The translations under genes were made by a program, and so were the position numbers. Positions 1 to 42,786 of a stretch of 42,786 bases of DNA are shown here, piece by piece. Origin of the DNA: a virus; IMG/VR virus record IMGVR_UViG_3300032285_001822, positions 1 to 42,786 of that record; one strand, 5' to 3'. Under the pieces are notes generated by a model. That model saw only the letters and a list, made by a program, of their open reading frames with translations, was not told the DNA's origin and did not search any database. The number at the start of each line of letters is the position of its first letter. Within the stretch, counting starts at the first letter, position 1.

Positions 1-48
1 CTCACGCTCACATCGTGCGGCCTGTCACTCACTCCTCTCGCTGCTTAA
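1..48 (+). CDS. possible 3' end of a gene entering from outside the window
   Basis: Frame 1 is open from the first base to a TAA at 46-48 and would give a C-terminal tail of 15 residues. It lies 22 bases before the next start at 71, as expected if the tail-fibre operon continues to the left. It is too short to assign to any family, and the other two frames are also open for some distance, so this is only a positional guess. Confidence 0.2.
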   Translation, partial: LTLTSCGLSLTPLAA

Positions 49-70
49 ACCTCACCGATAGGGGTTCGTC

Positions 71-880
71 GTGCCGTTGTTCCCCTTCACATTCCCGTTC
101 GTCTTCGGCCTGGTTCAAGGTGAAGCAAACCTCACCGCAACCGCCGCGCCAACTGCGGATGCCCGCCTTGATGCCCGAGGCTCGGCATCCCTAACAGTTA
201 CGGCATCATCGGCTGGGGTTGCATCACCGGGTGTAAATAGTTCCCTCCCAGTCACCGCATCCCCGACAAGTTCCGGGAAGCTCGGCGCCACCGCGACCGC
301 GACAACGACAGCCACCGCGTCAGTCACCAGCGATGGGGTTCGGGCAACCACCGCTGGCGGCTCAGTCGCTGTCACTGCAAGCACGACAGCGGTCGGTTCC
401 CGTAGCCAGTCAACGACCAGCACGGCAGTCACAGCCACTGCCACCACCACAGCGGCAGTGCTTCGCAGTGTTTCGTCCACGACCAACACTGTCAGCACAG
501 CAACAGTCACCGCCGCCGCTCAACACTCAGTGCCCGCTGACACAGTCCTCACCGTAGCGGCATCAGCCACAGCGGCAATGCGCCTGGGAGCAAAAGCAAC
601 AGCGCCGTTGCAGTGTGTAACCGTCATCAATTCTGGATTCGGCTCGTCTGCCGGATTGCAAGCCTCACTAGCGGTCACCGCAACACTGACAGCCCGAGCC
701 CAGATCGGACCCACACCCCCAGAGCGGGTCACAGCGGTAGCCGTCGATACCCGCGCCCGAACCATCGAACCAACAGATCGGGCTGCATCAGTAGCGGCGC
801 AACCCCGCACCCACACAGTGCCCCCACCCTCTACATCGTCAATCACAACTGAACCCCGAACCCTGGTGGTGAAACAATGA
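71..880 (+). CDS. Ala/Thr/Val-rich putative fibre or minor tail protein
   Basis: The 269-residue protein starts with a short aromatic-proline segment (FPFTFPFVF, residues 4-12). The rest is very rich in alanine, threonine, valine and serine, arranged as alternating small and beta-branched residues (for example TATATTTATASV), as in beta-structured fibre stalks. No enzyme motif is visible. The FPFxFP segment and the composition are shared with the protein at 41020-41865, so the two are probably related tail-tip or fibre components. The start is the GTG/ATG-type codon at 71 following a GGGG-rich stretch. Its stop overlaps the next ATG (ATGA), placing it immediately upstream of the lysis cassette. 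A structural role is inferred from composition and context only. Confidence 0.5.
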   Translation: MPLFPFTFPFVFGLVQGEANLTATAAPTADARLDARGSASLTVTASSAGVASPGVNSSLPVTASPTSSGKLGATATATTTATASVTSDGVRATTAGGSVAVTASTTAVGSRSQSTTSTAVTATATTTAAVLRSVSSTTNTVSTATVTAAAQHSVPADTVLTVAASATAAMRLGAKATAPLQCVTVINSGFGSSAGLQASLAVTATLTARAQIGPTPPERVTAVAVDTRARTIEPTDRAASVAAQPRTHTVPPPSTSSITTEPRTLVVKQ

Positions 881-984
881 CTCGCCGAATAACCGCAGCA
901 GCTTTACTCGTCGCCGTCCTCTGGGGCGGCTTTTTTGTGGGCGCAACCCGACAGCTCACTGACCAGACGTGGCCTGAATGGTGA
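877..984 (+). CDS. 35-residue single-pass membrane microprotein
   Basis: The ATG at 877 overlaps the stop of the preceding gene in an ATGA arrangement. The 35-residue product has a basic N-terminus (MTRR), one hydrophobic segment of about 20 residues (ITAAALLVAVLWGGFFVG), and a short polar tail ending in EW. A single membrane segment with a positively charged N-terminus suggests an inner-membrane protein with the C-terminus outside. It stands first in a run of lysis genes and could modulate holin timing, but no family is recognised. The following gene starts at the GTG overlapping its last codons. Confidence 0.55.
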   Translation: MTRRITAAALLVAVLWGGFFVGATRQLTDQTWPEW

Positions 985-1070
985 TCGCCGACACCTTCAC
1001 AGCACTCATGCTTTATTTCTCCGTGATCGCCCTAGCAGCCGCGTTCGCGGTTGAACTCTGGTGGCACTGA
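981..1070 (+). CDS. 29-residue single-pass membrane microprotein
   Basis: This GTG-started reading frame overlaps the previous stop and encodes 29 residues, mostly one membrane span (LYFSVIALAAAFAVELWW) after an acidic-polar N-terminus. It is followed by AAAGGAA at the right distance for the protease gene at 1080. Two back-to-back micro-membrane proteins ahead of the lysins suggest an accessory lysis function, but nothing in the sequence proves it. Support is the tight overlap, the hydrophobicity and the absence of any competing frame. Confidence 0.5.
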   Translation: MIADTFTALMLYFSVIALAAAFAVELWWH

Positions 1071-1079
1071 AAGGAACCC

Positions 1080-1730
1080 ATGTACGGTCTTGGCCGTCTC
1101 GTCCAGCACGACCCACGTTCCCGCCTCTACCAAGCACCACTAGCGTCAACACCACGATCAGTGCTGTGGGGCCACCACGCCCCCGTCCTTGACCAAGGAC
1201 AGCTTGGGTCCTGCACCGGCAACGCTTTAGCGCAATGCATCAACACCGATGCGTTCGCCAAATCCCGCCCCAAAAAATACTTAACCCAAATGGATGCAGT
1301 CACCCTGTACTCCAAAGCCACCCACCTTGACGACGCCCCCGGCTACTACCCGCCCGAAGACACAGGATCATCAGGGCTCGCCGCCTGCAAAGCCGGAGTG
1401 AACCTCGGCTACCTCACCGGCTACAAGCATGTGTTCAGCTTCACCGACTTCTGTTCCGCTCTCCAACTGTCCCCGGTGATCGTCGGCACGGCATGGCATC
1501 ACGACATGTTCACCCCAGACCACTCCCATTTTGTCCGCCCAACCGGCGAGGTATCTGGCGGTCATGAATACCTCGCCCTCGGCATTGACTACACCGCAAA
1601 AACTTTGACGTTCCTGAACTCGTGGGGAACGTCGTGGGGAGATCACGGCCGGTTCCGTATGACGTTCGGCGACTTCTCCGCACTCCTCGCAGACCAGGGC
1701 GATGCCACCGTGCCGATTGGAAAGAACTAA
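1080..1730 (+). CDS. papain-like (C1-type) cysteine peptidase, probable endolysin subunit
   Basis: The 216-residue protein carries a classic C1-peptidase layout. The motif QGQLGSCTGNA has the predicted nucleophile Cys45, GGHEYL gives His162, and LNSWGTSWG gives Asn180. The oxyanion glutamine is in DQGQ just before the cysteine. In this position, directly followed without spacing by an amidase gene, it most likely cleaves the peptide stems of peptidoglycan as the peptidase half of the endolysin. In many actinophage lysin A proteins a peptidase domain is fused to the amidase; here the two are separate frames. No signal peptide is visible, so release would depend on the holin. The start is supported by AAAGGAACCC just upstream. 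The substrate is inferred, not shown. Confidence 0.75.
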   Translation: MYGLGRLVQHDPRSRLYQAPLASTPRSVLWGHHAPVLDQGQLGSCTGNALAQCINTDAFAKSRPKKYLTQMDAVTLYSKATHLDDAPGYYPPEDTGSSGLAACKAGVNLGYLTGYKHVFSFTDFCSALQLSPVIVGTAWHHDMFTPDHSHFVRPTGEVSGGHEYLALGIDYTAKTLTFLNSWGTSWGDHGRFRMTFGDFSALLADQGDATVPIGKN

Positions 1731-2453
1731 ATGCCTGCTGTCGTCAAACCCGCATTCACCGAAAAGAACTTGATCAACGGTTGGCCGAACGCACAGCCAC
1801 GCAACGGTGTGAAACCCCGCTATTGGGTTTTGCACACCTCCGAGGGGGCTGGTGGGCAGAACCTTGTGGACTTCATGCGCGGCGCCCAGGTCAGCTACCA
1901 CTACGTTGTCGGCAACGAACCCGTTCCGGTCGTGTACGACTTGGTTGATACCGATGATGCGTCGTGGTCATGCCTCAACGCCAACGGCTACACCATCAAC
2001 GCCGTGTTCGGCCCGAGCTTCGCAGGCTGGACTCGTCAGCAATGGCTGGACAACATGGGCCGCGCCATCCCGGTGATGGCGTGGCTGTGCGCCAACGACC
2101 TCATCAAATACGGCATTCCGCCAGTGGTGTCGTTGGGACCCAACTACAAAGCCATCCCCAGCGGCGTGGTCGACCACCGATACTTCACCGCTGTCGTCAG
2201 GGACGGCAACACTCACAACGACATCGGCGACAACTTCCCCACCGAAGTATTCACCAACTATCTGACCACTTTCTACAACGCGATCAAGGGAGCACCAGTG
2301 CCCTTCACCCCGCCCACCCCCGCCGCTTACCCGTCCCAGGCCGACATGATCGTCCAGATATGGGAACAGCTCCTCGGCCCCCACGCCAAAGGATGGCCGC
2401 AGCTCGGCGGCAAAACACTCGTTGATGCAATCGCCGAACTGAGGAACAAGTAA
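1731..2453 (+). CDS. lysA: lysin A, N-acetylmuramoyl-L-alanine amidase
   Basis: The 240-residue protein has an amidase_2-type core. The first zinc ligand is in HTSEG (His35), followed by YHYVV. The second histidine lies at His149 (DHRYFT) or His162 (THNDIGD), with Asp167 nearby as the last ligand. The enzyme would cut the bond between muramic acid and L-alanine in the host wall. After a proline-rich linker (about residues 190-205), the C-terminus (QIWEQLLGPHAKGWPQLG...LVDAIAEL) resembles a short module seen at the end of many actinophage lysins and probably aids wall binding or assembly. The ATG directly follows the protease stop, so the two are likely translated together as a two-part endolysin. 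Confidence 0.85.
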   Translation: MPAVVKPAFTEKNLINGWPNAQPRNGVKPRYWVLHTSEGAGGQNLVDFMRGAQVSYHYVVGNEPVPVVYDLVDTDDASWSCLNANGYTINAVFGPSFAGWTRQQWLDNMGRAIPVMAWLCANDLIKYGIPPVVSLGPNYKAIPSGVVDHRYFTAVVRDGNTHNDIGDNFPTEVFTNYLTTFYNAIKGAPVPFTPPTPAAYPSQADMIVQIWEQLLGPHAKGWPQLGGKTLVDAIAELRNK

Positions 2454-2728
2454 TGGCCGACGCAGAATCCGTATCCCGCGACAACAACGGCATCGACGCC
2501 ACCGGCCATTGGCTGCCGTGGCGCCGCGTCCACATGCTGCGTGAAGCACAGATCGGGGACCTGTCCACCGTCACCAACGGTGACGCAGAAAACCCCAACG
2601 TGTCATCCAGCCTGTACGACCATGTGACCACACTGGCCAAAATTTTGACCCGCCGCCACAACGGCAAAGACATTTGGGACATGGTCTGCGAGATTCACGA
2701 CCAAGTCATTCCCACCATCAAGCCATGA
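2453..2728 (+). CDS. small protein of the lysis cassette, function unknown
   Basis: The 91-residue protein overlaps the amidase stop by one base and the lysin B start by four. It is hydrophilic, with no membrane span, cysteine pair or enzyme motif. A central part (PWRRVHMLREAQIGDLSTV) and a helical C-terminus (LYDHVTTLAKILTRRH...) suggest a small helical protein. Its position between lysin A and lysin B makes a wall-binding or lysin-associated role possible, but that is inference from neighbours only. Confidence 0.7.
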   Translation: MADAESVSRDNNGIDATGHWLPWRRVHMLREAQIGDLSTVTNGDAENPNVSSSLYDHVTTLAKILTRRHNGKDIWDMVCEIHDQVIPTIKP

Positions 2729-3570
2729 GCTACGCATGGTCATGCCTTGAGGCTGACTACAGCGGGGTAAGCCGCCGCGACCGCATCAACCTGATCACCG
2801 TCAACGGCACAGCGGTGGGATGGCAAGACGGCCCGCCCGCGGACTTGGCGCGTGCCGTCAGCGACGAAGACTATCTATGGCTACCCGCCGCATACGCATC
2901 GGCCACGTTTCCTATGCTGCCGAGCCGCCGTGAGGGCGAAAGCGAAGTGCGGCGCCGTATCGCCACCAACCCCGGCCGGTTCGTCCTCGCCGGATACTCC
3001 CAGGGCGCCCTGATCACTGACACGGTGGCCCGGGATTTGACCAACCCCGCCGATGAACTCCACCACCGGCTTAAAGATTTAGTATCCGTGATCACGTGGG
3101 GTGATCCGATGCGATGCCCCGGTATCGCCCGAGGCAATGAGATCGCCGGTCAACCCCTACCCACCGAACTTGACGGCGAAGTCACAGGCGGAATCGCCGG
3201 AGCAGAATGCCTCACACCGGAACAAACCGCACAACTCAATGTGGTGTCGTTCGCCAACGACGGCGACCTATACGCCGCCGCCCCAGTGTCCGCTGATCCG
3301 TGGACACACATGCCCGAAGTCGGCCACATCGAAAACATGATCTACCAAGTCATCCAAGAGATCACCGTCCAAGACGTGTGGGCAGTCATTGAGGAAGTCG
3401 CCAAAGTTATTTTCATGCCGTTTGCCTATCTGGTGCCGATGGTGCAAGCCATATGGAACGCCGGAATGTTCTTCGTCCAAGGCATGGGCGCCCCGCATTA
3501 CCACTACGAAAACACCATCGACCCAGCCATGCGTTACCTGCATCAGACCGCCACCAAAGTACTCACCTAA
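2725..3570 (+). CDS. lysB: lysin B, mycolylarabinogalactan esterase
   Basis: The 281-residue protein belongs to the cutinase-like serine esterases. The nucleophile elbow is GYSQG (Ser92), a candidate acid is in NDGD (Asp179 or Asp181), and a C-terminal His (His258 or His260 in PHYHY) completes a triad. In mycobacteriophages lysin B cuts the ester between mycolic acids and arabinogalactan, releasing the outer membrane at the last step of lysis. The ATG at 2725 overlaps the previous stop and gives a start (MSYAWSCLEADYSG) typical of the family. A hydrophobic stretch near residues 225-250 is consistent with the family's lid or linker region. A related esterase is encoded at 40000-41016. Confidence 0.88.
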   Translation: MSYAWSCLEADYSGVSRRDRINLITVNGTAVGWQDGPPADLARAVSDEDYLWLPAAYASATFPMLPSRREGESEVRRRIATNPGRFVLAGYSQGALITDTVARDLTNPADELHHRLKDLVSVITWGDPMRCPGIARGNEIAGQPLPTELDGEVTGGIAGAECLTPEQTAQLNVVSFANDGDLYAAAPVSADPWTHMPEVGHIENMIYQVIQEITVQDVWAVIEEVAKVIFMPFAYLVPMVQAIWNAGMFFVQGMGAPHYHYENTIDPAMRYLHQTATKVLT

Positions 3571-3580
3571 AGGAGCACAC

Positions 3581-3832
3581 ATGAGCTGGGCATTTCTACG
3601 CGACGCAGGATGGCGGGCATTCCGCACCTTCTGTCAAGCACTCGCGGGCCTGCTGGTCACAGCCCACGTATCCAACGCATTCAACGCCCCCTGGGTTGAC
3701 CTCGTTGGCGCCTCACTGTTGGCCGGTCTAACCAGCCTGCTGATGAGTGTCGACCGCTCCACCGTCACCCCAGTCACCGAGCCCGCAGCAGCAGCCTCTT
3801 TCACCGCTGGCTGCGGAACTGATCTGCGGTGA
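3581..3832 (+). CDS. holin, phage r1t-like
   Basis: The 83-residue protein reads MSWAFLRDAGWRAFRTF at the N-terminus and then has two hydrophobic segments (about residues 18-35 and 40-60). The second contains VDLVGASLLAGLTSLLMSV, typical of r1t-type holins. These form membrane pores that set the time of lysis and let the endolysins through. The ATG at 3581 follows AAAGGAGCACAC, one of the strongest ribosome sites in the cassette. Its stop overlaps the next gene, which encodes a likely partner holin. Confidence 0.85.
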   Translation: MSWAFLRDAGWRAFRTFCQALAGLLVTAHVSNAFNAPWVDLVGASLLAGLTSLLMSVDRSTVTPVTEPAAAASFTAGCGTDLR

Positions 3833-4170
3833 ACTTCAACTGGACCGACGCCCAGAACGGTCTAGACATCATCGACCACATCTGGATCGGCCTAGTCCTC
3901 ATCCTTGTCACCGGCATACCAAGCTGGTTCGCAGCCCGAAACCACAAAGGCATTCAAGAAGTCAAAGACCAAGTGAAGAACGGTCACACGCAAACCAACC
4001 TGCGTGACGACCTGGACCGTGTGATTGCCGCAGTCGATGATATTTGCGTCGACATGCGCGGCCTACGCCAAGACTTGGCGTTAGAAGAGGATCGCCGACG
4101 CAGTGCCGTCGCTGACCTGTACGTCGAAATTGACCACAGGACTGGTAGGCACCGCCGACAGGAGGACTGA
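3829..4170 (+). CDS. DUF2746-like membrane protein, probable second holin or holin regulator
   Basis: This GTG-started frame encodes 113 residues with one N-terminal membrane span (WIGLVLILVTGIPSWFAA, about residues 19-36) followed by a long charged helix (about 40-110) with coiled-coil character. That architecture matches the DUF2746 family found next to holins in mycobacteriophages, where two membrane proteins act together in lysis timing. It overlaps the r1t-like holin by four bases. The C-terminus is rich in Arg, Asp and Glu. Pore function itself is not shown by the sequence. Confidence 0.75.
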   Translation: MNFNWTDAQNGLDIIDHIWIGLVLILVTGIPSWFAARNHKGIQEVKDQVKNGHTQTNLRDDLDRVIAAVDDICVDMRGLRQDLALEEDRRRSAVADLYVEIDHRTGRHRRQED

Positions 4171-4394
4171 TGTCCCTCGCTCGCCGTTTATCCGCAGTAC
4201 AACCCAACCACGCCAACGCCGGATGCCGCACATGCAGATGGCTGGCAACCCTCACCGACGCCGACCGGCAAGCCTGGGACCAATGGCTCGCTGACGGCAA
4301 GTCCGGGCAACAACTGTACGAAATCGCCCGCGATGAAGGGCTCGATGTTTCACTAACCGCGTTCCGGCACCACTGCCACCACAAGGCCCAGTAA
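4170..4394 (+). CDS. small Cys/His-containing protein, unknown function
   Basis: The 74-residue protein has an early CxxC pair (CRTCRWL, about residues 19-25) and a histidine-rich end (FRHHCHHK), so it may bind one metal ion. Between them is a helix-turn-helix-like stretch (GKSGQQLYEIARDEGLDVSLTAFRHH) that could touch nucleic acid. AGGAGG lies just upstream of the ATG at 4170. It overlaps both neighbours by one base and is part of the operon running out of the lysis cassette. Confidence 0.65.
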   Translation: MSLARRLSAVQPNHANAGCRTCRWLATLTDADRQAWDQWLADGKSGQQLYEIARDEGLDVSLTAFRHHCHHKAQ

Positions 4395-5209
4395 TGAGCC
4401 TTGAATCCCGCTTGACCTCCATGCGTGAAGGGGTCCGCAACAAAATCCTCATCTTGGATGTGGAACGTTTACCCGGTATCACCAAACAATATTGGTGGGA
4501 CCGCGGCGACCTAAAGAACCGGTACATCCATTACGAGGCTGTGGAACGCCAACCCAGAACAACCATCGTGTGCGCCAAATGGTACGACTCTCCCGACGTC
4601 ATCCAGTTGGCTGAGTGGGACCAAGGCGGGCGCAAGAAGTTCCTCCGTAAAGTTCATGCCTTGATGGCCAAAGCCGACATCATCGTCGGCCACAACGTCG
4701 ACCAGGCGGACCTACCGTGGCTGGCAGGCGACCTCCACATAGAAGCCGGACTCCCACCCCTACCGCCAGTCAAAACCGTCGACACCCTCAAGGTGCTACG
4801 CCGCCAATTCAAAAGCGGCACCCCCTTCAAAAGCTTGGACGCTTTCTGCCAGATCGTCGGCATCCCCGCCAAATCAGACCGCTACGACCGAGCCGCAATG
4901 GAACGCGCCGTCGCCGACAAATCCGTAGAAGACCGCGACCGATTAACCGCCTACTGCGTCGGCGATGTCCTCGCCACCCAAGGCTTGTACGACTTCCTCC
5001 GGCCATACATCGTCAACCATCCCGCCCTATTCGTAGACGGCAAAGACCGCATGACCGTATGCCACCGCTGCGGCCACGACACCGAACCCATCCCACGCAG
5101 ATACGTCGCCAACGTCCTCACCTACTCCATGCGGCGCTGCACCGAATGCGGCGGCTACTCAAGGATCAGCATCGAACCGGAACGGCTGTCCATCGTGCGG
5201 TCAGTATGA
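4394..5209 (+). CDS. DEDDy-type 3'-5' exonuclease with C-terminal zinc ribbon
   Basis: The 271-residue protein shows the three exonuclease motifs of the RNase H-like DnaQ superfamily. LDVER gives Asp22 and Glu24. GHNVDQADLPWL carries the Exo II aspartate (Asp103 or Asp106). YCVGD gives Tyr187 and Asp191, which makes it the DEDDy type. A C-terminal zinc ribbon uses Cys223, Cys226, Cys249 and Cys252. It probably degrades or trims single-stranded DNA or RNA ends. No polymerase domain is attached. It lies away from the replication genes, downstream of lysis, so it may serve late DNA turnover; that role is inferred. Confidence 0.75.
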   Translation: MSLESRLTSMREGVRNKILILDVERLPGITKQYWWDRGDLKNRYIHYEAVERQPRTTIVCAKWYDSPDVIQLAEWDQGGRKKFLRKVHALMAKADIIVGHNVDQADLPWLAGDLHIEAGLPPLPPVKTVDTLKVLRRQFKSGTPFKSLDAFCQIVGIPAKSDRYDRAAMERAVADKSVEDRDRLTAYCVGDVLATQGLYDFLRPYIVNHPALFVDGKDRMTVCHRCGHDTEPIPRRYVANVLTYSMRRCTECGGYSRISIEPERLSIVRSV

Positions 5210-5424
5210 AACACGGCGACCGGGCTTGGCTTGCCCTAACCGCAGCAATCCTGGGCTACGAGATCGCCGCACCCCGCGGAGAGCTGCTGTCCGAAGCCGT
5301 CGACCGCTACCGCCAACGACACCCCATCCTCGTCCACACCGTCGTGTTCTACCTAGCCGCCCACTTGACCCGGCTAGTCCCCAGCCACCTTGATCCCCTG
5401 CACCGGATGGCGGTACGCCGATGA
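5206..5424 (+). CDS. small membrane-associated protein, unknown function
   Basis: The 72-residue protein starts at the ATG overlapping the exonuclease stop. It has two moderately hydrophobic helices (WLALTAAILGYEIA, about 8-21, and LVHTVVFYLAAHLTRLV, about 43-59) separated by an acidic, Arg-rich segment. Similar small proteins occur near the lysis-integration boundary in actinophages. No catalytic or metal-binding residues stand out. Confidence 0.65.
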   Translation: MKHGDRAWLALTAAILGYEIAAPRGELLSEAVDRYRQRHPILVHTVVFYLAAHLTRLVPSHLDPLHRMAVRR

Positions 5425-5663
5425 CTGAAAACCCGTTCGACCGACTCCGCGCCACCCTGCAATACCTCCTCGACTGCGAGGGCGACGGCTGGCAGCTAGC
5501 CCACTACACCGTCCTCCTCGGCCTGCAGAAGATCGACTCCAACGACGCCGTCACCAACACCACGTGGATGATCGTCCCGCTAGACCAACCGGACTACGTC
5601 ACCGATGGCCTGGTTCGGGCTGCGGAAGACATGAGGGCCAACGCCGACATCGAAGACGACTAA
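5421..5663 (+). CDS. small acidic protein, unknown function
   Basis: The 80-residue protein overlaps the previous gene by four bases and is the last before the terminator at 5678. It is acidic and soluble, with a helical N-terminus (DRLRATLQYLLDCEGDGWQLAHYTVLLGL) and a C-terminal helix ending in IEDD. I do not recognise a family with certainty. Confidence 0.65.
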   Translation: MTENPFDRLRATLQYLLDCEGDGWQLAHYTVLLGLQKIDSNDAVTNTTWMIVPLDQPDYVTDGLVRAAEDMRANADIEDD

Positions 5664-5677
5664 CCCGAGCCCACAAC

Positions 5678-5708
5678 ACCACCCCCCAATGCGGGGGGTG
5701 GTTTTTTT
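5678..5708 (+). terminator. strong intrinsic terminator at the end of the late/lysis operon
   Basis: A perfect 10-bp stem (5678-5687 with 5693-5702) closes on the 5-base loop AATGC and runs into seven T residues at 5702-5708. It begins 15 bases after the last stop of the rightward operon and prevents readthrough into the leftward tRNA and integrase. Confidence 0.88.
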
Positions 5709-5798
5709 GTGCCCCCACCAGGGATCGAACCTGGGACCCGAAGATTAAAAGTCTCCTGCTCTACCAACTGAGCTATAGGGGCAACCGGCACAGCATAG
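5702..5798. other. attP: probable attP region
   Basis: The region immediately 3' of the integrase gene contains a complete tRNA-Lys sequence. Actinophage tyrosine integrases commonly use the 3' half of a host tRNA gene as attB, and the common core then lies within the phage copy. Here that would be the anticodon-to-3' half (about 5710-5750). Arm-type sites are not obvious by eye. The exact core cannot be set without the host sequence. Confidence 0.5.
5710..5782 (-). tRNA. tRNA-Lys (anticodon UUU)
   Basis: Read on the minus strand, the 73-nt sequence folds into a full cloverleaf. The acceptor stem is GCCCCTA with TGGGGGC, the D arm GCTC/GAGC encloses AGTTGGTA, and the anticodon stem GGAGA/TCTTC has loop CTTTTAA (anticodon TTT). 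The T arm CCAGG/CCTGG has loop TTCGATC. The discriminator base is A and CCA is not encoded. No position is broken, so it could be a working tRNA gene as well as the integration core. It lies between the rightward terminator and the integrase 3' end. A tRNA-Lys reading AAA is of interest because the tail-chaperone shift site at 30667 is also an AAA codon. Confidence 0.93.
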
Positions 5799-6716
5799 TT
5801 ACGCCGCCCGGAACGGGTCCAGCCGGTCAATCGCATCATTACGGCGGGCATTCGGAACCTGCGTATACACCTGCGTCGTCTGGATGGACGAATGCCGCAT
5901 CAGCTCCTGAACCGTCCGCAAATCCGCCCCATCCCCCAGCAGGGTCGTCGCATACCAATGCCGCAACGAGTGCGGTGTGCCCTGAATCCCCGCACGCCGC
6001 ATCGCCTGCCCAATAATGTCGGACACGCTCTTCGACCGGATCGACTCCCCAGGGCGCCGAGAGTTCCCCGGAAACCAATGCCCCACCTTGGGCATCTTCT
6101 CAGCCACCTCCACCAGAAGCGGATGCAACGGCACCCACGCCCGCTTGTTCCCCTTACCAGTGATGTGGATACGCCGAGCCCCCAAGTCGATGTCCTCGGC
6201 CCGAATCCGAGCAATCTCAGCCACCCGCAAACCCGCCAACGCCCCCAACAAAATCATCACCTTGGTCCGGTGATGAGTACGCACATTCAACAGCTTGACT
6301 AAATCAGTGTCAGCCACCGGCCGCGGCGACCGCTCCGGCCGCTTCGGCGTCTGCGTCTTATGCATCGGATTCTCAGACCGGTAATCCATCATCACCAGCC
6401 ACTTATGCCACGACATCAAGTACGAGTAGTACGTGGCAGCGGTGGACTGACTCCACTCTTCATGCTCACTCATCCACCGCGCAACATCCATCGGTTTAGA
6501 CGCCAGCGGGTCAACACCGGACTCCGACAGGAACTGCTGGATCACACGACTGCGCTCTTCGACGGTGCGCTGCGAACGTCTACCAGCTCGCTGCCACACC
6601 GCCCACTCTTCAACAAGTGGACTCAACTCCCCCGCTCTTCCCCTCGGCCCTTGAGTGGGGAATTGCATCACGTTGTCTATTTGAGTATTCATATGATTAC
6701 TCGACTTCTCAGGCAA
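5799..6716 (-). CDS. int: tyrosine integrase
   Basis: The 305-residue protein has the tyrosine-recombinase catalytic set: Arg164 (AGLRVAEIAR), a lysine in the TGKGNK beta-hairpin (Lys188), His249 and Arg252 (PHSLRHWY), His275 (RHSS), and the nucleophile Tyr284 (TTQVYTQV). Residues 30-115 form the SAM-like core-binding domain. A TTG at 6716 gives the longest product; the ATG at 6692 (MNTQID) is an equally reasonable start and would give 297 residues. The gene runs left behind the repressor with a 22-base gap, so both may share the repressor promoter. The protein ends in RAA, a possible ClpXP-type degradation tail. It would integrate the phage at a host tRNA-Lys. Confidence 0.93.
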   Translation of the reverse strand: MPEKSSNHMNTQIDNVMQFPTQGPRGRAGELSPLVEEWAVWQRAGRRSQRTVEERSRVIQQFLSESGVDPLASKPMDVARWMSEHEEWSQSTAATYYSYLMSWHKWLVMMDYRSENPMHKTQTPKRPERSPRPVADTDLVKLLNVRTHHRTKVMILLGALAGLRVAEIARIRAEDIDLGARRIHITGKGNKRAWVPLHPLLVEVAEKMPKVGHWFPGNSRRPGESIRSKSVSDIIGQAMRRAGIQGTPHSLRHWYATTLLGDGADLRTVQELMRHSSIQTTQVYTQVPNARRNDAIDRLDPFRAA

Positions 6717-6738
6717 TTCTTGCCAAGAGTTTGCTGGT

Positions 6739-7035
6739 TCACGCAGCAGAACCCGGCCTTATAATCCCAAGACCGTTGGTTGGGCCGGGGAAGTTTCCGG
6801 GTGTTTGCCCCGTTCTAATCCACGATGCCGGAACCCCGCAGGCCATCGCCCACGCATTGATCGTGGAGCGTCGTGGCTCACCACGACCGTTTTCGGCGTT
6901 GGACACAGTCGACCGACCGACTTCCATCCGTTCGGCAAGCTGATCCTGGTCAAGTCCGGCGTGTTCGCGAGCAATCCGCAGCCGGTGCTTGACCTCAATA
7001 ACGGGCACATTTCCCTGTTCGTATGCGCTGGTCAT
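6739..7035 (-). CDS. Xre/Cro-CI-type immunity repressor
   Basis: The 98-residue protein has a helix-turn-helix of the Xre family (HRLRIAREHAGLDQDQLAERMEVGRSTVSNAENGRGEPRR... across residues 17-55, recognition helix near RSTVSNAENG), followed by a short tail without a peptidase or large dimerisation domain. It sits leftward upstream of the integrase, facing the early operon across a region with dyad repeats. This is the place and orientation of a phage repressor. The ATG is preceded on its strand by AAGGGGAAG. It is shorter than many mycobacteriophage repressors, and its C-terminus ends in SAA, possibly a protease-recognition tail. Confidence 0.82.
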   Translation of the reverse strand: MTSAYEQGNVPVIEVKHRLRIAREHAGLDQDQLAERMEVGRSTVSNAENGRGEPRRSTINAWAMACGVPASWIRTGQTPGNFPGPTNGLGIIRPGSAA

Positions 7036-7055
7036 TTTGCTTCCCCTTAATGCTT

Positions 7056-7092
7056 ACAGTCGCAGGCGCCGACTGTGTATATGACCGACAGT
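7056..7092. promoter_or_regulatory. operator dyad and extra half-site in the repressor-early intergenic region
   Basis: ACAGTCG (7056-7062) and CGACTGT (7070-7076) form a perfect 7-bp dyad around a 7-base centre. A further ACAGT lies at 7088-7092 in the same orientation as the first, each followed by AGGCGC within a few bases. The dyad overlaps the likely -10 of the leftward repressor promoter, so binding there could autoregulate the repressor. Confidence 0.6.
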
Positions 7093-7103
7093 AGGCGCAA
7101 CTA
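7076..7103 (-). promoter_or_regulatory. candidate leftward promoter for repressor and integrase
   Basis: On the minus strand a -10-like TATACA covers 7081-7076, with a weak -35-like TAGTTG at 7103-7098 and 16 bases between. It lies about 40 bases upstream of the repressor ATG and overlaps the operator dyad. The -35 match is poor, so the call rests on the -10 and position. Confidence 0.4.
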
Positions 7104-7171
7104 CGCAATAAATCAATATGAGGGAACACGGCTCAAGCGTGGAAGCCGTCGCAACACGCCGCTTGAGGTGC

Positions 7172-7200
7172 TTGCGCAGTTTCACACATACGTCTAGTTT
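7172..7200 (+). promoter_or_regulatory. candidate rightward early promoter
   Basis: TTGCGC (7172-7177) and TAGTTT (7195-7200) are separated by 17 bases. A start site 7 bases on would fall almost exactly on the ATG at 7208, giving a leaderless mRNA, which is common in mycobacteria. No ribosome site precedes this ATG, in agreement with that idea. Confidence 0.38.
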
Positions 7201-7207
7201 GATTCGC

Positions 7208-7402
7208 ATGGCTTCAACCCCACCGCTGTCGGTTTCCCAAGCCGCTTTGATGAGCAACATTCCAAAGCGGACCCTCCAGCACGCCATTGCCAAGGGTCAA
7301 CTCAGAGCACACAAACTGCCCGGGGTAACCGGCGCTTTCCTTATCTCGCCTGTCGACTTCGACCGCTGGCTTGCCGGTCGTGACACCAAGGCCGCGTCGT
7401 GA
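7208..7402 (+). CDS. small helix-turn-helix protein, likely excisionase or Cro-like
   Basis: The 64-residue protein (from the ATG at 7208) reads LSVSQAALMSNIPKRTLQHAIAKGQLRAHKLPG...FLISPVDFDRWL. This is the layout of the MerR-like HTH_17 excisionase fold: helix-turn-helix, a small wing, then a tryptophan-containing helix. It is the first gene of the rightward early operon, opposite the repressor, so it could be Xis or Cro. An earlier in-frame ATG at 7118 would add 30 residues with no family match and would run through the promoter region, so it was not chosen. Confidence 0.72.
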   Translation: MASTPPLSVSQAALMSNIPKRTLQHAIAKGQLRAHKLPGVTGAFLISPVDFDRWLAGRDTKAAS

Positions 7403-7584
7403 CCATGCCGTCGGTGATGCGCCGACTAGATGAAGCGTTAGCCGACATCGTCGCGCTGCGTGTCCGTGCCGCCGAGCTGGAGATCAAAGCCAAGCAAGCC
7501 GAGACGTTGTCGGCGGAACTGATGCGGATGGTCGACACCCTGCGCAGTGAGCGGGATTCGTGGCGTGCAGCGAGTGGACGATGA
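7399..7584 (+). CDS. small coiled-coil protein
   Basis: The 61-residue protein begins at the GTG overlapping the previous stop, or at the ATG at 7405. It is almost entirely one heptad-patterned helix (LDEALADIVALRVRAAELEIKAKQAETLSAELMRMVDTLRSE), so it probably dimerises or pairs with another phage protein. No domain is recognised. It is translationally coupled to both neighbours. Confidence 0.6.
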   Translation: MTMPSVMRRLDEALADIVALRVRAAELEIKAKQAETLSAELMRMVDTLRSERDSWRAASGR

Positions 7585-7934
7585 GTCGCCTCGCGGACCT
7601 GCTCGACAGGTTCATCGACTGGTTCGCTCCGCTGCCACCGGAGTTCCAGGGCGCCGAATGGCTTGCCGATGTTGAGGAAGACCTTGATTCGTTCGACCCG
7701 GCCGATATGTGGCCTGATCTTCCCGCCGCTGATTGCCCCATTCCCCCCGGGGTCAGCGGCGGGGGCACCACCCGAACCCCCTTACGGGTGGTGCCGCCCG
7801 CCGACGCTACGGCTGCCAGCGCAACTGCGCCTGGTGTCGGCGGGCACCAACTTTCCGAGCGCGACTACATCAACGCGCTTGTGGAGGACTACCGCGTGTT
7901 CATCACTGAGTGTTTTCGGACTCGCGGCAGATAA
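7581..7934 (+). CDS. hypothetical acidic early protein
   Basis: The 117-residue protein starts at the ATG overlapping the previous stop. An N-terminal helical part contains LLDRFIDWFAPLPPEFQGAEWL and an acidic run (DVEEDLDSFD). It is followed by a Gly/Thr/Pro-rich linker (about 55-85) and a C-terminal helix (ERDYINALVEDYRVFITECF). The start was set by the coupling; an upstream in-frame start would run into the previous gene. Function unknown. Confidence 0.6.
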   Translation: MSRLADLLDRFIDWFAPLPPEFQGAEWLADVEEDLDSFDPADMWPDLPAADCPIPPGVSGGGTTRTPLRVVPPADATAASATAPGVGGHQLSERDYINALVEDYRVFITECFRTRGR

Positions 7935-7939
7935 AGAAG

Positions 7940-7970
7940 TGCCCCCGCACCGTTGCAGCGGCCGGGGGCA
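7940..7970. other. stable hairpin between early genes
   Basis: TGCCCCCG (7940-7947) pairs perfectly with CGGGGGCA (7963-7970) around a 15-base loop. No T-tract follows, so it is not a standard intrinsic terminator. It may protect the mRNA end or slow the polymerase between the genes at 7581 and 7995. Confidence 0.45.
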
Positions 7971-7994
7971 GGACATCGGAAAGGAACCAAACCA

Positions 7995-8222
7995 ATGCCA
8001 ACGCTAGAGATTACCATCAACGACCTTTTGCAGGATGTCGTGAAGTATCGGGATGCCTGCGCTAGTGGCGATGTCAGCGAACACACGGAGTTCTACCTGA
8101 AGGGGTTGGACTTCGCTATGTGGCTTGTCACTGCGGCGTTCCAGCGGGTTGAGCTGGAGCATTTGAATCGGGAAGCGTTTTTCGCTGCCGAGGCTGTGCG
8201 TGTCGCGTCGGTGGTGTCGTGA
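7995..8222 (+). CDS. small hypothetical early protein
   Basis: The 75-residue protein follows AAAGGAACCAAACCA, a good ribosome site after a 60-base gap with a hairpin. It is helical and acidic at the start (ITINDLLQDVVKYRDACASGDVSEHTEFYL) and more hydrophobic in the middle (FAMWLVTAAFQ). No motif is recognised. Its last codons overlap the start of the secreted protein gene. Confidence 0.65.
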   Translation: MPTLEITINDLLQDVVKYRDACASGDVSEHTEFYLKGLDFAMWLVTAAFQRVELEHLNREAFFAAEAVRVASVVS

Positions 8223-8578
8223 TGCGTACCAGCATCCTGCGGGCGTACGCGCTGGGCATCATCACTGGTGGGTTTCTGACGGCGGGTGTGGTGTTCGCGG
8301 CGGGACCTGCCAAAGCTGACGGCACCCTGGACAGCTCAGAAACCGATTACGTCCTTACTTATGAGGGCGTTATCTGCTCAGTGGTGGACAAGTACCACTC
8401 GCCGGGTGGGGTGATGGGTGTCGTTCAGGCGATCACCAACGACGGGTTCAGTGCGGATTCCGCAATCGACATCGTCAATGCCAGTGTTCAGGACGCTTGC
8501 CCGAGGAATTGGCCGCTTCTTGTAGCCATCGGTAAAGCGGCGCGTGGTCAAGCAGCGGCTTACACGGTGACCGCATGA
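8222..8578 (+). CDS. secreted DUF732-like protein
   Basis: The 118-residue protein starts at the ATG at 8222 (a GTG one codon earlier is also possible). It has a clear signal peptide: basic MRTSILR, hydrophobic AYALGIITGGFLTAGVVFA, and a likely cut after AKA near residue 30. The mature part (YVLTYEGVICSVVDKYH...DGFSADSAIDIVNASVQDACPRNWPLL) has two cysteines and matches the pattern of DUF732, a small secreted-protein family common in mycobacteria. It may be exported during infection or lysogeny to act in the cell wall. The host-like family suggests past acquisition from the host. Confidence 0.72.
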   Translation: MRTSILRAYALGIITGGFLTAGVVFAAGPAKADGTLDSSETDYVLTYEGVICSVVDKYHSPGGVMGVVQAITNDGFSADSAIDIVNASVQDACPRNWPLLVAIGKAARGQAAAYTVTA

Positions 8579-8580
8579 GC

Positions 8581-8809
8581 GTGGCAGGCACGGCGCGGCG
8601 CGCTTTGGCATTGCATGGCTCGGCACGGCGCGGCAAGTCAGGCCCGGTTTGGTGTGGCTCGGCAGGCGTGGATGGTCCGGGCAGGGTTCGGATGGGTGCG
8701 GCGTGGCGCGGCATGGCAGGCATGGCTTGGAGTGGCGTGGCGTTTCACGGCACGGCTTGGCACGGCCCGGCAAGGCATGGCGAGGCAAGGCAGGCGTGGA
8801 GTGGCGTAA
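8581..8809. repeat. degenerate GGCNN pentanucleotide repeat tract
   Basis: About 230 bases consist largely of GGC followed by two variable bases, repeated with period 5 and a few phase slips. The cleanest part is 8748-8795 (GGCAC GGCTT GGCAC GGCCC and onward). The strand bias is strong: GGC on +, GCC on -. All three + frames stay open here because the pattern rarely makes a stop, and the longest frame (8575-8835) would encode a Trp/His/Gly/Ala/Arg-rich 86-mer. Since 5 is not a multiple of 3 and no frame is favoured, I treat the tract as non-coding or structural. It lies just upstream of the gene at 8849, which has its own ribosome site. Confidence 0.85.
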
Positions 8810-8848
8810 GCCCACGTCCCTCAAATTCTCACTGACACAAAAGGAATC

Positions 8849-9490
8849 ATGAAAATGACAACAGCCCAAGAAGTAGCAGCAATTCAGATCGACAAGATTG
8901 GCGCTCAGACGATCAAGGTTCCGGTTATCGGGACTGCGCCGCTCATCGTTCACAACTGGTCGGAGAAGGCCAAGCGTCAGATGTTGGATGCCCAGCAGGG
9001 CCGCAAAAAGGTTAAAGAAGTACGCGACCCGCACGCCGATTACGAGGCATCGCTGTACCGCATCGCAAATGAGGGCGGACACGATCTGTATGGCTTTCCG
9101 GTTTTGGCGTTCAAAGCCGCCACCATTGGCGGTGCTCGGTTTTACGACAAGTCGGTCACTATGACCATGCTCCGCCAGTGCATGTTTTTTAAGGGTGTTG
9201 TTACGAAAGCCGATCCTGCACAGCTTGTTCAGATTCACGGCGAGCCCCGTATGCGCGAAGACGTTGTACGCGTTGGTCAAGGAACCGATCTTCGTTACCG
9301 AGGCGAGTTCACCGAATGGTCAGCCGAGCTGATTATTACTTTTGTTACTTCAGCGTTGTCTCAGGGCTCGGTGTTGTCTTTGATTGACGCTGGCGGCATG
9401 GGTGTGGGCGTCGGCGAATGGCGACCGCAGCGTTCCGGCGAGTACGGCACTTTCATGGTCGACACAAGCAAGTCGATTGAGGTGCTGTAA
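8849..9490 (+). CDS. conserved phage protein with glycine-rich C-terminal loop
   Basis: The 213-residue protein begins after AAAAGGAATC. An early segment (VPVIGTAPLIVHNWSEKAKRQML) and a C-terminal glycine-rich stretch (DAGGMGVGVGEWRPQRSG) look like a conserved family seen in phages of several phyla. The Gly-rich loop before WRP is reminiscent of G-loops in RAMP/Cas7-type RNA-binding proteins, but that is only a visual resemblance. MREDVVRVGQGTDLRYRGEF is another block likely conserved. No catalytic motif is seen. It is followed directly (no gap) by the gene at 9491, and the pair sits right behind the pentamer tract. Confidence 0.7.
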   Translation: MKMTTAQEVAAIQIDKIGAQTIKVPVIGTAPLIVHNWSEKAKRQMLDAQQGRKKVKEVRDPHADYEASLYRIANEGGHDLYGFPVLAFKAATIGGARFYDKSVTMTMLRQCMFFKGVVTKADPAQLVQIHGEPRMREDVVRVGQGTDLRYRGEFTEWSAELIITFVTSALSQGSVLSLIDAGGMGVGVGEWRPQRSGEYGTFMVDTSKSIEVL

Positions 9491-9910
9491 ATGTCTGATT
9501 TGCGCAGCCAACTAACTGGCGTGTACCAGCAGCACGGTGAATTAACCCCGCAGATTGTGGTCGATGAGGCGCGTCCGTTGCAAGCACCGTTGCATCATCG
9601 CTTTGAGTGGGATGACGCGGCAGGGGCAGAGCAATATCGGTTGATTCAGGCAGCTCGGATGATTCGTTCGGTCAGGATTGAATACACCTCACCGCAGTCC
9701 GATGAAAAAAGGTTCATCCGAGCGTTCCACTCGTTACATGAGAGTGGTGAGCCTGAGCGACAGGGTTATGCGCCAACGGAGGAAATCCTAGAAAACGAAA
9801 TCACCCGTCGAATCTTGTTACGCAACATGCAACGGGACATTGCGGTCTTGAGGAACCGATACGGGCATCTCGCTGAGTTCGCCGACATGATGCAGGCGGC
9901 TATCGCATGA
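9491..9910 (+). CDS. conserved phage protein, partner of the preceding gene
   Basis: The 139-residue protein starts one base after the previous stop. It contains HHRFEWDDAAGAEQYRLIQAARMIRSVRIEY, a helical block with a WDD motif, and ends in a helix (LRNRYGHLAEFADMMQAAI). I recall similar proteins following the 8849-type gene in other phages, but cannot verify it here. No nuclease or ATPase motif is visible, so it may be a structural partner of its neighbour. Confidence 0.65.
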   Translation: MSDLRSQLTGVYQQHGELTPQIVVDEARPLQAPLHHRFEWDDAAGAEQYRLIQAARMIRSVRIEYTSPQSDEKRFIRAFHSLHESGEPERQGYAPTEEILENEITRRILLRNMQRDIAVLRNRYGHLAEFADMMQAAIA

Positions 9911-10167
9911 CCGACTACGTGCATCTGAACCCGGAGTTCAATGACTTGCCGTTGCTGCGGGTGACGCCGTTGAAGGTTGACGACGACGACATTGCGTTCC
10001 AGTCGGACATCTCTTATATGCGGGTGTTGCTGCATGAGGTTCATATGCAGGCCGCGTATGGGGGTCGGGCTCAACCGTTTCCGATTGTGCTGACTGACGA
10101 ACTCGATCACGCATTGCTTGAGTTGACCAGGATCAAAGCTGCGGTTGCGGAGTTGAGTCGTGGTTGA
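9907..10167 (+). CDS. hypothetical early protein
   Basis: The 86-residue protein overlaps its neighbour by four bases. It has an acidic centre (KVDDDDIAFQSD) and a C-terminal helix (LDHALLELTRIKAAVAEL). It has no cysteines and no membrane span. Function unknown; the support is the tight coupling on both sides. Confidence 0.6.
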   Translation: MTDYVHLNPEFNDLPLLRVTPLKVDDDDIAFQSDISYMRVLLHEVHMQAAYGGRAQPFPIVLTDELDHALLELTRIKAAVAELSRG

Positions 10168-10450
10168 TCTGACGAAAGAGCCGACACCGGAAATTGTTGT
10201 GTCTGCGTTGTCGCGGGCGAAGTTCCTGATGGGCCGCAACAACGGCTGGGACTTGTTGAAAGCGTTAGCGGAAGCGACCACGTCGACCCAGTGCGGCGGG
10301 GTTGCCGGTTACAAGGTGTTCCGCGATGTTCGTGCCGCCGTGACCCGGTTGGCGCCGCAGCCGCTGCCGGACTACAGCCGCATGGCGAATCGGGCGGCAG
10401 CGATCGCACTGCTGGAGAAAACCATTCAGATTGTGAAGGGGATGAAGTGA
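10160..10450 (+). CDS. hypothetical early protein
   Basis: The 96-residue protein uses the GTG at 10160, eight bases inside the preceding gene. It appears mostly alpha-helical (EIVVSALSRAKFLMG, WDLLKALAEATTS, ANRAAAIALLEKTIQIV). No recognised domain. The following gene starts at the GTG overlapping its stop. Confidence 0.6.
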   Translation: MVDLTKEPTPEIVVSALSRAKFLMGRNNGWDLLKALAEATTSTQCGGVAGYKVFRDVRAAVTRLAPQPLPDYSRMANRAAAIALLEKTIQIVKGMK

Positions 10451-10890
10451 TTCACGTCGATAAGTCGATGAAGAAAGCGGAGCAGAAGTATTCGGCTGCC
10501 GAGCAGATGCGGCGCCGCGAAGACCTTTTGGATGAGGTGAACCGGTTGTCGCGGGCTGGGGTCACGCACGACACCATCGCCGAGCTGATGGGGCTTAACG
10601 TCCGCCAGGTCATTCGCATGGTCAACGGTCATGTGGCACAGCCGCAACCCCCGAAGCGGTACACGTTTTCCACGAAGTCGGCGCGGGTCAATCGTATGGA
10701 AGCGATGGCTGATGCCGCGTTGAAGTTGGCGTTCCTTCAGCGCGATGAGGACCCGCAGATCGTGTGGGACACGTTGATGGAGCTGGATCGTCAAGCGTTG
10801 CAGGAGTTGACGGCGGTCGCGTTGGCGGCGATTCCCGTTGATTTGCCGAAGTCGAAGATTTTTGCGTGGGTTGAGGAGATGGCGTCGTGA
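10447..10890 (+). CDS. helix-turn-helix DNA-binding protein
   Basis: The 147-residue protein (GTG at 10447) has a sigma-like or resolvase-like helix-turn-helix, LLDEVNRLSRAGVTHDTIAELMGLNVRQVIRMVNG, spanning about residues 24-58 with the recognition helix at NVRQVIRMVN. The rest is helical. It could be an early regulator or help in replication. The start was chosen from the four-base overlap with the previous stop; earlier in-frame starts would lie deep inside that gene. Confidence 0.65.
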   Translation: MIHVDKSMKKAEQKYSAAEQMRRREDLLDEVNRLSRAGVTHDTIAELMGLNVRQVIRMVNGHVAQPQPPKRYTFSTKSARVNRMEAMADAALKLAFLQRDEDPQIVWDTLMELDRQALQELTAVALAAIPVDLPKSKIFAWVEEMAS

Positions 10891-11093
10891 TCAGAGTGCG
10901 TATTGGTTTGTTCATCACGATGATTGTCGGCGCCATCTACGCCGCAGCGGGTCTGTTCACGTCGTTGCGGGAGTTCGGCATCGGCGTGATCGTCGTTACC
11001 ACCGCCGTGATTGTCCAAGGGTTTATCACTTACGCCCACGACAGCGAGATCGTTGCCGAGCGTGACCGGGTGTGGGCTCGGAGGGACCAGTAA
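10887..11093 (+). CDS. small two-span membrane protein
   Basis: The 68-residue protein starts with GTG at 10887. It has two hydrophobic helices (IGLFITMIVGAIYAAAGLF and IGVIVVTTAVIVQGFITYA) joined by a short loop, then a charged tail (EIVAERDRVWARRDQ). Membrane proteins expressed early in phages are often involved in exclusion of other phages, but there is no direct evidence for that here. Confidence 0.65.
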   Translation: MIRVRIGLFITMIVGAIYAAAGLFTSLREFGIGVIVVTTAVIVQGFITYAHDSEIVAERDRVWARRDQ

Positions 11094-11272
11094 TGGCGGG
11101 CTCCCTGGACGGCCGTAAAACGATGGTGATCGGCCGCGAGGATTACGACTACCTCATCATCCGTAAAGACGTTGCCGAGGTGTGGGTTTCACCGAACTCC
11201 AACATGTCGTGCGACGAGATCGCCGCAGAGTTACGCCGGGTTGCCGTGTTCGTGGAGGAAGCCGGTGCCTAA
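11093..11272 (+). CDS. small hypothetical protein
   Basis: The 59-residue protein starts at the ATG sharing a base with the previous stop. It appears to have a compact alpha-beta pattern (KTMVIGREDYDYLIIRKDVAEVWVSPNSNMSCDEIAAELRRVAVFVEE). The start at 11093 gives one-base coupling; an earlier in-frame ATG lies inside the previous gene. Function unknown. Confidence 0.6.
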   Translation: MAGSLDGRKTMVIGREDYDYLIIRKDVAEVWVSPNSNMSCDEIAAELRRVAVFVEEAGA

Positions 11273-11405
11273 CTACTGCGACAACTGCACCCATAGCGGT
11301 TCAGAACACCACATGAGTATCGGGAAATGCGGTGGCGAGGTCACCGACCTGTACGGGACATGGCAGTGCCTGTGCGTCCGATTTGAGCGTGACCCCGATG
11401 AGTAA
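11265..11405 (+). CDS. zinc-knuckle microprotein
   Basis: The 46-residue protein (GTG at 11265) has CDNC near the N-terminus, a His in SEHHM, and later Cys residues in GKCGG and CLC. That is enough to bind one or two zinc ions. Such small zinc proteins are frequent in actinophage early regions and probably bind nucleic acid or a host protein. It overlaps both neighbours by eight bases. Confidence 0.55.
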   Translation: MPNYCDNCTHSGSEHHMSIGKCGGEVTDLYGTWQCLCVRFERDPDE

Positions 11406-11595
11406 ATGCGTGTGCGGGCATTCCCGCGTTGTTCACGACTACCGGGACGGCTGCATCAGATTCCTGTGCTGCCAGCGGACCCGCAACCTCTTTCCGGGGA
11501 AGCGGCACACCGAGCACGACGGCGTCAGTCACAAAGCAATTCATTGCCCTTGCGGGCAATTTCAAGAGGGGAACCCCGATGGCATTTCAGCTTGA
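11398..11595 (+). CDS. zinc-binding microprotein
   Basis: The 65-residue protein begins MSKCVCGHSRVVHDY and carries further cysteines in RFLCCQR and HCPCGQF, with several histidines between. Two treble-clef or ribbon-like zinc sites are possible. It overlaps the previous gene by eight bases and the next start by 17, where the ribosome site AAGAGGGG of the next gene lies within it. Confidence 0.55.
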   Translation: MSKCVCGHSRVVHDYRDGCIRFLCCQRTRNLFPGKRHTEHDGVSHKAIHCPCGQFQEGNPDGISA

Positions 11596-11956
11596 CGACT
11601 ACGTGACCGTGGCGGAACGCATTGAGCAGTTCCGGGCGAAGTATCCCGAGGGTTCGTTGCAGTGCGAATGGACGATGCTGCTCGTTCCTACGTTGGTGAA
11701 GGGTGAGGACGGCAAGTGGGAGCCCGCTGACCGTCCCATCATCGTGGCGAAAGCGTTTGCCTATCGGTCACCGGATGATGCGCGTCCGGGTATCGGTCAC
11801 GCCCAGGAACCCATCCCCGGGAAAACGCCGTACACGAAGGATTCCGAGATTCAGAACGCGGAAACCTCTGCGTGGGGCAGGGCGATTGTGGCGGTGCTGG
11901 CGGCAGACACGAAGAAGGGTGTCGCTAGTCGGGATGAAGTGCAGGCCCGCCGATGA
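11579..11956 (+). CDS. putative single-strand annealing (ERF/Rad52-like) protein
   Basis: The 125-residue protein reads VAERIEQFRAKYPEGSLQ at the N-terminus and later PYTKDSEIQNAETSAWGRAIVAVLAADTKKGVASRDEV. That pattern (E..TSA.GRA.....AD.K.G.AS..E) is typical of actinophage proteins related to ERF/Rad52-type annealing proteins. If so, it would bind single-stranded DNA and help recombination or replication restart. It is shorter than full ERF proteins. ATG at 11579 follows AAGAGGGGAACCCCG. A coiled-coil protein follows, as a possible partner. Confidence 0.5.
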   Translation: MAFQLDDYVTVAERIEQFRAKYPEGSLQCEWTMLLVPTLVKGEDGKWEPADRPIIVAKAFAYRSPDDARPGIGHAQEPIPGKTPYTKDSEIQNAETSAWGRAIVAVLAADTKKGVASRDEVQARR

Positions 11957-12303
11957 CTGCCGACATCACGCCAACTTCGGCTATGCAGGAAATGACCCGC
12001 GTATCCCGCCAGCTCGACGCCGAAGGGTCAAAGATTCGCGGCCTGGTTTTGGAGGCGGTGCGCAAACGCCACGCCCACACAATCGCGCACGCTAAAGCGT
12101 TGGTGTCCGCTAACGGGTCCAACGCCGAGATTCGCAAGGCGCAAGCCACCCTCGCCACCGAAGCGGAGCTACTGGCCGCGGTGCTGGCCGAAGCAGAACT
12201 CGACATCGTCCGCAGCGACATCCGCGACATCCTCCACCGCCGCCTTGACGTGGGCCGCAGCGTGTTCAGCTTCGTCAAGTCAGAAGCAGCACTGATCCGG
12301 TGA
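11953..12303 (+). CDS. helical/coiled-coil protein
   Basis: The 116-residue protein appears almost wholly helical with heptad repeats (AMQEMTRVSRQLDAEGSKIRGLVLEAVRKRHAHTIAHAKAL, then EIRKAQATLATEAELLAAVLAEAELDIVRSDIRDILHRR). It overlaps both neighbours by four bases. No family is recognised with certainty; being next to the annealing-type protein suggests a role in recombination. Confidence 0.6.
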   Translation: MTADITPTSAMQEMTRVSRQLDAEGSKIRGLVLEAVRKRHAHTIAHAKALVSANGSNAEIRKAQATLATEAELLAAVLAEAELDIVRSDIRDILHRRLDVGRSVFSFVKSEAALIR

Positions 12304-12638
12304 CCGGCTTCAGCAAGCAGGTTCGCGCCCTAGTGCATGAGCGGGCTCACGGCGTATGCGAGCAGTGCGGCCAAACCCAACCAGCAATGCACTACCACCA
12401 CCGCCGCCCCCGCGGTGCCGGGGGATCGAAAGCGCCCGACACGAACAATGCCGCGAACTGTGTGTTGGTGTGCGACAAGTGTCACCGCTTCATTGAGTCC
12501 TACAGGCATGAGTTTCTTCAGACCGGGTGGTTGGTCAGGCAGGGCAAAAAACCGGCTGAAACGCCGTTGTGGCGGCACGGCGAGTGGGTCCTGCTAGACG
12601 AGTGGGGCTATGTCACCCCGGCTGGTGATGCGGCGTGA
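12300..12638 (+). CDS. HNH endonuclease
   Basis: The 112-residue protein has the HNH fold: CEQCG (Cys20, Cys23), HYHHRRPRGAGG (catalytic His33/His34), an Asn in the centre (TNNAANC), and CDKCH (Cys58, Cys61, His62). It cuts DNA with one metal ion and structural zinc. Here it is far from the terminase, among recombination genes, so it may resolve or nick DNA rather than help packaging. Its GTG start overlaps the previous stop. Confidence 0.8.
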   Translation: MTGFSKQVRALVHERAHGVCEQCGQTQPAMHYHHRRPRGAGGSKAPDTNNAANCVLVCDKCHRFIESYRHEFLQTGWLVRQGKKPAETPLWRHGEWVLLDEWGYVTPAGDAA

Positions 12639-13120
12639 TTGAGCTGACTCCGTGGGAGTTCAAGTCGTGCGTCGACCTGGCGAACATTCGCATGGCCGTG
12701 TCCAACGACCGACAGATGAACAACTCCTCCACCTACGAACGCGACTATTTGAAGCGCATACGAGAAGAGATCGTCGGGGCGTGCGGGGAACAAGCATTCG
12801 CCAAGATGCACGGCCTGTACTGGCCACCATCGGTCAACACGTTCCACGTCGTGCCCGATGTCGGTGAGGTGGAGGTCCGCGCCACTGAAGTACCGACCGG
12901 GCGGCTCATTGTCCGCGACAACGACCCCGAGGACCGCTGGTACTACCTGATGATCGGGGACTTCCGTAAAGGCGCATGGCCCCAATTCCGGCTTGCCGGG
13001 TGCATGAAGGGCGCCGCGGCCAAGCAAGACCAATGGCTCGACAACCCAAACGGCTACCGCGAGTCGTGGTTCGTACCGCAGGACGCACTTATTCCATCTA
13101 AAGCCCAATGTTCAACATGA
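12635..13120 (+). CDS. conserved phage protein, possible nuclease-fold
   Basis: The 161-residue protein contains GACGEQAFAKMHGLYWPPSVNTFHVVPDVGEVEVRATEV, then RWYYLMIG and ESWFVPQDAL near the end. Proteins with this G-E...D-x-G...E-V-R pattern occur widely in phages. The spacing of Glu, Asp and Glu-x-Arg recalls PD-(D/E)XK nucleases, but the lysine is not clear, so activity is uncertain. Its GTG start overlaps the HNH gene by four bases. Confidence 0.6.
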   Translation: MIELTPWEFKSCVDLANIRMAVSNDRQMNNSSTYERDYLKRIREEIVGACGEQAFAKMHGLYWPPSVNTFHVVPDVGEVEVRATEVPTGRLIVRDNDPEDRWYYLMIGDFRKGAWPQFRLAGCMKGAAAKQDQWLDNPNGYRESWFVPQDALIPSKAQCST

Positions 13121-13137
13121 AATGGATGTGAAGCCAC

Positions 13138-13851
13138 ATGACACTTTTTCAACAAGTCCCATCGCTATCGCGTGTGATGTCAACCGATGCGAACAAAGAG
13201 CTTGACGCGCTCAGTGCGTCCATAGTCGCTTTCTTAACCGCGGAAAGCGGTCTGGAATCACGCGTGCAACGACTTAACGCATTAAGGCGGCTCATAGCGC
13301 AACATTCGCCATTCGCCAACGAACCCGTCGATCTTGTGGAGTGGGTGGCGTCCGACGCAGTCCACGCGAACGACTACAACCCAAACAGCGTTGCCCCGCC
13401 AGAGATGGAGCTGTTGCGGCTATCTATCGCCGCTGACGGCTACACACAACCCATCGTAACGATGGATGAAGGGGAAACGCGTGAGGTGATCGACGGGTTT
13501 CACCGCAACAGGGTGGGCAAGGAATGCGCCGACGTGCGCGACCGCGTCAAAGGATTTTTGCCCGTAGTCACGATTCGTGAGGACCGGGCCGACAAATCAG
13601 ATCGCATCGCAGCCACAATCCGCCACAACCGAGCCCGCGGAAAACATCAAGTGATCGCCATGTCCGACATTGTGATTGACCTAGCCCGCCGCAACTGGTC
13701 CGACTCAAAGATCAGCCGCGAACTTGGCATGGACGAAGACGAAGTGCTACGCCTCAAGCAAATCACCGGCCTCGCAGAAGCGTTTGCCGACCGCGAGTTC
13801 TCAGAAGCTTGGGAAGCCGTCCTTGATGTAGAGGACGACCGTGTTCAATAA
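13138..13851 (+). CDS. ParB-like (IbrB-type) protein
   Basis: The 237-residue protein has a ParB/sulfiredoxin-like core: AVHANDYNPNSVAPPEMELLRLSIAADGYTQPIVT and the box VIDGFHRNRVG (about 118-127). It is followed by a helix-turn-helix (KISRELGMDEDEVLRLKQITG, about 190-210). In the IbrA/IbrB pair such a protein accompanies a PAPS-reductase-family enzyme, and the same pairing is seen here with the gene at 14287. ParB-like cores can bind or hydrolyse nucleotides. ATG at 13138 was chosen; 13177 is a possible later start. Confidence 0.72.
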   Translation: MTLFQQVPSLSRVMSTDANKELDALSASIVAFLTAESGLESRVQRLNALRRLIAQHSPFANEPVDLVEWVASDAVHANDYNPNSVAPPEMELLRLSIAADGYTQPIVTMDEGETREVIDGFHRNRVGKECADVRDRVKGFLPVVTIREDRADKSDRIAATIRHNRARGKHQVIAMSDIVIDLARRNWSDSKISRELGMDEDEVLRLKQITGLAEAFADREFSEAWEAVLDVEDDRVQ

Positions 13852-14287
13852 AAACGGAATCACCGACACCAACATTACCCCGGTCAGATTCCACCATCCG
13901 TGGCATGAACTTGAGGAATACCAGCCCGATGGCGGCATGTGGAGCATTCCCCGCGCCGCAGACCGCGAACAATTTATCGCCGCGTCCGCTGACCTCATGG
14001 CGGAACCGCAAAAGTTCCTGACGGCAATGTTGCGCGCCCTGGACGAGTGGCCCAAATCGTGCGACGTGGCATTCACCACCCCCGGGCTCAACTGCAAAGC
14101 GTGGATGGGACACGCAGGCTGCTACCTCGCAACAGGATCACCCGAAGAAACCACCCGTATCGGATGGCACCGTCTTGACGCCGCAGAGCAGTACGCCGCA
14201 AACGACGCCGCAGACCAAGCCATCTGCACCTGGGCTCAACGCCGAAACCAAGAACAACAGCAACTCAGCCTATTTTGGGGATTCTGA
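13841..14287 (+). CDS. conserved small protein of the ParB-PAPS reductase cassette
   Basis: The 148-residue protein (GTG at 13841) lies between the ParB-like and PAPS-reductase-like genes, overlapping one by 11 bases and the other by one. Its sequence includes HHPWHELEEYQPDGGMWSIP, CDVAFTTPGLNCKAWMGHAGCYLATGSPEETTRIGWH. Conserved-looking Cys, His and Trp residues suggest a folded domain with possible metal binding. I recognise the pattern as a phage protein but know no function. Constant location between the two would suggest a three-part complex. Confidence 0.65.
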   Translation: MFNKNGITDTNITPVRFHHPWHELEEYQPDGGMWSIPRAADREQFIAASADLMAEPQKFLTAMLRALDEWPKSCDVAFTTPGLNCKAWMGHAGCYLATGSPEETTRIGWHRLDAAEQYAANDAADQAICTWAQRRNQEQQQLSLFWGF

Positions 14288-15579
14288 TGCCAAAAACACC
14301 GTTAGGAATGGACGTACTGACCGCCGCCCGCCAACGAGTCCAATGGACGTTTGACAACTTCGAACGCGTCTACGTGTCCTACTCGGCCGGAAAAGACTCC
14401 ACCGTAATGCTGTACCTCGTTGAAGAAGAAGCACGGAAACGCAACCGCCGCTTCGGTGTTCTCCTGGTCGATTTGGAAGGCCAGTACCAATGCACCATTG
14501 ACCACGCGGAACAACAGCTTGCCCGCATCGCAGACATCACCGATCAATACTGGGTGTGCTTGCCCATCGCACTTCGCAACGCGGTATCGGTGTACCAACC
14601 CAAGTGGCAGTGCTGGGAACCCGGCAAGGAAGACGCCTGGATCAGGCCGATGCCGAACCGGCACGTCATCAGCGATGAAAACTTTTTCCCGTTTTTCAGC
14701 CGCGACATGGAGTTTGAGGAGTTCGTTCCCGAGTTCGGTGAATGGTATTCCCAAGGGGAACGAACCGCTTGCCTCGTAGGTATCCGCTCCGACGAATCCC
14801 TGAACCGGTTCCGCACCATCGCATCAACGACCAAAGTCACTTTAGACGGGAAGCAATACACCAGCCTCGTCACCGACCACGTCTACAACGTCTACCCCAT
14901 CTACGACTGGCGCACTCAAGACATTTGGACATACCACGCCCACAACAAAAACTTGCCCTACAACCACCTGTACGACCTTATGGGCATGGCCGGACTATCC
15001 ATCCACCACATGCGCATCTGCCAACCCTACGGAGATGACCAACGCCGCGGCCTGTGGCTGTTTCACCTCATCGAACCCGAAACATGGGCACGCGTCGTGG
15101 CACGCGTCAACGGAGCCAACAGCGGCGCTCTATACGTCCAAGAGTGGGGAAACATCAACGGCTACCGGCGCATCACAAAACCCGAGGGCCACACCTGGGA
15201 ATCATTCGCCAAACTTCTCATCGAATCCATGCCGCCGCAGATGACTCAGCACTACGCCGACAAAGTTCTCCTATTTCAACGCTGGTGGATGAACCGCGGC
15301 TACCCCGATGGAATCCCCGATGAAGCGCCCTACGCCCTTGAAGCCAAACGCCTAGCCCCGTCGTGGAGACGCGTATGCAAGTCCCTACTTCGCAACGACT
15401 ATTGGTGCAAAGGATTGGGATTCAGTCAACACAAATCCGCCGCTTACACCAAATATCAAGAAATGATGCGCCGCCGACGCGGCTCCTGGGGTGTCACAGA
15501 CGGATCAATTGCAGCCACCGAACAAATGTTAGACCCCGGTCAGGGTGAGTTGTTTGTCCTTGAACAAGAGGTGTGCTGA
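14287..15579 (+). CDS. PAPS reductase/IbrA-like ATP pyrophosphatase-family protein
   Basis: The 430-residue protein carries the PP-loop SAGKDST (residues 33-39) of the adenine-nucleotide alpha-hydrolase fold. It is followed by a long domain like DUF3440/IbrA (RNAVSVYQPKWQCWEPGKEDAW, then YPIYDWRTQDIWTY...HMRICQPYGDDQRRGL). These proteins activate substrates with ATP and may transfer sulphur, as in DndC, though the substrate in phages is unknown. Gene order ParB-like, small protein, PAPS reductase-like makes a self-contained cassette. The ATG at 14287 overlaps the previous stop; a TTG at 14275 is less likely. Confidence 0.8.
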   Translation: MPKTPLGMDVLTAARQRVQWTFDNFERVYVSYSAGKDSTVMLYLVEEEARKRNRRFGVLLVDLEGQYQCTIDHAEQQLARIADITDQYWVCLPIALRNAVSVYQPKWQCWEPGKEDAWIRPMPNRHVISDENFFPFFSRDMEFEEFVPEFGEWYSQGERTACLVGIRSDESLNRFRTIASTTKVTLDGKQYTSLVTDHVYNVYPIYDWRTQDIWTYHAHNKNLPYNHLYDLMGMAGLSIHHMRICQPYGDDQRRGLWLFHLIEPETWARVVARVNGANSGALYVQEWGNINGYRRITKPEGHTWESFAKLLIESMPPQMTQHYADKVLLFQRWWMNRGYPDGIPDEAPYALEAKRLAPSWRRVCKSLLRNDYWCKGLGFSQHKSAAYTKYQEMMRRRRGSWGVTDGSIAATEQMLDPGQGELFVLEQEVC

Positions 15580-16379
15580 TGGGTTGGATTCGCATCGAAG
15601 ACGACTTTTACGACAACGGCAAGATCATCGCGGCTGGCGCTCACGGCGTAGCGGTGTGGATCGCCGCAATGGGGTGGTGTAACCGCAACCTCACTGACGG
15701 CATGATCCCGGTCATTCGGTCTCGGCAACTGGTGGACTTTACCGGGATCACGGTGATGAACGGCATGTCCAACCAAGAGGGTGTGGCGTGCGCTGATCAC
15801 GCCGTGCAAACCCTCATCGGGGTTGAGTTGTTCCACGAAGCGGGCCACGACTGCCCCGACTGTGTCCAGCCGCCTTTGGGGTCGTATGTCATTCACGACT
15901 ACCTGAAGTATCAGCCGTCGCGGCAGCAGGTTGAGGCGAAAGCCGAGGCGAACCGGGAACGGGTGCGGCAGTTCAAGGAACGCCACAAAGCCGGTAACGC
16001 CGTAGGTAATGCATTAGCTAATGCGCGGGTAACGGAGCAACTACACGACACCCCAAACCCAAACCCAAACCCAAGTAGTACTTCTGTGGTTACTAAAAAA
16101 GGGGGGGTTACGTTCCCTAACGCGCGAGGCACTGCCAGCCGCCCCATTTGCTCCAAACATCCACAGGGCAACGACACCGACGAGAACTGCCGTGGATGCA
16201 TGAAAACCCGCCAGTGGGACGAATCCCACGCCGCCGATGCCCAGGCCGACGAGCTGGAAGCGAAACGCCGAGCCCGCGAAATCTCCGAGGGATGCCCGGA
16301 CTGCAACGGCACGAACGTCATCGACATCGGCGACAACGAAGTTCGTAAATGCACCCACCCGGACGTGATTCATGCGTGA
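15579..16379 (+). CDS. replication initiator/helicase-loader-like protein
   Basis: The 266-residue protein starts MGWIRIEDDFYDNGKIIAAGAHGVAVWIAAMGWCNRNLTDGMIPV. This is the winged-helix N-terminal pattern of phage replication proteins, ending with YVIHDYLKYQPS. A basic helix (EANRERVRQFKERHKAG) leads into a low-complexity linker (GNAVGNALANA, NPNPNPN, KKGG). The C-terminal part has zinc-type motifs (CSKH...CRGC and CPDC...C). Like lambda O, the linker region of the gene carries DNA repeats that could be the origin. Start: ATG at 15579 overlapping the previous stop. Confidence 0.65.
   Translation: MGWIRIEDDFYDNGKIIAAGAHGVAVWIAAMGWCNRNLTDGMIPVIRSRQLVDFTGITVMNGMSNQEGVACADHAVQTLIGVELFHEAGHDCPDCVQPPLGSYVIHDYLKYQPSRQQVEAKAEANRERVRQFKERHKAGNAVGNALANARVTEQLHDTPNPNPNPSSTSVVTKKGGVTFPNARGTASRPICSKHPQGNDTDENCRGCMKTRQWDESHAADAQADELEAKRRAREISEGCPDCNGTNVIDIGDNEVRKCTHPDVIHA
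15993..16034. repeat. iteron-like repeats within the replication gene, candidate origin
   Basis: Four 7-base units of the form GSTAAYG occur at 15993 (GGTAACG), 16005 (GGTAATG), 16017 (GCTAATG) and 16028 (GGTAACG), with steps of 12, 12 and 11 bases, close to one helical turn. The middle part makes a perfect palindrome, GCATTAGCTAATGC, at 16011-16024. The last unit is out of codon phase with the first three, which argues for DNA-level selection rather than only a peptide repeat. Confidence 0.5.
16052..16107. repeat. CCCAAA hexamer repeats and an A6G7 homopolymer run
   Basis: CCCAAA is repeated from 16052 to 16075 (three exact copies and one ending in AAG), encoding an Asn-Pro repeat. A run of six A followed by seven G covers 16095-16107. 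Both lie in the linker of the replication protein just after the iteron-like units and are prone to slippage. They could alter length or frame, or serve as an easily melted or strand-biased part of an origin. Confidence 0.7.
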
Positions 16380-16557
16380 CCGGTACGGCGACCCCATCGA
16401 AGACGAACCCGTCGACGGCTATGCGGTTGCTCATTGCCCGCTGTGTGACGACTCGGGGATGCGCGGCCTGCACCGCTGCGACCACATCGACTATGCCGAG
16501 ATTGCACGCCGCCACATGCCCACGATCCGTGAAGTGTTGAAGAAAGGCAGTAAGTGA
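16372..16557 (+). CDS. zinc-knuckle microprotein
   Basis: The 61-residue protein overlaps the replication gene by eight bases. It has HCPLCDDSGMRGLHRCDH, a CxxC...CxH site that could bind zinc, flanked by an acidic N-terminus and a basic helix (REVLKKGSK). It resembles in style the zinc site at the end of the preceding protein (CPDCNGT), so the two may be related by partial duplication. The next gene starts inside its last codons. Confidence 0.6.
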   Translation: MRDRYGDPIEDEPVDGYAVAHCPLCDDSGMRGLHRCDHIDYAEIARRHMPTIREVLKKGSK

Positions 16558-16784
16558 CCGAGGACTGGCGGATGGATGCGTTGTGCGCCCAGGTGGACCC
16601 GGAATTGTTTTTCCCCGAGCAGGGTGAGCCCTCCCGTCCCGCGAGGCGTGTTTGTGCGGCCTGTCCGGTCCGTAGGCCGTGTTTGGAGTGGGCAGTGGCT
16701 ACAGGACAGCGTTACGGCGTTTGGGGCGGTCTGAGCGACCGTGAGCGCAAAAGGTGGCGTCGTGACGCTCGACTGGCTAGCTGA
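16554..16784 (+). CDS. WhiB-family iron-sulfur transcription factor
   Basis: The 76-residue protein has the four cysteines of the WhiB cluster, Cys11, Cys34, Cys37 and Cys43 (CAQVDPELFFPE, VCAACPVRRPCLEWA), followed by the GVWGGL turn and a basic C-terminal tail (RERKRWRRDAR). WhiB proteins hold a [4Fe-4S] cluster and bind the primary sigma factor to alter transcription. Phage versions can block host WhiB2 function or regulate phage genes. GTG start at 16554 overlaps the previous stop. Confidence 0.93.
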   Translation: MTEDWRMDALCAQVDPELFFPEQGEPSRPARRVCAACPVRRPCLEWAVATGQRYGVWGGLSDRERKRWRRDARLAS

Positions 16785-16944
16785 CCCCACCGACGACCGC
16801 GTCCAAGCATCCCTGCAATGGACATGCGATCTGTGCTCGGCACGCATCAAACACCTCTGCACCAACCCCATCCACCCAGACAAGCCACTCCCGGGCCGCG
16901 TCGTGCATTACGGCCGACTGATTGACAGGAGACAAGCGAAATGA
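16762..16944 (+). CDS. small protein with a Cys cluster
   Basis: The 60-residue protein starts with GTG at 16762, inside the end of the WhiB gene. A CDLC...KHLC arrangement (about 24-35) could bind a metal. The rest is polar and basic (RVVHYGRLIDRRQAK). An earlier GTG at 16741 is possible. Function unknown. Tight overlap with the next ATG supports translation. Confidence 0.5.
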   Translation: MTLDWLADPTDDRVQASLQWTCDLCSARIKHLCTNPIHPDKPLPGRVVHYGRLIDRRQAK

Positions 16945-17090
16945 CCTGGAAGCACATCGCGGTGACGTGGTTTTCCCTCGGCACCATATTCGGCTCCATC
17001 TTGGCATTCGCATCCTGCTCCCGCGACACCGAACCGCCACCCGTTCAGCAGCCGCTGACCGTCCACTACGCCGGATTGGAGCACCAGTGA
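16941..17090 (+). CDS. small membrane or lipoprotein-like protein
   Basis: The 49-residue protein has a hydrophobic N-terminal segment (IAVTWFSLGTIFGSILAFASC) followed directly by Cys-Ser-Arg-Asp and a Pro-rich tail. The cysteine after FAS resembles a weak lipobox, so it may be a small lipoprotein; otherwise it is a single-span membrane protein. Overlaps of four bases with both neighbours support it as a real gene. Function unknown. Confidence 0.6.
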   Translation: MTWKHIAVTWFSLGTIFGSILAFASCSRDTEPPPVQQPLTVHYAGLEHQ

Positions 17091-17689
17091 GCGACGGCAA
17101 CATCCAAGCCGCACGAACCAAACTTGAGCGGGCTGTAGAACGCCTGATCAACCAACGAGTCGGGGTGTATCACGACGGCAGCCACTACGCCCCCAGCCTC
17201 TACGACTGCCTAGTCTCTGACCTACCCGGAACCCAAGGCGACAACAAGTCCCCTGCCAAGTCGATGCCCCCGGTATGGATCGACGCTTTGCAGCTTCGCG
17301 GCGACATCGACACCCAAACCCACAAATGGGTGCCCAAACTCAAAAACACCCCGAACCGGCTGGGATTCCTCAAGCATCATTCGTGGCGCCCCCAGGACAC
17401 CGACACCGTCACCGACATCGCCCGCCAGGTTGATGTGTGGTGCGAGAAAATCCTGAACCTGCTAGCCCCGGAAAGCCGCAAGGAAATCACCGCCCCCTGC
17501 CCGTCCTGTGGGAAACGCACCGTGTACCGCAAAGAACCCGGCGGCGACGTGGTCCGCATGGCAGCCCTCGTCCTGGTCGTGGACAAAGGCTGCACATGCC
17601 TCGCCTGCGATGCCCACTGGTCCCCGGAGTACTACCTGCACCTGTCACGACTTTTGGAAATCCAACTACCCGCAGGAGTGCTGGAATGA
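17087..17689 (+). CDS. conserved actinophage protein with zinc ribbon
   Basis: The 200-residue protein (GTG at 17087) has an N-terminal helical part (ARTKLERAVERLINQR), a middle domain, and a C-terminal zinc ribbon (CPSCGKRTVYRK...CTCLACDAHW, about 145-182). Proteins of this layout are common in mycobacteriophage early regions. The ribbon suggests nucleic acid binding. Its end overlaps a 24-residue membrane gene. Confidence 0.7.
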   Translation: MSDGNIQAARTKLERAVERLINQRVGVYHDGSHYAPSLYDCLVSDLPGTQGDNKSPAKSMPPVWIDALQLRGDIDTQTHKWVPKLKNTPNRLGFLKHHSWRPQDTDTVTDIARQVDVWCEKILNLLAPESRKEITAPCPSCGKRTVYRKEPGGDVVRMAALVLVVDKGCTCLACDAHWSPEYYLHLSRLLEIQLPAGVLE

Positions 17690-17760
17690 ACAACGCAATG
17701 CTTGCGGCGGTAATCGCTGCCGTCGTTTTCATGCTGGTGGACACGGTGATGTTCCGATGA
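17686..17760 (+). CDS. 24-residue membrane microprotein
   Basis: The ATG at 17686 overlaps the previous stop (ATGA) and the frame ends in ATGA with the next start. The product is nearly all one membrane helix (AMLAAVIAAVVFMLVDTVMF). The perfect chain of overlaps on both sides is the main support. It could be a short regulator of a host membrane protein, but this is conjecture. Confidence 0.5.
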   Translation: MNNAMLAAVIAAVVFMLVDTVMFR

Positions 17761-17960
17761 CCAAGTACCTACCCGGCGACGACGTAATCGTTGACTTCGA
17801 CGGCATGGAGCACCGCGGAGAAGTCATCGACCACCGCAGGGGTGATGTGCTCTGCACCATCACCGTCGACTCCTCAGCCGACTACGGTTCCATCACGCCC
17901 AGGATGGCGCCGCAGTCCACCGTGTGCGTGCCAGAAAAACGTGTCAGACACGCCAACTAG
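17757..17960 (+). CDS. small beta-rich hypothetical protein
   Basis: The 67-residue protein starts MTKYLPGDDVIVDFDGMEHRGEVIDHRRGDVLCTITVD, a pattern of short strands typical of SH3- or KOW-like barrels. It ends just before an intergenic space containing a promoter-terminator pair. No family is certain. Confidence 0.6.
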   Translation: MTKYLPGDDVIVDFDGMEHRGEVIDHRRGDVLCTITVDSSADYGSITPRMAPQSTVCVPEKRVRHAN

Positions 17961-17968
17961 CGTGCCGA

Positions 17969-17997
17969 ATGACAAGCATGTAATTTTGCGTTACTAT
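17969..17997 (+). promoter_or_regulatory. strong candidate sigma70/SigA-type promoter
   Basis: ATGACA (17969-17974) and TACTAT (17992-17997) are separated by exactly 17 bases. This is one of the best consensus matches in the window and lies in one of the few intergenic gaps of the early region. A palindrome, CTTGTGGCACAAG (18003-18015), overlaps the expected start site and could be an operator. Confidence 0.6.
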
Positions 17998-18002
17998 TAC
18001 TC

Positions 18003-18070
18003 CTTGTGGCACAAGTGTGTCCACATCCACTCCGAACCCGACACCCCAATGCGCTGGTGTCGGGTTTTTT
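18003..18070 (+). ncRNA. candidate ~65-nt small RNA or leader
   Basis: The stretch between the promoter ending at 17997 and the terminator at 18035-18070 would be transcribed as a short RNA of about 65 bases. It starts with the dyad CTTGTGGCACAAG and ends with the terminator hairpin. It has no plausible reading frame of its own. It may be a regulatory RNA or an attenuated leader of the genes from 18100 on. Confidence 0.45.
18035..18070 (+). terminator. intrinsic terminator
   Basis: AACCCGACACC (18035-18045) pairs perfectly over 11 bases with GGTGTCGGGTT (18056-18066), with a 10-base loop and a T-run at 18065-18070. It ends either the early operon upstream or the short RNA started at about 18004. 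Confidence 0.85.
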
Positions 18071-18099
18071 CATACCCCGATAATCCGAGCGAGGCGGCG

Positions 18100-18288
18100 A
18101 TGGCCCGCACCCTTGAATCCACCCCACAACTCCGCGCCGCATACGCGCTGTCACAGTCCCGCAAACATCGCCATCACCGCGAATGCCGCTGCCGCATGTA
18201 CGCCGGGAGCTTCTGCTCAGCCGCCGACGCCATGTGGCAGGAAAAGCTCAACATCGCGTTGCAGGACTACCAAAACGGACGGCCCTAA
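18100..18288 (+). CDS. small basic Cys/His protein
   Basis: The 62-residue protein starts at the ATG at 18100 after GAGGCGGCG. It contains RKHRHHRECRCRMYAGSFCSAADAMW with three cysteines and a histidine run, followed by a helix. Basic charge and Cys/His content suggest a nucleic-acid or metal-binding peptide. It is the first gene after the terminator at 18035. Confidence 0.55.
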   Translation: MARTLESTPQLRAAYALSQSRKHRHHRECRCRMYAGSFCSAADAMWQEKLNIALQDYQNGRP

Positions 18289-18309
18289 CCCTCAAGCCCA
18301 GAGGACACC

Positions 18310-18513
18310 ATGACACCAGCCGACATCATCGCCAAACACTTAGCAGCCCTACCCCACCCCGACGGCGGCGTACGGAAACTCCCCGGCTTCTCCGCGCGAC
18401 TCTTACCGGAGCCCATCGCCCAGCAGGTCACCCGCACCGCCCACGACATCGGCGAAGCCATCGTCCACCTGTTGAAACTTAACGGCTACACCATCGTCAA
18501 GGACGACAAGTGA
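18310..18513 (+). CDS. small hypothetical protein
   Basis: The 67-residue protein follows GAGGACACC. It seems helical (ADIIAKHLAALPH, EPIAQQVTRTAHDIGEAIVHLLKLNGYTIV). No motif is identified. It overlaps the next gene by four bases. Confidence 0.6.
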   Translation: MTPADIIAKHLAALPHPDGGVRKLPGFSARLLPEPIAQQVTRTAHDIGEAIVHLLKLNGYTIVKDDK

Positions 18514-18758
18514 CCGAGTTCCACCCCGACATGCTGCCGCCCAGGCCGCAACTCATCCCGCCAGAGCTGCGCCGAGCATCCGTGGACAACACCCTCGACG
18601 GCTTCCAAACCAAAGTCACCCCGGAACAGATCGGCATGTTCATGGCGTTCATCGTCGGCACCCTGTCCGACCCGCGCTGGGGCGTCAAAGTGGATTTGAC
18701 CATCAAGGACGACAACACCGGCTGGCTCCTCGACGTGGAACTACCACACCGTGCCTAA
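18510..18758 (+). CDS. small hypothetical protein
   Basis: The 82-residue protein has a Pro-rich start (HPDMLPPRPQLIPPELRRA) and an apparent alpha-beta end (QIGMFMAFIVGTLSDPRWGVKVDLTIKDDNTGWLLDVELP). Its GTG start overlaps the previous stop. Function unknown. Confidence 0.6.
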   Translation: MTEFHPDMLPPRPQLIPPELRRASVDNTLDGFQTKVTPEQIGMFMAFIVGTLSDPRWGVKVDLTIKDDNTGWLLDVELPHRA

Positions 18759-18831
18759 CTGGTTCACCGCCGCAATCCTCGCCATTCAAGGCTTCACCCT
18801 GTTCGCAACATCAGCTATCGGAAGGCACCTC

Positions 18832-19038
18832 ATGTCCACCCAAGAAGCAATCAACGCCATCGTCACCCAGCTCGGCAAAGCCAAAGACGAAGTGGTCGCC
18901 AAGATCGCCGACGTGCAGGCCCAGCTTGACGCTGCAAGCATCCCCGCCGAGCAGGTCGACCTCACCGCCCTGACCGCCGCCGCCCAGGCACTAGACGACA
19001 TCGTCGCCGATCCGGCCCCGGTCGATCCCGCTGCGTGA
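18832..19038 (+). CDS. small helical phage protein
   Basis: The 68-residue protein from the ATG at 18832 (ribosome site GGAAGGCACCTC) reads MSTQEAINAIVTQLGKAKDEVVAKIADVQAQLDAASIPAEQVDLTALTAAAQALDDIVAD. This is an amphipathic helix pair and a pattern I have seen as a separate small phage protein. A GTG at 18751 would extend it with a hydrophobic stretch (WFTAAILAIQGFTLFATSAIG) and overlap the previous gene. The longer form is possible as a membrane-anchored version, but the strong ribosome site supports the shorter one. Confidence 0.6.
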   Translation: MSTQEAINAIVTQLGKAKDEVVAKIADVQAQLDAASIPAEQVDLTALTAAAQALDDIVADPAPVDPAA

Positions 19039-19337
19039 CCTCCACTAGCCAGTACGCCGGACGCTCCACCCGCAGATACAAAACCCTGCGGGCGGACTTC
19101 CGCCGCAAGTGCAGAATCAACGACTTGCCCTGCTGGCTATGCGGGAAACCCATCGACTACCAACTACCCAAAGAGCACCACGAATCGTTCAACCTCGATC
19201 ACGCCGTACCGAGAAGCGAACGACCAGACCTAGCAGAAGACCCCACCAACTTCCGCCCATCACATCGCGTGTGCAATGAGCGCCGCGGAACAGCCGCACC
19301 CGAGATACCGATAGGCCAACCCAGCGAGGCATGGTGA
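19035..19337 (+). CDS. HNH endonuclease near the packaging region
   Basis: The 100-residue protein has CWLCG (Cys33, Cys36), FNLDHAVPRS (catalytic Asp55-His56), Asn72 in TNFRPSH, and HRVCN (His77, Cys80). HNH proteins encoded next to the terminase genes can take part with terminase in cutting DNA at cos. Here it is 0.6 kb upstream of the small terminase gene with a kinase in between. Its GTG start overlaps the preceding stop. Confidence 0.85.
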   Translation: MTSTSQYAGRSTRRYKTLRADFRRKCRINDLPCWLCGKPIDYQLPKEHHESFNLDHAVPRSERPDLAEDPTNFRPSHRVCNERRGTAAPEIPIGQPSEAW

Positions 19338-19795
19338 CCCTCTACCTCGTCACCGGCCCACCAGCATCGGGCAAGACGACATGGGTCAGAGACAACGCCA
19401 AACACGGCGACATCACCATCGACTACGACCTTATTGCTGCCAGCCTCACACCCACTGGTGGCGATCCGTACGACCAACCAGGCCACATCAAAGCCGTCAC
19501 CAAAGCAGCACGGCAAGCAGCCATCGACACAGCCACACGCTACGCCAACACCACCCACGTGTACGTCATCCAATCCATGCCCAGCGCACGGATGCTGGAG
19601 CAGTACAAGGCACGCGGTGCCCACATCATCACGATTGATCCCGGCGCCGAGGTAGTGATCGCCCGATGCAAACGGGAACGACCGTGGCGCATGACGCAGG
19701 CCGCGAAGCAGTGGTATCGCACCGACGATCAACCCGAAAGGCAGGACGATGATAAGCCCACCATCGAACTCGGCCAACTCAGTGAGAGCTGGTAG
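19331..19795 (+). CDS. AAA-type nucleotide kinase (polynucleotide kinase-like)
   Basis: The 154-residue protein has Walker A GPPASGKTT (residues 9-17) at the N-terminus, DYDLIAASL (a likely acidic partner in DITIDYD), and R-rich lid residues (RCKRERPWRMTQ). The pattern fits small P-loop kinases such as phage polynucleotide kinases. It could repair 5' ends of DNA or RNA. It ends 167 bases before the small terminase gene. Confidence 0.7.
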   Translation: MVTLYLVTGPPASGKTTWVRDNAKHGDITIDYDLIAASLTPTGGDPYDQPGHIKAVTKAARQAAIDTATRYANTTHVYVIQSMPSARMLEQYKARGAHIITIDPGAEVVIARCKRERPWRMTQAAKQWYRTDDQPERQDDDKPTIELGQLSESW

Positions 19796-19962
19796 CCCCA
19801 CCATGTTTGCTGGCTTCGGTCAGGGCAGGGGGGCGTGCAAATCACGGCAACCACAGCGGCCTACCTACACCGCCGGGGCAGTCCTCTCCCCCCGCTCTAC
19901 CAGCACTTTTGAGTCGCCAATGCACCGTTTTGACCTGCAACGATGCGTTCTGAGGCCAAATC
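19796..19962. other. intergenic space before terminase, candidate cos region
   Basis: These 167 bases hold no convincing gene; a 55-codon frame from 19803 has no ribosome site and no recognisable pattern. There are G- and C-runs (GGGGGG near 19830, CCCCCC near 19897) that might pair or mark protein sites. Because head genes begin right after, the virion ends probably lie here, but no cohesive end is visible by eye. Confidence 0.35.
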
Positions 19963-20199
19963 ATGGCTGACAGCAAACCCCAAAACCGGGTTGAACTCCA
20001 CGAACAGCGTCTAGAAAGTTTGCTGGACGCGTTTTGGGGTTTGGCGTTGGAGGGTGATCACAAGTCGGGGGAGTTGTGCCGACGGTTGTTGCAGCAGCAG
20101 GCCGATCTGTTTGGGCTTGCCGCGTTGATCGCTGCGCCGTCCGCTGATGAAGGTGACGATGAACTCGCCAAGCTCCGCGCTCGCCGCACCTCCGCGTAA
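19963..20199 (+). CDS. terminase small subunit-like protein
   Basis: The 78-residue helical protein (RVELHEQRLESLLDAFWGLALEGDHKSGELCRRLLQQQADLFGLAAL) lies directly before and overlapping the large terminase by 41 bases. Short helical proteins at this location bind DNA ends and form the small subunit ring. There is no clear helix-turn-helix, so it rests on context and a similar pattern in other actinophages. Confidence 0.6.
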   Translation: MADSKPQNRVELHEQRLESLLDAFWGLALEGDHKSGELCRRLLQQQADLFGLAALIAAPSADEGDDELAKLRARRTSA

Positions 20200-21643
20200 G
20201 GGCTCAACAGAACCCCGTATTTTCACGCCGCCGTTGAAGGATTTGACGGCGGAAACGTCCTGGGGTTTTGACTGCATCGACTTCCTTGAGAAGGTGTTGG
20301 GTTGGGAGCTGTTGCCGTGGCAGCGGTGGCTGTATATCCATGCCCTAGAAAAGAGCCCCAATAATCCTGACGGGTATCGCTACTCCACCATCGTGTGTCT
20401 AGTCGCTAGACAGTCCGGAAAGACTCAGTGGCTGAAGGGCTTGGGGTTGTGGCGGTTGTATGTGGACGGCGCCAAGCAAGTGCTGATCTCGGCGCAGAAC
20501 CTTGAGTTCGCGGAGAACACGTTGACCCAGGCGGTTGACGAGGTGAAGAACAACGCTCTTCTCAATAGCGAATTTGAAAAGTTTTCGCAGACGAATGGCA
20601 AGTTCCGGCTGGTGTTGTCGGGTGGCCGGGAGTGGCGTGCGGCGGTTTCGACTCGCCGCGGTGGGCGTTCGTTGTCGGTGGACTTGGCTCTGCTCGATGA
20701 GTTGCGTGAGCATCAGAATTGGGAGGCGTGGAACGCTATCGTCCCGACGACGACAGCGCGGCCCCGGTCCCTTGTGGTGTGTACGTCTAACGCGGGTGAT
20801 GCCACGTCGGTGGTGTTGAGGTCGTTACGTGACGGGGCGTTGCAGAAGATCACGACCCGGGCGACGGCGGATACGAAGACCGGTTTGTTTGAGTGGTCTG
20901 CCCCCGATGATGCTGACCCGCTGGACCCTGAGTCGTGGGCTTTGGCGAACCCGGGCATGGGTTATCTGTTTGAAGCTGAGAGCATGGTCGGTCGCGCGGA
21001 GGCGATGAGCGACAACATTGCCGGGTTCAAAACGGAGCATTTGTGTCAGTGGGTGGACGCTCTTGATCCGGGCATCATTCCCCCGGAGCATTGGGCGGCG
21101 ACGACTGATGCGGAGTCTAAGCGTGCCGATGGCGCCCAGGTGTGGGCGTCGGTGGATGTGAACTTTCAGCGGACGAAAGCGTATGTGGCGATTGCGTCCC
21201 GCCGTGATGACGACAAACTTCATATTGAGGTTGTGGCTGCGGAGCGCGGCACGGAGTGGATTGTTCCGTGGTTGTCTGAACGTAAGGATCGGTTCGCTGG
21301 GGTTGTTGTTCAGGCCCGCGGCGCCCCAGCGTCGGGGTTGATTGAGCCTTTGCGTGAAGCGGGTGTTGAGGTGTTGGAGCTGGGGGGCTCTGATCTTACT
21401 AAGGCGTACGGCTACATGTTCGACATGATTTCCGAGCACAAGGTTGGGCATCGGCCGTCGCCGGTTTTGGATGCTGCGGCCGAAGCTGCCAAGGCCAAGA
21501 TTTTGGGCGACTCTTGGGTCATTGACCGGAAGAACTCCACCGTGGATTCGTCACCTTTGGTGGCGTGTTTCCAGGCGGCGTGGGGTGAACAGCTCCACGA
21601 CCAGATCAGCGTGTATGCATCTGAGGACGTGTTGATCCTTTAG
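20159..21643 (+). CDS. terL: terminase large subunit
   Basis: The 494-residue protein has the packaging ATPase motifs: Walker A VARQSGKT (residues 82-89), Walker B LALLDE (Asp180-Glu181) and the coupling motif VVCTSNAG (about 206-213). The C-terminal nuclease domain starts with an acidic residue in SVDVNF (Asp333). It cuts concatemeric DNA and drives it into the prohead. ATG at 20159 follows GAAGGTGAC; an ATG four codons earlier is also possible. The gene ends four bases into the converging gene at 21640. Confidence 0.95.
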   Translation: MNSPSSALAAPPRKGSTEPRIFTPPLKDLTAETSWGFDCIDFLEKVLGWELLPWQRWLYIHALEKSPNNPDGYRYSTIVCLVARQSGKTQWLKGLGLWRLYVDGAKQVLISAQNLEFAENTLTQAVDEVKNNALLNSEFEKFSQTNGKFRLVLSGGREWRAAVSTRRGGRSLSVDLALLDELREHQNWEAWNAIVPTTTARPRSLVVCTSNAGDATSVVLRSLRDGALQKITTRATADTKTGLFEWSAPDDADPLDPESWALANPGMGYLFEAESMVGRAEAMSDNIAGFKTEHLCQWVDALDPGIIPPEHWAATTDAESKRADGAQVWASVDVNFQRTKAYVAIASRRDDDKLHIEVVAAERGTEWIVPWLSERKDRFAGVVVQARGAPASGLIEPLREAGVEVLELGGSDLTKAYGYMFDMISEHKVGHRPSPVLDAAAEAAKAKILGDSWVIDRKNSTVDSSPLVACFQAAWGEQLHDQISVYASEDVLIL

Positions 21644-21852
21644 CTCAGTTCGATGTTGCCGTCTACCCACGCTTGAAGCAAAGTTCTGAGTGCTTCGGAA
21701 ACGGTGGTCTGGTCTTCCTCTGCTCGGCGCAATGCCGCGCCCCAGAGATCATCTGAGACGCGAACATTACGAAGCGTGGTGCCCCTAGACACGTGCCGCT
21801 CTAGCTTGACGGTGTTCCTGTGCCAGTTGAGACTGATAAGACCAGGTTTCAT
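21640..21852 (-). CDS. ribbon-helix-helix DNA-binding protein
   Basis: The 70-residue protein (ATG at 21852) ends with TLRNVRVSDDLWGAALRRAEEDQTTVSEALRTLLQAWVDG. This is a ribbon-helix-helix (CopG/Arc-type) fold: a short strand with alternating residues, then two helices. Such proteins bind DNA as dimers and usually regulate their own operon. Two matching operator-like repeats lie at the promoter at 22461-22502. Longer forms starting at up to 21939 are possible. Last gene of the minus-strand cassette. Confidence 0.72.
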   Translation of the reverse strand: MKPGLISLNWHRNTVKLERHVSRGTTLRNVRVSDDLWGAALRRAEEDQTTVSEALRTLLQAWVDGNIELS

Positions 21853-22063
21853 GCTGACGCTCTTTAGTAAGCGACCAAGAACCGATCTGCTCAGAAGTGC
21901 AACCATACCCAGCCGTGACACCGTATAGGACACCGCCATCGGACGATTGCGCTGAGTAGTCGTTGCACAGGGACGCGAGGATGGCGGGTGCCGATTCAGT
22001 TGAGCATCTTCGAGATGTGACGAAGTAGCCGTCTACCGAGAAGTTTAGGTACATGGTGGTCAC
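21785..22063 (-). CDS. small hypothetical protein of the minus-strand cassette
   Basis: The 92-residue protein (GTG at 22063 or ATG at 22054) overlaps the preceding minus-strand gene by four bases, and runs 68 bases into the RHH gene in another frame. The first two thirds (MYLNFSVDGYFVTSRRCSTESAPAILASLCNDYSAQSSDGGVLYGVTAGYGCTSEQIG) look like a small folded domain. The end is Gln/Arg/Ala-rich and may just be the overlap. No family is recognised. Confidence 0.5.
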   Translation of the reverse strand: MTTMYLNFSVDGYFVTSRRCSTESAPAILASLCNDYSAQSSDGGVLYGVTAGYGCTSEQIGSWSLTKERQHETWSYQSQLAQEHRQARAARV

Positions 22064-22284
22064 TTTCCTTCGTTTATGTGAATGGCGACTGCGGCTTTAG
22101 CTTCGGCCAAAGTCCGGTAGTAGCCACCAATAATGGCGTATCCGGGTGCCCCGCTGGGCTGGTTGTGCAGATGTTTACGAACCCCAAAACCGTGGCGCGG
22201 GCCATGGTTGGTGATTGAGTAGTCGCCGCAGCGGTAGAACCCGCGCTCTGGTGATTCCCAAGTAAGTGTTGTCATGGTGGTCAC
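22060..22284 (-). CDS. small hypothetical protein of the minus-strand cassette
   Basis: The 74-residue protein (GTG at 22284, or ATG at 22275) reads TLTWESPERGFYRCGDYSITNHGPRHGFGVRKHLHN...AGYY RTLAEAKAAVAIH-type pattern, with strands followed by a helix. It resembles small one-domain proteins that keep one substrate-like surface, but no known family is clear. It overlaps both neighbours by four bases, showing an operon on the minus strand. Confidence 0.6.
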   Translation of the reverse strand: MTTMTTLTWESPERGFYRCGDYSITNHGPRHGFGVRKHLHNQPSGAPGYAIIGGYYRTLAEAKAAVAIHINEGK

Positions 22285-22442
22285 TCGGTTTCGGTTGCGA
22301 CGAAGATTCCCAGGCCCAGATCGGCGATGACCCCGAGCACTGAATCAACGAGGGTTGTCTTGCCCAGAGCTAAGTGCAGCTTGGTCAGCATGTTGTCTGA
22401 CTCGTCTGCGGTGAGCGGTCGGGTGGTGTAGGTGGTGGTCAT
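22281..22442 (-). CDS. first gene of the minus-strand cassette, small helical protein
   Basis: The 53-residue protein starts at the ATG at 22442, preceded on its strand by AAAGGAAACCAAC. It is helical and mostly acidic (TADESDNMLTKLHLALGKTTLVDSVLGVIADLGLGIFVATE). An upstream in-frame start at 22505 would run through the promoter and operators and was not chosen. Function unknown. Confidence 0.65.
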   Translation of the reverse strand: MTTTYTTRPLTADESDNMLTKLHLALGKTTLVDSVLGVIADLGLGIFVATETE

Positions 22443-22460
22443 GTTGGTTTCCTTTGCGTT

Positions 22461-22502
22461 GGTGTAACCACACTCTAACACGGTGTACCCACACCCTGTC
22501 AA
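22461..22502 (-). promoter_or_regulatory. promoter with twin operators for the minus-strand cassette
   Basis: On the minus strand a perfect -35 TTGACA lies at 22502-22497. Two 13-base repeats, GTGTGGGTACACC (22494-22482) and GTGTGGTTACACC (22473-22461), are spaced 21 bases apart, i.e. two helical turns, with the probable -10 (TAGAGT or GTTAGA, about 22479-22472) between them. The first repeat contains the dyad GTGT-N4-ACAC. The arrangement suits two RHH dimers blocking polymerase. Confidence 0.75.
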
Positions 22503-22537
22503 CATATTTTCAAAACTATTTTTAGAAGGGCGGTGAC

Positions 22538-22768
22538 ATGCGCCGACAAAGACTGATCAAGCAGGCAATTCGGCAGCGTTTCGCCGTCACCTTGAAGAAC
22601 AACGAGGGCATCTTCGCGGGTGTCTTGACCGAAACGGACCCCACGACGTGGGTGTTTGAGCAGTGTTCGACTGTCCCGAAACAGCCCGGAGAAACCCCAG
22701 AGCCGATCAGTGGCCGCGTGTTTGTTGACCGCCGCCAGGTCGCGTACCTTCAGGAGTTGCCGGAGTGA
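22538..22768 (+). CDS. small conserved head-region protein
   Basis: The 76-residue protein sits between the terminase and portal genes, with AAGGGCGGTGAC before the ATG. It has a pattern of strands (RFAVTLKNNEGIFAGVLTETDPTTWVFEQ...GRVFVDRRQVAYLQ) like an SH3/Sm-type fold. Such small proteins precede the portal in many actinophages; a role in packaging or assembly is possible but not known. Its last codons overlap the portal start. Confidence 0.7.
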   Translation: MRRQRLIKQAIRQRFAVTLKNNEGIFAGVLTETDPTTWVFEQCSTVPKQPGETPEPISGRVFVDRRQVAYLQELPE

Positions 22769-24168
22769 TCCTTTCTAATGGGACGCAGCGCGTGTTAGCG
22801 CCGCAAGCGTTCGCCGAACTATCACCGCAGTTCTACAACTCGTACTTCGTGCCGCGAACCGGCCTTGACCTTGAAACGACGTTCGCCACGTACGCGGAGC
22901 TGTATCGGCGCCAGCCGTGGGTGAACACGGTGGTCAACAAAATCTCCAACCTCATTGCCCGGTTGGGGTTGCAGGTGTGGGATATGTCGTCCCCGTCTGG
23001 GAAGATGCTGGACACGTCCGGCCCTTACGCGAAGCTGATTGCCAAGCCGTCGCCATACATGGATTCCCATTCGTTCTGGCAGTGGGTTGCCGCGACGATT
23101 GAAATCTTCGGTGAGACGTTCCTGATCAAGATTCGGGAGAACGGCCGTGTGGTGGGGTTCGCCCCGATGCATCCCGCTCAGACAAAAATCCACCGCAACC
23201 AAGACGGCACCCTGACCTACCAGTTCCTGGGGCATCCCAATCAGGAGTTCCACCAAGACGACATCGTCCCGTTCCGCAGCTTCGATCCGTTCGGCGCGAT
23301 GCGTGGCATGTCCCGGCTGGAGCCGTTGCGGTCGACGCTGATGAGTGAGGACTCGGCACGCCGCGCGACGGCGTCGTGGTGGCGGAACATGGGCCGTCCG
23401 AGCATGGTGTTGCAGACCGAGAAGAAACTGGGCGCCGAGGGCCGTGCCCGGGTGCAGGATGCTTTCCGCGCTGTGGCTGGTGGCTCGTCAAATGCTGGCG
23501 GCATCATCGTCCTTGAGGACGATCTGAAAGCAACTTCGATGCAGTTGTCTGCCGAGGAGATGCAGTACATCGAATCGCGGAAACTGAACCGCGAAGAGGT
23601 GTGCGCCGTGTATGACATTCCCCCGGCTGCGGTGCATGTCCACGATCACTCCACGTACAGCAACGTGACCGAAATGATGCGCAGCGTCTACCGCGACTCA
23701 ATGGCTCCGCGTATCGCCTTCATCGAATCGGTGTTGGACTGGTATGTGGGTGGGGATTTCGCTGGTGAGCGTGTGGCCCGTTTCGCTGTTGCCGAGGTGT
23801 TGCGCGGTGACTTTGAAGCCCGCGCTGAAGCGATGGCGTCCTTGGTTCAGGCTGGTATTGCTAAACCGTCCGAGGCGCGTCCGTTCTTCGACTTTGATGA
23901 CGCTGGTCCGGTTGCCGACAGGCTGTATGCGAACTCTGCAATTCAGCCCTTGGGCGCCGAGAAGCCCACTCCCGAACCTCCAGCCCTCAACAACGAACCC
24001 AGCAATGTGGTTCCTTTCCCTGCCGCTAAGTATGTGCGGGATATCGGTGGCCTGATCGGCCGCGGTAAGTCAATTCAAGAGGCAGCGGCAACCCTTCTGG
24101 ACAAACACCCCGCCGATAGGGATGCCATCCGTGAGGCGTGCGAACAAATTATTGAAAGGCAAATCTGA
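22765..24168 (+). CDS. portal protein, HK97 family
   Basis: The 467-residue protein (GTG at 22765) has typical portal regions: YRRQPWVNTVVNKISNLIARLGLQVWD near the N-terminus, HPAQTKIHRNQDGTLTYQFLG and DDIVPFRSFDPFGAMRGMSRLEPLRSTL in the middle, and SRKLNREEVCAVYDIPPAAVHV later. It forms the ring at the special vertex through which DNA passes, and binds terminase and the connector. The C-terminus is Pro/Glu-rich. It shares one base with the protease start. Confidence 0.93.
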   Translation: MILSNGTQRVLAPQAFAELSPQFYNSYFVPRTGLDLETTFATYAELYRRQPWVNTVVNKISNLIARLGLQVWDMSSPSGKMLDTSGPYAKLIAKPSPYMDSHSFWQWVAATIEIFGETFLIKIRENGRVVGFAPMHPAQTKIHRNQDGTLTYQFLGHPNQEFHQDDIVPFRSFDPFGAMRGMSRLEPLRSTLMSEDSARRATASWWRNMGRPSMVLQTEKKLGAEGRARVQDAFRAVAGGSSNAGGIIVLEDDLKATSMQLSAEEMQYIESRKLNREEVCAVYDIPPAAVHVHDHSTYSNVTEMMRSVYRDSMAPRIAFIESVLDWYVGGDFAGERVARFAVAEVLRGDFEARAEAMASLVQAGIAKPSEARPFFDFDDAGPVADRLYANSAIQPLGAEKPTPEPPALNNEPSNVVPFPAAKYVRDIGGLIGRGKSIQEAAATLLDKHPADRDAIREACEQIIERQI

Positions 24169-25094
24169 TGGACGTGACGACGAAGAATGTCGAAGCGCAG
24201 GTATCTCCGGTGCAGGATTCCCTTCACCCGAGCGGCGAGTTCGACGTGATTCTTTCCACCGAAGCCTTGGACCGCGACGGGGAACGCCTGTACTTGGATG
24301 AGTGGAAGACCCCGCTGCCGGAACACATCACCATTGACTCCGATCATGACATGAGTGTGGTGTCCACGGTGGGTTCGGGTAAGCCGTTCATCAACGATTC
24401 TGGTCAGCTCCAGGTTCGTGGCACGTTCGCTTCCACGCCGCACGCTCAGAACGTCCGCACCCTGGTCAATGAGGGACATATTAAGACGGTCAGCGTGGCG
24501 TTCAGGGTGGACAAAACCCGCAAGGACGGCGGCGTTCGCCGTGAACTTTTGAATGCTGGGTTCGTGGCGGTCCCCGCCAACCCTGAGGCGGTCGTCCTGT
24601 CATCCAAGACGGCCAAGAAGGATGCCGCCCCGATGTCGCATGAGCAGTCCATCCACGACGCCGCGATCTCTTTGGGGGCGATGTGCGACGGCTACAAGAC
24701 TGCCAGCGACACCCAGACTAAAGCCCTCGCCGATGACGAGATGGTTGCGCCCACTCAACTGCTGGCGGGCATCGACGCAATCCTTGACCAGGCGCAAGCC
24801 TTGATTGTGGATGTTGACCGCACCGCTCTGCCCCCCGAGGTCACACAAGCTCTGGACATGCTGCTCGGTGTGAGCCCCGCTGTCGATGAGCTGATGGAAT
24901 CAATGGGCATCTATGACCCGGACGATTCCGGGGTTGAAGAAGAGACTTCCAGCTCTGCTGGATTGCCGATGGTTTCCGCCGAGAAATCCGCCGCCGCCGC
25001 CCCCGCCGCCGCCGCCGCCGATGACTCCGCTGCAACTGCGGCACTGCGGGCCAGGTCGCTCGCATTCCTGATCACCAAAAACGCTGAACTGTAA
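24168..25094 (+). CDS. prohead (capsid maturation) protease, HK97/U35 type
   Basis: The 308-residue protein has the herpesvirus-assemblin-like catalytic residues His60 (SDHD) and Ser109 (VSVAF), followed by LLNAGFVAVPANPEAVVL. The fold is about residues 20-150. The C-terminal half is Ala/Asp/Glu-rich and may act as an attached scaffold, as is common when no separate scaffold gene exists; none is seen here. It removes the capsid delta domain during maturation. It is next to the capsid gene with 15 bases between. Confidence 0.9.
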   Translation: MDVTTKNVEAQVSPVQDSLHPSGEFDVILSTEALDRDGERLYLDEWKTPLPEHITIDSDHDMSVVSTVGSGKPFINDSGQLQVRGTFASTPHAQNVRTLVNEGHIKTVSVAFRVDKTRKDGGVRRELLNAGFVAVPANPEAVVLSSKTAKKDAAPMSHEQSIHDAAISLGAMCDGYKTASDTQTKALADDEMVAPTQLLAGIDAILDQAQALIVDVDRTALPPEVTQALDMLLGVSPAVDELMESMGIYDPDDSGVEEETSSSAGLPMVSAEKSAAAAPAAAAADDSAATAALRARSLAFLITKNAEL

Positions 25095-25109
25095 AGGACG
25101 TACATAAAC

Positions 25110-26516
25110 ATGAGCACAAAGGAAGGCTTGCGTCAGCAGGCCACCGAACTGGCGAACGAGGTCAAGGCCAAGTCCGCCGCATTCGAGAAGGGTGAGATCA
25201 GCCCCGCTGAGTTCTCCACCTTCATGGACACCGCTGAGTCGAAGAACACCGAGATCGGTTCCTCGCTGAAGGCGTACGACCGCGCTGCACGTCTGTCCGG
25301 CGCCGCCGACATGGCCCCGATGGTTTCGGAGCCCGTTGCCGACACCCACAGTGTCGTCAAGGATGCGTTCGACCGCATCAAGTCCGCTGCCGCTTCCCGC
25401 GGCCGGGAGTCGGTCGGTTTTGAGCTGGGCTTCAAAGCCCAGGGCGTGACCGGTCTGATGGGTGATGCTGCTTCTGGCACCACCGCCCCGTCTGCTCTGT
25501 CGGGTTACTTCTTGGGCGGCGCTGCCGGTCCCGCGGTCACCCCGGAGTTCATCCCCGGAATCACTGAGCTTCGGTTCTACCCGAACCAGATCGCTCAGTT
25601 GTTCCCGAACCTGCCGGTGTCCTCACCTGTGGTCACCTACGTCCGTGAGGCTTCGTGGACGAACAACGCCGCAGGCGTCAAGGAAGGTGAAACCAAGCCC
25701 ACGTCGACCAACAGCCTGACCCGGTACACCGAGCAGGTCGGTAAGGTCGCGGCACTGGCTCGGGTCACCGACGAGCTGATCGCCGACGCCCCGTACTTCT
25801 GGTCGTTGATTCAGACCCGTCTGGCTCAGGGTGTTATCCGTAAGGAAGAGGTCGAACTCCTCGCTGGTTCCGGCGCTCCCGGTGCCAATGGTCTGCTCAA
25901 CCGGACCACTGGTTTCACCAAGCCGCAGACCATCACCGCTGTGTCCAACCTCGTCATCCCGGCTTCGGGTACGGCAGGTTTGGGTGCTGGCACCAACACG
26001 GTCAGCTCGGTCACCCCGGGCCGCGCCGTTGTCGGCACCGGCACCTCCGGCACCGCACCGACCGGTGTTCAGATCGCGGAGGGAATCCTCGCCGCCATCA
26101 CCGACATCCGCACGCTCACCTTCTTTGAGCCGGATGCCATCGTGATGAACCCCAGCGATTTCCTCACCGTTCGTCAGTCCAAGGACTCGGCCGGTCAGTA
26201 CCTGGGTGGCTCGTTCTTCGGCTACAACTACGGCGGCGCCCAGAGTGTCACCGCGGATGTCCTCGATCCGGGCATCACCCTGTGGGGCAAGCGCGTCGTT
26301 TCCACCCCGGCCATCCCGGCCGGTTACATCCTCGTCGGTGACTTCGCCGAGGGTGGACAGGTGCTTCGCCTCGGTGGCCTGCAGGTCAACGTAGCCAACA
26401 CAAACGGCTACGATTTTGAGCAAAACCTGTGGACTGCAAGGGCAGAAGAAAGAGTCGGACTGCTGGTAGAGCGTCCGGAACTTTTCGAACTGATCGTTCT
26501 CCAGAACAAGCCGTAG
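25110..26516 (+). CDS. major capsid protein, HK97 fold
   Basis: The 468-residue protein begins with a coiled delta-domain (KEGLRQQATELANEVKAKSAAFEKGEISPAEF, about 4-60). A linker with PMVSEPVAD follows, then the HK97 body (FIPGITELRFYPNQIAQLFPNLPVSSPVVTYVREAS, KVAALARVTDELIADAPYFWSLIQTRL, and ALRLGGLQVNVANTNGYDFEQN-type region). The likely cleavage point is around residues 100-120. AAAGGACG precedes the ATG. It makes the icosahedral shell. Confidence 0.95.
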   Translation: MSTKEGLRQQATELANEVKAKSAAFEKGEISPAEFSTFMDTAESKNTEIGSSLKAYDRAARLSGAADMAPMVSEPVADTHSVVKDAFDRIKSAAASRGRESVGFELGFKAQGVTGLMGDAASGTTAPSALSGYFLGGAAGPAVTPEFIPGITELRFYPNQIAQLFPNLPVSSPVVTYVREASWTNNAAGVKEGETKPTSTNSLTRYTEQVGKVAALARVTDELIADAPYFWSLIQTRLAQGVIRKEEVELLAGSGAPGANGLLNRTTGFTKPQTITAVSNLVIPASGTAGLGAGTNTVSSVTPGRAVVGTGTSGTAPTGVQIAEGILAAITDIRTLTFFEPDAIVMNPSDFLTVRQSKDSAGQYLGGSFFGYNYGGAQSVTADVLDPGITLWGKRVVSTPAIPAGYILVGDFAEGGQVLRLGGLQVNVANTNGYDFEQNLWTARAEERVGLLVERPELFELIVLQNKP

Positions 26517-26544
26517 TCAGTTCAGCAAATAAAACCAGCCCACA

Positions 26545-27066
26545 ATGGATGAGCTGCGGCGCTGTCACAAATGTGAACTGCAAAGTCCTGTCACTGAGTT
26601 TCGCAAGAGCAAAAGTGGTCGGCCGTGGAACACATGCAAGGCATGCGCCGCAGCTCATCTACGGGCATGGCGTGAGAAGAACCAAGAGCATGTTGAAGCC
26701 TACGAACGTGAATACAGGAAACGTCCCGAACGTATTGAAAAGCATCGGCAGCGTAGTCGGCAGCGGTATCACGCCAGCCCAGAAGTGTTCCGAGATAAGT
26801 ACCTTCAGCGAACTTTTGGTATATCGCTTGACGATTACAACAGCCTGCTGGAGCTCCAGGGTGGCGTGTGCGCGATCTGTAATCAGACGTGTAAGAGCGG
26901 ACGTGATCTTGCGGTTGATCACGATCATCAGACCGGTCAGGTTCGTGCCCTGTTGTGCATGAATTGCAATCGGGCTATCGGTTGGTTGCAGGACAAGCCG
27001 GAACTTCTCATGTCTGCTACTGAGTATCTGCTTCGTTTCCGTAATGTGTTGAAAGGACTTGGCTAA
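26545..27066 (+). CDS. free-standing endonuclease VII/HNH-type nuclease
   Basis: The 173-residue protein has an N-terminal zinc knuckle (CHKC, CKAC; Cys7, 10, 31, 34), a long basic helix (residues 40-90), and an endonuclease VII domain: FGISLDDYNSLLELQGGVCAICN, VDHDHQTG (residues 124-131), ALLCMNCN (Cys138, Cys141) and RAIGWLQDKPELL. It lies between the capsid and connector genes, where no structural role is needed. This is the pattern of a mobile homing-type nuclease inserted into the late operon. Resolution of Holliday junctions before packaging is the other possibility. Confidence 0.85.
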   Translation: MDELRRCHKCELQSPVTEFRKSKSGRPWNTCKACAAAHLRAWREKNQEHVEAYEREYRKRPERIEKHRQRSRQRYHASPEVFRDKYLQRTFGISLDDYNSLLELQGGVCAICNQTCKSGRDLAVDHDHQTGQVRALLCMNCNRAIGWLQDKPELLMSATEYLLRFRNVLKGLG

Positions 27067-27215
27067 TGGGTCACACGGAAAAGATTTCCGATTTTGAGTT
27101 TGAGCGTGCCACCACGGTGGGCGCCGACGACGGCGGCGTCGACATTGACCAGCCCGTCAAGAAGGTCACCAAGAAGGTCGTTGCTCCTGACGCTGAGGAT
27201 GTTGTCACCAAGTGA
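27066..27215 (+). CDS. small basic/acidic linker protein before the connector
   Basis: The 49-residue protein starts at the ATG sharing a base with the nuclease stop. It has an acidic first half (EKISDFEFERATTVGADDGGVDIDQPV) and a Lys/Val repeat (KKVTKKVV). No fold is evident. Small disordered proteins of this size occur at this position in some siphophages. It overlaps the connector gene by four bases. Confidence 0.6.
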   Translation: MGHTEKISDFEFERATTVGADDGGVDIDQPVKKVTKKVVAPDAEDVVTK

Positions 27216-27799
27216 CCATCACTGTCACAGCTTCGGAGGTGCCGTCGTTCCTGAAAGGGGCGTGGCCTGATGCTGACGTGAACGCGGCTTTGTCGTGGGC
27301 GTCGTCGGCTATCGAATCCTACTGTGAGCGTGACTTCTCGTATGTGGTAAACGATGTGGTCACCATTGACCCGTTCCCCGTTCGCCGGTCTGCGCAACTG
27401 CCCAACCCGCCTGTCATTTCGGTGTCCAAGGTGGAAGCGTTCATGCGGGACAACACCGGGGCAACGTCGTGGCAGGAACTGACGAACTACGCCTACACTT
27501 CCGATGGTCTGCTCTATGACACCTCCGGCCTGCCTGGGGTGAACGTTGCAGCAGTTCCGACGTGGCCGTCGCTGCCGAAAGGGTTGCGCGTCACTTACAC
27601 CCACGGATATCAGACGTTGCCGTTGCCGTTGGTGGATGCGGTGATCAAAGCCGCTGGGAACTATCTGGCCAACCCGTTTGGCAATACCCGCCGCACAACT
27701 GGTGACGTTCAATCCGATTGGGCTGTGACGTTGATTCAAGCCGGTGGGCTTGATGAAACTCTGCTCGCCAAGTACAGGTTGATCACGGTCACACGATGA
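27212..27799 (+). CDS. head-to-tail adaptor (connector) protein
   Basis: The 195-residue protein shows a gp6/gp15-like pattern: TITVTASEVPSFLKGAWPDADVNAALSWASSAIESYCERDF, a helical start with a conserved Tyr-Cys, then strands (VTIDPFPVRRSAQLPNPPVISVSKVEAF) and a C-terminal helix. It probably binds below the portal and accepts the stopper. It lies in the fixed order adaptor, stopper, neck, terminator that follows the capsid gene in siphophages. Confidence 0.8.
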   Translation: MTITVTASEVPSFLKGAWPDADVNAALSWASSAIESYCERDFSYVVNDVVTIDPFPVRRSAQLPNPPVISVSKVEAFMRDNTGATSWQELTNYAYTSDGLLYDTSGLPGVNVAAVPTWPSLPKGLRVTYTHGYQTLPLPLVDAVIKAAGNYLANPFGNTRRTTGDVQSDWAVTLIQAGGLDETLLAKYRLITVTR

Positions 27800-28131
27800 T
27801 GCTGTTAGGCGCCCAGACGGTCACGGTGCGGAACTACAGCACATCGGGCAGGGATCGATTCAACGCCCCTGTCAAGACCGCTGTGGACACTGTGGTTTTC
27901 GGTGCTGCGATGCAACCCATGTCGGTGCAAGAAGTGGTGGCGTTGACCGATGTGGAAACCGAACTGTGGTCGTGCATGTTGCCCCCGGTTGCCGCAGCAC
28001 TGGCGGTGGACACCACCTCAGAAATTGTGTACAAGTCGCAAACCTTCCAAGTGTTGGGCGCTAAACCATCAGTAGATTTCATGGGGTTGACTGATCACGT
28101 ATCTCTGGACTTGAAGAAGCAAATCGCATGA
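27796..28131 (+). CDS. head-to-tail stopper protein
   Basis: The 111-residue protein is predominantly beta with a clear mid-region (GAAMQPMSVQEVVALTDVETELWSCMLPP). It follows the adaptor and precedes the HK97 gp10-like gene, as stoppers do. It would close the head channel after packaging and provide the tail contact. Its start, ATG at 27796 or 27799, overlaps the adaptor stop. Confidence 0.75.
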   Translation: MMLLGAQTVTVRNYSTSGRDRFNAPVKTAVDTVVFGAAMQPMSVQEVVALTDVETELWSCMLPPVAAALAVDTTSEIVYKSQTFQVLGAKPSVDFMGLTDHVSLDLKKQIA

Positions 28132-28550
28132 TGTCCCGCGAAGAGATCGAAGTGCAGATTTACGCCCAGGCGCAACAGTCCGCAGCCGTCCGGCAAGAGC
28201 TGGACAAACTTGCCAACTCGGTCAAGGACTACTGGCGGTCAGTGTCCCCCATTGACGACGGCGTGTATGCGGCGTCGGTGAAGGTGTACAGACGTAAGTT
28301 CACCTACAAGGGGATGCCCGGTGTGGGTGTGGGCGCCACCGACTTCAAAGCGCACTGGATTGAATACGGCACCGGGGAACCCGGCCCCACGTCGGCGATG
28401 GCGCCGCGGGCGAAGACCGCCGCACATTTCGGCGGCGACGAGCAGATGGTTCAGGACGTCCTTGATGATGAAGACCTGTCCCGCGATGACCTCAAGACTG
28501 CGCTGCAACGGTTCAAGATGCCACTCATCGCTGATATTGGCGGCGACTAA
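28128..28550 (+). CDS. HK97 gp10-like neck/tail-completion protein
   Basis: The 140-residue protein begins with a helix (EIEVQIYAQAQQSAAVRQELDKLANSVKDYWRSVSP), then a beta part (DDGVYAASVKVYRRKF...GVGATDFKAHWIEYGTG) that matches the gp10-type family, with a basic region near PRAKTAAHFGG. Such proteins take part in joining head and tail. It overlaps the stopper by four bases and ends just before the tail terminator gene. Confidence 0.8.
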   Translation: MMSREEIEVQIYAQAQQSAAVRQELDKLANSVKDYWRSVSPIDDGVYAASVKVYRRKFTYKGMPGVGVGATDFKAHWIEYGTGEPGPTSAMAPRAKTAAHFGGDEQMVQDVLDDEDLSRDDLKTALQRFKMPLIADIGGD

Positions 28551-28946
28551 ATGATCATGGTGTCCGGTGTTGAACTTCTCATCACATGGCTCAAACCGTT
28601 AGGTGAGGTTGGCGCCCAGCGCGGCCCGGGCTCGGCCCTGCCGTTCCGGCTTGTCGAATGCGTGGCGGGCTCCGATGACAAGATCACCGACTCCGGCATC
28701 TACCAAGTGTCCACATTTGCCGCAACCTACGACCAAGCCGAACGTGAAGCATCGCTAACGCATCAGCGGATGCTGAAACTCGGCCCGCCCTTGGCGCCCC
28801 AGGCGCGGATCACCTTGTCGGACAACACGGTGGTGTGGGCTGATTCGGTCACCACATCGCAGAAACCTATCTGGGTGAACTTCACCGACGCAGCCCAGAT
28901 CGTCCGGTTCGTCGCCCGCTACAGCGTCGGCATCCGGTTCCGCTAA
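28551..28946 (+). CDS. tail terminator protein
   Basis: The 131-residue protein starts one base after the previous stop. The pattern (SGVELLITWLKPLGEVGAQRGPGSALPFRLVECVAGSDDKITDSGIYQVSTFAATYDQAEREASLTHQRML) fits the alpha-beta tail terminator proteins (gpU-like) that cap the tail tube. It is immediately followed by an intrinsic terminator and then the major tail gene, so it ends a transcription segment. Confidence 0.78.
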   Translation: MIMVSGVELLITWLKPLGEVGAQRGPGSALPFRLVECVAGSDDKITDSGIYQVSTFAATYDQAEREASLTHQRMLKLGPPLAPQARITLSDNTVVWADSVTTSQKPIWVNFTDAAQIVRFVARYSVGIRFR

Positions 28947-28969
28947 CAAAGACTTCAGCCCACCGCCAC

Positions 28970-28992
28970 CCGAACTGACTGGTTCGGTTTTT
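28970..28992 (+). terminator. candidate intrinsic terminator before the major tail gene
   Basis: CCGAAC (28970-28975) pairs with GTTCGG (28982-28987) around a 6-base loop, followed by five T at 28988-28992. It is a fairly short stem. It would separate head-joining genes from the tail genes, possibly letting the major tail gene have its own expression level. No clear promoter was seen between it and 29045. Confidence 0.6.
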
Positions 28993-29044
28993 CGGCCTTG
29001 CTCTGTTGCAGGGCAATGCACATCCTCTGTGAAAGGAATTAAAC

Positions 29045-30052
29045 ATGGCCCTGCAAGCAACAGGTGTGGAGTGGTCAGCCGCATACGGCAACTCCTACAA
29101 CCCGCTTGGCATCCGCAAAGCTCTCATCACCAACATCCTCATCCGTGACTACCACCAGGGCACCACGTCGCTGAAGAACGACGCGGTCGGTGTGAACACC
29201 ACCGGGTTCTTCACCCCGTACGCCACTGATGGCCTGTACCGCTCCGATCTGCTGGACACCGCCCTCGACGGTGGACAGTGGTACGACGTGGGCGCCCTCA
29301 AGGATGACGGCATCAAGATCACCCCCGACGTGTCGGTGGAGGGTGTGAAGATCGCCCAGGCCCGCCGTGCGCAGCGGTACGACATCACCGACGAGAACGA
29401 CGAGATCATGTTCACGTGCCGGGAGTCCAACCCGGTGGTTGATGCTCTGCGTTTCGACCTGCCGCTGGCGAGCATCGGCGATGCCGGTGCCGCGGGCTAC
29501 ACGGCGGTCAAGCCGTCTGAGTCTGATCTGATCGAACGGCAGATCGTTGCCCTCGCCGAGGACGGCGACCAGCGGTTCGCGTACGTGTTCCCGCGGGTGT
29601 CCCGCAAGAAGGTTGGCGCGACCAGCCTCAACCGCAAGGACCCCGACGATCTGGAGCTGACCTACGGTGCACTGATCTGCCCGTTCGTGGATGCCCCGGT
29701 CTACATCGTCCGCGATGGCCTGTCGTGGCGTTCGCAGGCTGGCGTCCTCACCTGGGGTGCCGCCCCGGTTGCCACCGCCAGCGGTGCCACTGCGGCTTCC
29801 CTGTCGTTCACCCGGCCGACCCTGTCGCAGGACCCGCAGCCCGATTCGCTGACCTACACGGTGCAGCGTAAGACCGGCGCCGGTTCCTACACGGCAGCCA
29901 CCACGGGTGCAGTGACCACCTCCGGTAAGACCGTCACCATCCCGGTGACCGGCCTGACCACCGCCACCAGCTACACCTTCCAGGTGATCGCCACCGCTGG
30001 TACCGGTCAGACCGCGACCTCTAGTGCATCGAACTCGATCACCACGTCGTAG
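29045..30052 (+). CDS. major tail tube protein with C-terminal Ig/FN3-like domain
   Basis: The 335-residue protein follows GAAAGGAATTAAAC. The first 230 residues form the tail tube subunit (RKALITNILIRDYHQGTTSLK..., EGVKIAQARRAQRYDITDENDEIMFTCRESNPV). The last 100 have an Ig/fibronectin III-like pattern (ASLSFTRPTL..., LTYTVQRKTGAGSYTAATTGAV, TYTFQVIATA). These add-on domains decorate the outer tail and can bind sugars weakly. A large inverted repeat lies just after the stop. Confidence 0.88.
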   Translation: MALQATGVEWSAAYGNSYNPLGIRKALITNILIRDYHQGTTSLKNDAVGVNTTGFFTPYATDGLYRSDLLDTALDGGQWYDVGALKDDGIKITPDVSVEGVKIAQARRAQRYDITDENDEIMFTCRESNPVVDALRFDLPLASIGDAGAAGYTAVKPSESDLIERQIVALAEDGDQRFAYVFPRVSRKKVGATSLNRKDPDDLELTYGALICPFVDAPVYIVRDGLSWRSQAGVLTWGAAPVATASGATAASLSFTRPTLSQDPQPDSLTYTVQRKTGAGSYTAATTGAVTTSGKTVTIPVTGLTTATSYTFQVIATAGTGQTATSSASNSITTS

Positions 30053-30060
30053 TTAAGTCT

Positions 30061-30128
30061 CTCGCCGGGTGAGTGTTTCCGGGGCTGCCACAAGCAAGCC
30101 CTCGGTGGGCTGGCGCTCACCCGGCGAG
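30061..30128 (+). promoter_or_regulatory. large RNA hairpin element between the tail tube and chaperone genes
   Basis: CTCGCCGGGTGAG (30061-30073) and CTCACCCGGCGAG (30116-30128) are perfect 13-base inverted repeats enclosing 42 bases. The loop contains its own small hairpin (AGCCC 30097-30101 with GGGCT 30107-30111). No T-run follows. Its place between a highly expressed tube gene and a low-level chaperone gene suggests an attenuator, mRNA-stability or processing element. Confidence 0.7.
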
Positions 30129-30177
30129 TCCCACCCTTCCAGCCCACCATTTCAATCAGCCCTTGAAAGGACAGCCC

Positions 30178-30678
30178 ATGTCTGTTGAAGATGAATCGCT
30201 GAACCGTCGCCGCCTATCCCTAGAGGATGCCGTCACCCAGGTAACCCAATACTTCGGGTTCGACGGTGTTAAAGAGATTGAGCACGACGGTGAAGTGTAT
30301 GAGATTCGGGCCAAAGTGTTGTGGTCACCCGCGCAGATCAAAGCGATGGCCGCACTGGATGATTGGGTCAAGTCGCTAGACCACGACACCATCGAAGTGC
30401 AAAACCCGCTCACGAATGAAATCATCACCCACCCCGACACCGGCAAGCCGTTAACCGAGAAGGTGTTGGTGGTTCCGCACCGCATCAAAGGTAAGCCGGT
30501 CGATCCGCCGTTTGAGTCCCGGTACCTGGCTGCGCTGTGGGGTGAGGGCAAAGCGCAGCGGTTCGAGGCGGCTGGCGGAACCTACGGTCTGGTGACGATG
30601 CTGATGGCGCAAATGGATGACGAGTTCGCGCAGTGGCGTAAAACTCGGGAGGTTCGCGGAGACTCCAAAAGTCTCTGA
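30178..30678 (+). CDS. tail assembly chaperone (G-type)
   Basis: The 166-residue protein starts after GAAAGGACAGCCC. It is acidic at the start (EDESLNRRRLSLEDAVTQVTQYF) with a middle part (IEHDGEVYEIRAKVLWSPAQIKAMAALDDWVKSLD) typical of the first of two tail assembly chaperone frames, between tube and tape measure genes. It helps to fold and load the tape measure. Ribosomes that shift near its end read into the second frame and make a longer G-T product. Confidence 0.82.
   Translation: MSVEDESLNRRRLSLEDAVTQVTQYFGFDGVKEIEHDGEVYEIRAKVLWSPAQIKAMAALDDWVKSLDHDTIEVQNPLTNEIITHPDTGKPLTEKVLVVPHRIKGKPVDPPFESRYLAALWGEGKAQRFEAAGGTYGLVTMLMAQMDDEFAQWRKTREVRGDSKSL
30667..30671 (+). other. probable +1 programmed frameshift site
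   Basis: Just before the G-frame stop (TGA at 30676) the in-frame codons read TCC AAA AGT CTC TGA. The AAA codon at 30667 is followed by another A, so a tRNA-Lys can move +1 and still pair with AAA, joining the G frame to the frame that continues VSDAFNLW. This is a shift by +1, unlike the -1 slip on GGGAAA-type sites seen in many actinophages. Confidence 0.55.
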
Positions 30679-31048
30679 CGCTTTCAACCTGTGGTTGTTG
30701 TTCAGTCGCGAAATTGAGTCCGACTTCCTCCGCTTCTACCGGGTGGATGTGCGGGACTGGTTTACCGGTGTGATGGATTCCCGCCGTTTCATTTCCTTGC
30801 TGGATGGTTTGCCCGATGAGTCGTCGTTCAAGACGTGGGCCGTCCGGGGCGGTGACTGGACTGAAGATCAATACGTGTTTGCCCGCCTGGTCAATGAGGT
30901 GGCTTTGTCTCGCGCTGACGGCAAAGGCTATATGCCGTCGATGTTGAAGAGCCCGATGCAGATCGTGGTGGAAAACGCAGAAGACGAATACCGAACGAAA
31001 CGTCATAACGACGCATTGCGGGAACTACGCGGAGAGGAGCAACCCTAG
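30668..31048 (+). CDS. tail assembly chaperone, T extension made by frameshift
   Basis: The second frame has about 126 residues after the slip (VSDAFNLWLLFSREIESDFLRFYRVDVRDWFTGVMDSRRFISLLDGLPDESSF...) and is helical, as in T extensions. It has only an internal ATG at 30617 with no ribosome site, so it is best explained as the C-terminal part of a fused G-T protein. It ends in the tape measure start (TAGTG), with GGAGAGGAGC serving the tape measure. Low-level synthesis of the fusion relative to G is expected for tail assembly. Confidence 0.75.
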   Translation, partial: KVSDAFNLWLLFSREIESDFLRFYRVDVRDWFTGVMDSRRFISLLDGLPDESSFKTWAVRGGDWTEDQYVFARLVNEVALSRADGKGYMPSMLKSPMQIVVENAEDEYRTKRHNDALRELRGEEQP

Positions 31049-34000
31049 TGGCAATCACACTTGATGTGATCACCAAGGTGGTTGAGGGCTCTTTACGTGA
31101 TTCCTCCACCACGGTAGAAAAGCATTTCAACCGTGCCGGTGAGCAGGCTGGTACAGGCTTCTCTAAGTCGTTCTCCAAATCGATCACCAATTCCACCGAA
31201 ATGCAGAAAGCGTTCGACAAGGCTGCTGATGCTGCTGGCAAGCTTCGGGTTGAGCAGCAGAAGCTCAACGAGTTGCAGGAGAAGGGCACTGGCGGGGCGA
31301 AGCTGATCGCCCAGCAGGAACGGCTGGCGAAAGTCACCCGCGAAACCGAACGCGCCGTCCGCGATACCGCCGCCACCTTCCAGCAAGCTGACCGGGCTGC
31401 GGGGTCGATGCTGTCGACGTTGTCGAACATCACCGCCGGGACCCGTCTGGGTGGGCTGACCGCACAAGCGTCATCGTTGGCGTCCAGCCTTTCCGGTGTG
31501 GGGTTGGCGACCGGTGTTGCTATCGGTGGGGTGACCGCGCTCGCTGTGGGTGCTGTCGCTGCCGGTGCGAAGTTGTACGACATGGGCAAGATGTGGGATG
31601 ACATATCCGACAACATCACTGCCAAAACCGGAAAAGTCGGCGACGAACTCAAAGCGGTAACCGATCAAGTCGCCGCGGTCAGCACCACCACCGCCGCCAC
31701 CCAGGAAGAGTTGGGTGGTATCGCCGCTCAGGCGGTGGCGTCGTTGCGTCTGTCGGGGGATCAGCTCGGCGCGATGATCAAACAGATCGCCGAGCTAAAC
31801 AAACTTACCGGTGAGGAAACCAACACCCGCGGCCTCGGAATGATTTTCCGCATGTTCAAAGTGAACGCCCAGGATCAACCGGCGTTCCTTGACCAGTTAT
31901 ATGCGGCGTTCCAAAAGACCGGTGTTCCGGTGAACGAACTGATCGCCACCCTCGACAAGGGCGGAACGGTGCTATCCGGTTTCGGCATGTCCGCCACCCA
32001 AGCCGCAGCGACCATCGGTTTGTTTGAGGAAGCTGGCGTACCCGCCGATCAAGCATTGCGCGGATTGACAGCGGCGTTCAAAAACCTCAACAATGCGGGT
32101 AAAGACCCGGCGCAGGGATTGCGCGAAATGGTCATGCAGATCAAAGCGTTGCACGATGCGGGTAACGATCTCGGTACGGGCGGGGCTAGGGATTTAGCGG
32201 AACAGTATTTCGGTAAGGGCTTCGGGCCGATCCTGCAGTCCATCATTGATGGCCGGTTGGAGATCGACAAGATTCCCACGTCCCTTGAAAACGTTAAGGG
32301 CGGCATCGACAAAGCCACCACAGCGACCGAAGATTTCGCGGAGCACTGGCAGAAGTTCAAGAACCAACTGTCCACCGACCTCAAACCCGCATCGGAAACG
32401 TTCTTCAGTTTCCTCAACGCACAGTTGGACTCTGCTCTAGACCTCACCAACAAGTTCAGCAAAGCGTGGGAAGACTGGGCACACGGCGACTGGTGGAAAG
32501 ATTCCGGCCTAGGAAAAATCCTGTCCTCGTTGGGTTTCGGTCCTCAAGAAGGACAAACTGCAGGCGGGGGTGGCGGTAGCTGGGGCGATGCGAACTCCGC
32601 GGTTTCGGGTGCGCTCATGCCGCAGCAGAAGCCTGGCGCCCCGGGAACATCACCCAACGGATTCCAACTCAACGCCCCGGAGCAAAGTTTCTCCGTTAAT
32701 GGTGTGACGGCCCAAGGGGCAGCAGGCGGTCCTGGTGACCGGCTCAAAGATTTCGCCCAGTGGTTCAACGACAACATTGAGCCGGTTAAGCAACTTGCCG
32801 GGTTCGACGCTGGCGGGCATGGACTTGGCGATAAGTCCAATCACACCTCGGGTTCCGCGCTGGACATCAACTGGGATGACTTCACCGCATTGCAGGGCAA
32901 CGGCGCCAATGCGACCACACACTTCTCCTCAGACCAGATGGCCCGCATCAATGCTGAGTTGCAGAAACGTGGCTTGACGTGGGGCCAGTACTGGACCCCC
33001 GATAGCCGCGACCCCGGCCACTACGAAATTGCAGGCGCCCCCTATGCGCCGTTGACCGGTAAGCCATCGGTAGGCCCGAGCACTCCGCACAGCACTAGGG
33101 ACCCGCAAGGATCAAGCAATCTTGATTCCAATGGCATGACTGTTCCCATGCCGGGTGCGCCAGTCGGCCCGGGTTCTGTTCCGCCTGTGTCTCCATCGAC
33201 GGCGGATTTCCCGTCACCGGATCAGGTTGGCCCCGCTAGTGGTGTGACCACTCCGGTGCAGATGGTGCCCAGCCCGTTCGGGCCGCAGTACGCCCCGGTG
33301 CCGCAGGGCTCCACCCCGGGCTACAACCAGCAGGGCGCCGCGGGAACCTATCTTCCTGACCCGGAGCGGGTGAAGTCGTCCACGCGCCGCTACCAGGATT
33401 CCTTGGATCGCATCAACGACGCGAACGAAGCTATCCGCCAAGCTAAAGAAAATCAGGTTGCGGTTGAGAACGACATCACCGCGGACAGTAAGAAACGTGC
33501 TGATGCTGCTAAAGCGGTTGCGCAAGAGGAGAAGCGCCTCAATCAGTTGATCGAAGATGCGCAAGTCGCCGAGGATGAGTTGGCGCAGGCGAAGCGGGGC
33601 ACGTTCCGCGAAGCGCAGAAGGCGCAGAAGGAAAAGGCTAAAGCCGCCAGTGGCGGCATGGACAATCTTGCTGATGACTTTGGTTTGTCTGAGGGTTTGC
33701 CCGGTCTGGTGAAGTGGTTTACCACGTTTGCCATGAACATGGCAGCAGCCCCGATGATGGGCCAACTGCAAGCCACCGCCGCCGCATCGCCCTACCAGGG
33801 CGGCTACGGCGCGTTGGGGGTGATGGGCGCCCAGAACATGTCGGCCGGTTTGACCCCTTTGGGGTTGTCGTCGGGTGCATCGTTCATGCCCGCATTCACC
33901 CCGGGTGCGTCGGCTATCGGTCCCGCCGCTTTGGGTGGTGGTGTCGGCCCGGGCGCAGTCGGTGGCGGTGTGGGACCGGCGACGGTTCCCGGCCTGACAC

Positions 34001-34578
34001 CCCCAGTCGGTCCGGGTGTCACTGCTCCAGCTCCGGGGTCAGCGGTGCAGTCCGTTCCCCAGGCTGCCGGTGGCGGCGGCGGTGGCGGCTTCCAAGGTCT
34101 TGGTGGTATGCCTCTTGAGGGCGCCATGATGGCAGCCCAGGGTTTGGATGCGTTGGCTCCGGGCGCCGGTCAGGCCGCGCAGACCGGTATGAAACTCGCT
34201 AACCGCGCTATCGGATATGCCGGTCAGGTTGCCGGTATCGGTGTGTCGGGTCTGATGGAAACTTTGTTGCCGCATGGTTCCGCGTTGGGCGATCCGGGTA
34301 AGTCGTGGCTGGGTCGTATCGCGGGCGGTATCGCTGGGGCGCGTCCTGCGCTACCCAATCAGGCCGGTGGGGATCAGAACCCGGCAGGTCAATCCCAGCC
34401 GCCGCAGAGCCCGGAAGAGGCGCAAGCGTTGGCGGCGCAGAACGGTGGCGGTCAAAGCAACGGCCCGATGGTCAACATTGAGAACATGGTTAATCAAACC
34501 CCCGATGGTGGGCAGGAGATCGCCAACCAACTTGCTCGCACGCAAGCGTCGGCGTACGCCACTGGCGGGCCGCGATGA
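31048..34578 (+). CDS. tape measure protein with embedded M15-type peptidase
   Basis: The 1176-residue protein (GTG at 31048) sets tail length. Residues 20-120 are coiled coil; 145-185 are hydrophobic (LATGVAIGGVTALAVGAVAAGAK). About 565-665 form a predicted peptidase: NHTSGSALDIN gives His599 and Asp606 seven residues apart, and DPGHYEI gives His658 and Glu660, the zinc and catalytic set of the M15 D,D-/L,D-peptidases. After a Pro/Gly linker, 785-885 is a second coiled coil, followed by a Gly/Ala/Pro-rich end. The peptidase would open peptidoglycan for DNA entry. It is flanked by glycine linkers (GGGGGSW), consistent with an inserted domain. Confidence 0.9.
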   Translation: MAITLDVITKVVEGSLRDSSTTVEKHFNRAGEQAGTGFSKSFSKSITNSTEMQKAFDKAADAAGKLRVEQQKLNELQEKGTGGAKLIAQQERLAKVTRETERAVRDTAATFQQADRAAGSMLSTLSNITAGTRLGGLTAQASSLASSLSGVGLATGVAIGGVTALAVGAVAAGAKLYDMGKMWDDISDNITAKTGKVGDELKAVTDQVAAVSTTTAATQEELGGIAAQAVASLRLSGDQLGAMIKQIAELNKLTGEETNTRGLGMIFRMFKVNAQDQPAFLDQLYAAFQKTGVPVNELIATLDKGGTVLSGFGMSATQAAATIGLFEEAGVPADQALRGLTAAFKNLNNAGKDPAQGLREMVMQIKALHDAGNDLGTGGARDLAEQYFGKGFGPILQSIIDGRLEIDKIPTSLENVKGGIDKATTATEDFAEHWQKFKNQLSTDLKPASETFFSFLNAQLDSALDLTNKFSKAWEDWAHGDWWKDSGLGKILSSLGFGPQEGQTAGGGGGSWGDANSAVSGALMPQQKPGAPGTSPNGFQLNAPEQSFSVNGVTAQGAAGGPGDRLKDFAQWFNDNIEPVKQLAGFDAGGHGLGDKSNHTSGSALDINWDDFTALQGNGANATTHFSSDQMARINAELQKRGLTWGQYWTPDSRDPGHYEIAGAPYAPLTGKPSVGPSTPHSTRDPQGSSNLDSNGMTVPMPGAPVGPGSVPPVSPSTADFPSPDQVGPASGVTTPVQMVPSPFGPQYAPVPQGSTPGYNQQGAAGTYLPDPERVKSSTRRYQDSLDRINDANEAIRQAKENQVAVENDITADSKKRADAAKAVAQEEKRLNQLIEDAQVAEDELAQAKRGTFREAQKAQKEKAKAASGGMDNLADDFGLSEGLPGLVKWFTTFAMNMAAAPMMGQLQATAAASPYQGGYGALGVMGAQNMSAGLTPLGLSSGASFMPAFTPGASAIGPAALGGGVGPGAVGGGVGPATVPGLTPPVGPGVTAPAPGSAVQSVPQAAGGGGGGGFQGLGGMPLEGAMMAAQGLDALAPGAGQAAQTGMKLANRAIGYAGQVAGIGVSGLMETLLPHGSALGDPGKSWLGRIAGGIAGARPALPNQAGGDQNPAGQSQPPQSPEEAQALAAQNGGGQSNGPMVNIENMVNQTPDGGQEIANQLARTQASAYATGGPR

Positions 34579-35618
34579 CGATCACCTATGCCGCTGGGTC
34601 GTGAACCCCGAATCAGACCCGCCGTCTTGCGGAGGGAAAAGAGCCGCAAATCTCCTACATCTCCCCAGACGGGTATGCGACGTTCCATTTGATGGGTCCG
34701 CGTGCCCCCATCGCCGGGGTGCAACCGGGCATCATCATGCTGCGCGAATCCATCAAGGGCATGTTGGCGCCGTGGCAAACCCTTGACCAGGCGGGCGCCA
34801 ACCAGGACGGCGTCACCTTTGTGGACGCTGTGTATTCCCCCGCCGAGATCGACATGATGATCGAAGCCCACGGCTTAACCCCGGCCGGAACCCGCACAGT
34901 GATCCGCGACTGGATCAACTCGTGGGATGCCAAACAAACCGGGAAACTCAAAGCCACCGTGGACAGCAACGGCGACTGGTATGCCAACGTGCGCTGGCTT
35001 AAATCACCCACCGATGTGTTGATGCGCGCCCAGTCCAACCGGCAACGGTTCCTGTGGACGGCACGCATGGATGACGCGTTCTGGTACACCGACGATTCCG
35101 TTGCATCCATCACCGTCAACGGCACCACCGCGGGTGGACAGTTGGAGGTGCGCAACACTGGTGACCAACCGGCATGGCCCAGGTATCTGCTGTACGGCCC
35201 TGGCACGTTCAAGATCGGCAACGGCCCCGGCTCCAGCGACTATGTGGAGTTCGGTCCACTGCTCGCCCATCAAGTGGTGTTGCTGGAAACTGAACCCCGC
35301 AGGCGGTCCATCGTTGATTTGACTAGCACGTCGATCAGTCAGCAGCTCGACATTTTCCAAACCATCCTCAATGCGTTGGTGACGTTCGCATCGAACAACA
35401 ACACCGTCCCACTTTTGCAGCAGTTTGAATCGCTGTTTGGTATCCGCCCCCCGCAGGGCAACCTGTACCAGTACCTCAAAGGCCGATTCACCATCCCGGT
35501 CCCGGCTGCACCGATATCGGGTGCGACCAATGTGAACCTGCCGTTCATCATCACCGGGGCGGGTTCGGGTACGAAACTGGTTGCGGCGATAACCCCGAGA
35601 CGTAGATGGCCTCTTTAG
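34575..35618 (+). CDS. minor tail protein (distal-tail-like), reading frame interrupted by TGA
   Basis: The natural start is the ATG at 34575, overlapping the tape measure stop as most neighbouring genes do, but the frame hits TGA at 34602. Reading on in the same frame gives TPNQTRRLAEGKEPQISYISPDGYATFHLMGPRAP and then a full distal-tail-type protein (SIKGMLAPWQTLDQAGANQDGVTFVDAVYSPAEID...WTARMDDAFW). The intact downstream part can start at TTG 34689 or ATG 34692 (309/308 residues). A C-to-G change of TCA to TGA would explain the break (AAGS-S-TP). It links the tail tube to the tip proteins. Confidence 0.75.
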
Positions 35619-37270
35619 AAGGGTTGTCGACAGCACTGGCGTCGGACTCCGCGTCGGCTATCGCCAAGGCTACCGTCGTGGGGCGGCAAGCCGCCGCCGA
35701 ACCGACCGAGATCACCGTCACGATCTATGACAAGTTCTGGGTGCCCCTCGGGGAATGCCACGACTACATTCAGTTGTCGGCATCCAAGCCCCGGAACAAG
35801 CCAGCAGTTCTGAACTTGACGTTGAAGGGTTCCGACCCGCTGGTTCCGTTGATCCGTAAATGCCGCAAAGAAGTTGTCGGTATCACCGTTGAGGTGGGCG
35901 CGTTGCGGTGGGCGTACACCGTGGATACCGCCGCCTACAAACTGGTCAACGGTATGAAATCGTTGGAGGTCAAGGCTTTAGGGCTCCACGATTACCTTTC
36001 GTATTTGCTCGTATATCCTAATTTTCTCGCTCCGCTGCAGGTCCAGGTGCCGACCCGCGCCGTGTTCATTGGCCCCATCTGTACCTGCATCGAAGTGATG
36101 ATTGCCGAGCAAGCATTTCGGATGCAGTCCGGGCTGTGGGAACTGACCGACAACGCGTTGTCACTCAATGCCGACTGGCAAGCATGGATCGGGACTCTGC
36201 TGGAATCGCGCGGCAATGTGCTCGACATGCTGCACACCCCGATCTACGTTGTGCATCACAACCCGCTCATTGATGCGTCCCCGTTCGTGGAGTTCAACTC
36301 CCGCATGGAAACCTGCTACCAAGTCATTGAGAAGCTCGTCAAGTCCTACGGCGTGACCGTTGAAGTGGATTTGTGGCTACCCGGTGACCCCCAGCCGGAT
36401 CAGTATTCAATGCTCGGTGTTCCCACGTATGTGGTTCGGGTGGTGGACCGCTCCGATGTGACCGGCCCGACTAACGGAACGATTTTGGATTCCATCGTCA
36501 AGGAAGTTGTCAACGTTGAGGGTTCCATCCTCGGCAATGTCCTCGACCCGCTGTTGAATCCGACTGGCGAATACGCACCCCCCGGTGTGTACATCGCCCC
36601 CACGCTCGGTGTGGACTTCGTTGCACCGTGGGCCATCCTGGTTGATCATCCTCGCGGCCCGATGGAATCCTTTGAATTGACCGATCACCATCCGCAAGGG
36701 TGGGCGATAGTGATTGGCGGCAAGAGCCCGAAGTGGATTCAGGATTTGATCAACGCGACCACCAGTTGGTTGATCGACAGCCTATCCATCCTCATCGGCG
36801 TGACAGGCATCCCATCGAATCTTTTAGATGGGCTGCTCGCCGACGTGCTCTTCGCATTCCAAACCGTGGAGTCGTTCGGCCGTCGCAACGACATGGGTCC
36901 GTATGGGCGGCCGTCGAAGTTCGTCCCAACCGGTGCAGCCCCCTACAACATCGACGCCCTGTTCTCCTTCATTTCCACCTTGTGGGATACCCGCGGTTAC
37001 CGGTCAGGCATGGCGCAGTTCCGCAACGGATACCCGTATGCGGTGGGCAAAGACATTTTCCCCGGGGCGTTGATGTCCATCGCGGAGAACGGCGAGCTGT
37101 ATACCGACTACATCGAGAACGTGATGATCACCGACAACCGCAAGGAACGCTGCTCGGTCATGGTGCAGATCGGTGACAACAAAGCTGAAGAGGCACCCAT
37201 TGCCCGGTTCCAGCGTTTGATCACCGGCATTCAGGAAGCCATCAACATCCTCACCTTGGCGCCACAATGA
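35606..37270 (+). CDS. minor tail protein, tail-tip/baseplate hub-like
   Basis: The 554-residue protein overlaps the previous gene by 13 bases. It opens with ITVTIYDKFWVPLGECHDYIQLSASKPRNKPAVLNLTLKGSDPLVPLIRKC, a pattern of siphophage tail-tip hub (gp18/Tal-like) proteins, and ends with YTDYIENVMITDNRKERCSVMVQIGDNKAEEAPIARFQRL. A hub ring around the tail tip at which the receptor-binding proteins attach is the probable role. No peptidase motif was seen. Confidence 0.8.
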   Translation: MASLEGLSTALASDSASAIAKATVVGRQAAAEPTEITVTIYDKFWVPLGECHDYIQLSASKPRNKPAVLNLTLKGSDPLVPLIRKCRKEVVGITVEVGALRWAYTVDTAAYKLVNGMKSLEVKALGLHDYLSYLLVYPNFLAPLQVQVPTRAVFIGPICTCIEVMIAEQAFRMQSGLWELTDNALSLNADWQAWIGTLLESRGNVLDMLHTPIYVVHHNPLIDASPFVEFNSRMETCYQVIEKLVKSYGVTVEVDLWLPGDPQPDQYSMLGVPTYVVRVVDRSDVTGPTNGTILDSIVKEVVNVEGSILGNVLDPLLNPTGEYAPPGVYIAPTLGVDFVAPWAILVDHPRGPMESFELTDHHPQGWAIVIGGKSPKWIQDLINATTSWLIDSLSILIGVTGIPSNLLDGLLADVLFAFQTVESFGRRNDMGPYGRPSKFVPTGAAPYNIDALFSFISTLWDTRGYRSGMAQFRNGYPYAVGKDIFPGALMSIAENGELYTDYIENVMITDNRKERCSVMVQIGDNKAEEAPIARFQRLITGIQEAINILTLAPQ

Positions 37271-39999
37271 CAACTCTTCCTAAAATCAACCCGTCGTCTA
37301 CGGTTCACACTGAACCGCAAGCGGCTGCCGCGCCGCAATTCCTGACTCGCGGCGGCGATGTGACGACCGCACCGGACTTCACCGGCACCCACTTGGTGAC
37401 GTTCCTCGACAACATGATTGAGGGATTCCTCAAACAGGTATGGAACGCACTGACCGGGAACGCCAACGGTTATGACGACGCCAAAACAGCGTTTGAGAAT
37501 CTGACCGCGTGGGCTCAAGGGCTCATCACTGGCGGTATCAGCTCGGTACTGCAAACCGTGGAGACGTTCTTCTCCAACATTCCGAACCTGTCGACATGGC
37601 TGACCACGTTCCGCACCCTCATTGACGGGCTGCTGGGAATCTCCAACTTCTCCACATTCGTCACCACCCTCAAGACCGTGATCAATTCACTGGTCAGCGT
37701 GTCAGGTCTGTCCACATTCCTTGACACGTTGAAAACGTTGGTGACCGGGCTGCTCGGGATCACCAACTTTTCCACCTGGGTGTCGGGTTTCAAGACTCTA
37801 GTGGACTTCTTCAACGGCCTCGCCACCTCTATTGGGTCAACGCTGTGGACGGTCATCAGCGAGATCGTCACTCATTTCGCGGGCGTGTTCACCGGGGCGG
37901 GAAGCATCGGAACGTGGCTCAGTAACCTCAGCAGCAATGTGCTGTCGGTTGCCAGCACGATCCTCAACACCACGGTCACCGATATCGCGGACGCTTTATA
38001 CAAGCTGACGGCGTGGCGGCAGAACGTCCCCAACCTTGAGGGTTTGATATCGGGCATCCTTGGGGATTGGGTCAACCCGATCACGCGAACGAACAACACC
38101 CTTGTTGACTTGCGGGCTTGGGCTAACAAGCTACTCACCTCTACTTCGGTGCTTCCATCGTTCAACCTCAACGGTGTCATCCCACCGGAGCTGCTGGCCC
38201 TGATCGGTGTGGGCAACATCGGCAACGTTCAACCCAACCTCATCACCGATGCTGGGTTCGGCAGCGAGGCTGCGTTGCAGGCCGGGGTGGGATGGACGTG
38301 GGACAACTCCCTGAACTCGACGGGCTCCACTGGCGGCGCCGCCAAGCTGGCGTGCGACGGCGGCGTGAAGTACATGTTCTCCAATTTGATTGCCGCATCG
38401 GCTGGGCAGCAGTTGACCGTGTCGGTGAAAACCCGCTACACCAAAGGCTCATCTGCCCAGGCGAACATCATCGCCGCTATCCGCACCTACAACGGTGCAA
38501 CGGTCAAGAGCACCGACACGGTCGCCTCATTGACCGCAACCGGAACGACCAGCGTCGGGACCACAGGGGCGGACACAGCCGGATTTAAAACCATCACCGG
38601 CACCTACACCGTGCCCGCCAACGTTGACACGGTGCGCCTAGTTTTAGGTGTCACTACCGGCACCTCGGGCACCACCGTTTGGTTTGATGAAGCATCCCTG
38701 ACGAAGACATCTCTGCTGCCGCAGGACTTGGTTCACAATCTGGGCAACACGTTGCAGTCCCTGCTGCCGATTGATGAGTTCAACACCCTACTGAGCGGTG
38801 TTGCTAGCACGACCGGTGCCACTGTCCAGCAGGTCGTGGATGTCATCAACGGCAAACTCACCCCGGAAAGCGCACTGAACGGCGCCAACATCCTCGCCGG
38901 TAACATCTCTTCGGAGTTCATCGCTGAACTCAAAGCGACGTGGACTCGGCTGGGCGGAAGCGTCTCTGGCAGTACGTCTACCGCGCCCACCACTATTGAT
39001 GGCGCGGCTGCGGAGTTCGCCAGCCTTGTCAACAACATCACCGGCTTGTCGTCGCTGATCGGTGGCAACACCCGCGACATATTCCGAATCGGCAGCGTCG
39101 TTGATAGTCACACAACGCTGCTCAATGGAATTGACAGCAAGCTGCAAACGTACTCGGCTGGCACGTCTCCACAAATCACCACCCTTAGCGACCAAGACAT
39201 AAAGTTTGCAACGCAGTTATCGTCGCTGGTCACTCGCGTTGTGGCGTTGGAAGCGAAAGCCTCAATCACTCCGACGACCACCGTCCCGGTGACAGTGCCG
39301 CCACCTGTGACACCAACCACCCCGACAACACCGACTGTTGCCCCGCCAGCTCTTGTTTCGGTGTCGGACGACTTTGAGCGTGCGGCCCTAGGGGCGAACT
39401 GGACTGTCACCCCGTTCAACACCAACGGCTCTAACCTCGGCATTTTGAACGCGCACGACGCGTACATGTCAACCCCAACAGCGGCGAACGTTGAGAACAG
39501 AATTGCCGCGATCTACGCCGGAACGGGTAGCGCATCCCTCGGGGAATACCAGAAGATATCAGCCACGTTGGGCACCAAAGCAGGCATACCACTGGTTGGT
39601 ACTCAAGGGTTCAACGATCTCATCGGACGGGCAGCCAACGCCACCCGATGCGTGTTCGCCCGGTTTTGGCCTGATGGCCGCGTGTGGTTCGGATACCGCA
39701 ACGGAAGCTGGACCGACCAAATCATCGGCACCTTCACCGCGCCGCAGCAACTCACCGGAGCCACCCCGATTGAGTTTTATGTGGGAGACAAAACGGTCAA
39801 CGACCAGACCAAGATGTATGCCAAGATCGGAACAGCCATCATCGGACCCAGCTACATCGGTGCAGGCACGTTAGCAACGATGGGTAAAGGCTGGGGCTTC
39901 GCTATGGGACACGGCCTCTCAGATGGCACGTTCACGTTCGGATATGGCGCCCCCCAGGTGCCGGGAACCATGAACTTTTGGGCAGCACAGGAACAGTAG
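37267..39999 (+). CDS. large minor tail protein with helical repeats and two carbohydrate-binding-like domains
   Basis: The 910-residue protein has a repeat region at about 85-200 (LSTWLTTFRTLIDGLLGISNF, FSTFVTTLKTVINSLVSVSGL, LSTFLDTLKTLVTGLLGITNF, FSTWVSGFKTLVDF), each unit about 25 residues. Residues 325-480 look like a jelly-roll carbohydrate-binding domain (NLITDAGFGSEAALQAGVGW...TVWFDEASL). A Thr/Pro linker (TTTVPVTVPPPVTPTTPTTP) leads to a C-terminal beta-domain (DDFERAALGANWTV...MNFWAAQEQ) like laminin-G or concanavalin folds. This layout is typical of tail-tip proteins binding cell-wall sugars. It overlaps its neighbour by four bases. Confidence 0.82.
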   Translation: MTTLPKINPSSTVHTEPQAAAAPQFLTRGGDVTTAPDFTGTHLVTFLDNMIEGFLKQVWNALTGNANGYDDAKTAFENLTAWAQGLITGGISSVLQTVETFFSNIPNLSTWLTTFRTLIDGLLGISNFSTFVTTLKTVINSLVSVSGLSTFLDTLKTLVTGLLGITNFSTWVSGFKTLVDFFNGLATSIGSTLWTVISEIVTHFAGVFTGAGSIGTWLSNLSSNVLSVASTILNTTVTDIADALYKLTAWRQNVPNLEGLISGILGDWVNPITRTNNTLVDLRAWANKLLTSTSVLPSFNLNGVIPPELLALIGVGNIGNVQPNLITDAGFGSEAALQAGVGWTWDNSLNSTGSTGGAAKLACDGGVKYMFSNLIAASAGQQLTVSVKTRYTKGSSAQANIIAAIRTYNGATVKSTDTVASLTATGTTSVGTTGADTAGFKTITGTYTVPANVDTVRLVLGVTTGTSGTTVWFDEASLTKTSLLPQDLVHNLGNTLQSLLPIDEFNTLLSGVASTTGATVQQVVDVINGKLTPESALNGANILAGNISSEFIAELKATWTRLGGSVSGSTSTAPTTIDGAAAEFASLVNNITGLSSLIGGNTRDIFRIGSVVDSHTTLLNGIDSKLQTYSAGTSPQITTLSDQDIKFATQLSSLVTRVVALEAKASITPTTTVPVTVPPPVTPTTPTTPTVAPPALVSVSDDFERAALGANWTVTPFNTNGSNLGILNAHDAYMSTPTAANVENRIAAIYAGTGSASLGEYQKISATLGTKAGIPLVGTQGFNDLIGRAANATRCVFARFWPDGRVWFGYRNGSWTDQIIGTFTAPQQLTGATPIEFYVGDKTVNDQTKMYAKIGTAIIGPSYIGAGTLATMGKGWGFAMGHGLSDGTFTFGYGAPQVPGTMNFWAAQEQ

Positions 40000-41016
40000 A
40001 TGGCACTGCCAATCCTGTACTACGCCAACGGCACCGCATTCGGCAGCAACATCTTCGGGAATGAGTTGCTGCCGTTCAGTGGCACGACCGGTGACTACCA
40101 AGTCAAAGGTGTCAACGGTGAGTACTACAGTTGGACGGGCTACATCCCCGACGACCCGTTCCCGCGGCTTCTCAGCACATCACTGTGGCAGTACAAGCGC
40201 GTGCCCTACCCTGCGTCGGGTATTGCAATGGCGTATTCCATCAAGGTCGGTATCGACTGGGTTGTATCTGAAGTCCTCAAGACTGACCCTGGAACTGCCT
40301 ACAGCGTCGGCGGTTATAGCCAAGGGGCGTGTGTGGCCGCGGGCGTGGTGAAAGAAACGTTGGGCTCCGGGCGGCTGGCATCGCGTGCCGGTGACTTGCG
40401 TGCGTGCGTGACGTTCGGCAATCCAATACGCGAAGTGAATCACACGTTCCCAGGCTCTAGCGGCTACTCCGGTGCTGTCGATATCCCCGGTTCCACCCGC
40501 GGCGGTCACGGCCTGTTCCCCGCCAACCTACGGATGCAGAACACCCCGTCCTACATGTACGACTTCGTGATGCCGCAGGAGATCATTACCTGTGTCGGTG
40601 ACTCGTTTCCTGATGGGCAGTTCATCCAGAACTGGGTTGGCGGCGCCATCACACCCGCCCTGACCGCAGTGCCCACCCTTTTGGGTTTCGCTGCGTTCCT
40701 AGTTTTAGCGGGCCGCTTCGCGGTAGCGCCCGCATCTATAGCGCGTAACGCCGCCAACCTTGCCCAAGCGGTTGTCACCAACCCGATCACCGGGGCGACC
40801 GCATTCCTCGACGGCGGCGGACACGTCCTGTACCCGTTCTTCCCCCCACCTAATGCTGACGGCACCATCCCATCATCGGGGGACACTTGCTATCAGATCG
40901 CCGCCCGATACCTCAACCAAGTCGGTGCTGCCATCTACGACGAAATGCACCCCACCGTTCCGGCGCCAACAGTGAAATCCACATATCAGTGGTTCACCAC
41001 GCTCCCTAACGGATAA
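40000..41016 (+). CDS. tail-associated cutinase/lysin B-like serine esterase
   Basis: The 338-residue protein has the alpha/beta-hydrolase elbow GYSQG (Ser107), with PYPASGIAMAYSIKVG before it and a likely acid in CVGDSFPDG (about residue 200). The catalytic histidine is probably in GGGHVLYPF (about 272). It resembles lysin B (2725-3570) in general pattern but lies among tail genes right after a large minor tail protein, so it is likely part of the virion. There it could cut mycolate esters or related lipids on the cell surface during adsorption. A hydrophobic segment (LLGFAAFLVLAGRFAVA) is unusual for a tail protein. It directly follows the preceding stop. Confidence 0.75.
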   Translation: MALPILYYANGTAFGSNIFGNELLPFSGTTGDYQVKGVNGEYYSWTGYIPDDPFPRLLSTSLWQYKRVPYPASGIAMAYSIKVGIDWVVSEVLKTDPGTAYSVGGYSQGACVAAGVVKETLGSGRLASRAGDLRACVTFGNPIREVNHTFPGSSGYSGAVDIPGSTRGGHGLFPANLRMQNTPSYMYDFVMPQEIITCVGDSFPDGQFIQNWVGGAITPALTAVPTLLGFAAFLVLAGRFAVAPASIARNAANLAQAVVTNPITGATAFLDGGGHVLYPFFPPPNADGTIPSSGDTCYQIAARYLNQVGAAIYDEMHPTVPAPTVKSTYQWFTTLPNG

Positions 41017-41019
41017 CTC

Positions 41020-41865
41020 ATGCCAGTCATTGACGCGGCCCTCGTCCCCCGGTGGACGCAGGAGCCACCCGCAACCGCAACCGGTGAAGCATTCCTCACC
41101 ATCGCCGCCGACGACATACCAGTAAAGGTTGCACTCGACGGCCCCGCCGCCATCGTCCTCGACATGGGATTCCCGGTAGCGATACCACTTTCCGGGGATG
41201 CCCAAGTCGCCGCGGACACGGTCATCGCAATCATCACGGTCGTTGTTGGTGACGCATCGGCGGCGATCACGTCCACCGCGTCATCGCTGGATGTCAACAT
41301 CACTGCCGGTATTGCGCTAGCAGACATCACCGGGTCAGCGAATCTAGTTGTGTCTCTCACTGGTGACGCCCCGTTCGGTGTCCTCGATTCCAGCGTGTTA
41401 CGCCCAGCAGTGTCGGGCTCGGCAACGGTGTCGTTCGTGGACAACGGACAAGGCTCGCCACCCTTGTTTCCCTTCACGTTTCCCACGAACTTCACCGACA
41501 ACCCGCTCGGTATCCAGACCGCTGACGCCACCATCATCATCACCGGCTCGTCAGACAACGTCGCTGCCGGGGGATACGCCGACGCGGTGCTGGAGTTCGT
41601 TGACTACGGCACCGTGTTCCCGTACCGGTTCCCGATCCGGTTTGAGGGAGTCCAAGGGTCGACCCCGATTTTCCCGTTCGTGTTCCCCGCGGTGTTCACC
41701 ACTCAAGCCAACGGGCGCCTCGCGTCGGCAACGCTCGCCTTCGACGGGGAAGCCACCACTGTTCCTGTTCTTGTGGGTAACGCTTCAGCGGCCATCACCG
41801 CAACCGCTGACCGGGTCGACCCGACACGTTTCCCGTTCGTGCTACCAGCTCAATTCATCAGTTAG
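41020..41865 (+). CDS. Ala/Thr-rich fibre-like protein with repeated FPFxFP motif
   Basis: The 281-residue protein is rich in Ala, Thr, Ile and Val in short beta-like units (ATITSTASSLDVNITAGIALAD-like). It carries several aromatic-proline motifs in its second half: FPFTFP, FPYRFP, FPFVFP and RFPFVLP, each about 25-50 residues apart. The protein at 71-880 has one such motif at its N-terminus and a similar composition. A structural, perhaps trimeric, role near the tail fibre is likely. No enzymatic residues are evident. Confidence 0.6.
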   Translation: MPVIDAALVPRWTQEPPATATGEAFLTIAADDIPVKVALDGPAAIVLDMGFPVAIPLSGDAQVAADTVIAIITVVVGDASAAITSTASSLDVNITAGIALADITGSANLVVSLTGDAPFGVLDSSVLRPAVSGSATVSFVDNGQGSPPLFPFTFPTNFTDNPLGIQTADATIIITGSSDNVAAGGYADAVLEFVDYGTVFPYRFPIRFEGVQGSTPIFPFVFPAVFTTQANGRLASATLAFDGEATTVPVLVGNASAAITATADRVDPTRFPFVLPAQFIS

Positions 41866-41876
41866 GAAGGTAGAAG

Positions 41877-42215
41877 ATGGCGTTTACAACTGCCAGTAAG
41901 GACACCGCTGTCAATGCGTTGACGGCAACCGGATCATGGATTTCTTTACATACCGCCGATCCGGGAACCGTGGGCTCATCAGAAGTGTCCGGTGGCTCCT
42001 ACGCGCGCCAGCAGACCACCTGGGGGTCGTCAAGCTCAGGCACCGCGGCAGGCTCCCAGGTGACGTTTTCCTCAGTGCCGTCCGGGTCCTACACCCATTA
42101 CGGCGTATGGTCAAGTGCCACAGGCACTTTCAGGTGGGGCTTTGCCCTGAGCCCAGGTGTGACGCTGTCAGCGAGCGGCACCGTTTTGATGACGCCAAGA
42201 GTTACCTTCCCGTAA
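41877..42215 (+). CDS. tail fibre/minor tail protein, small beta-type
   Basis: The 112-residue protein follows GGAAGGTAGAAG. It begins MAFTTASKDTAVNALTATGSWISLHTADPGTVGSSEVSGGSYARQQTTWG and ends with RWGFALSPGVTLSASGTVLMTPRVTF, the pattern of a widespread small phage tail-fibre family. It probably forms the base or cap of a fibre. It is followed within 14 bases by the repeat-containing fibre gene. Confidence 0.78.
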   Translation: MAFTTASKDTAVNALTATGSWISLHTADPGTVGSSEVSGGSYARQQTTWGSSSSGTAAGSQVTFSSVPSGSYTHYGVWSSATGTFRWGFALSPGVTLSASGTVLMTPRVTFP

Positions 42216-42228
42216 AGGAATCTGAATA

Positions 42229-42786
42229 ATGCCATTGAAATACACGTGGGCCAACGGAGAACAGTTCCAAGCCTCGGACGCCAACGACGTGGCTATCGCC
42301 GTCAACGCGGCGTATGTCAAACCCGGAACGGGTATCCCATCTACCGATCTCGCGTCGGCTGTGCAGACCTCGCTGGGTAAAGCGGATAGTGCTGTGCAGT
42401 CGGTGTCCTCCACATCTATCACAGATGCTTCTGCAACTGGCAAGTCTGTGCTTGTTGCAGTCGATGCTGCGACGGCTCGTACTGCTTTGGGTGTCGCGTA
42501 TGGAACAACATCGGGAACTGTTGCGCAAGGCAACGACAGCCGGTTTACGCCGTCTTCGACTTCTATCAGCGACTCGTCGGTCGTGGGTCGCGCCCTATTG
42601 ACAACAACCGACGCATCGACCGCCAGGACCACGCTGGGCGTGGCCTACGGGACCAGCAGTGGAACCGTCGCTCAAGGCAATGATTCTCGGATTACCGGCG
42701 CCGAGCAGACATCGAACAAAGGCACAGCCAACGGCTACGCCAGCTTGGATTCCGGCGGCAAGGTCCCGATTGGCCAGCTTCCGAGC
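42229..42786 (+). CDS. repeat-containing tail fibre protein, truncated by the window end
   Basis: The frame from ATG 42229 is open for 186 codons to the last base. A short start (LKYTWANGEQFQASDANDVAIAVNAAY) leads to two copies of a repeat with VAYGTTSGTVAQGNDSR (spaced about 45 residues), then KGTANGYASLDSGGKVPIGQLPS, which is a common fibre motif before the receptor-binding tip. The tip itself is outside. AAAGGAATCTGAATA lies before the ATG. Confidence 0.78.
   Translation, partial: MPLKYTWANGEQFQASDANDVAIAVNAAYVKPGTGIPSTDLASAVQTSLGKADSAVQSVSSTSITDASATGKSVLVAVDAATARTALGVAYGTTSGTVAQGNDSRFTPSSTSISDSSVVGRALLTTTDASTARTTLGVAYGTSSGTVAQGNDSRITGAEQTSNKGTANGYASLDSGGKVPIGQLPS

Follow-up and report, generated by a model that had tools for sequence, protein, structure and literature searches.

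The closest described counterpart of the locus analysed here is the Viral Interference Programmable Repeat (VIPR) system, reported in 2026 in a preprint from the Doudna laboratory (PMC13142463), which was the only VIPR paper of its kind in the literature searched. A VIPR system consists of a Vipr protein, a vap gene and vrRNAs that are composed of GGY/NN repeats and have a length of 9–16 repeats (PMC13142463). The vrRNA binds double-stranded DNA, skipping one target base between dinucleotides, and the guide function of the variable NN on DNA targets was demonstrated experimentally for the systems of the Escherichia phage SUSP1 and of a Pseudomonas fulva prophage (PMC13142463). The targets studied were a competing phage, prophage or satellite, and the reported effects included repression, defence against phage lambda and prophage induction (PMC13142463). 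The preprint distinguishes seven VIPR types, and ascribes 'staggered arrays with overlapping vrRNAs' to some of them (PMC13142463).

The stretch of DNA that we analysed, hereafter the window, is a viral record of 42,786 bases with genes for terminase, portal, protease, major tail, tape measure and minor tail proteins and for endolysins. The packaging genes are similar to their counterparts in phages of Mycobacterium, Gordonia, Arthrobacter and Propionibacterium. Since an integrase and an excisionase-like gene are also present, we regard the window as a temperate phage, most likely with an actinobacterial host. The features that matter at this level are as follows.

5709–5782, minus strand: tRNA-Lys (anticodon ttt), at a distance of 16 bases from the gene for the tyrosine integrase.
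5799–6716, minus strand: tyrosine integrase.
7118–7402: excisionase-like gene.
8219–8578: small protein, weakly matching DUF732 (E 0.012), immediately 5′ of the array.
8583–8807 (about), plus strand: putative GGYNN guide (vrRNA) array punctuated by GGCA, assigned by its periodicity and by GGCA being the commonest punctuation across 112 loci.
8849–9490, plus strand: vipr, a RAMP/Cas7-like, putative guide-RNA-binding protein of 213 aa (phrog_4652), assigned by homology to SUSP1 Vipr (36pp), predicted fold and conserved residues.
9491–9910, plus strand: putative vap (vipr accessory), 139 aa (phrog_15946), with homologues at 87 of 98 vipr loci.
14275–15579: phosphoadenosine phosphosulfate reductase-like gene (phrog_2302, E 3e-87).

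We conclude, with a probability of about 0.9, that positions 8583–9910 constitute a VIPR locus in which the array would yield vrRNA guides that form a ribonucleoprotein with Vipr and act by skip-rule repression. Our confidence is high that the system is VIPR and moderate that it is active. The locus lies close to the integrase and excisionase genes, as it does in Gordonia phage UmaThurman. The tRNA-Lys gene may mark the attachment site. DUF732 is a mycobacterial family of secreted proteins. The reductase-like gene would be either an auxiliary metabolic gene or a member of a DNA-modification pathway.

The preliminary description of this DNA had drawn attention to a strand-biased GGC-N-N rhythm of some 230 bases, followed directly by two genes at 8849–9490 and 9491–9910, and both observations were borne out. 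The 226 bases from 8583 to 8808 contain 38 GGY triplets, with 24 exact five-base and 4 exact four-base steps between them. In 2000 doublet-preserving shuffles of the tract, the number of five-base steps was 2.4 ± 1.5 with a maximum of 8, other 226-base stretches of the window never exceeded 4, and the reverse strand of the tract had zero such GGY steps. Because the tract is free of stops in all three forward frames, the open reading frame at 8575–8835 is incidental. Annotated 'hypothetical proteins' likewise overlie the guide arrays of the phages Gorge (L011, 1132–1296), Donkeykong (L012, 980–1366) and ByChance (L014, 1133–1291); these are likely spurious, the repeat being stop-free.

Read in pentamers, the tract runs GGCA, 10 pentamers, GTCA, 4 pentamers, GGCA, 10 pentamers, GGCA, 14 pentamers, GGCA, 3 pentamers and a predicted hairpin, which gives the following parts, all on the plus strand.

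8583–8586: first GGCA punctuation.
8587–8660: proposed guide unit U1, NN = AC GC GC TT AT AT TC AC GC AA (GTCA at 8637–8640) CC TT GT TC.
8661–8664: GGCA punctuation.
8665–8714: proposed guide unit U2, 10 pentamers, NN = GT TG CG AG TC TG GC GT GC AT.
8715–8718: GGCA punctuation.
8719–8788: proposed guide unit U3, 14 pentamers, NN = AT TT GT GT GT AC AC TT AC CC AA AT GA AA.
8789–8792: last GGCA punctuation.
8793–8816: three final pentamers and a 3′ hairpin (CGTGG 8795–8799 / CCACG 8812–8816), predicted from sequence and RNA folding.

Provided that GGCA marks unit ends, U2 has 10 repeats, U3 has 14 and U1, if it is a single unit, 14–15. The GTCA within U1 may be a pentamer that has lost one base or a degenerate punctuation. 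RNA folding predicted a structured 3′ tail in the window solely at the array end, and other hairpins at the same place in several relatives; the one at 8795–8816 is a candidate vrRNA tail. In the 12 loci compared with Rfam, a tRNA in the window was the only known RNA family detected, and hammerheads were absent; neither a sigma-70 promoter nor an intrinsic terminator was found near the window array.

The protein encoded at 8849–9490 belongs to a family listed as of unknown function and has no Pfam match. When it was searched against the sequences in the PDB, the sole meaningful match was the solved 'SUSP1 Vipr protein' 36pp (phmmer E 3.4e-5), and a profile search raised the match to E 1.2e-10. 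An AlphaFold2 model (pLDDT 85.5, pTM 0.81) was compared with the PDB by Foldseek, where the best 50 matches were all CRISPR effector chains (Csm, type VII, Cas7-11, Cascade and Cmr; top E 2.3e-6). The full-length TM-scores against RAMPs were modest (0.36–0.52), so the relation is a distant one. Furthermore, R151, W157, G183, G187, G189 and R192-P193 were conserved in 26 relatives (the list of invariant residues omits G189), and these positions lie in or around the glycine-rich loop. The earlier suggestion, based on this loop, of a RAMP/Cas7-like RNA-binding protein thus gained the support of a profile match and a predicted fold, with CRISPR RAMPs rather than any clearly unrelated fold as the best matches. 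Judged by homology and modelled structure, the protein is Vipr.

The gene at 9491–9910 occupies the vap position beside vipr, and its family too is listed as of unknown function. Its product was modelled with a pLDDT of 89, and the model had no significant match in the PDB; weak matches began at E 0.3 and included winged-helix proteins (E >1), which would fit, if weakly, a DNA-binding role. Pfam returned no accessory function, and no sequence kinship with the vap of SUSP1/LESphi2 (SUSP1 vap1) was detectable. We therefore designate the gene as a putative vap, tentatively. In the phage Gorge, a single annotated open reading frame (gp54; L011, 1333–2550) spans vipr and the second gene, and tblastn joins the two pieces, which suggests a frameshift or a fusion.

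Vipr relatives were found in 34 phage records, namely 27 from Mycobacterium phages, 5 from Gordonia phages, 1 from a cyanophage and 1 from a Pseudomonas phage, and in a further 18 genome contigs and 190 viral contigs, with 80 kept. A GGYNN tract was present in 104 of the 112 Vipr-bearing loci, a set that includes duplicates of some phages, with 174 tracts on the vipr strand versus 5 on the opposite strand. By contrast, 50 unrelated viral loci (441 kb) contained none. The statement in the preliminary description that similar tracts exist in unrelated phages was correct, as was its idea that the tract and the first gene belong together. In the relatives' arrays, the GGY consensus bases are kept at 75–93% per position, the third being C or T in 94%, and all four bases occur at the NN positions. 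It could be argued that the tract is a low-complexity, GC-biased slippage repeat that has no role and stands beside the gene by accident, given the degeneracy of the copy in the window and its weak score in a tandem-repeat finder. However, free variation of NN with retention of GGY is the opposite of what slippage produces, and this, together with the joint occurrence of array and vipr, makes an accidental repeat extremely improbable.

The location of the tract bears on another explanation, according to which it regulates the vipr operon in cis, as an RNA or DNA element (leader, decoy or assembly scaffold), and guides nothing. In line with this, both the window and the Mycobacterium phages have the tract immediately 5′ of vipr. 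However, Gordonia phages have it between vipr and the second gene, and many loci have it downstream of both, so its position relative to a promoter is not kept. In addition, the window and locus L033 have Vipr proteins that are 88% identical and, by eye, zero common units, and such a complete turnover of units speaks against a cis-acting element, which we consider very improbable. The initial proposal of an RNA scaffold, a binding array or a decoy came close; a guide-RNA array in which NN specifies DNA targets is the better reading.

Across the 112 loci, GGCA made up 823 of 1105 four-base steps, and 634 of 939 intervals between four-base steps were exact multiples of five, compared with 20% expected by chance; unit lengths of 8–12 pentamers were the commonest. 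From these patterns in the sequence, GGCA would mark guide ends. Among close Mycobacterium phages, entire GGCA-bounded units were either present or absent: ByChance lacks one unit found in Saal and Gorge, and Donkeykong has two units absent from Brocalys. The largest arrays were found on two contigs of one metagenome.

L046/L301 array: 3980 bases with 95 four-base steps, contig G415, 11619–15598 of the locus.
L103/L304 array: 3502 bases with 93 four-base steps, contig G447, 15980–19481 of the locus.

These two arrays have six exact units in common, in the same order, in which they are like related CRISPR arrays. No adaptation gene was recognised beside the largest array in a known-family search of eight reading frames, which was not exhaustive and returned only a weak bacterial Ig-like match.

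Guides were then decoded as NNxNNx and compared with 111 vipr genes at a cut-off of log10 E < −3. With a skip of one base, three guides passed this cut-off, whereas skips of 0, 2 or 3 yielded none, and neither did 1805 shuffled guides; the E-values are rough, as equal base frequencies were assumed, and the shuffles are the better control. The guide at 3624–3693 of L042 matched the vipr gene of L044 (25/28), that at 4078–4117 of L019 matched those of L026 and L098 (16/16), and that at 3618–3667 of L058 matched that of L042 (18/20). In all three cases the skipped base was codon position 3, and the matched peptides were conserved Vipr motifs, for example EKDGDFGTY, EDMVRVG and TYVMSSLSR. This codon register is a further argument against a slippage repeat. 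The fit to the guides' own vipr genes was poorer (L042, 20/28; L019, 13/16; L058, 11/20). These sequence matches suggest that rival VIPRs target vipr genes. L042 and L058 come from a common metagenome. Each of the three guides is the first unit of its array, which may reflect the order of gain or expression, with three cases only. In a wider set of 2.6 Mb, the L042 match remained clear (log10 E −5.2), those of L019 and L058 dropped to −2.9 and −2.1, and no additional target outside vipr genes stood out; loci that had been retrieved with the patterns of the guides themselves were preselected, and matches in them were not counted.

The guides of the window had matches at chance level only, both in this wider set and in the searches that follow. 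Six exact 8-dinucleotide patterns from U1, U2 and U3 gave 12–41 matches each in the viral_contigs set, none of which extended convincingly along the guide. The matches to U1 were rejected as targets, since unrelated proteins have AVDIIKAA-like peptides in common and the matches are therefore due to chance. In 399 Mycobacteriales genomes, U3 had no match with 3 mismatches allowed, and U1, with 1 mismatch allowed, had 1 match compared with 1 in the control. Self-targeting by the window guides was not found, and a guide common to Mycobacterium phages had 2 unremarkable matches only.

The absence of a target for the window guides would also be expected if vipr and vap were kept in a VIPR locus that no longer has working targeting, the array having decayed. 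Indeed, several GGY triplets have been lost, the pentamer at 8637 is apparently one base short, and the window array is more degenerate than those of close relatives (triplets GCT, TGC, TTC, GGA and GTC), so some of its units may be decaying. Nevertheless, all arrays, even those whose vipr targets are clear, have many degenerate triplets (GTC, GGA, GAC and CGC), and vipr and vap are intact with their residues conserved. We therefore hold a decayed array to be rather unlikely, and favour a VIPR locus with guides that can be used.

In such a locus, the GGYNN array would be transcribed into vrRNA guides, and Vipr, as a minimal RAMP, would hold the GGY motifs along the guide to form a ribonucleoprotein. 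The NN dinucleotides would then be free to pair with double-stranded DNA, one target base being skipped between them (NNxNNx...), and the bound complex would block transcription of the target and so cause repression. We propose that the GGCA words are boundaries between guides, in which case the window array has two to four guides, and that the gene at 9491 has an accessory (vap) role.

We assign phrog_4652 to Vipr and, tentatively, phrog_15946 to vap. Two widespread 'hypothetical protein' families of actinobacteriophages, whose carriers include cultivated Mycobacterium smegmatis and Gordonia phages, would thereby become parts of a programmable RNA-guided system amenable to study in safe laboratory hosts, and the one-base-skip code gains support from natural sequences in a clade beyond those tested experimentally in the preprint. 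It is conceivable, although doubtful at present, that the arrays of this actinobacterial clade are guide libraries, with cassettes of about 10 pentamers gained, lost and kept in order like CRISPR spacers, and with conserved codons of rival vipr genes as the recurrent target. If this were true, the libraries would amount to a guide memory that grows without a recognised adaptation gene, and they might have implications for how CRISPR arrays arose.

Compared with CRISPR-Cas class 1 systems, the locus shares with their RAMPs (Csm3/Cas7 family) the predicted fold and the glycine-rich loop. Unlike these systems, it has no CRISPR array, its RAMP is single and small, and its repeats are pentamers; among the window proteins tested, cas families had no Pfam or PADLOC match. 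With the VIPR systems of SUSP1 and the P. fulva prophage, it has in common a Vipr RAMP, an adjoining second gene, GGY/NN tandem repeats and its phage-borne nature, but its second gene has no detectable homology to SUSP1 vap1. The natural guides of its relatives are VIPR-like in their one-base skip, which falls at the wobble position. The SUSP1 vrRNAs are separate RNAs of ~100 nt with a conserved tail after each, whereas the guides in the window are continuous, without tails, parted by GGCA and followed by a single predicted hairpin at the array end. This architecture may correspond to the staggered arrays with overlapping vrRNAs to which fig. S18 of the preprint refers.

Follow-up and report, generated by a model that had tools for sequence, protein, structure and literature searches.

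An actinophage genome of 42,786 bp (hereafter the window, covering positions 1 to 42,786 of the viral record IMGVR_UViG_3300032285_001822) carries between terL and the portal gene a cassette of four small leftward genes, in which three cargo genes (orfA, orfB and orfC) are followed by a gene for a ribbon-helix-helix (RHH) protein. The cassette is best explained as an acquired unit run by its own autorepressor in the manner of acr-aca operons, with cargo that is likeliest directed against host defence, a reading to which we give a probability of about 0.55. The nearest annotated terL relatives of this phage are those of Mycobacterium and Gordonia phages, at no more than 59% identity.

The insertion between terL and the portal gene

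In the window, terL, a 76-aa gene and the portal gene all run rightward, whereas the four genes between them, encoding 53, 71, 89 and 50 aa, run leftward on the minus strand from 22442 to 21640 (Table 1). The initial annotation had described a four-gene minus-strand cassette at this place, with a promoter and twin operators of its own and a RHH protein as the last product; all of these elements are present, and the limits of the cassette could be refined. The junction TGACCACCATG is repeated in front of the starts of orfB and orfC. For the RHH gene, the most probable start is GTG 21792 rather than 21939 or 21849, as it gives an exact parallel to the 50-aa gene of a 43.9-kb relative (L009). With the start at 21792 the RHH gene shares 8 nt with the end of orfC, and its stop overlaps that of terL by 4 nt. 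The coding bias is clear in orfA and weak in orfB and orfC, whose own frame nonetheless scores best among all six, and GC3 is 0.54–0.59 in orfB and orfC versus 0.71–0.75 in core genes, as is expected for recently acquired genes.

Table 1. Features of the cassette and its flanks in the window, and genes abutting the RHH gene in other phages
Feature	Position or locus	Strand	Description	Evidence
terL	20147–21643	+	left flank of insertion	phrog_9, E 4.6e-76
RHH gene	21640–21792	-	50 aa, GTG start; Arc-like candidate autorepressor	
orfC	21785–22054	-	89 aa, cargo; ATG 22054	
orfB	22060–22275	-	71 aa, cargo; ATG 22275	
orfA	22281–22442	-	53 aa, cargo	
Operator 2 (putative)	22462–22473		palindrome GTGTGGTTACAC (minus-strand reading); over -10 and probable start site	
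-10 box (predicted)	22472–22477	-	TAGAGT (TAnnGT)	spacer 19 nt
Operator 1 (putative)	22483–22494		palindrome GTGTGGGTACAC (minus-strand reading); inside -35/-10 spacer	
-35 box (predicted)	22497–22502	-	TTGACA	sequence
Possible UP element	22503–22527	-	AT-rich; upstream of -35	
76-aa gene	22538–22768	+	right flank of insertion; function not assigned	phrog_6750
Portal protein	22765–24168	+		PF04860, E 1.6e-69
C5-type methyltransferase abutting RHH	L069, L071, L073, L182			Pfam
N6/N4-type methyltransferase abutting RHH	L064, L172, L189			Pfam
SNF2/helicase type abutting RHH	L062, L187			Pfam
Similar abutting genes	L074, L089, L194			by sequence only

The initial annotation had also taken the block for a moron, and comparison of related phages between terL and the portal gene favours this over a fixed part of the late operon. 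In five close relatives (L005, L006, L007, L008 and L011), which are 78–85% identical to the window in terL and 70–97% in the portal gene, the block is absent, and 26–40 nt separate terL from the 76-aa gene, which is conserved at these empty sites. In contrast, L009 has about 870 nt with leftward genes at the same site. Its RHH protein is 70% identical to that of the window over 50 aa, and here too the stops of the RHH gene and terL overlap. The promoter with its twin operators occurs there in two copies, the first unit ends in a strong terminator-like hairpin, GC-rich and 12 bp long, with a T-run (z -3.8), and the cargo, of 77 and 74 aa, is unrelated to that of the window. Between these two genomes, as judged by sequence comparison, the switch and the promoter are kept while the cargo is swapped. 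Since five close relatives lack the block, which the window and L009 carry at a fixed site, we regard the cassette as a moron, and it is very probably an autorepressed one. As to a promoter of its own, the predicted one is kept in L009 and in unrelated phages; as to a terminator of its own, no leftward terminator-like site was listed inside the window cassette. A DNA search of phages with the whole cassette gave no match. The idea that the gap between terL and the portal gene is otherwise always empty had to be given up, as two more distant phages have other long insertions with minus-strand ORFs in it (L141:3641-6044 and L156:1887-2856). Because of these insertions the junction seems to be a tolerated insertion site.

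The position of the cassette could also mean that it controls the late operon, with leftward transcription or RHH binding governing terL and the portal gene by convergence or by a block to rightward transcription. The overlap of the RHH and terL stops in both genomes would suit such a role, as would the convergence of the module with large genes elsewhere. However, the late operon is the same in the five close relatives, which have no cassette, and the convergent gene differs in other phages, so this role is improbable.

The RHH protein and the putative twin operators

The 50-aa protein matches phrog_6506, annotated as ‘Arc-like repressor’, with an E value of 1.7e-8. Its AF2 model, built from an alignment of 16 relatives, has a RHH fold (pLDDT 91.8), in which an extended N-terminus is followed by helices at residues 14–26 and 31–43 and 7 residues remain after helix 2; this is the strand with two helices in about 45–50 residues that is typical of RHH proteins (Arc/MetJ). 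The best Foldseek matches of the model are the RHH domains of Arc and PutA (TM 0.6–0.7), with E values above 0.5 as expected at 50 residues, and a profile search against solved structures returned AvtR (3e-5), SeqA, RHH antitoxins, omega and ParG. Moreover, P22 Arc (immI region), which gave phrog_6506 its name and ranks among the structures nearest to the model, is likewise a small stand-alone phage RHH repressor. It controls the ant region and is not known to travel with exchangeable cargo.

The two GTGTNNNNACAC palindromes that we take for putative operators are spaced 21 bp apart and are the only such sites in the 42.8-kb window, where 0.91 single sites would be expected; none of 1500 Markov-simulated windows contained such a pair. 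Among all 12-mer palindromes with 4-base arms in the window, they form the only pair with identical arms 19–23 nt apart (0.017 expected). The predicted promoter around them is not optimal, having a long spacer of 19 nt and a TAnnGT -10 box, and it was not listed by a generic sigma-70 scanner because this accepts spacers of 16–18 nt only. Upstream of the -35 box the stretch 22503-22530 has 25% GC versus 59.5% in the genome, and an AT-rich stretch of like kind lies behind both promoters of L009. Since the operators lie within the core promoter, repression of its own promoter by the RHH protein is the simplest reading, and this protein, which co-occurs with twin palindromes across loci, is most likely the repressor of its own cassette promoter as far as the sequences tell. 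The possibility that the palindromes are stoperator-like sites of a phage-wide immunity repressor was rejected, for the window has a single pair, and the record of each relative has one or two.

Distribution of the module in other phages

The linkage between the operators and the RHH family was examined by scanning viral contigs with the operator pair alone as query, without any protein information. This gave 23 non-redundant groups, the contig of L009 itself being left out, and in 9 of them a member of the RHH family is encoded within 1 kb downstream in the sense of the operator, whereas only 42 of 20000 random control positions (0.2%) have a RHH in the same proximity. With the TTGAC pattern added to the operators, 32 promoters were found, and 20 of them, including those in the actinobacterial genomes of Luteimicrobium and Acrocarpospora, have a RHH gene 28–735 nt downstream on the same strand; in 125 control loci (1.17 Mb) there are two RHHs of the same type. 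Among the 12 promoter matches without a downstream RHH, two have the RHH gene in divergent orientation at a distance of about 220 nt, some are chance matches in non-actinobacteria and some lie at contig ends. In each of the 18 distinct promoters linked to a RHH, the -10 box is TAnnGT and keeps one register relative to operator 2, with spacers of 17–19 nt; the last two bases of this box belong to the operator, and its TA was not imposed by the search. Furthermore, 17 RHH-linked promoters besides that of the window have TTGAC(A/G/T), placed as far from the operators as it is there. The operator pair by itself is thus a predictor, at the level of sequence, of a RHH protein nearby. Searches of whole records found one copy of the twin operator per phage and two in L009, which suggests that the RHH protein would act locally.

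The same layout is kept in related RHHs with variant operators. L003 and L004 have the variant operator CTGTAAGTACAG twice, 22 apart, and in the reverse direction a scan with the RHH alignment recovered further family members, of which the closest (L191, L192 and L193) have, like L213, operator pairs of the CTGTAGGTACAG type 20–22 bp apart. More distant members of the family often have no such pair, and this type of operator therefore characterises only some of its members. In addition, at four loci (L065, L175, L067 and L077) the promoter and twin operator precede genes of other kinds (79 aa; about 240 aa) with no RHH nearby, possibly under a second type of regulator or a distant RHH.

Each unit consists of the promoter with its operators, 0–3 small ORFs that differ by locus, and a RHH gene for 40–60 aa, which usually overlaps or abuts its upstream gene. 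In about a dozen phages a gene for a DNA methyltransferase or helicase-methylase lies tail to tail with the RHH gene (Table 1), at distances from a 66-nt overlap to a 162-nt gap; the window cassette itself has no adjoining methyltransferase gene. Because the modules elsewhere adjoin other genes, the terL site of the window and L009 is one of several positions. The gene tail to tail with the RHH module at L189:249-4709 encodes a 1486-aa SNF2/N6-N4 methylase polyprotein that matches Hint and LAGLIDADG models and so likely contains inteins.

The RHH family also includes Arc-like repressors of the Gordonia phages Phistory (gp44), Hedwig (gp36) and BritBrat (gp32) and of the Mycobacterium phages Majeke (gp56) and Philonius (gp56), all annotated as single genes, unlike the RHH gene of the window cassette. 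In Philonius, gp56 and a gene for a DNA methyltransferase overlap tail to tail, and gp27 of Rhodococcus phage Mbo4, of the same family, follows a methyltransferase gene. In Phistory (L170, NC_048040, 2345-2482), five GTGTGGGNNCA sites, which closely resemble operator 1 in the window, lie upstream of gp44. The strict twin operator (19–24 nt) was not found in the named Gordonia and Mycobacterium phages, which have looser palindromes only.

A type II toxin-antitoxin module with a RHH antitoxin, which the initial annotation had offered among its examples, is very improbable in view of this architecture. It is true that RHH folds are common among antitoxins, that autoregulation through an operator pair is typical of such modules, and that the RHH protein weakly matches RelB/DinJ in NCBIfam, well short of the cut-off (E 0.005). 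However, in almost every unit the RHH is bare (43–60 aa) and has no C-terminal toxin-binding tail, and the near lack of sequence beyond helix 2 disfavours an antitoxin role. Moreover, the RHH gene is the last one of the operon, its partners are non-homologous between loci and vary from 0 to 3, in L181 the RHH stands alone behind the promoter, and no recognisable toxin family was matched.

Cargo, mode of action and known systems

The products of orfA, orfB and orfC had no match in Pfam, NCBIfam or PADLOC and only non-significant ones in PHROG. No relatives of orfB and orfC were found in the annotated phage collection or the viral contigs, nor any of orfA in the family libraries and the DNA search of the cassette. 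The orfB product is predicted from its single sequence to fold as beta-beta-beta-beta-alpha (pLDDT 80), and Foldseek gave no meaningful match for this model (best E 0.4, TM below 0.45). None of the known Acr, anti-restriction, defence or toxin families matched the cargo. Cargo of this kind, very small, different between loci and outside known families, fits counter-defence but is no proof of it. The same holds for the abutting genes, as phage methyltransferases are often anti-restriction genes; together with the tiny, fast-changing cargo they fit such a role without proving it, and we assign it to the cargo tentatively, at slightly less than even odds.

We propose that the host-type promoter, which we take to be strong and perhaps helped by the UP element, would fire when the operators are unoccupied, for example on naked phage DNA entering a cell, and would yield the three small cargo proteins and then, from the last gene of the operon, the RHH protein, whose translation is probably coupled to that of orfC. 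Dimers of the RHH protein would bind both palindromes, which lie two helical turns from each other in the -35/-10 spacer and over the -10 box and start site, and would shut the promoter. The outcome would be a burst of expression followed by a low, self-set level, a timing that we consider probable. The self-shut-off would also limit leftward transcription running head-on into terL during late expression. With exchangeable cargo on a kept switch and promoter, the cassette would act like an acr-aca operon.

In acr-aca operons (Aca1-10; PMC9410906), small non-conserved cargo genes come first and the autoregulator last behind one promoter with one or two inverted repeats within its core, the regulator is kept while the cargo is swapped, the genes are accessory ones on phages, and expression comes as a burst and is then shut off through helix-turn-helix (HTH) regulators. 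The window cassette shares the upstream small cargo, the last place of the regulator and the inverted repeats inside the core promoter, but its regulator is a RHH and not a HTH protein, no cargo matches a known Acr, and it runs against the late genes. The known phage-encoded Aca families are HTH proteins, not RHH (PMC9410906, PMC8708921). We avoid the name acr-aca operon for the cassette, because it lacks a HTH regulator of the Aca family and the activity of its cargo is one that we only infer; it would be an acr-aca-like or zygotically expressed cassette under RHH control. A RHH repressor with operator-flanked promoters and several cargo genes is also found in the Reg(p576)/EGeRS2 system of clade II pLS20-family plasmids, for which RHH-controlled transient expression on DNA entry has been proposed, phage-encoded repressors of this kind being HTH proteins (PMC8708921). 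The likeness is one of layout and logic: the operators there lie on one or both sides of the promoters, and unlike the window cassette the system is a dispersed regulon with several promoters, on conjugative plasmids of Bacillota. Archaeal viruses have early anti-defence regulons (PMC11065993) in which, as in the present module, small genes that are diverse and mostly unique stand behind a conserved strong promoter or regulatory sequence, and the class is identified by its promoter rather than by a protein; unlike the window cassette, these regulons have archaeal promoters and dispersed single genes, with the wHTH protein Aca8 as the proposed regulator.

The moron could instead serve lysogenic conversion, as suggested in the initial annotation, being expressed from the prophage at a steady level set by the RHH protein and protecting the lysogen by superinfection exclusion or anti-phage defence. 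Lysogeny is plausible since the window phage carries a tyrosine integrase, the leftward unit could be expressed without late activation, and the modules of L191 and L193 have an integrase gene close by, as read from the sequence. Prophage-expressed defence genes are moreover documented in actinophages, those of Gordonia phage CarolAnn being an example of lysogenic defence or exclusion (PMC6426606). On the other hand, negative autoregulation over the core promoter would give low steady expression, the very small cargo matched no PADLOC model, and the linkage is to methyltransferase genes and not to immunity repressors. We rate transient, self-limited expression of counter-defence genes as more likely than superinfection exclusion or defence, which is the main alternative but rather unlikely.

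No description of a phage module with a RHH and twin operators was found in the open-licence papers searched. It may be that the RHH with its twin operators is the RHH counterpart of aca and marks a large undescribed set of counter-defence genes in actinophages, be they anti-restriction, anti-CRISPR or other ones, an extension that we hold with more reserve than the assignment for the window cargo. If so, scans for operator-embedded promoters would reveal counter-defence genes by guilt by association, for which there is a precedent in the regulatory-sequence-guided discovery of anti-defence genes in archaeal viruses (PMC11065993). Actinophages have hundreds of tiny genes without known role, and few tools single out the host-directed ones. 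The signature of TTGAC, GTGTN4ACAC and TAnnGT fused to a second GTGTN4ACAC would predict an autorepressor and mark exchangeable cargo, and so provide a candidate list. In the genetics of mycobacteria and Gordonia the module would also be of use as an expression switch that limits itself, and its natural variation (GTGT..ACAC, CTGTA..TACAG) would let the operator specificity of RHH proteins be read.

Some other genes of the window were also observed. The gene at 13138-13851 reads as ParB-like, with no Pfam match, and one gene after it lies a PAPS-reductase/DUF3440 gene at 14275-15579 (PF11922, E 2.5e-33; PF01507, E 2.9e-13); the two may form an IbrB/IbrA-like pair in an actinophage. A recombination endonuclease VII-type gene at 26545-27066 (PF02945, E 1.6e-24) comes immediately behind the gene that reads as major capsid (25110-26516) and is likely a homing-type insertion. 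Near the start of the window, a gene for a papain-family cysteine protease (1080-1730, PF00112) adjoins genes that read as lysins.
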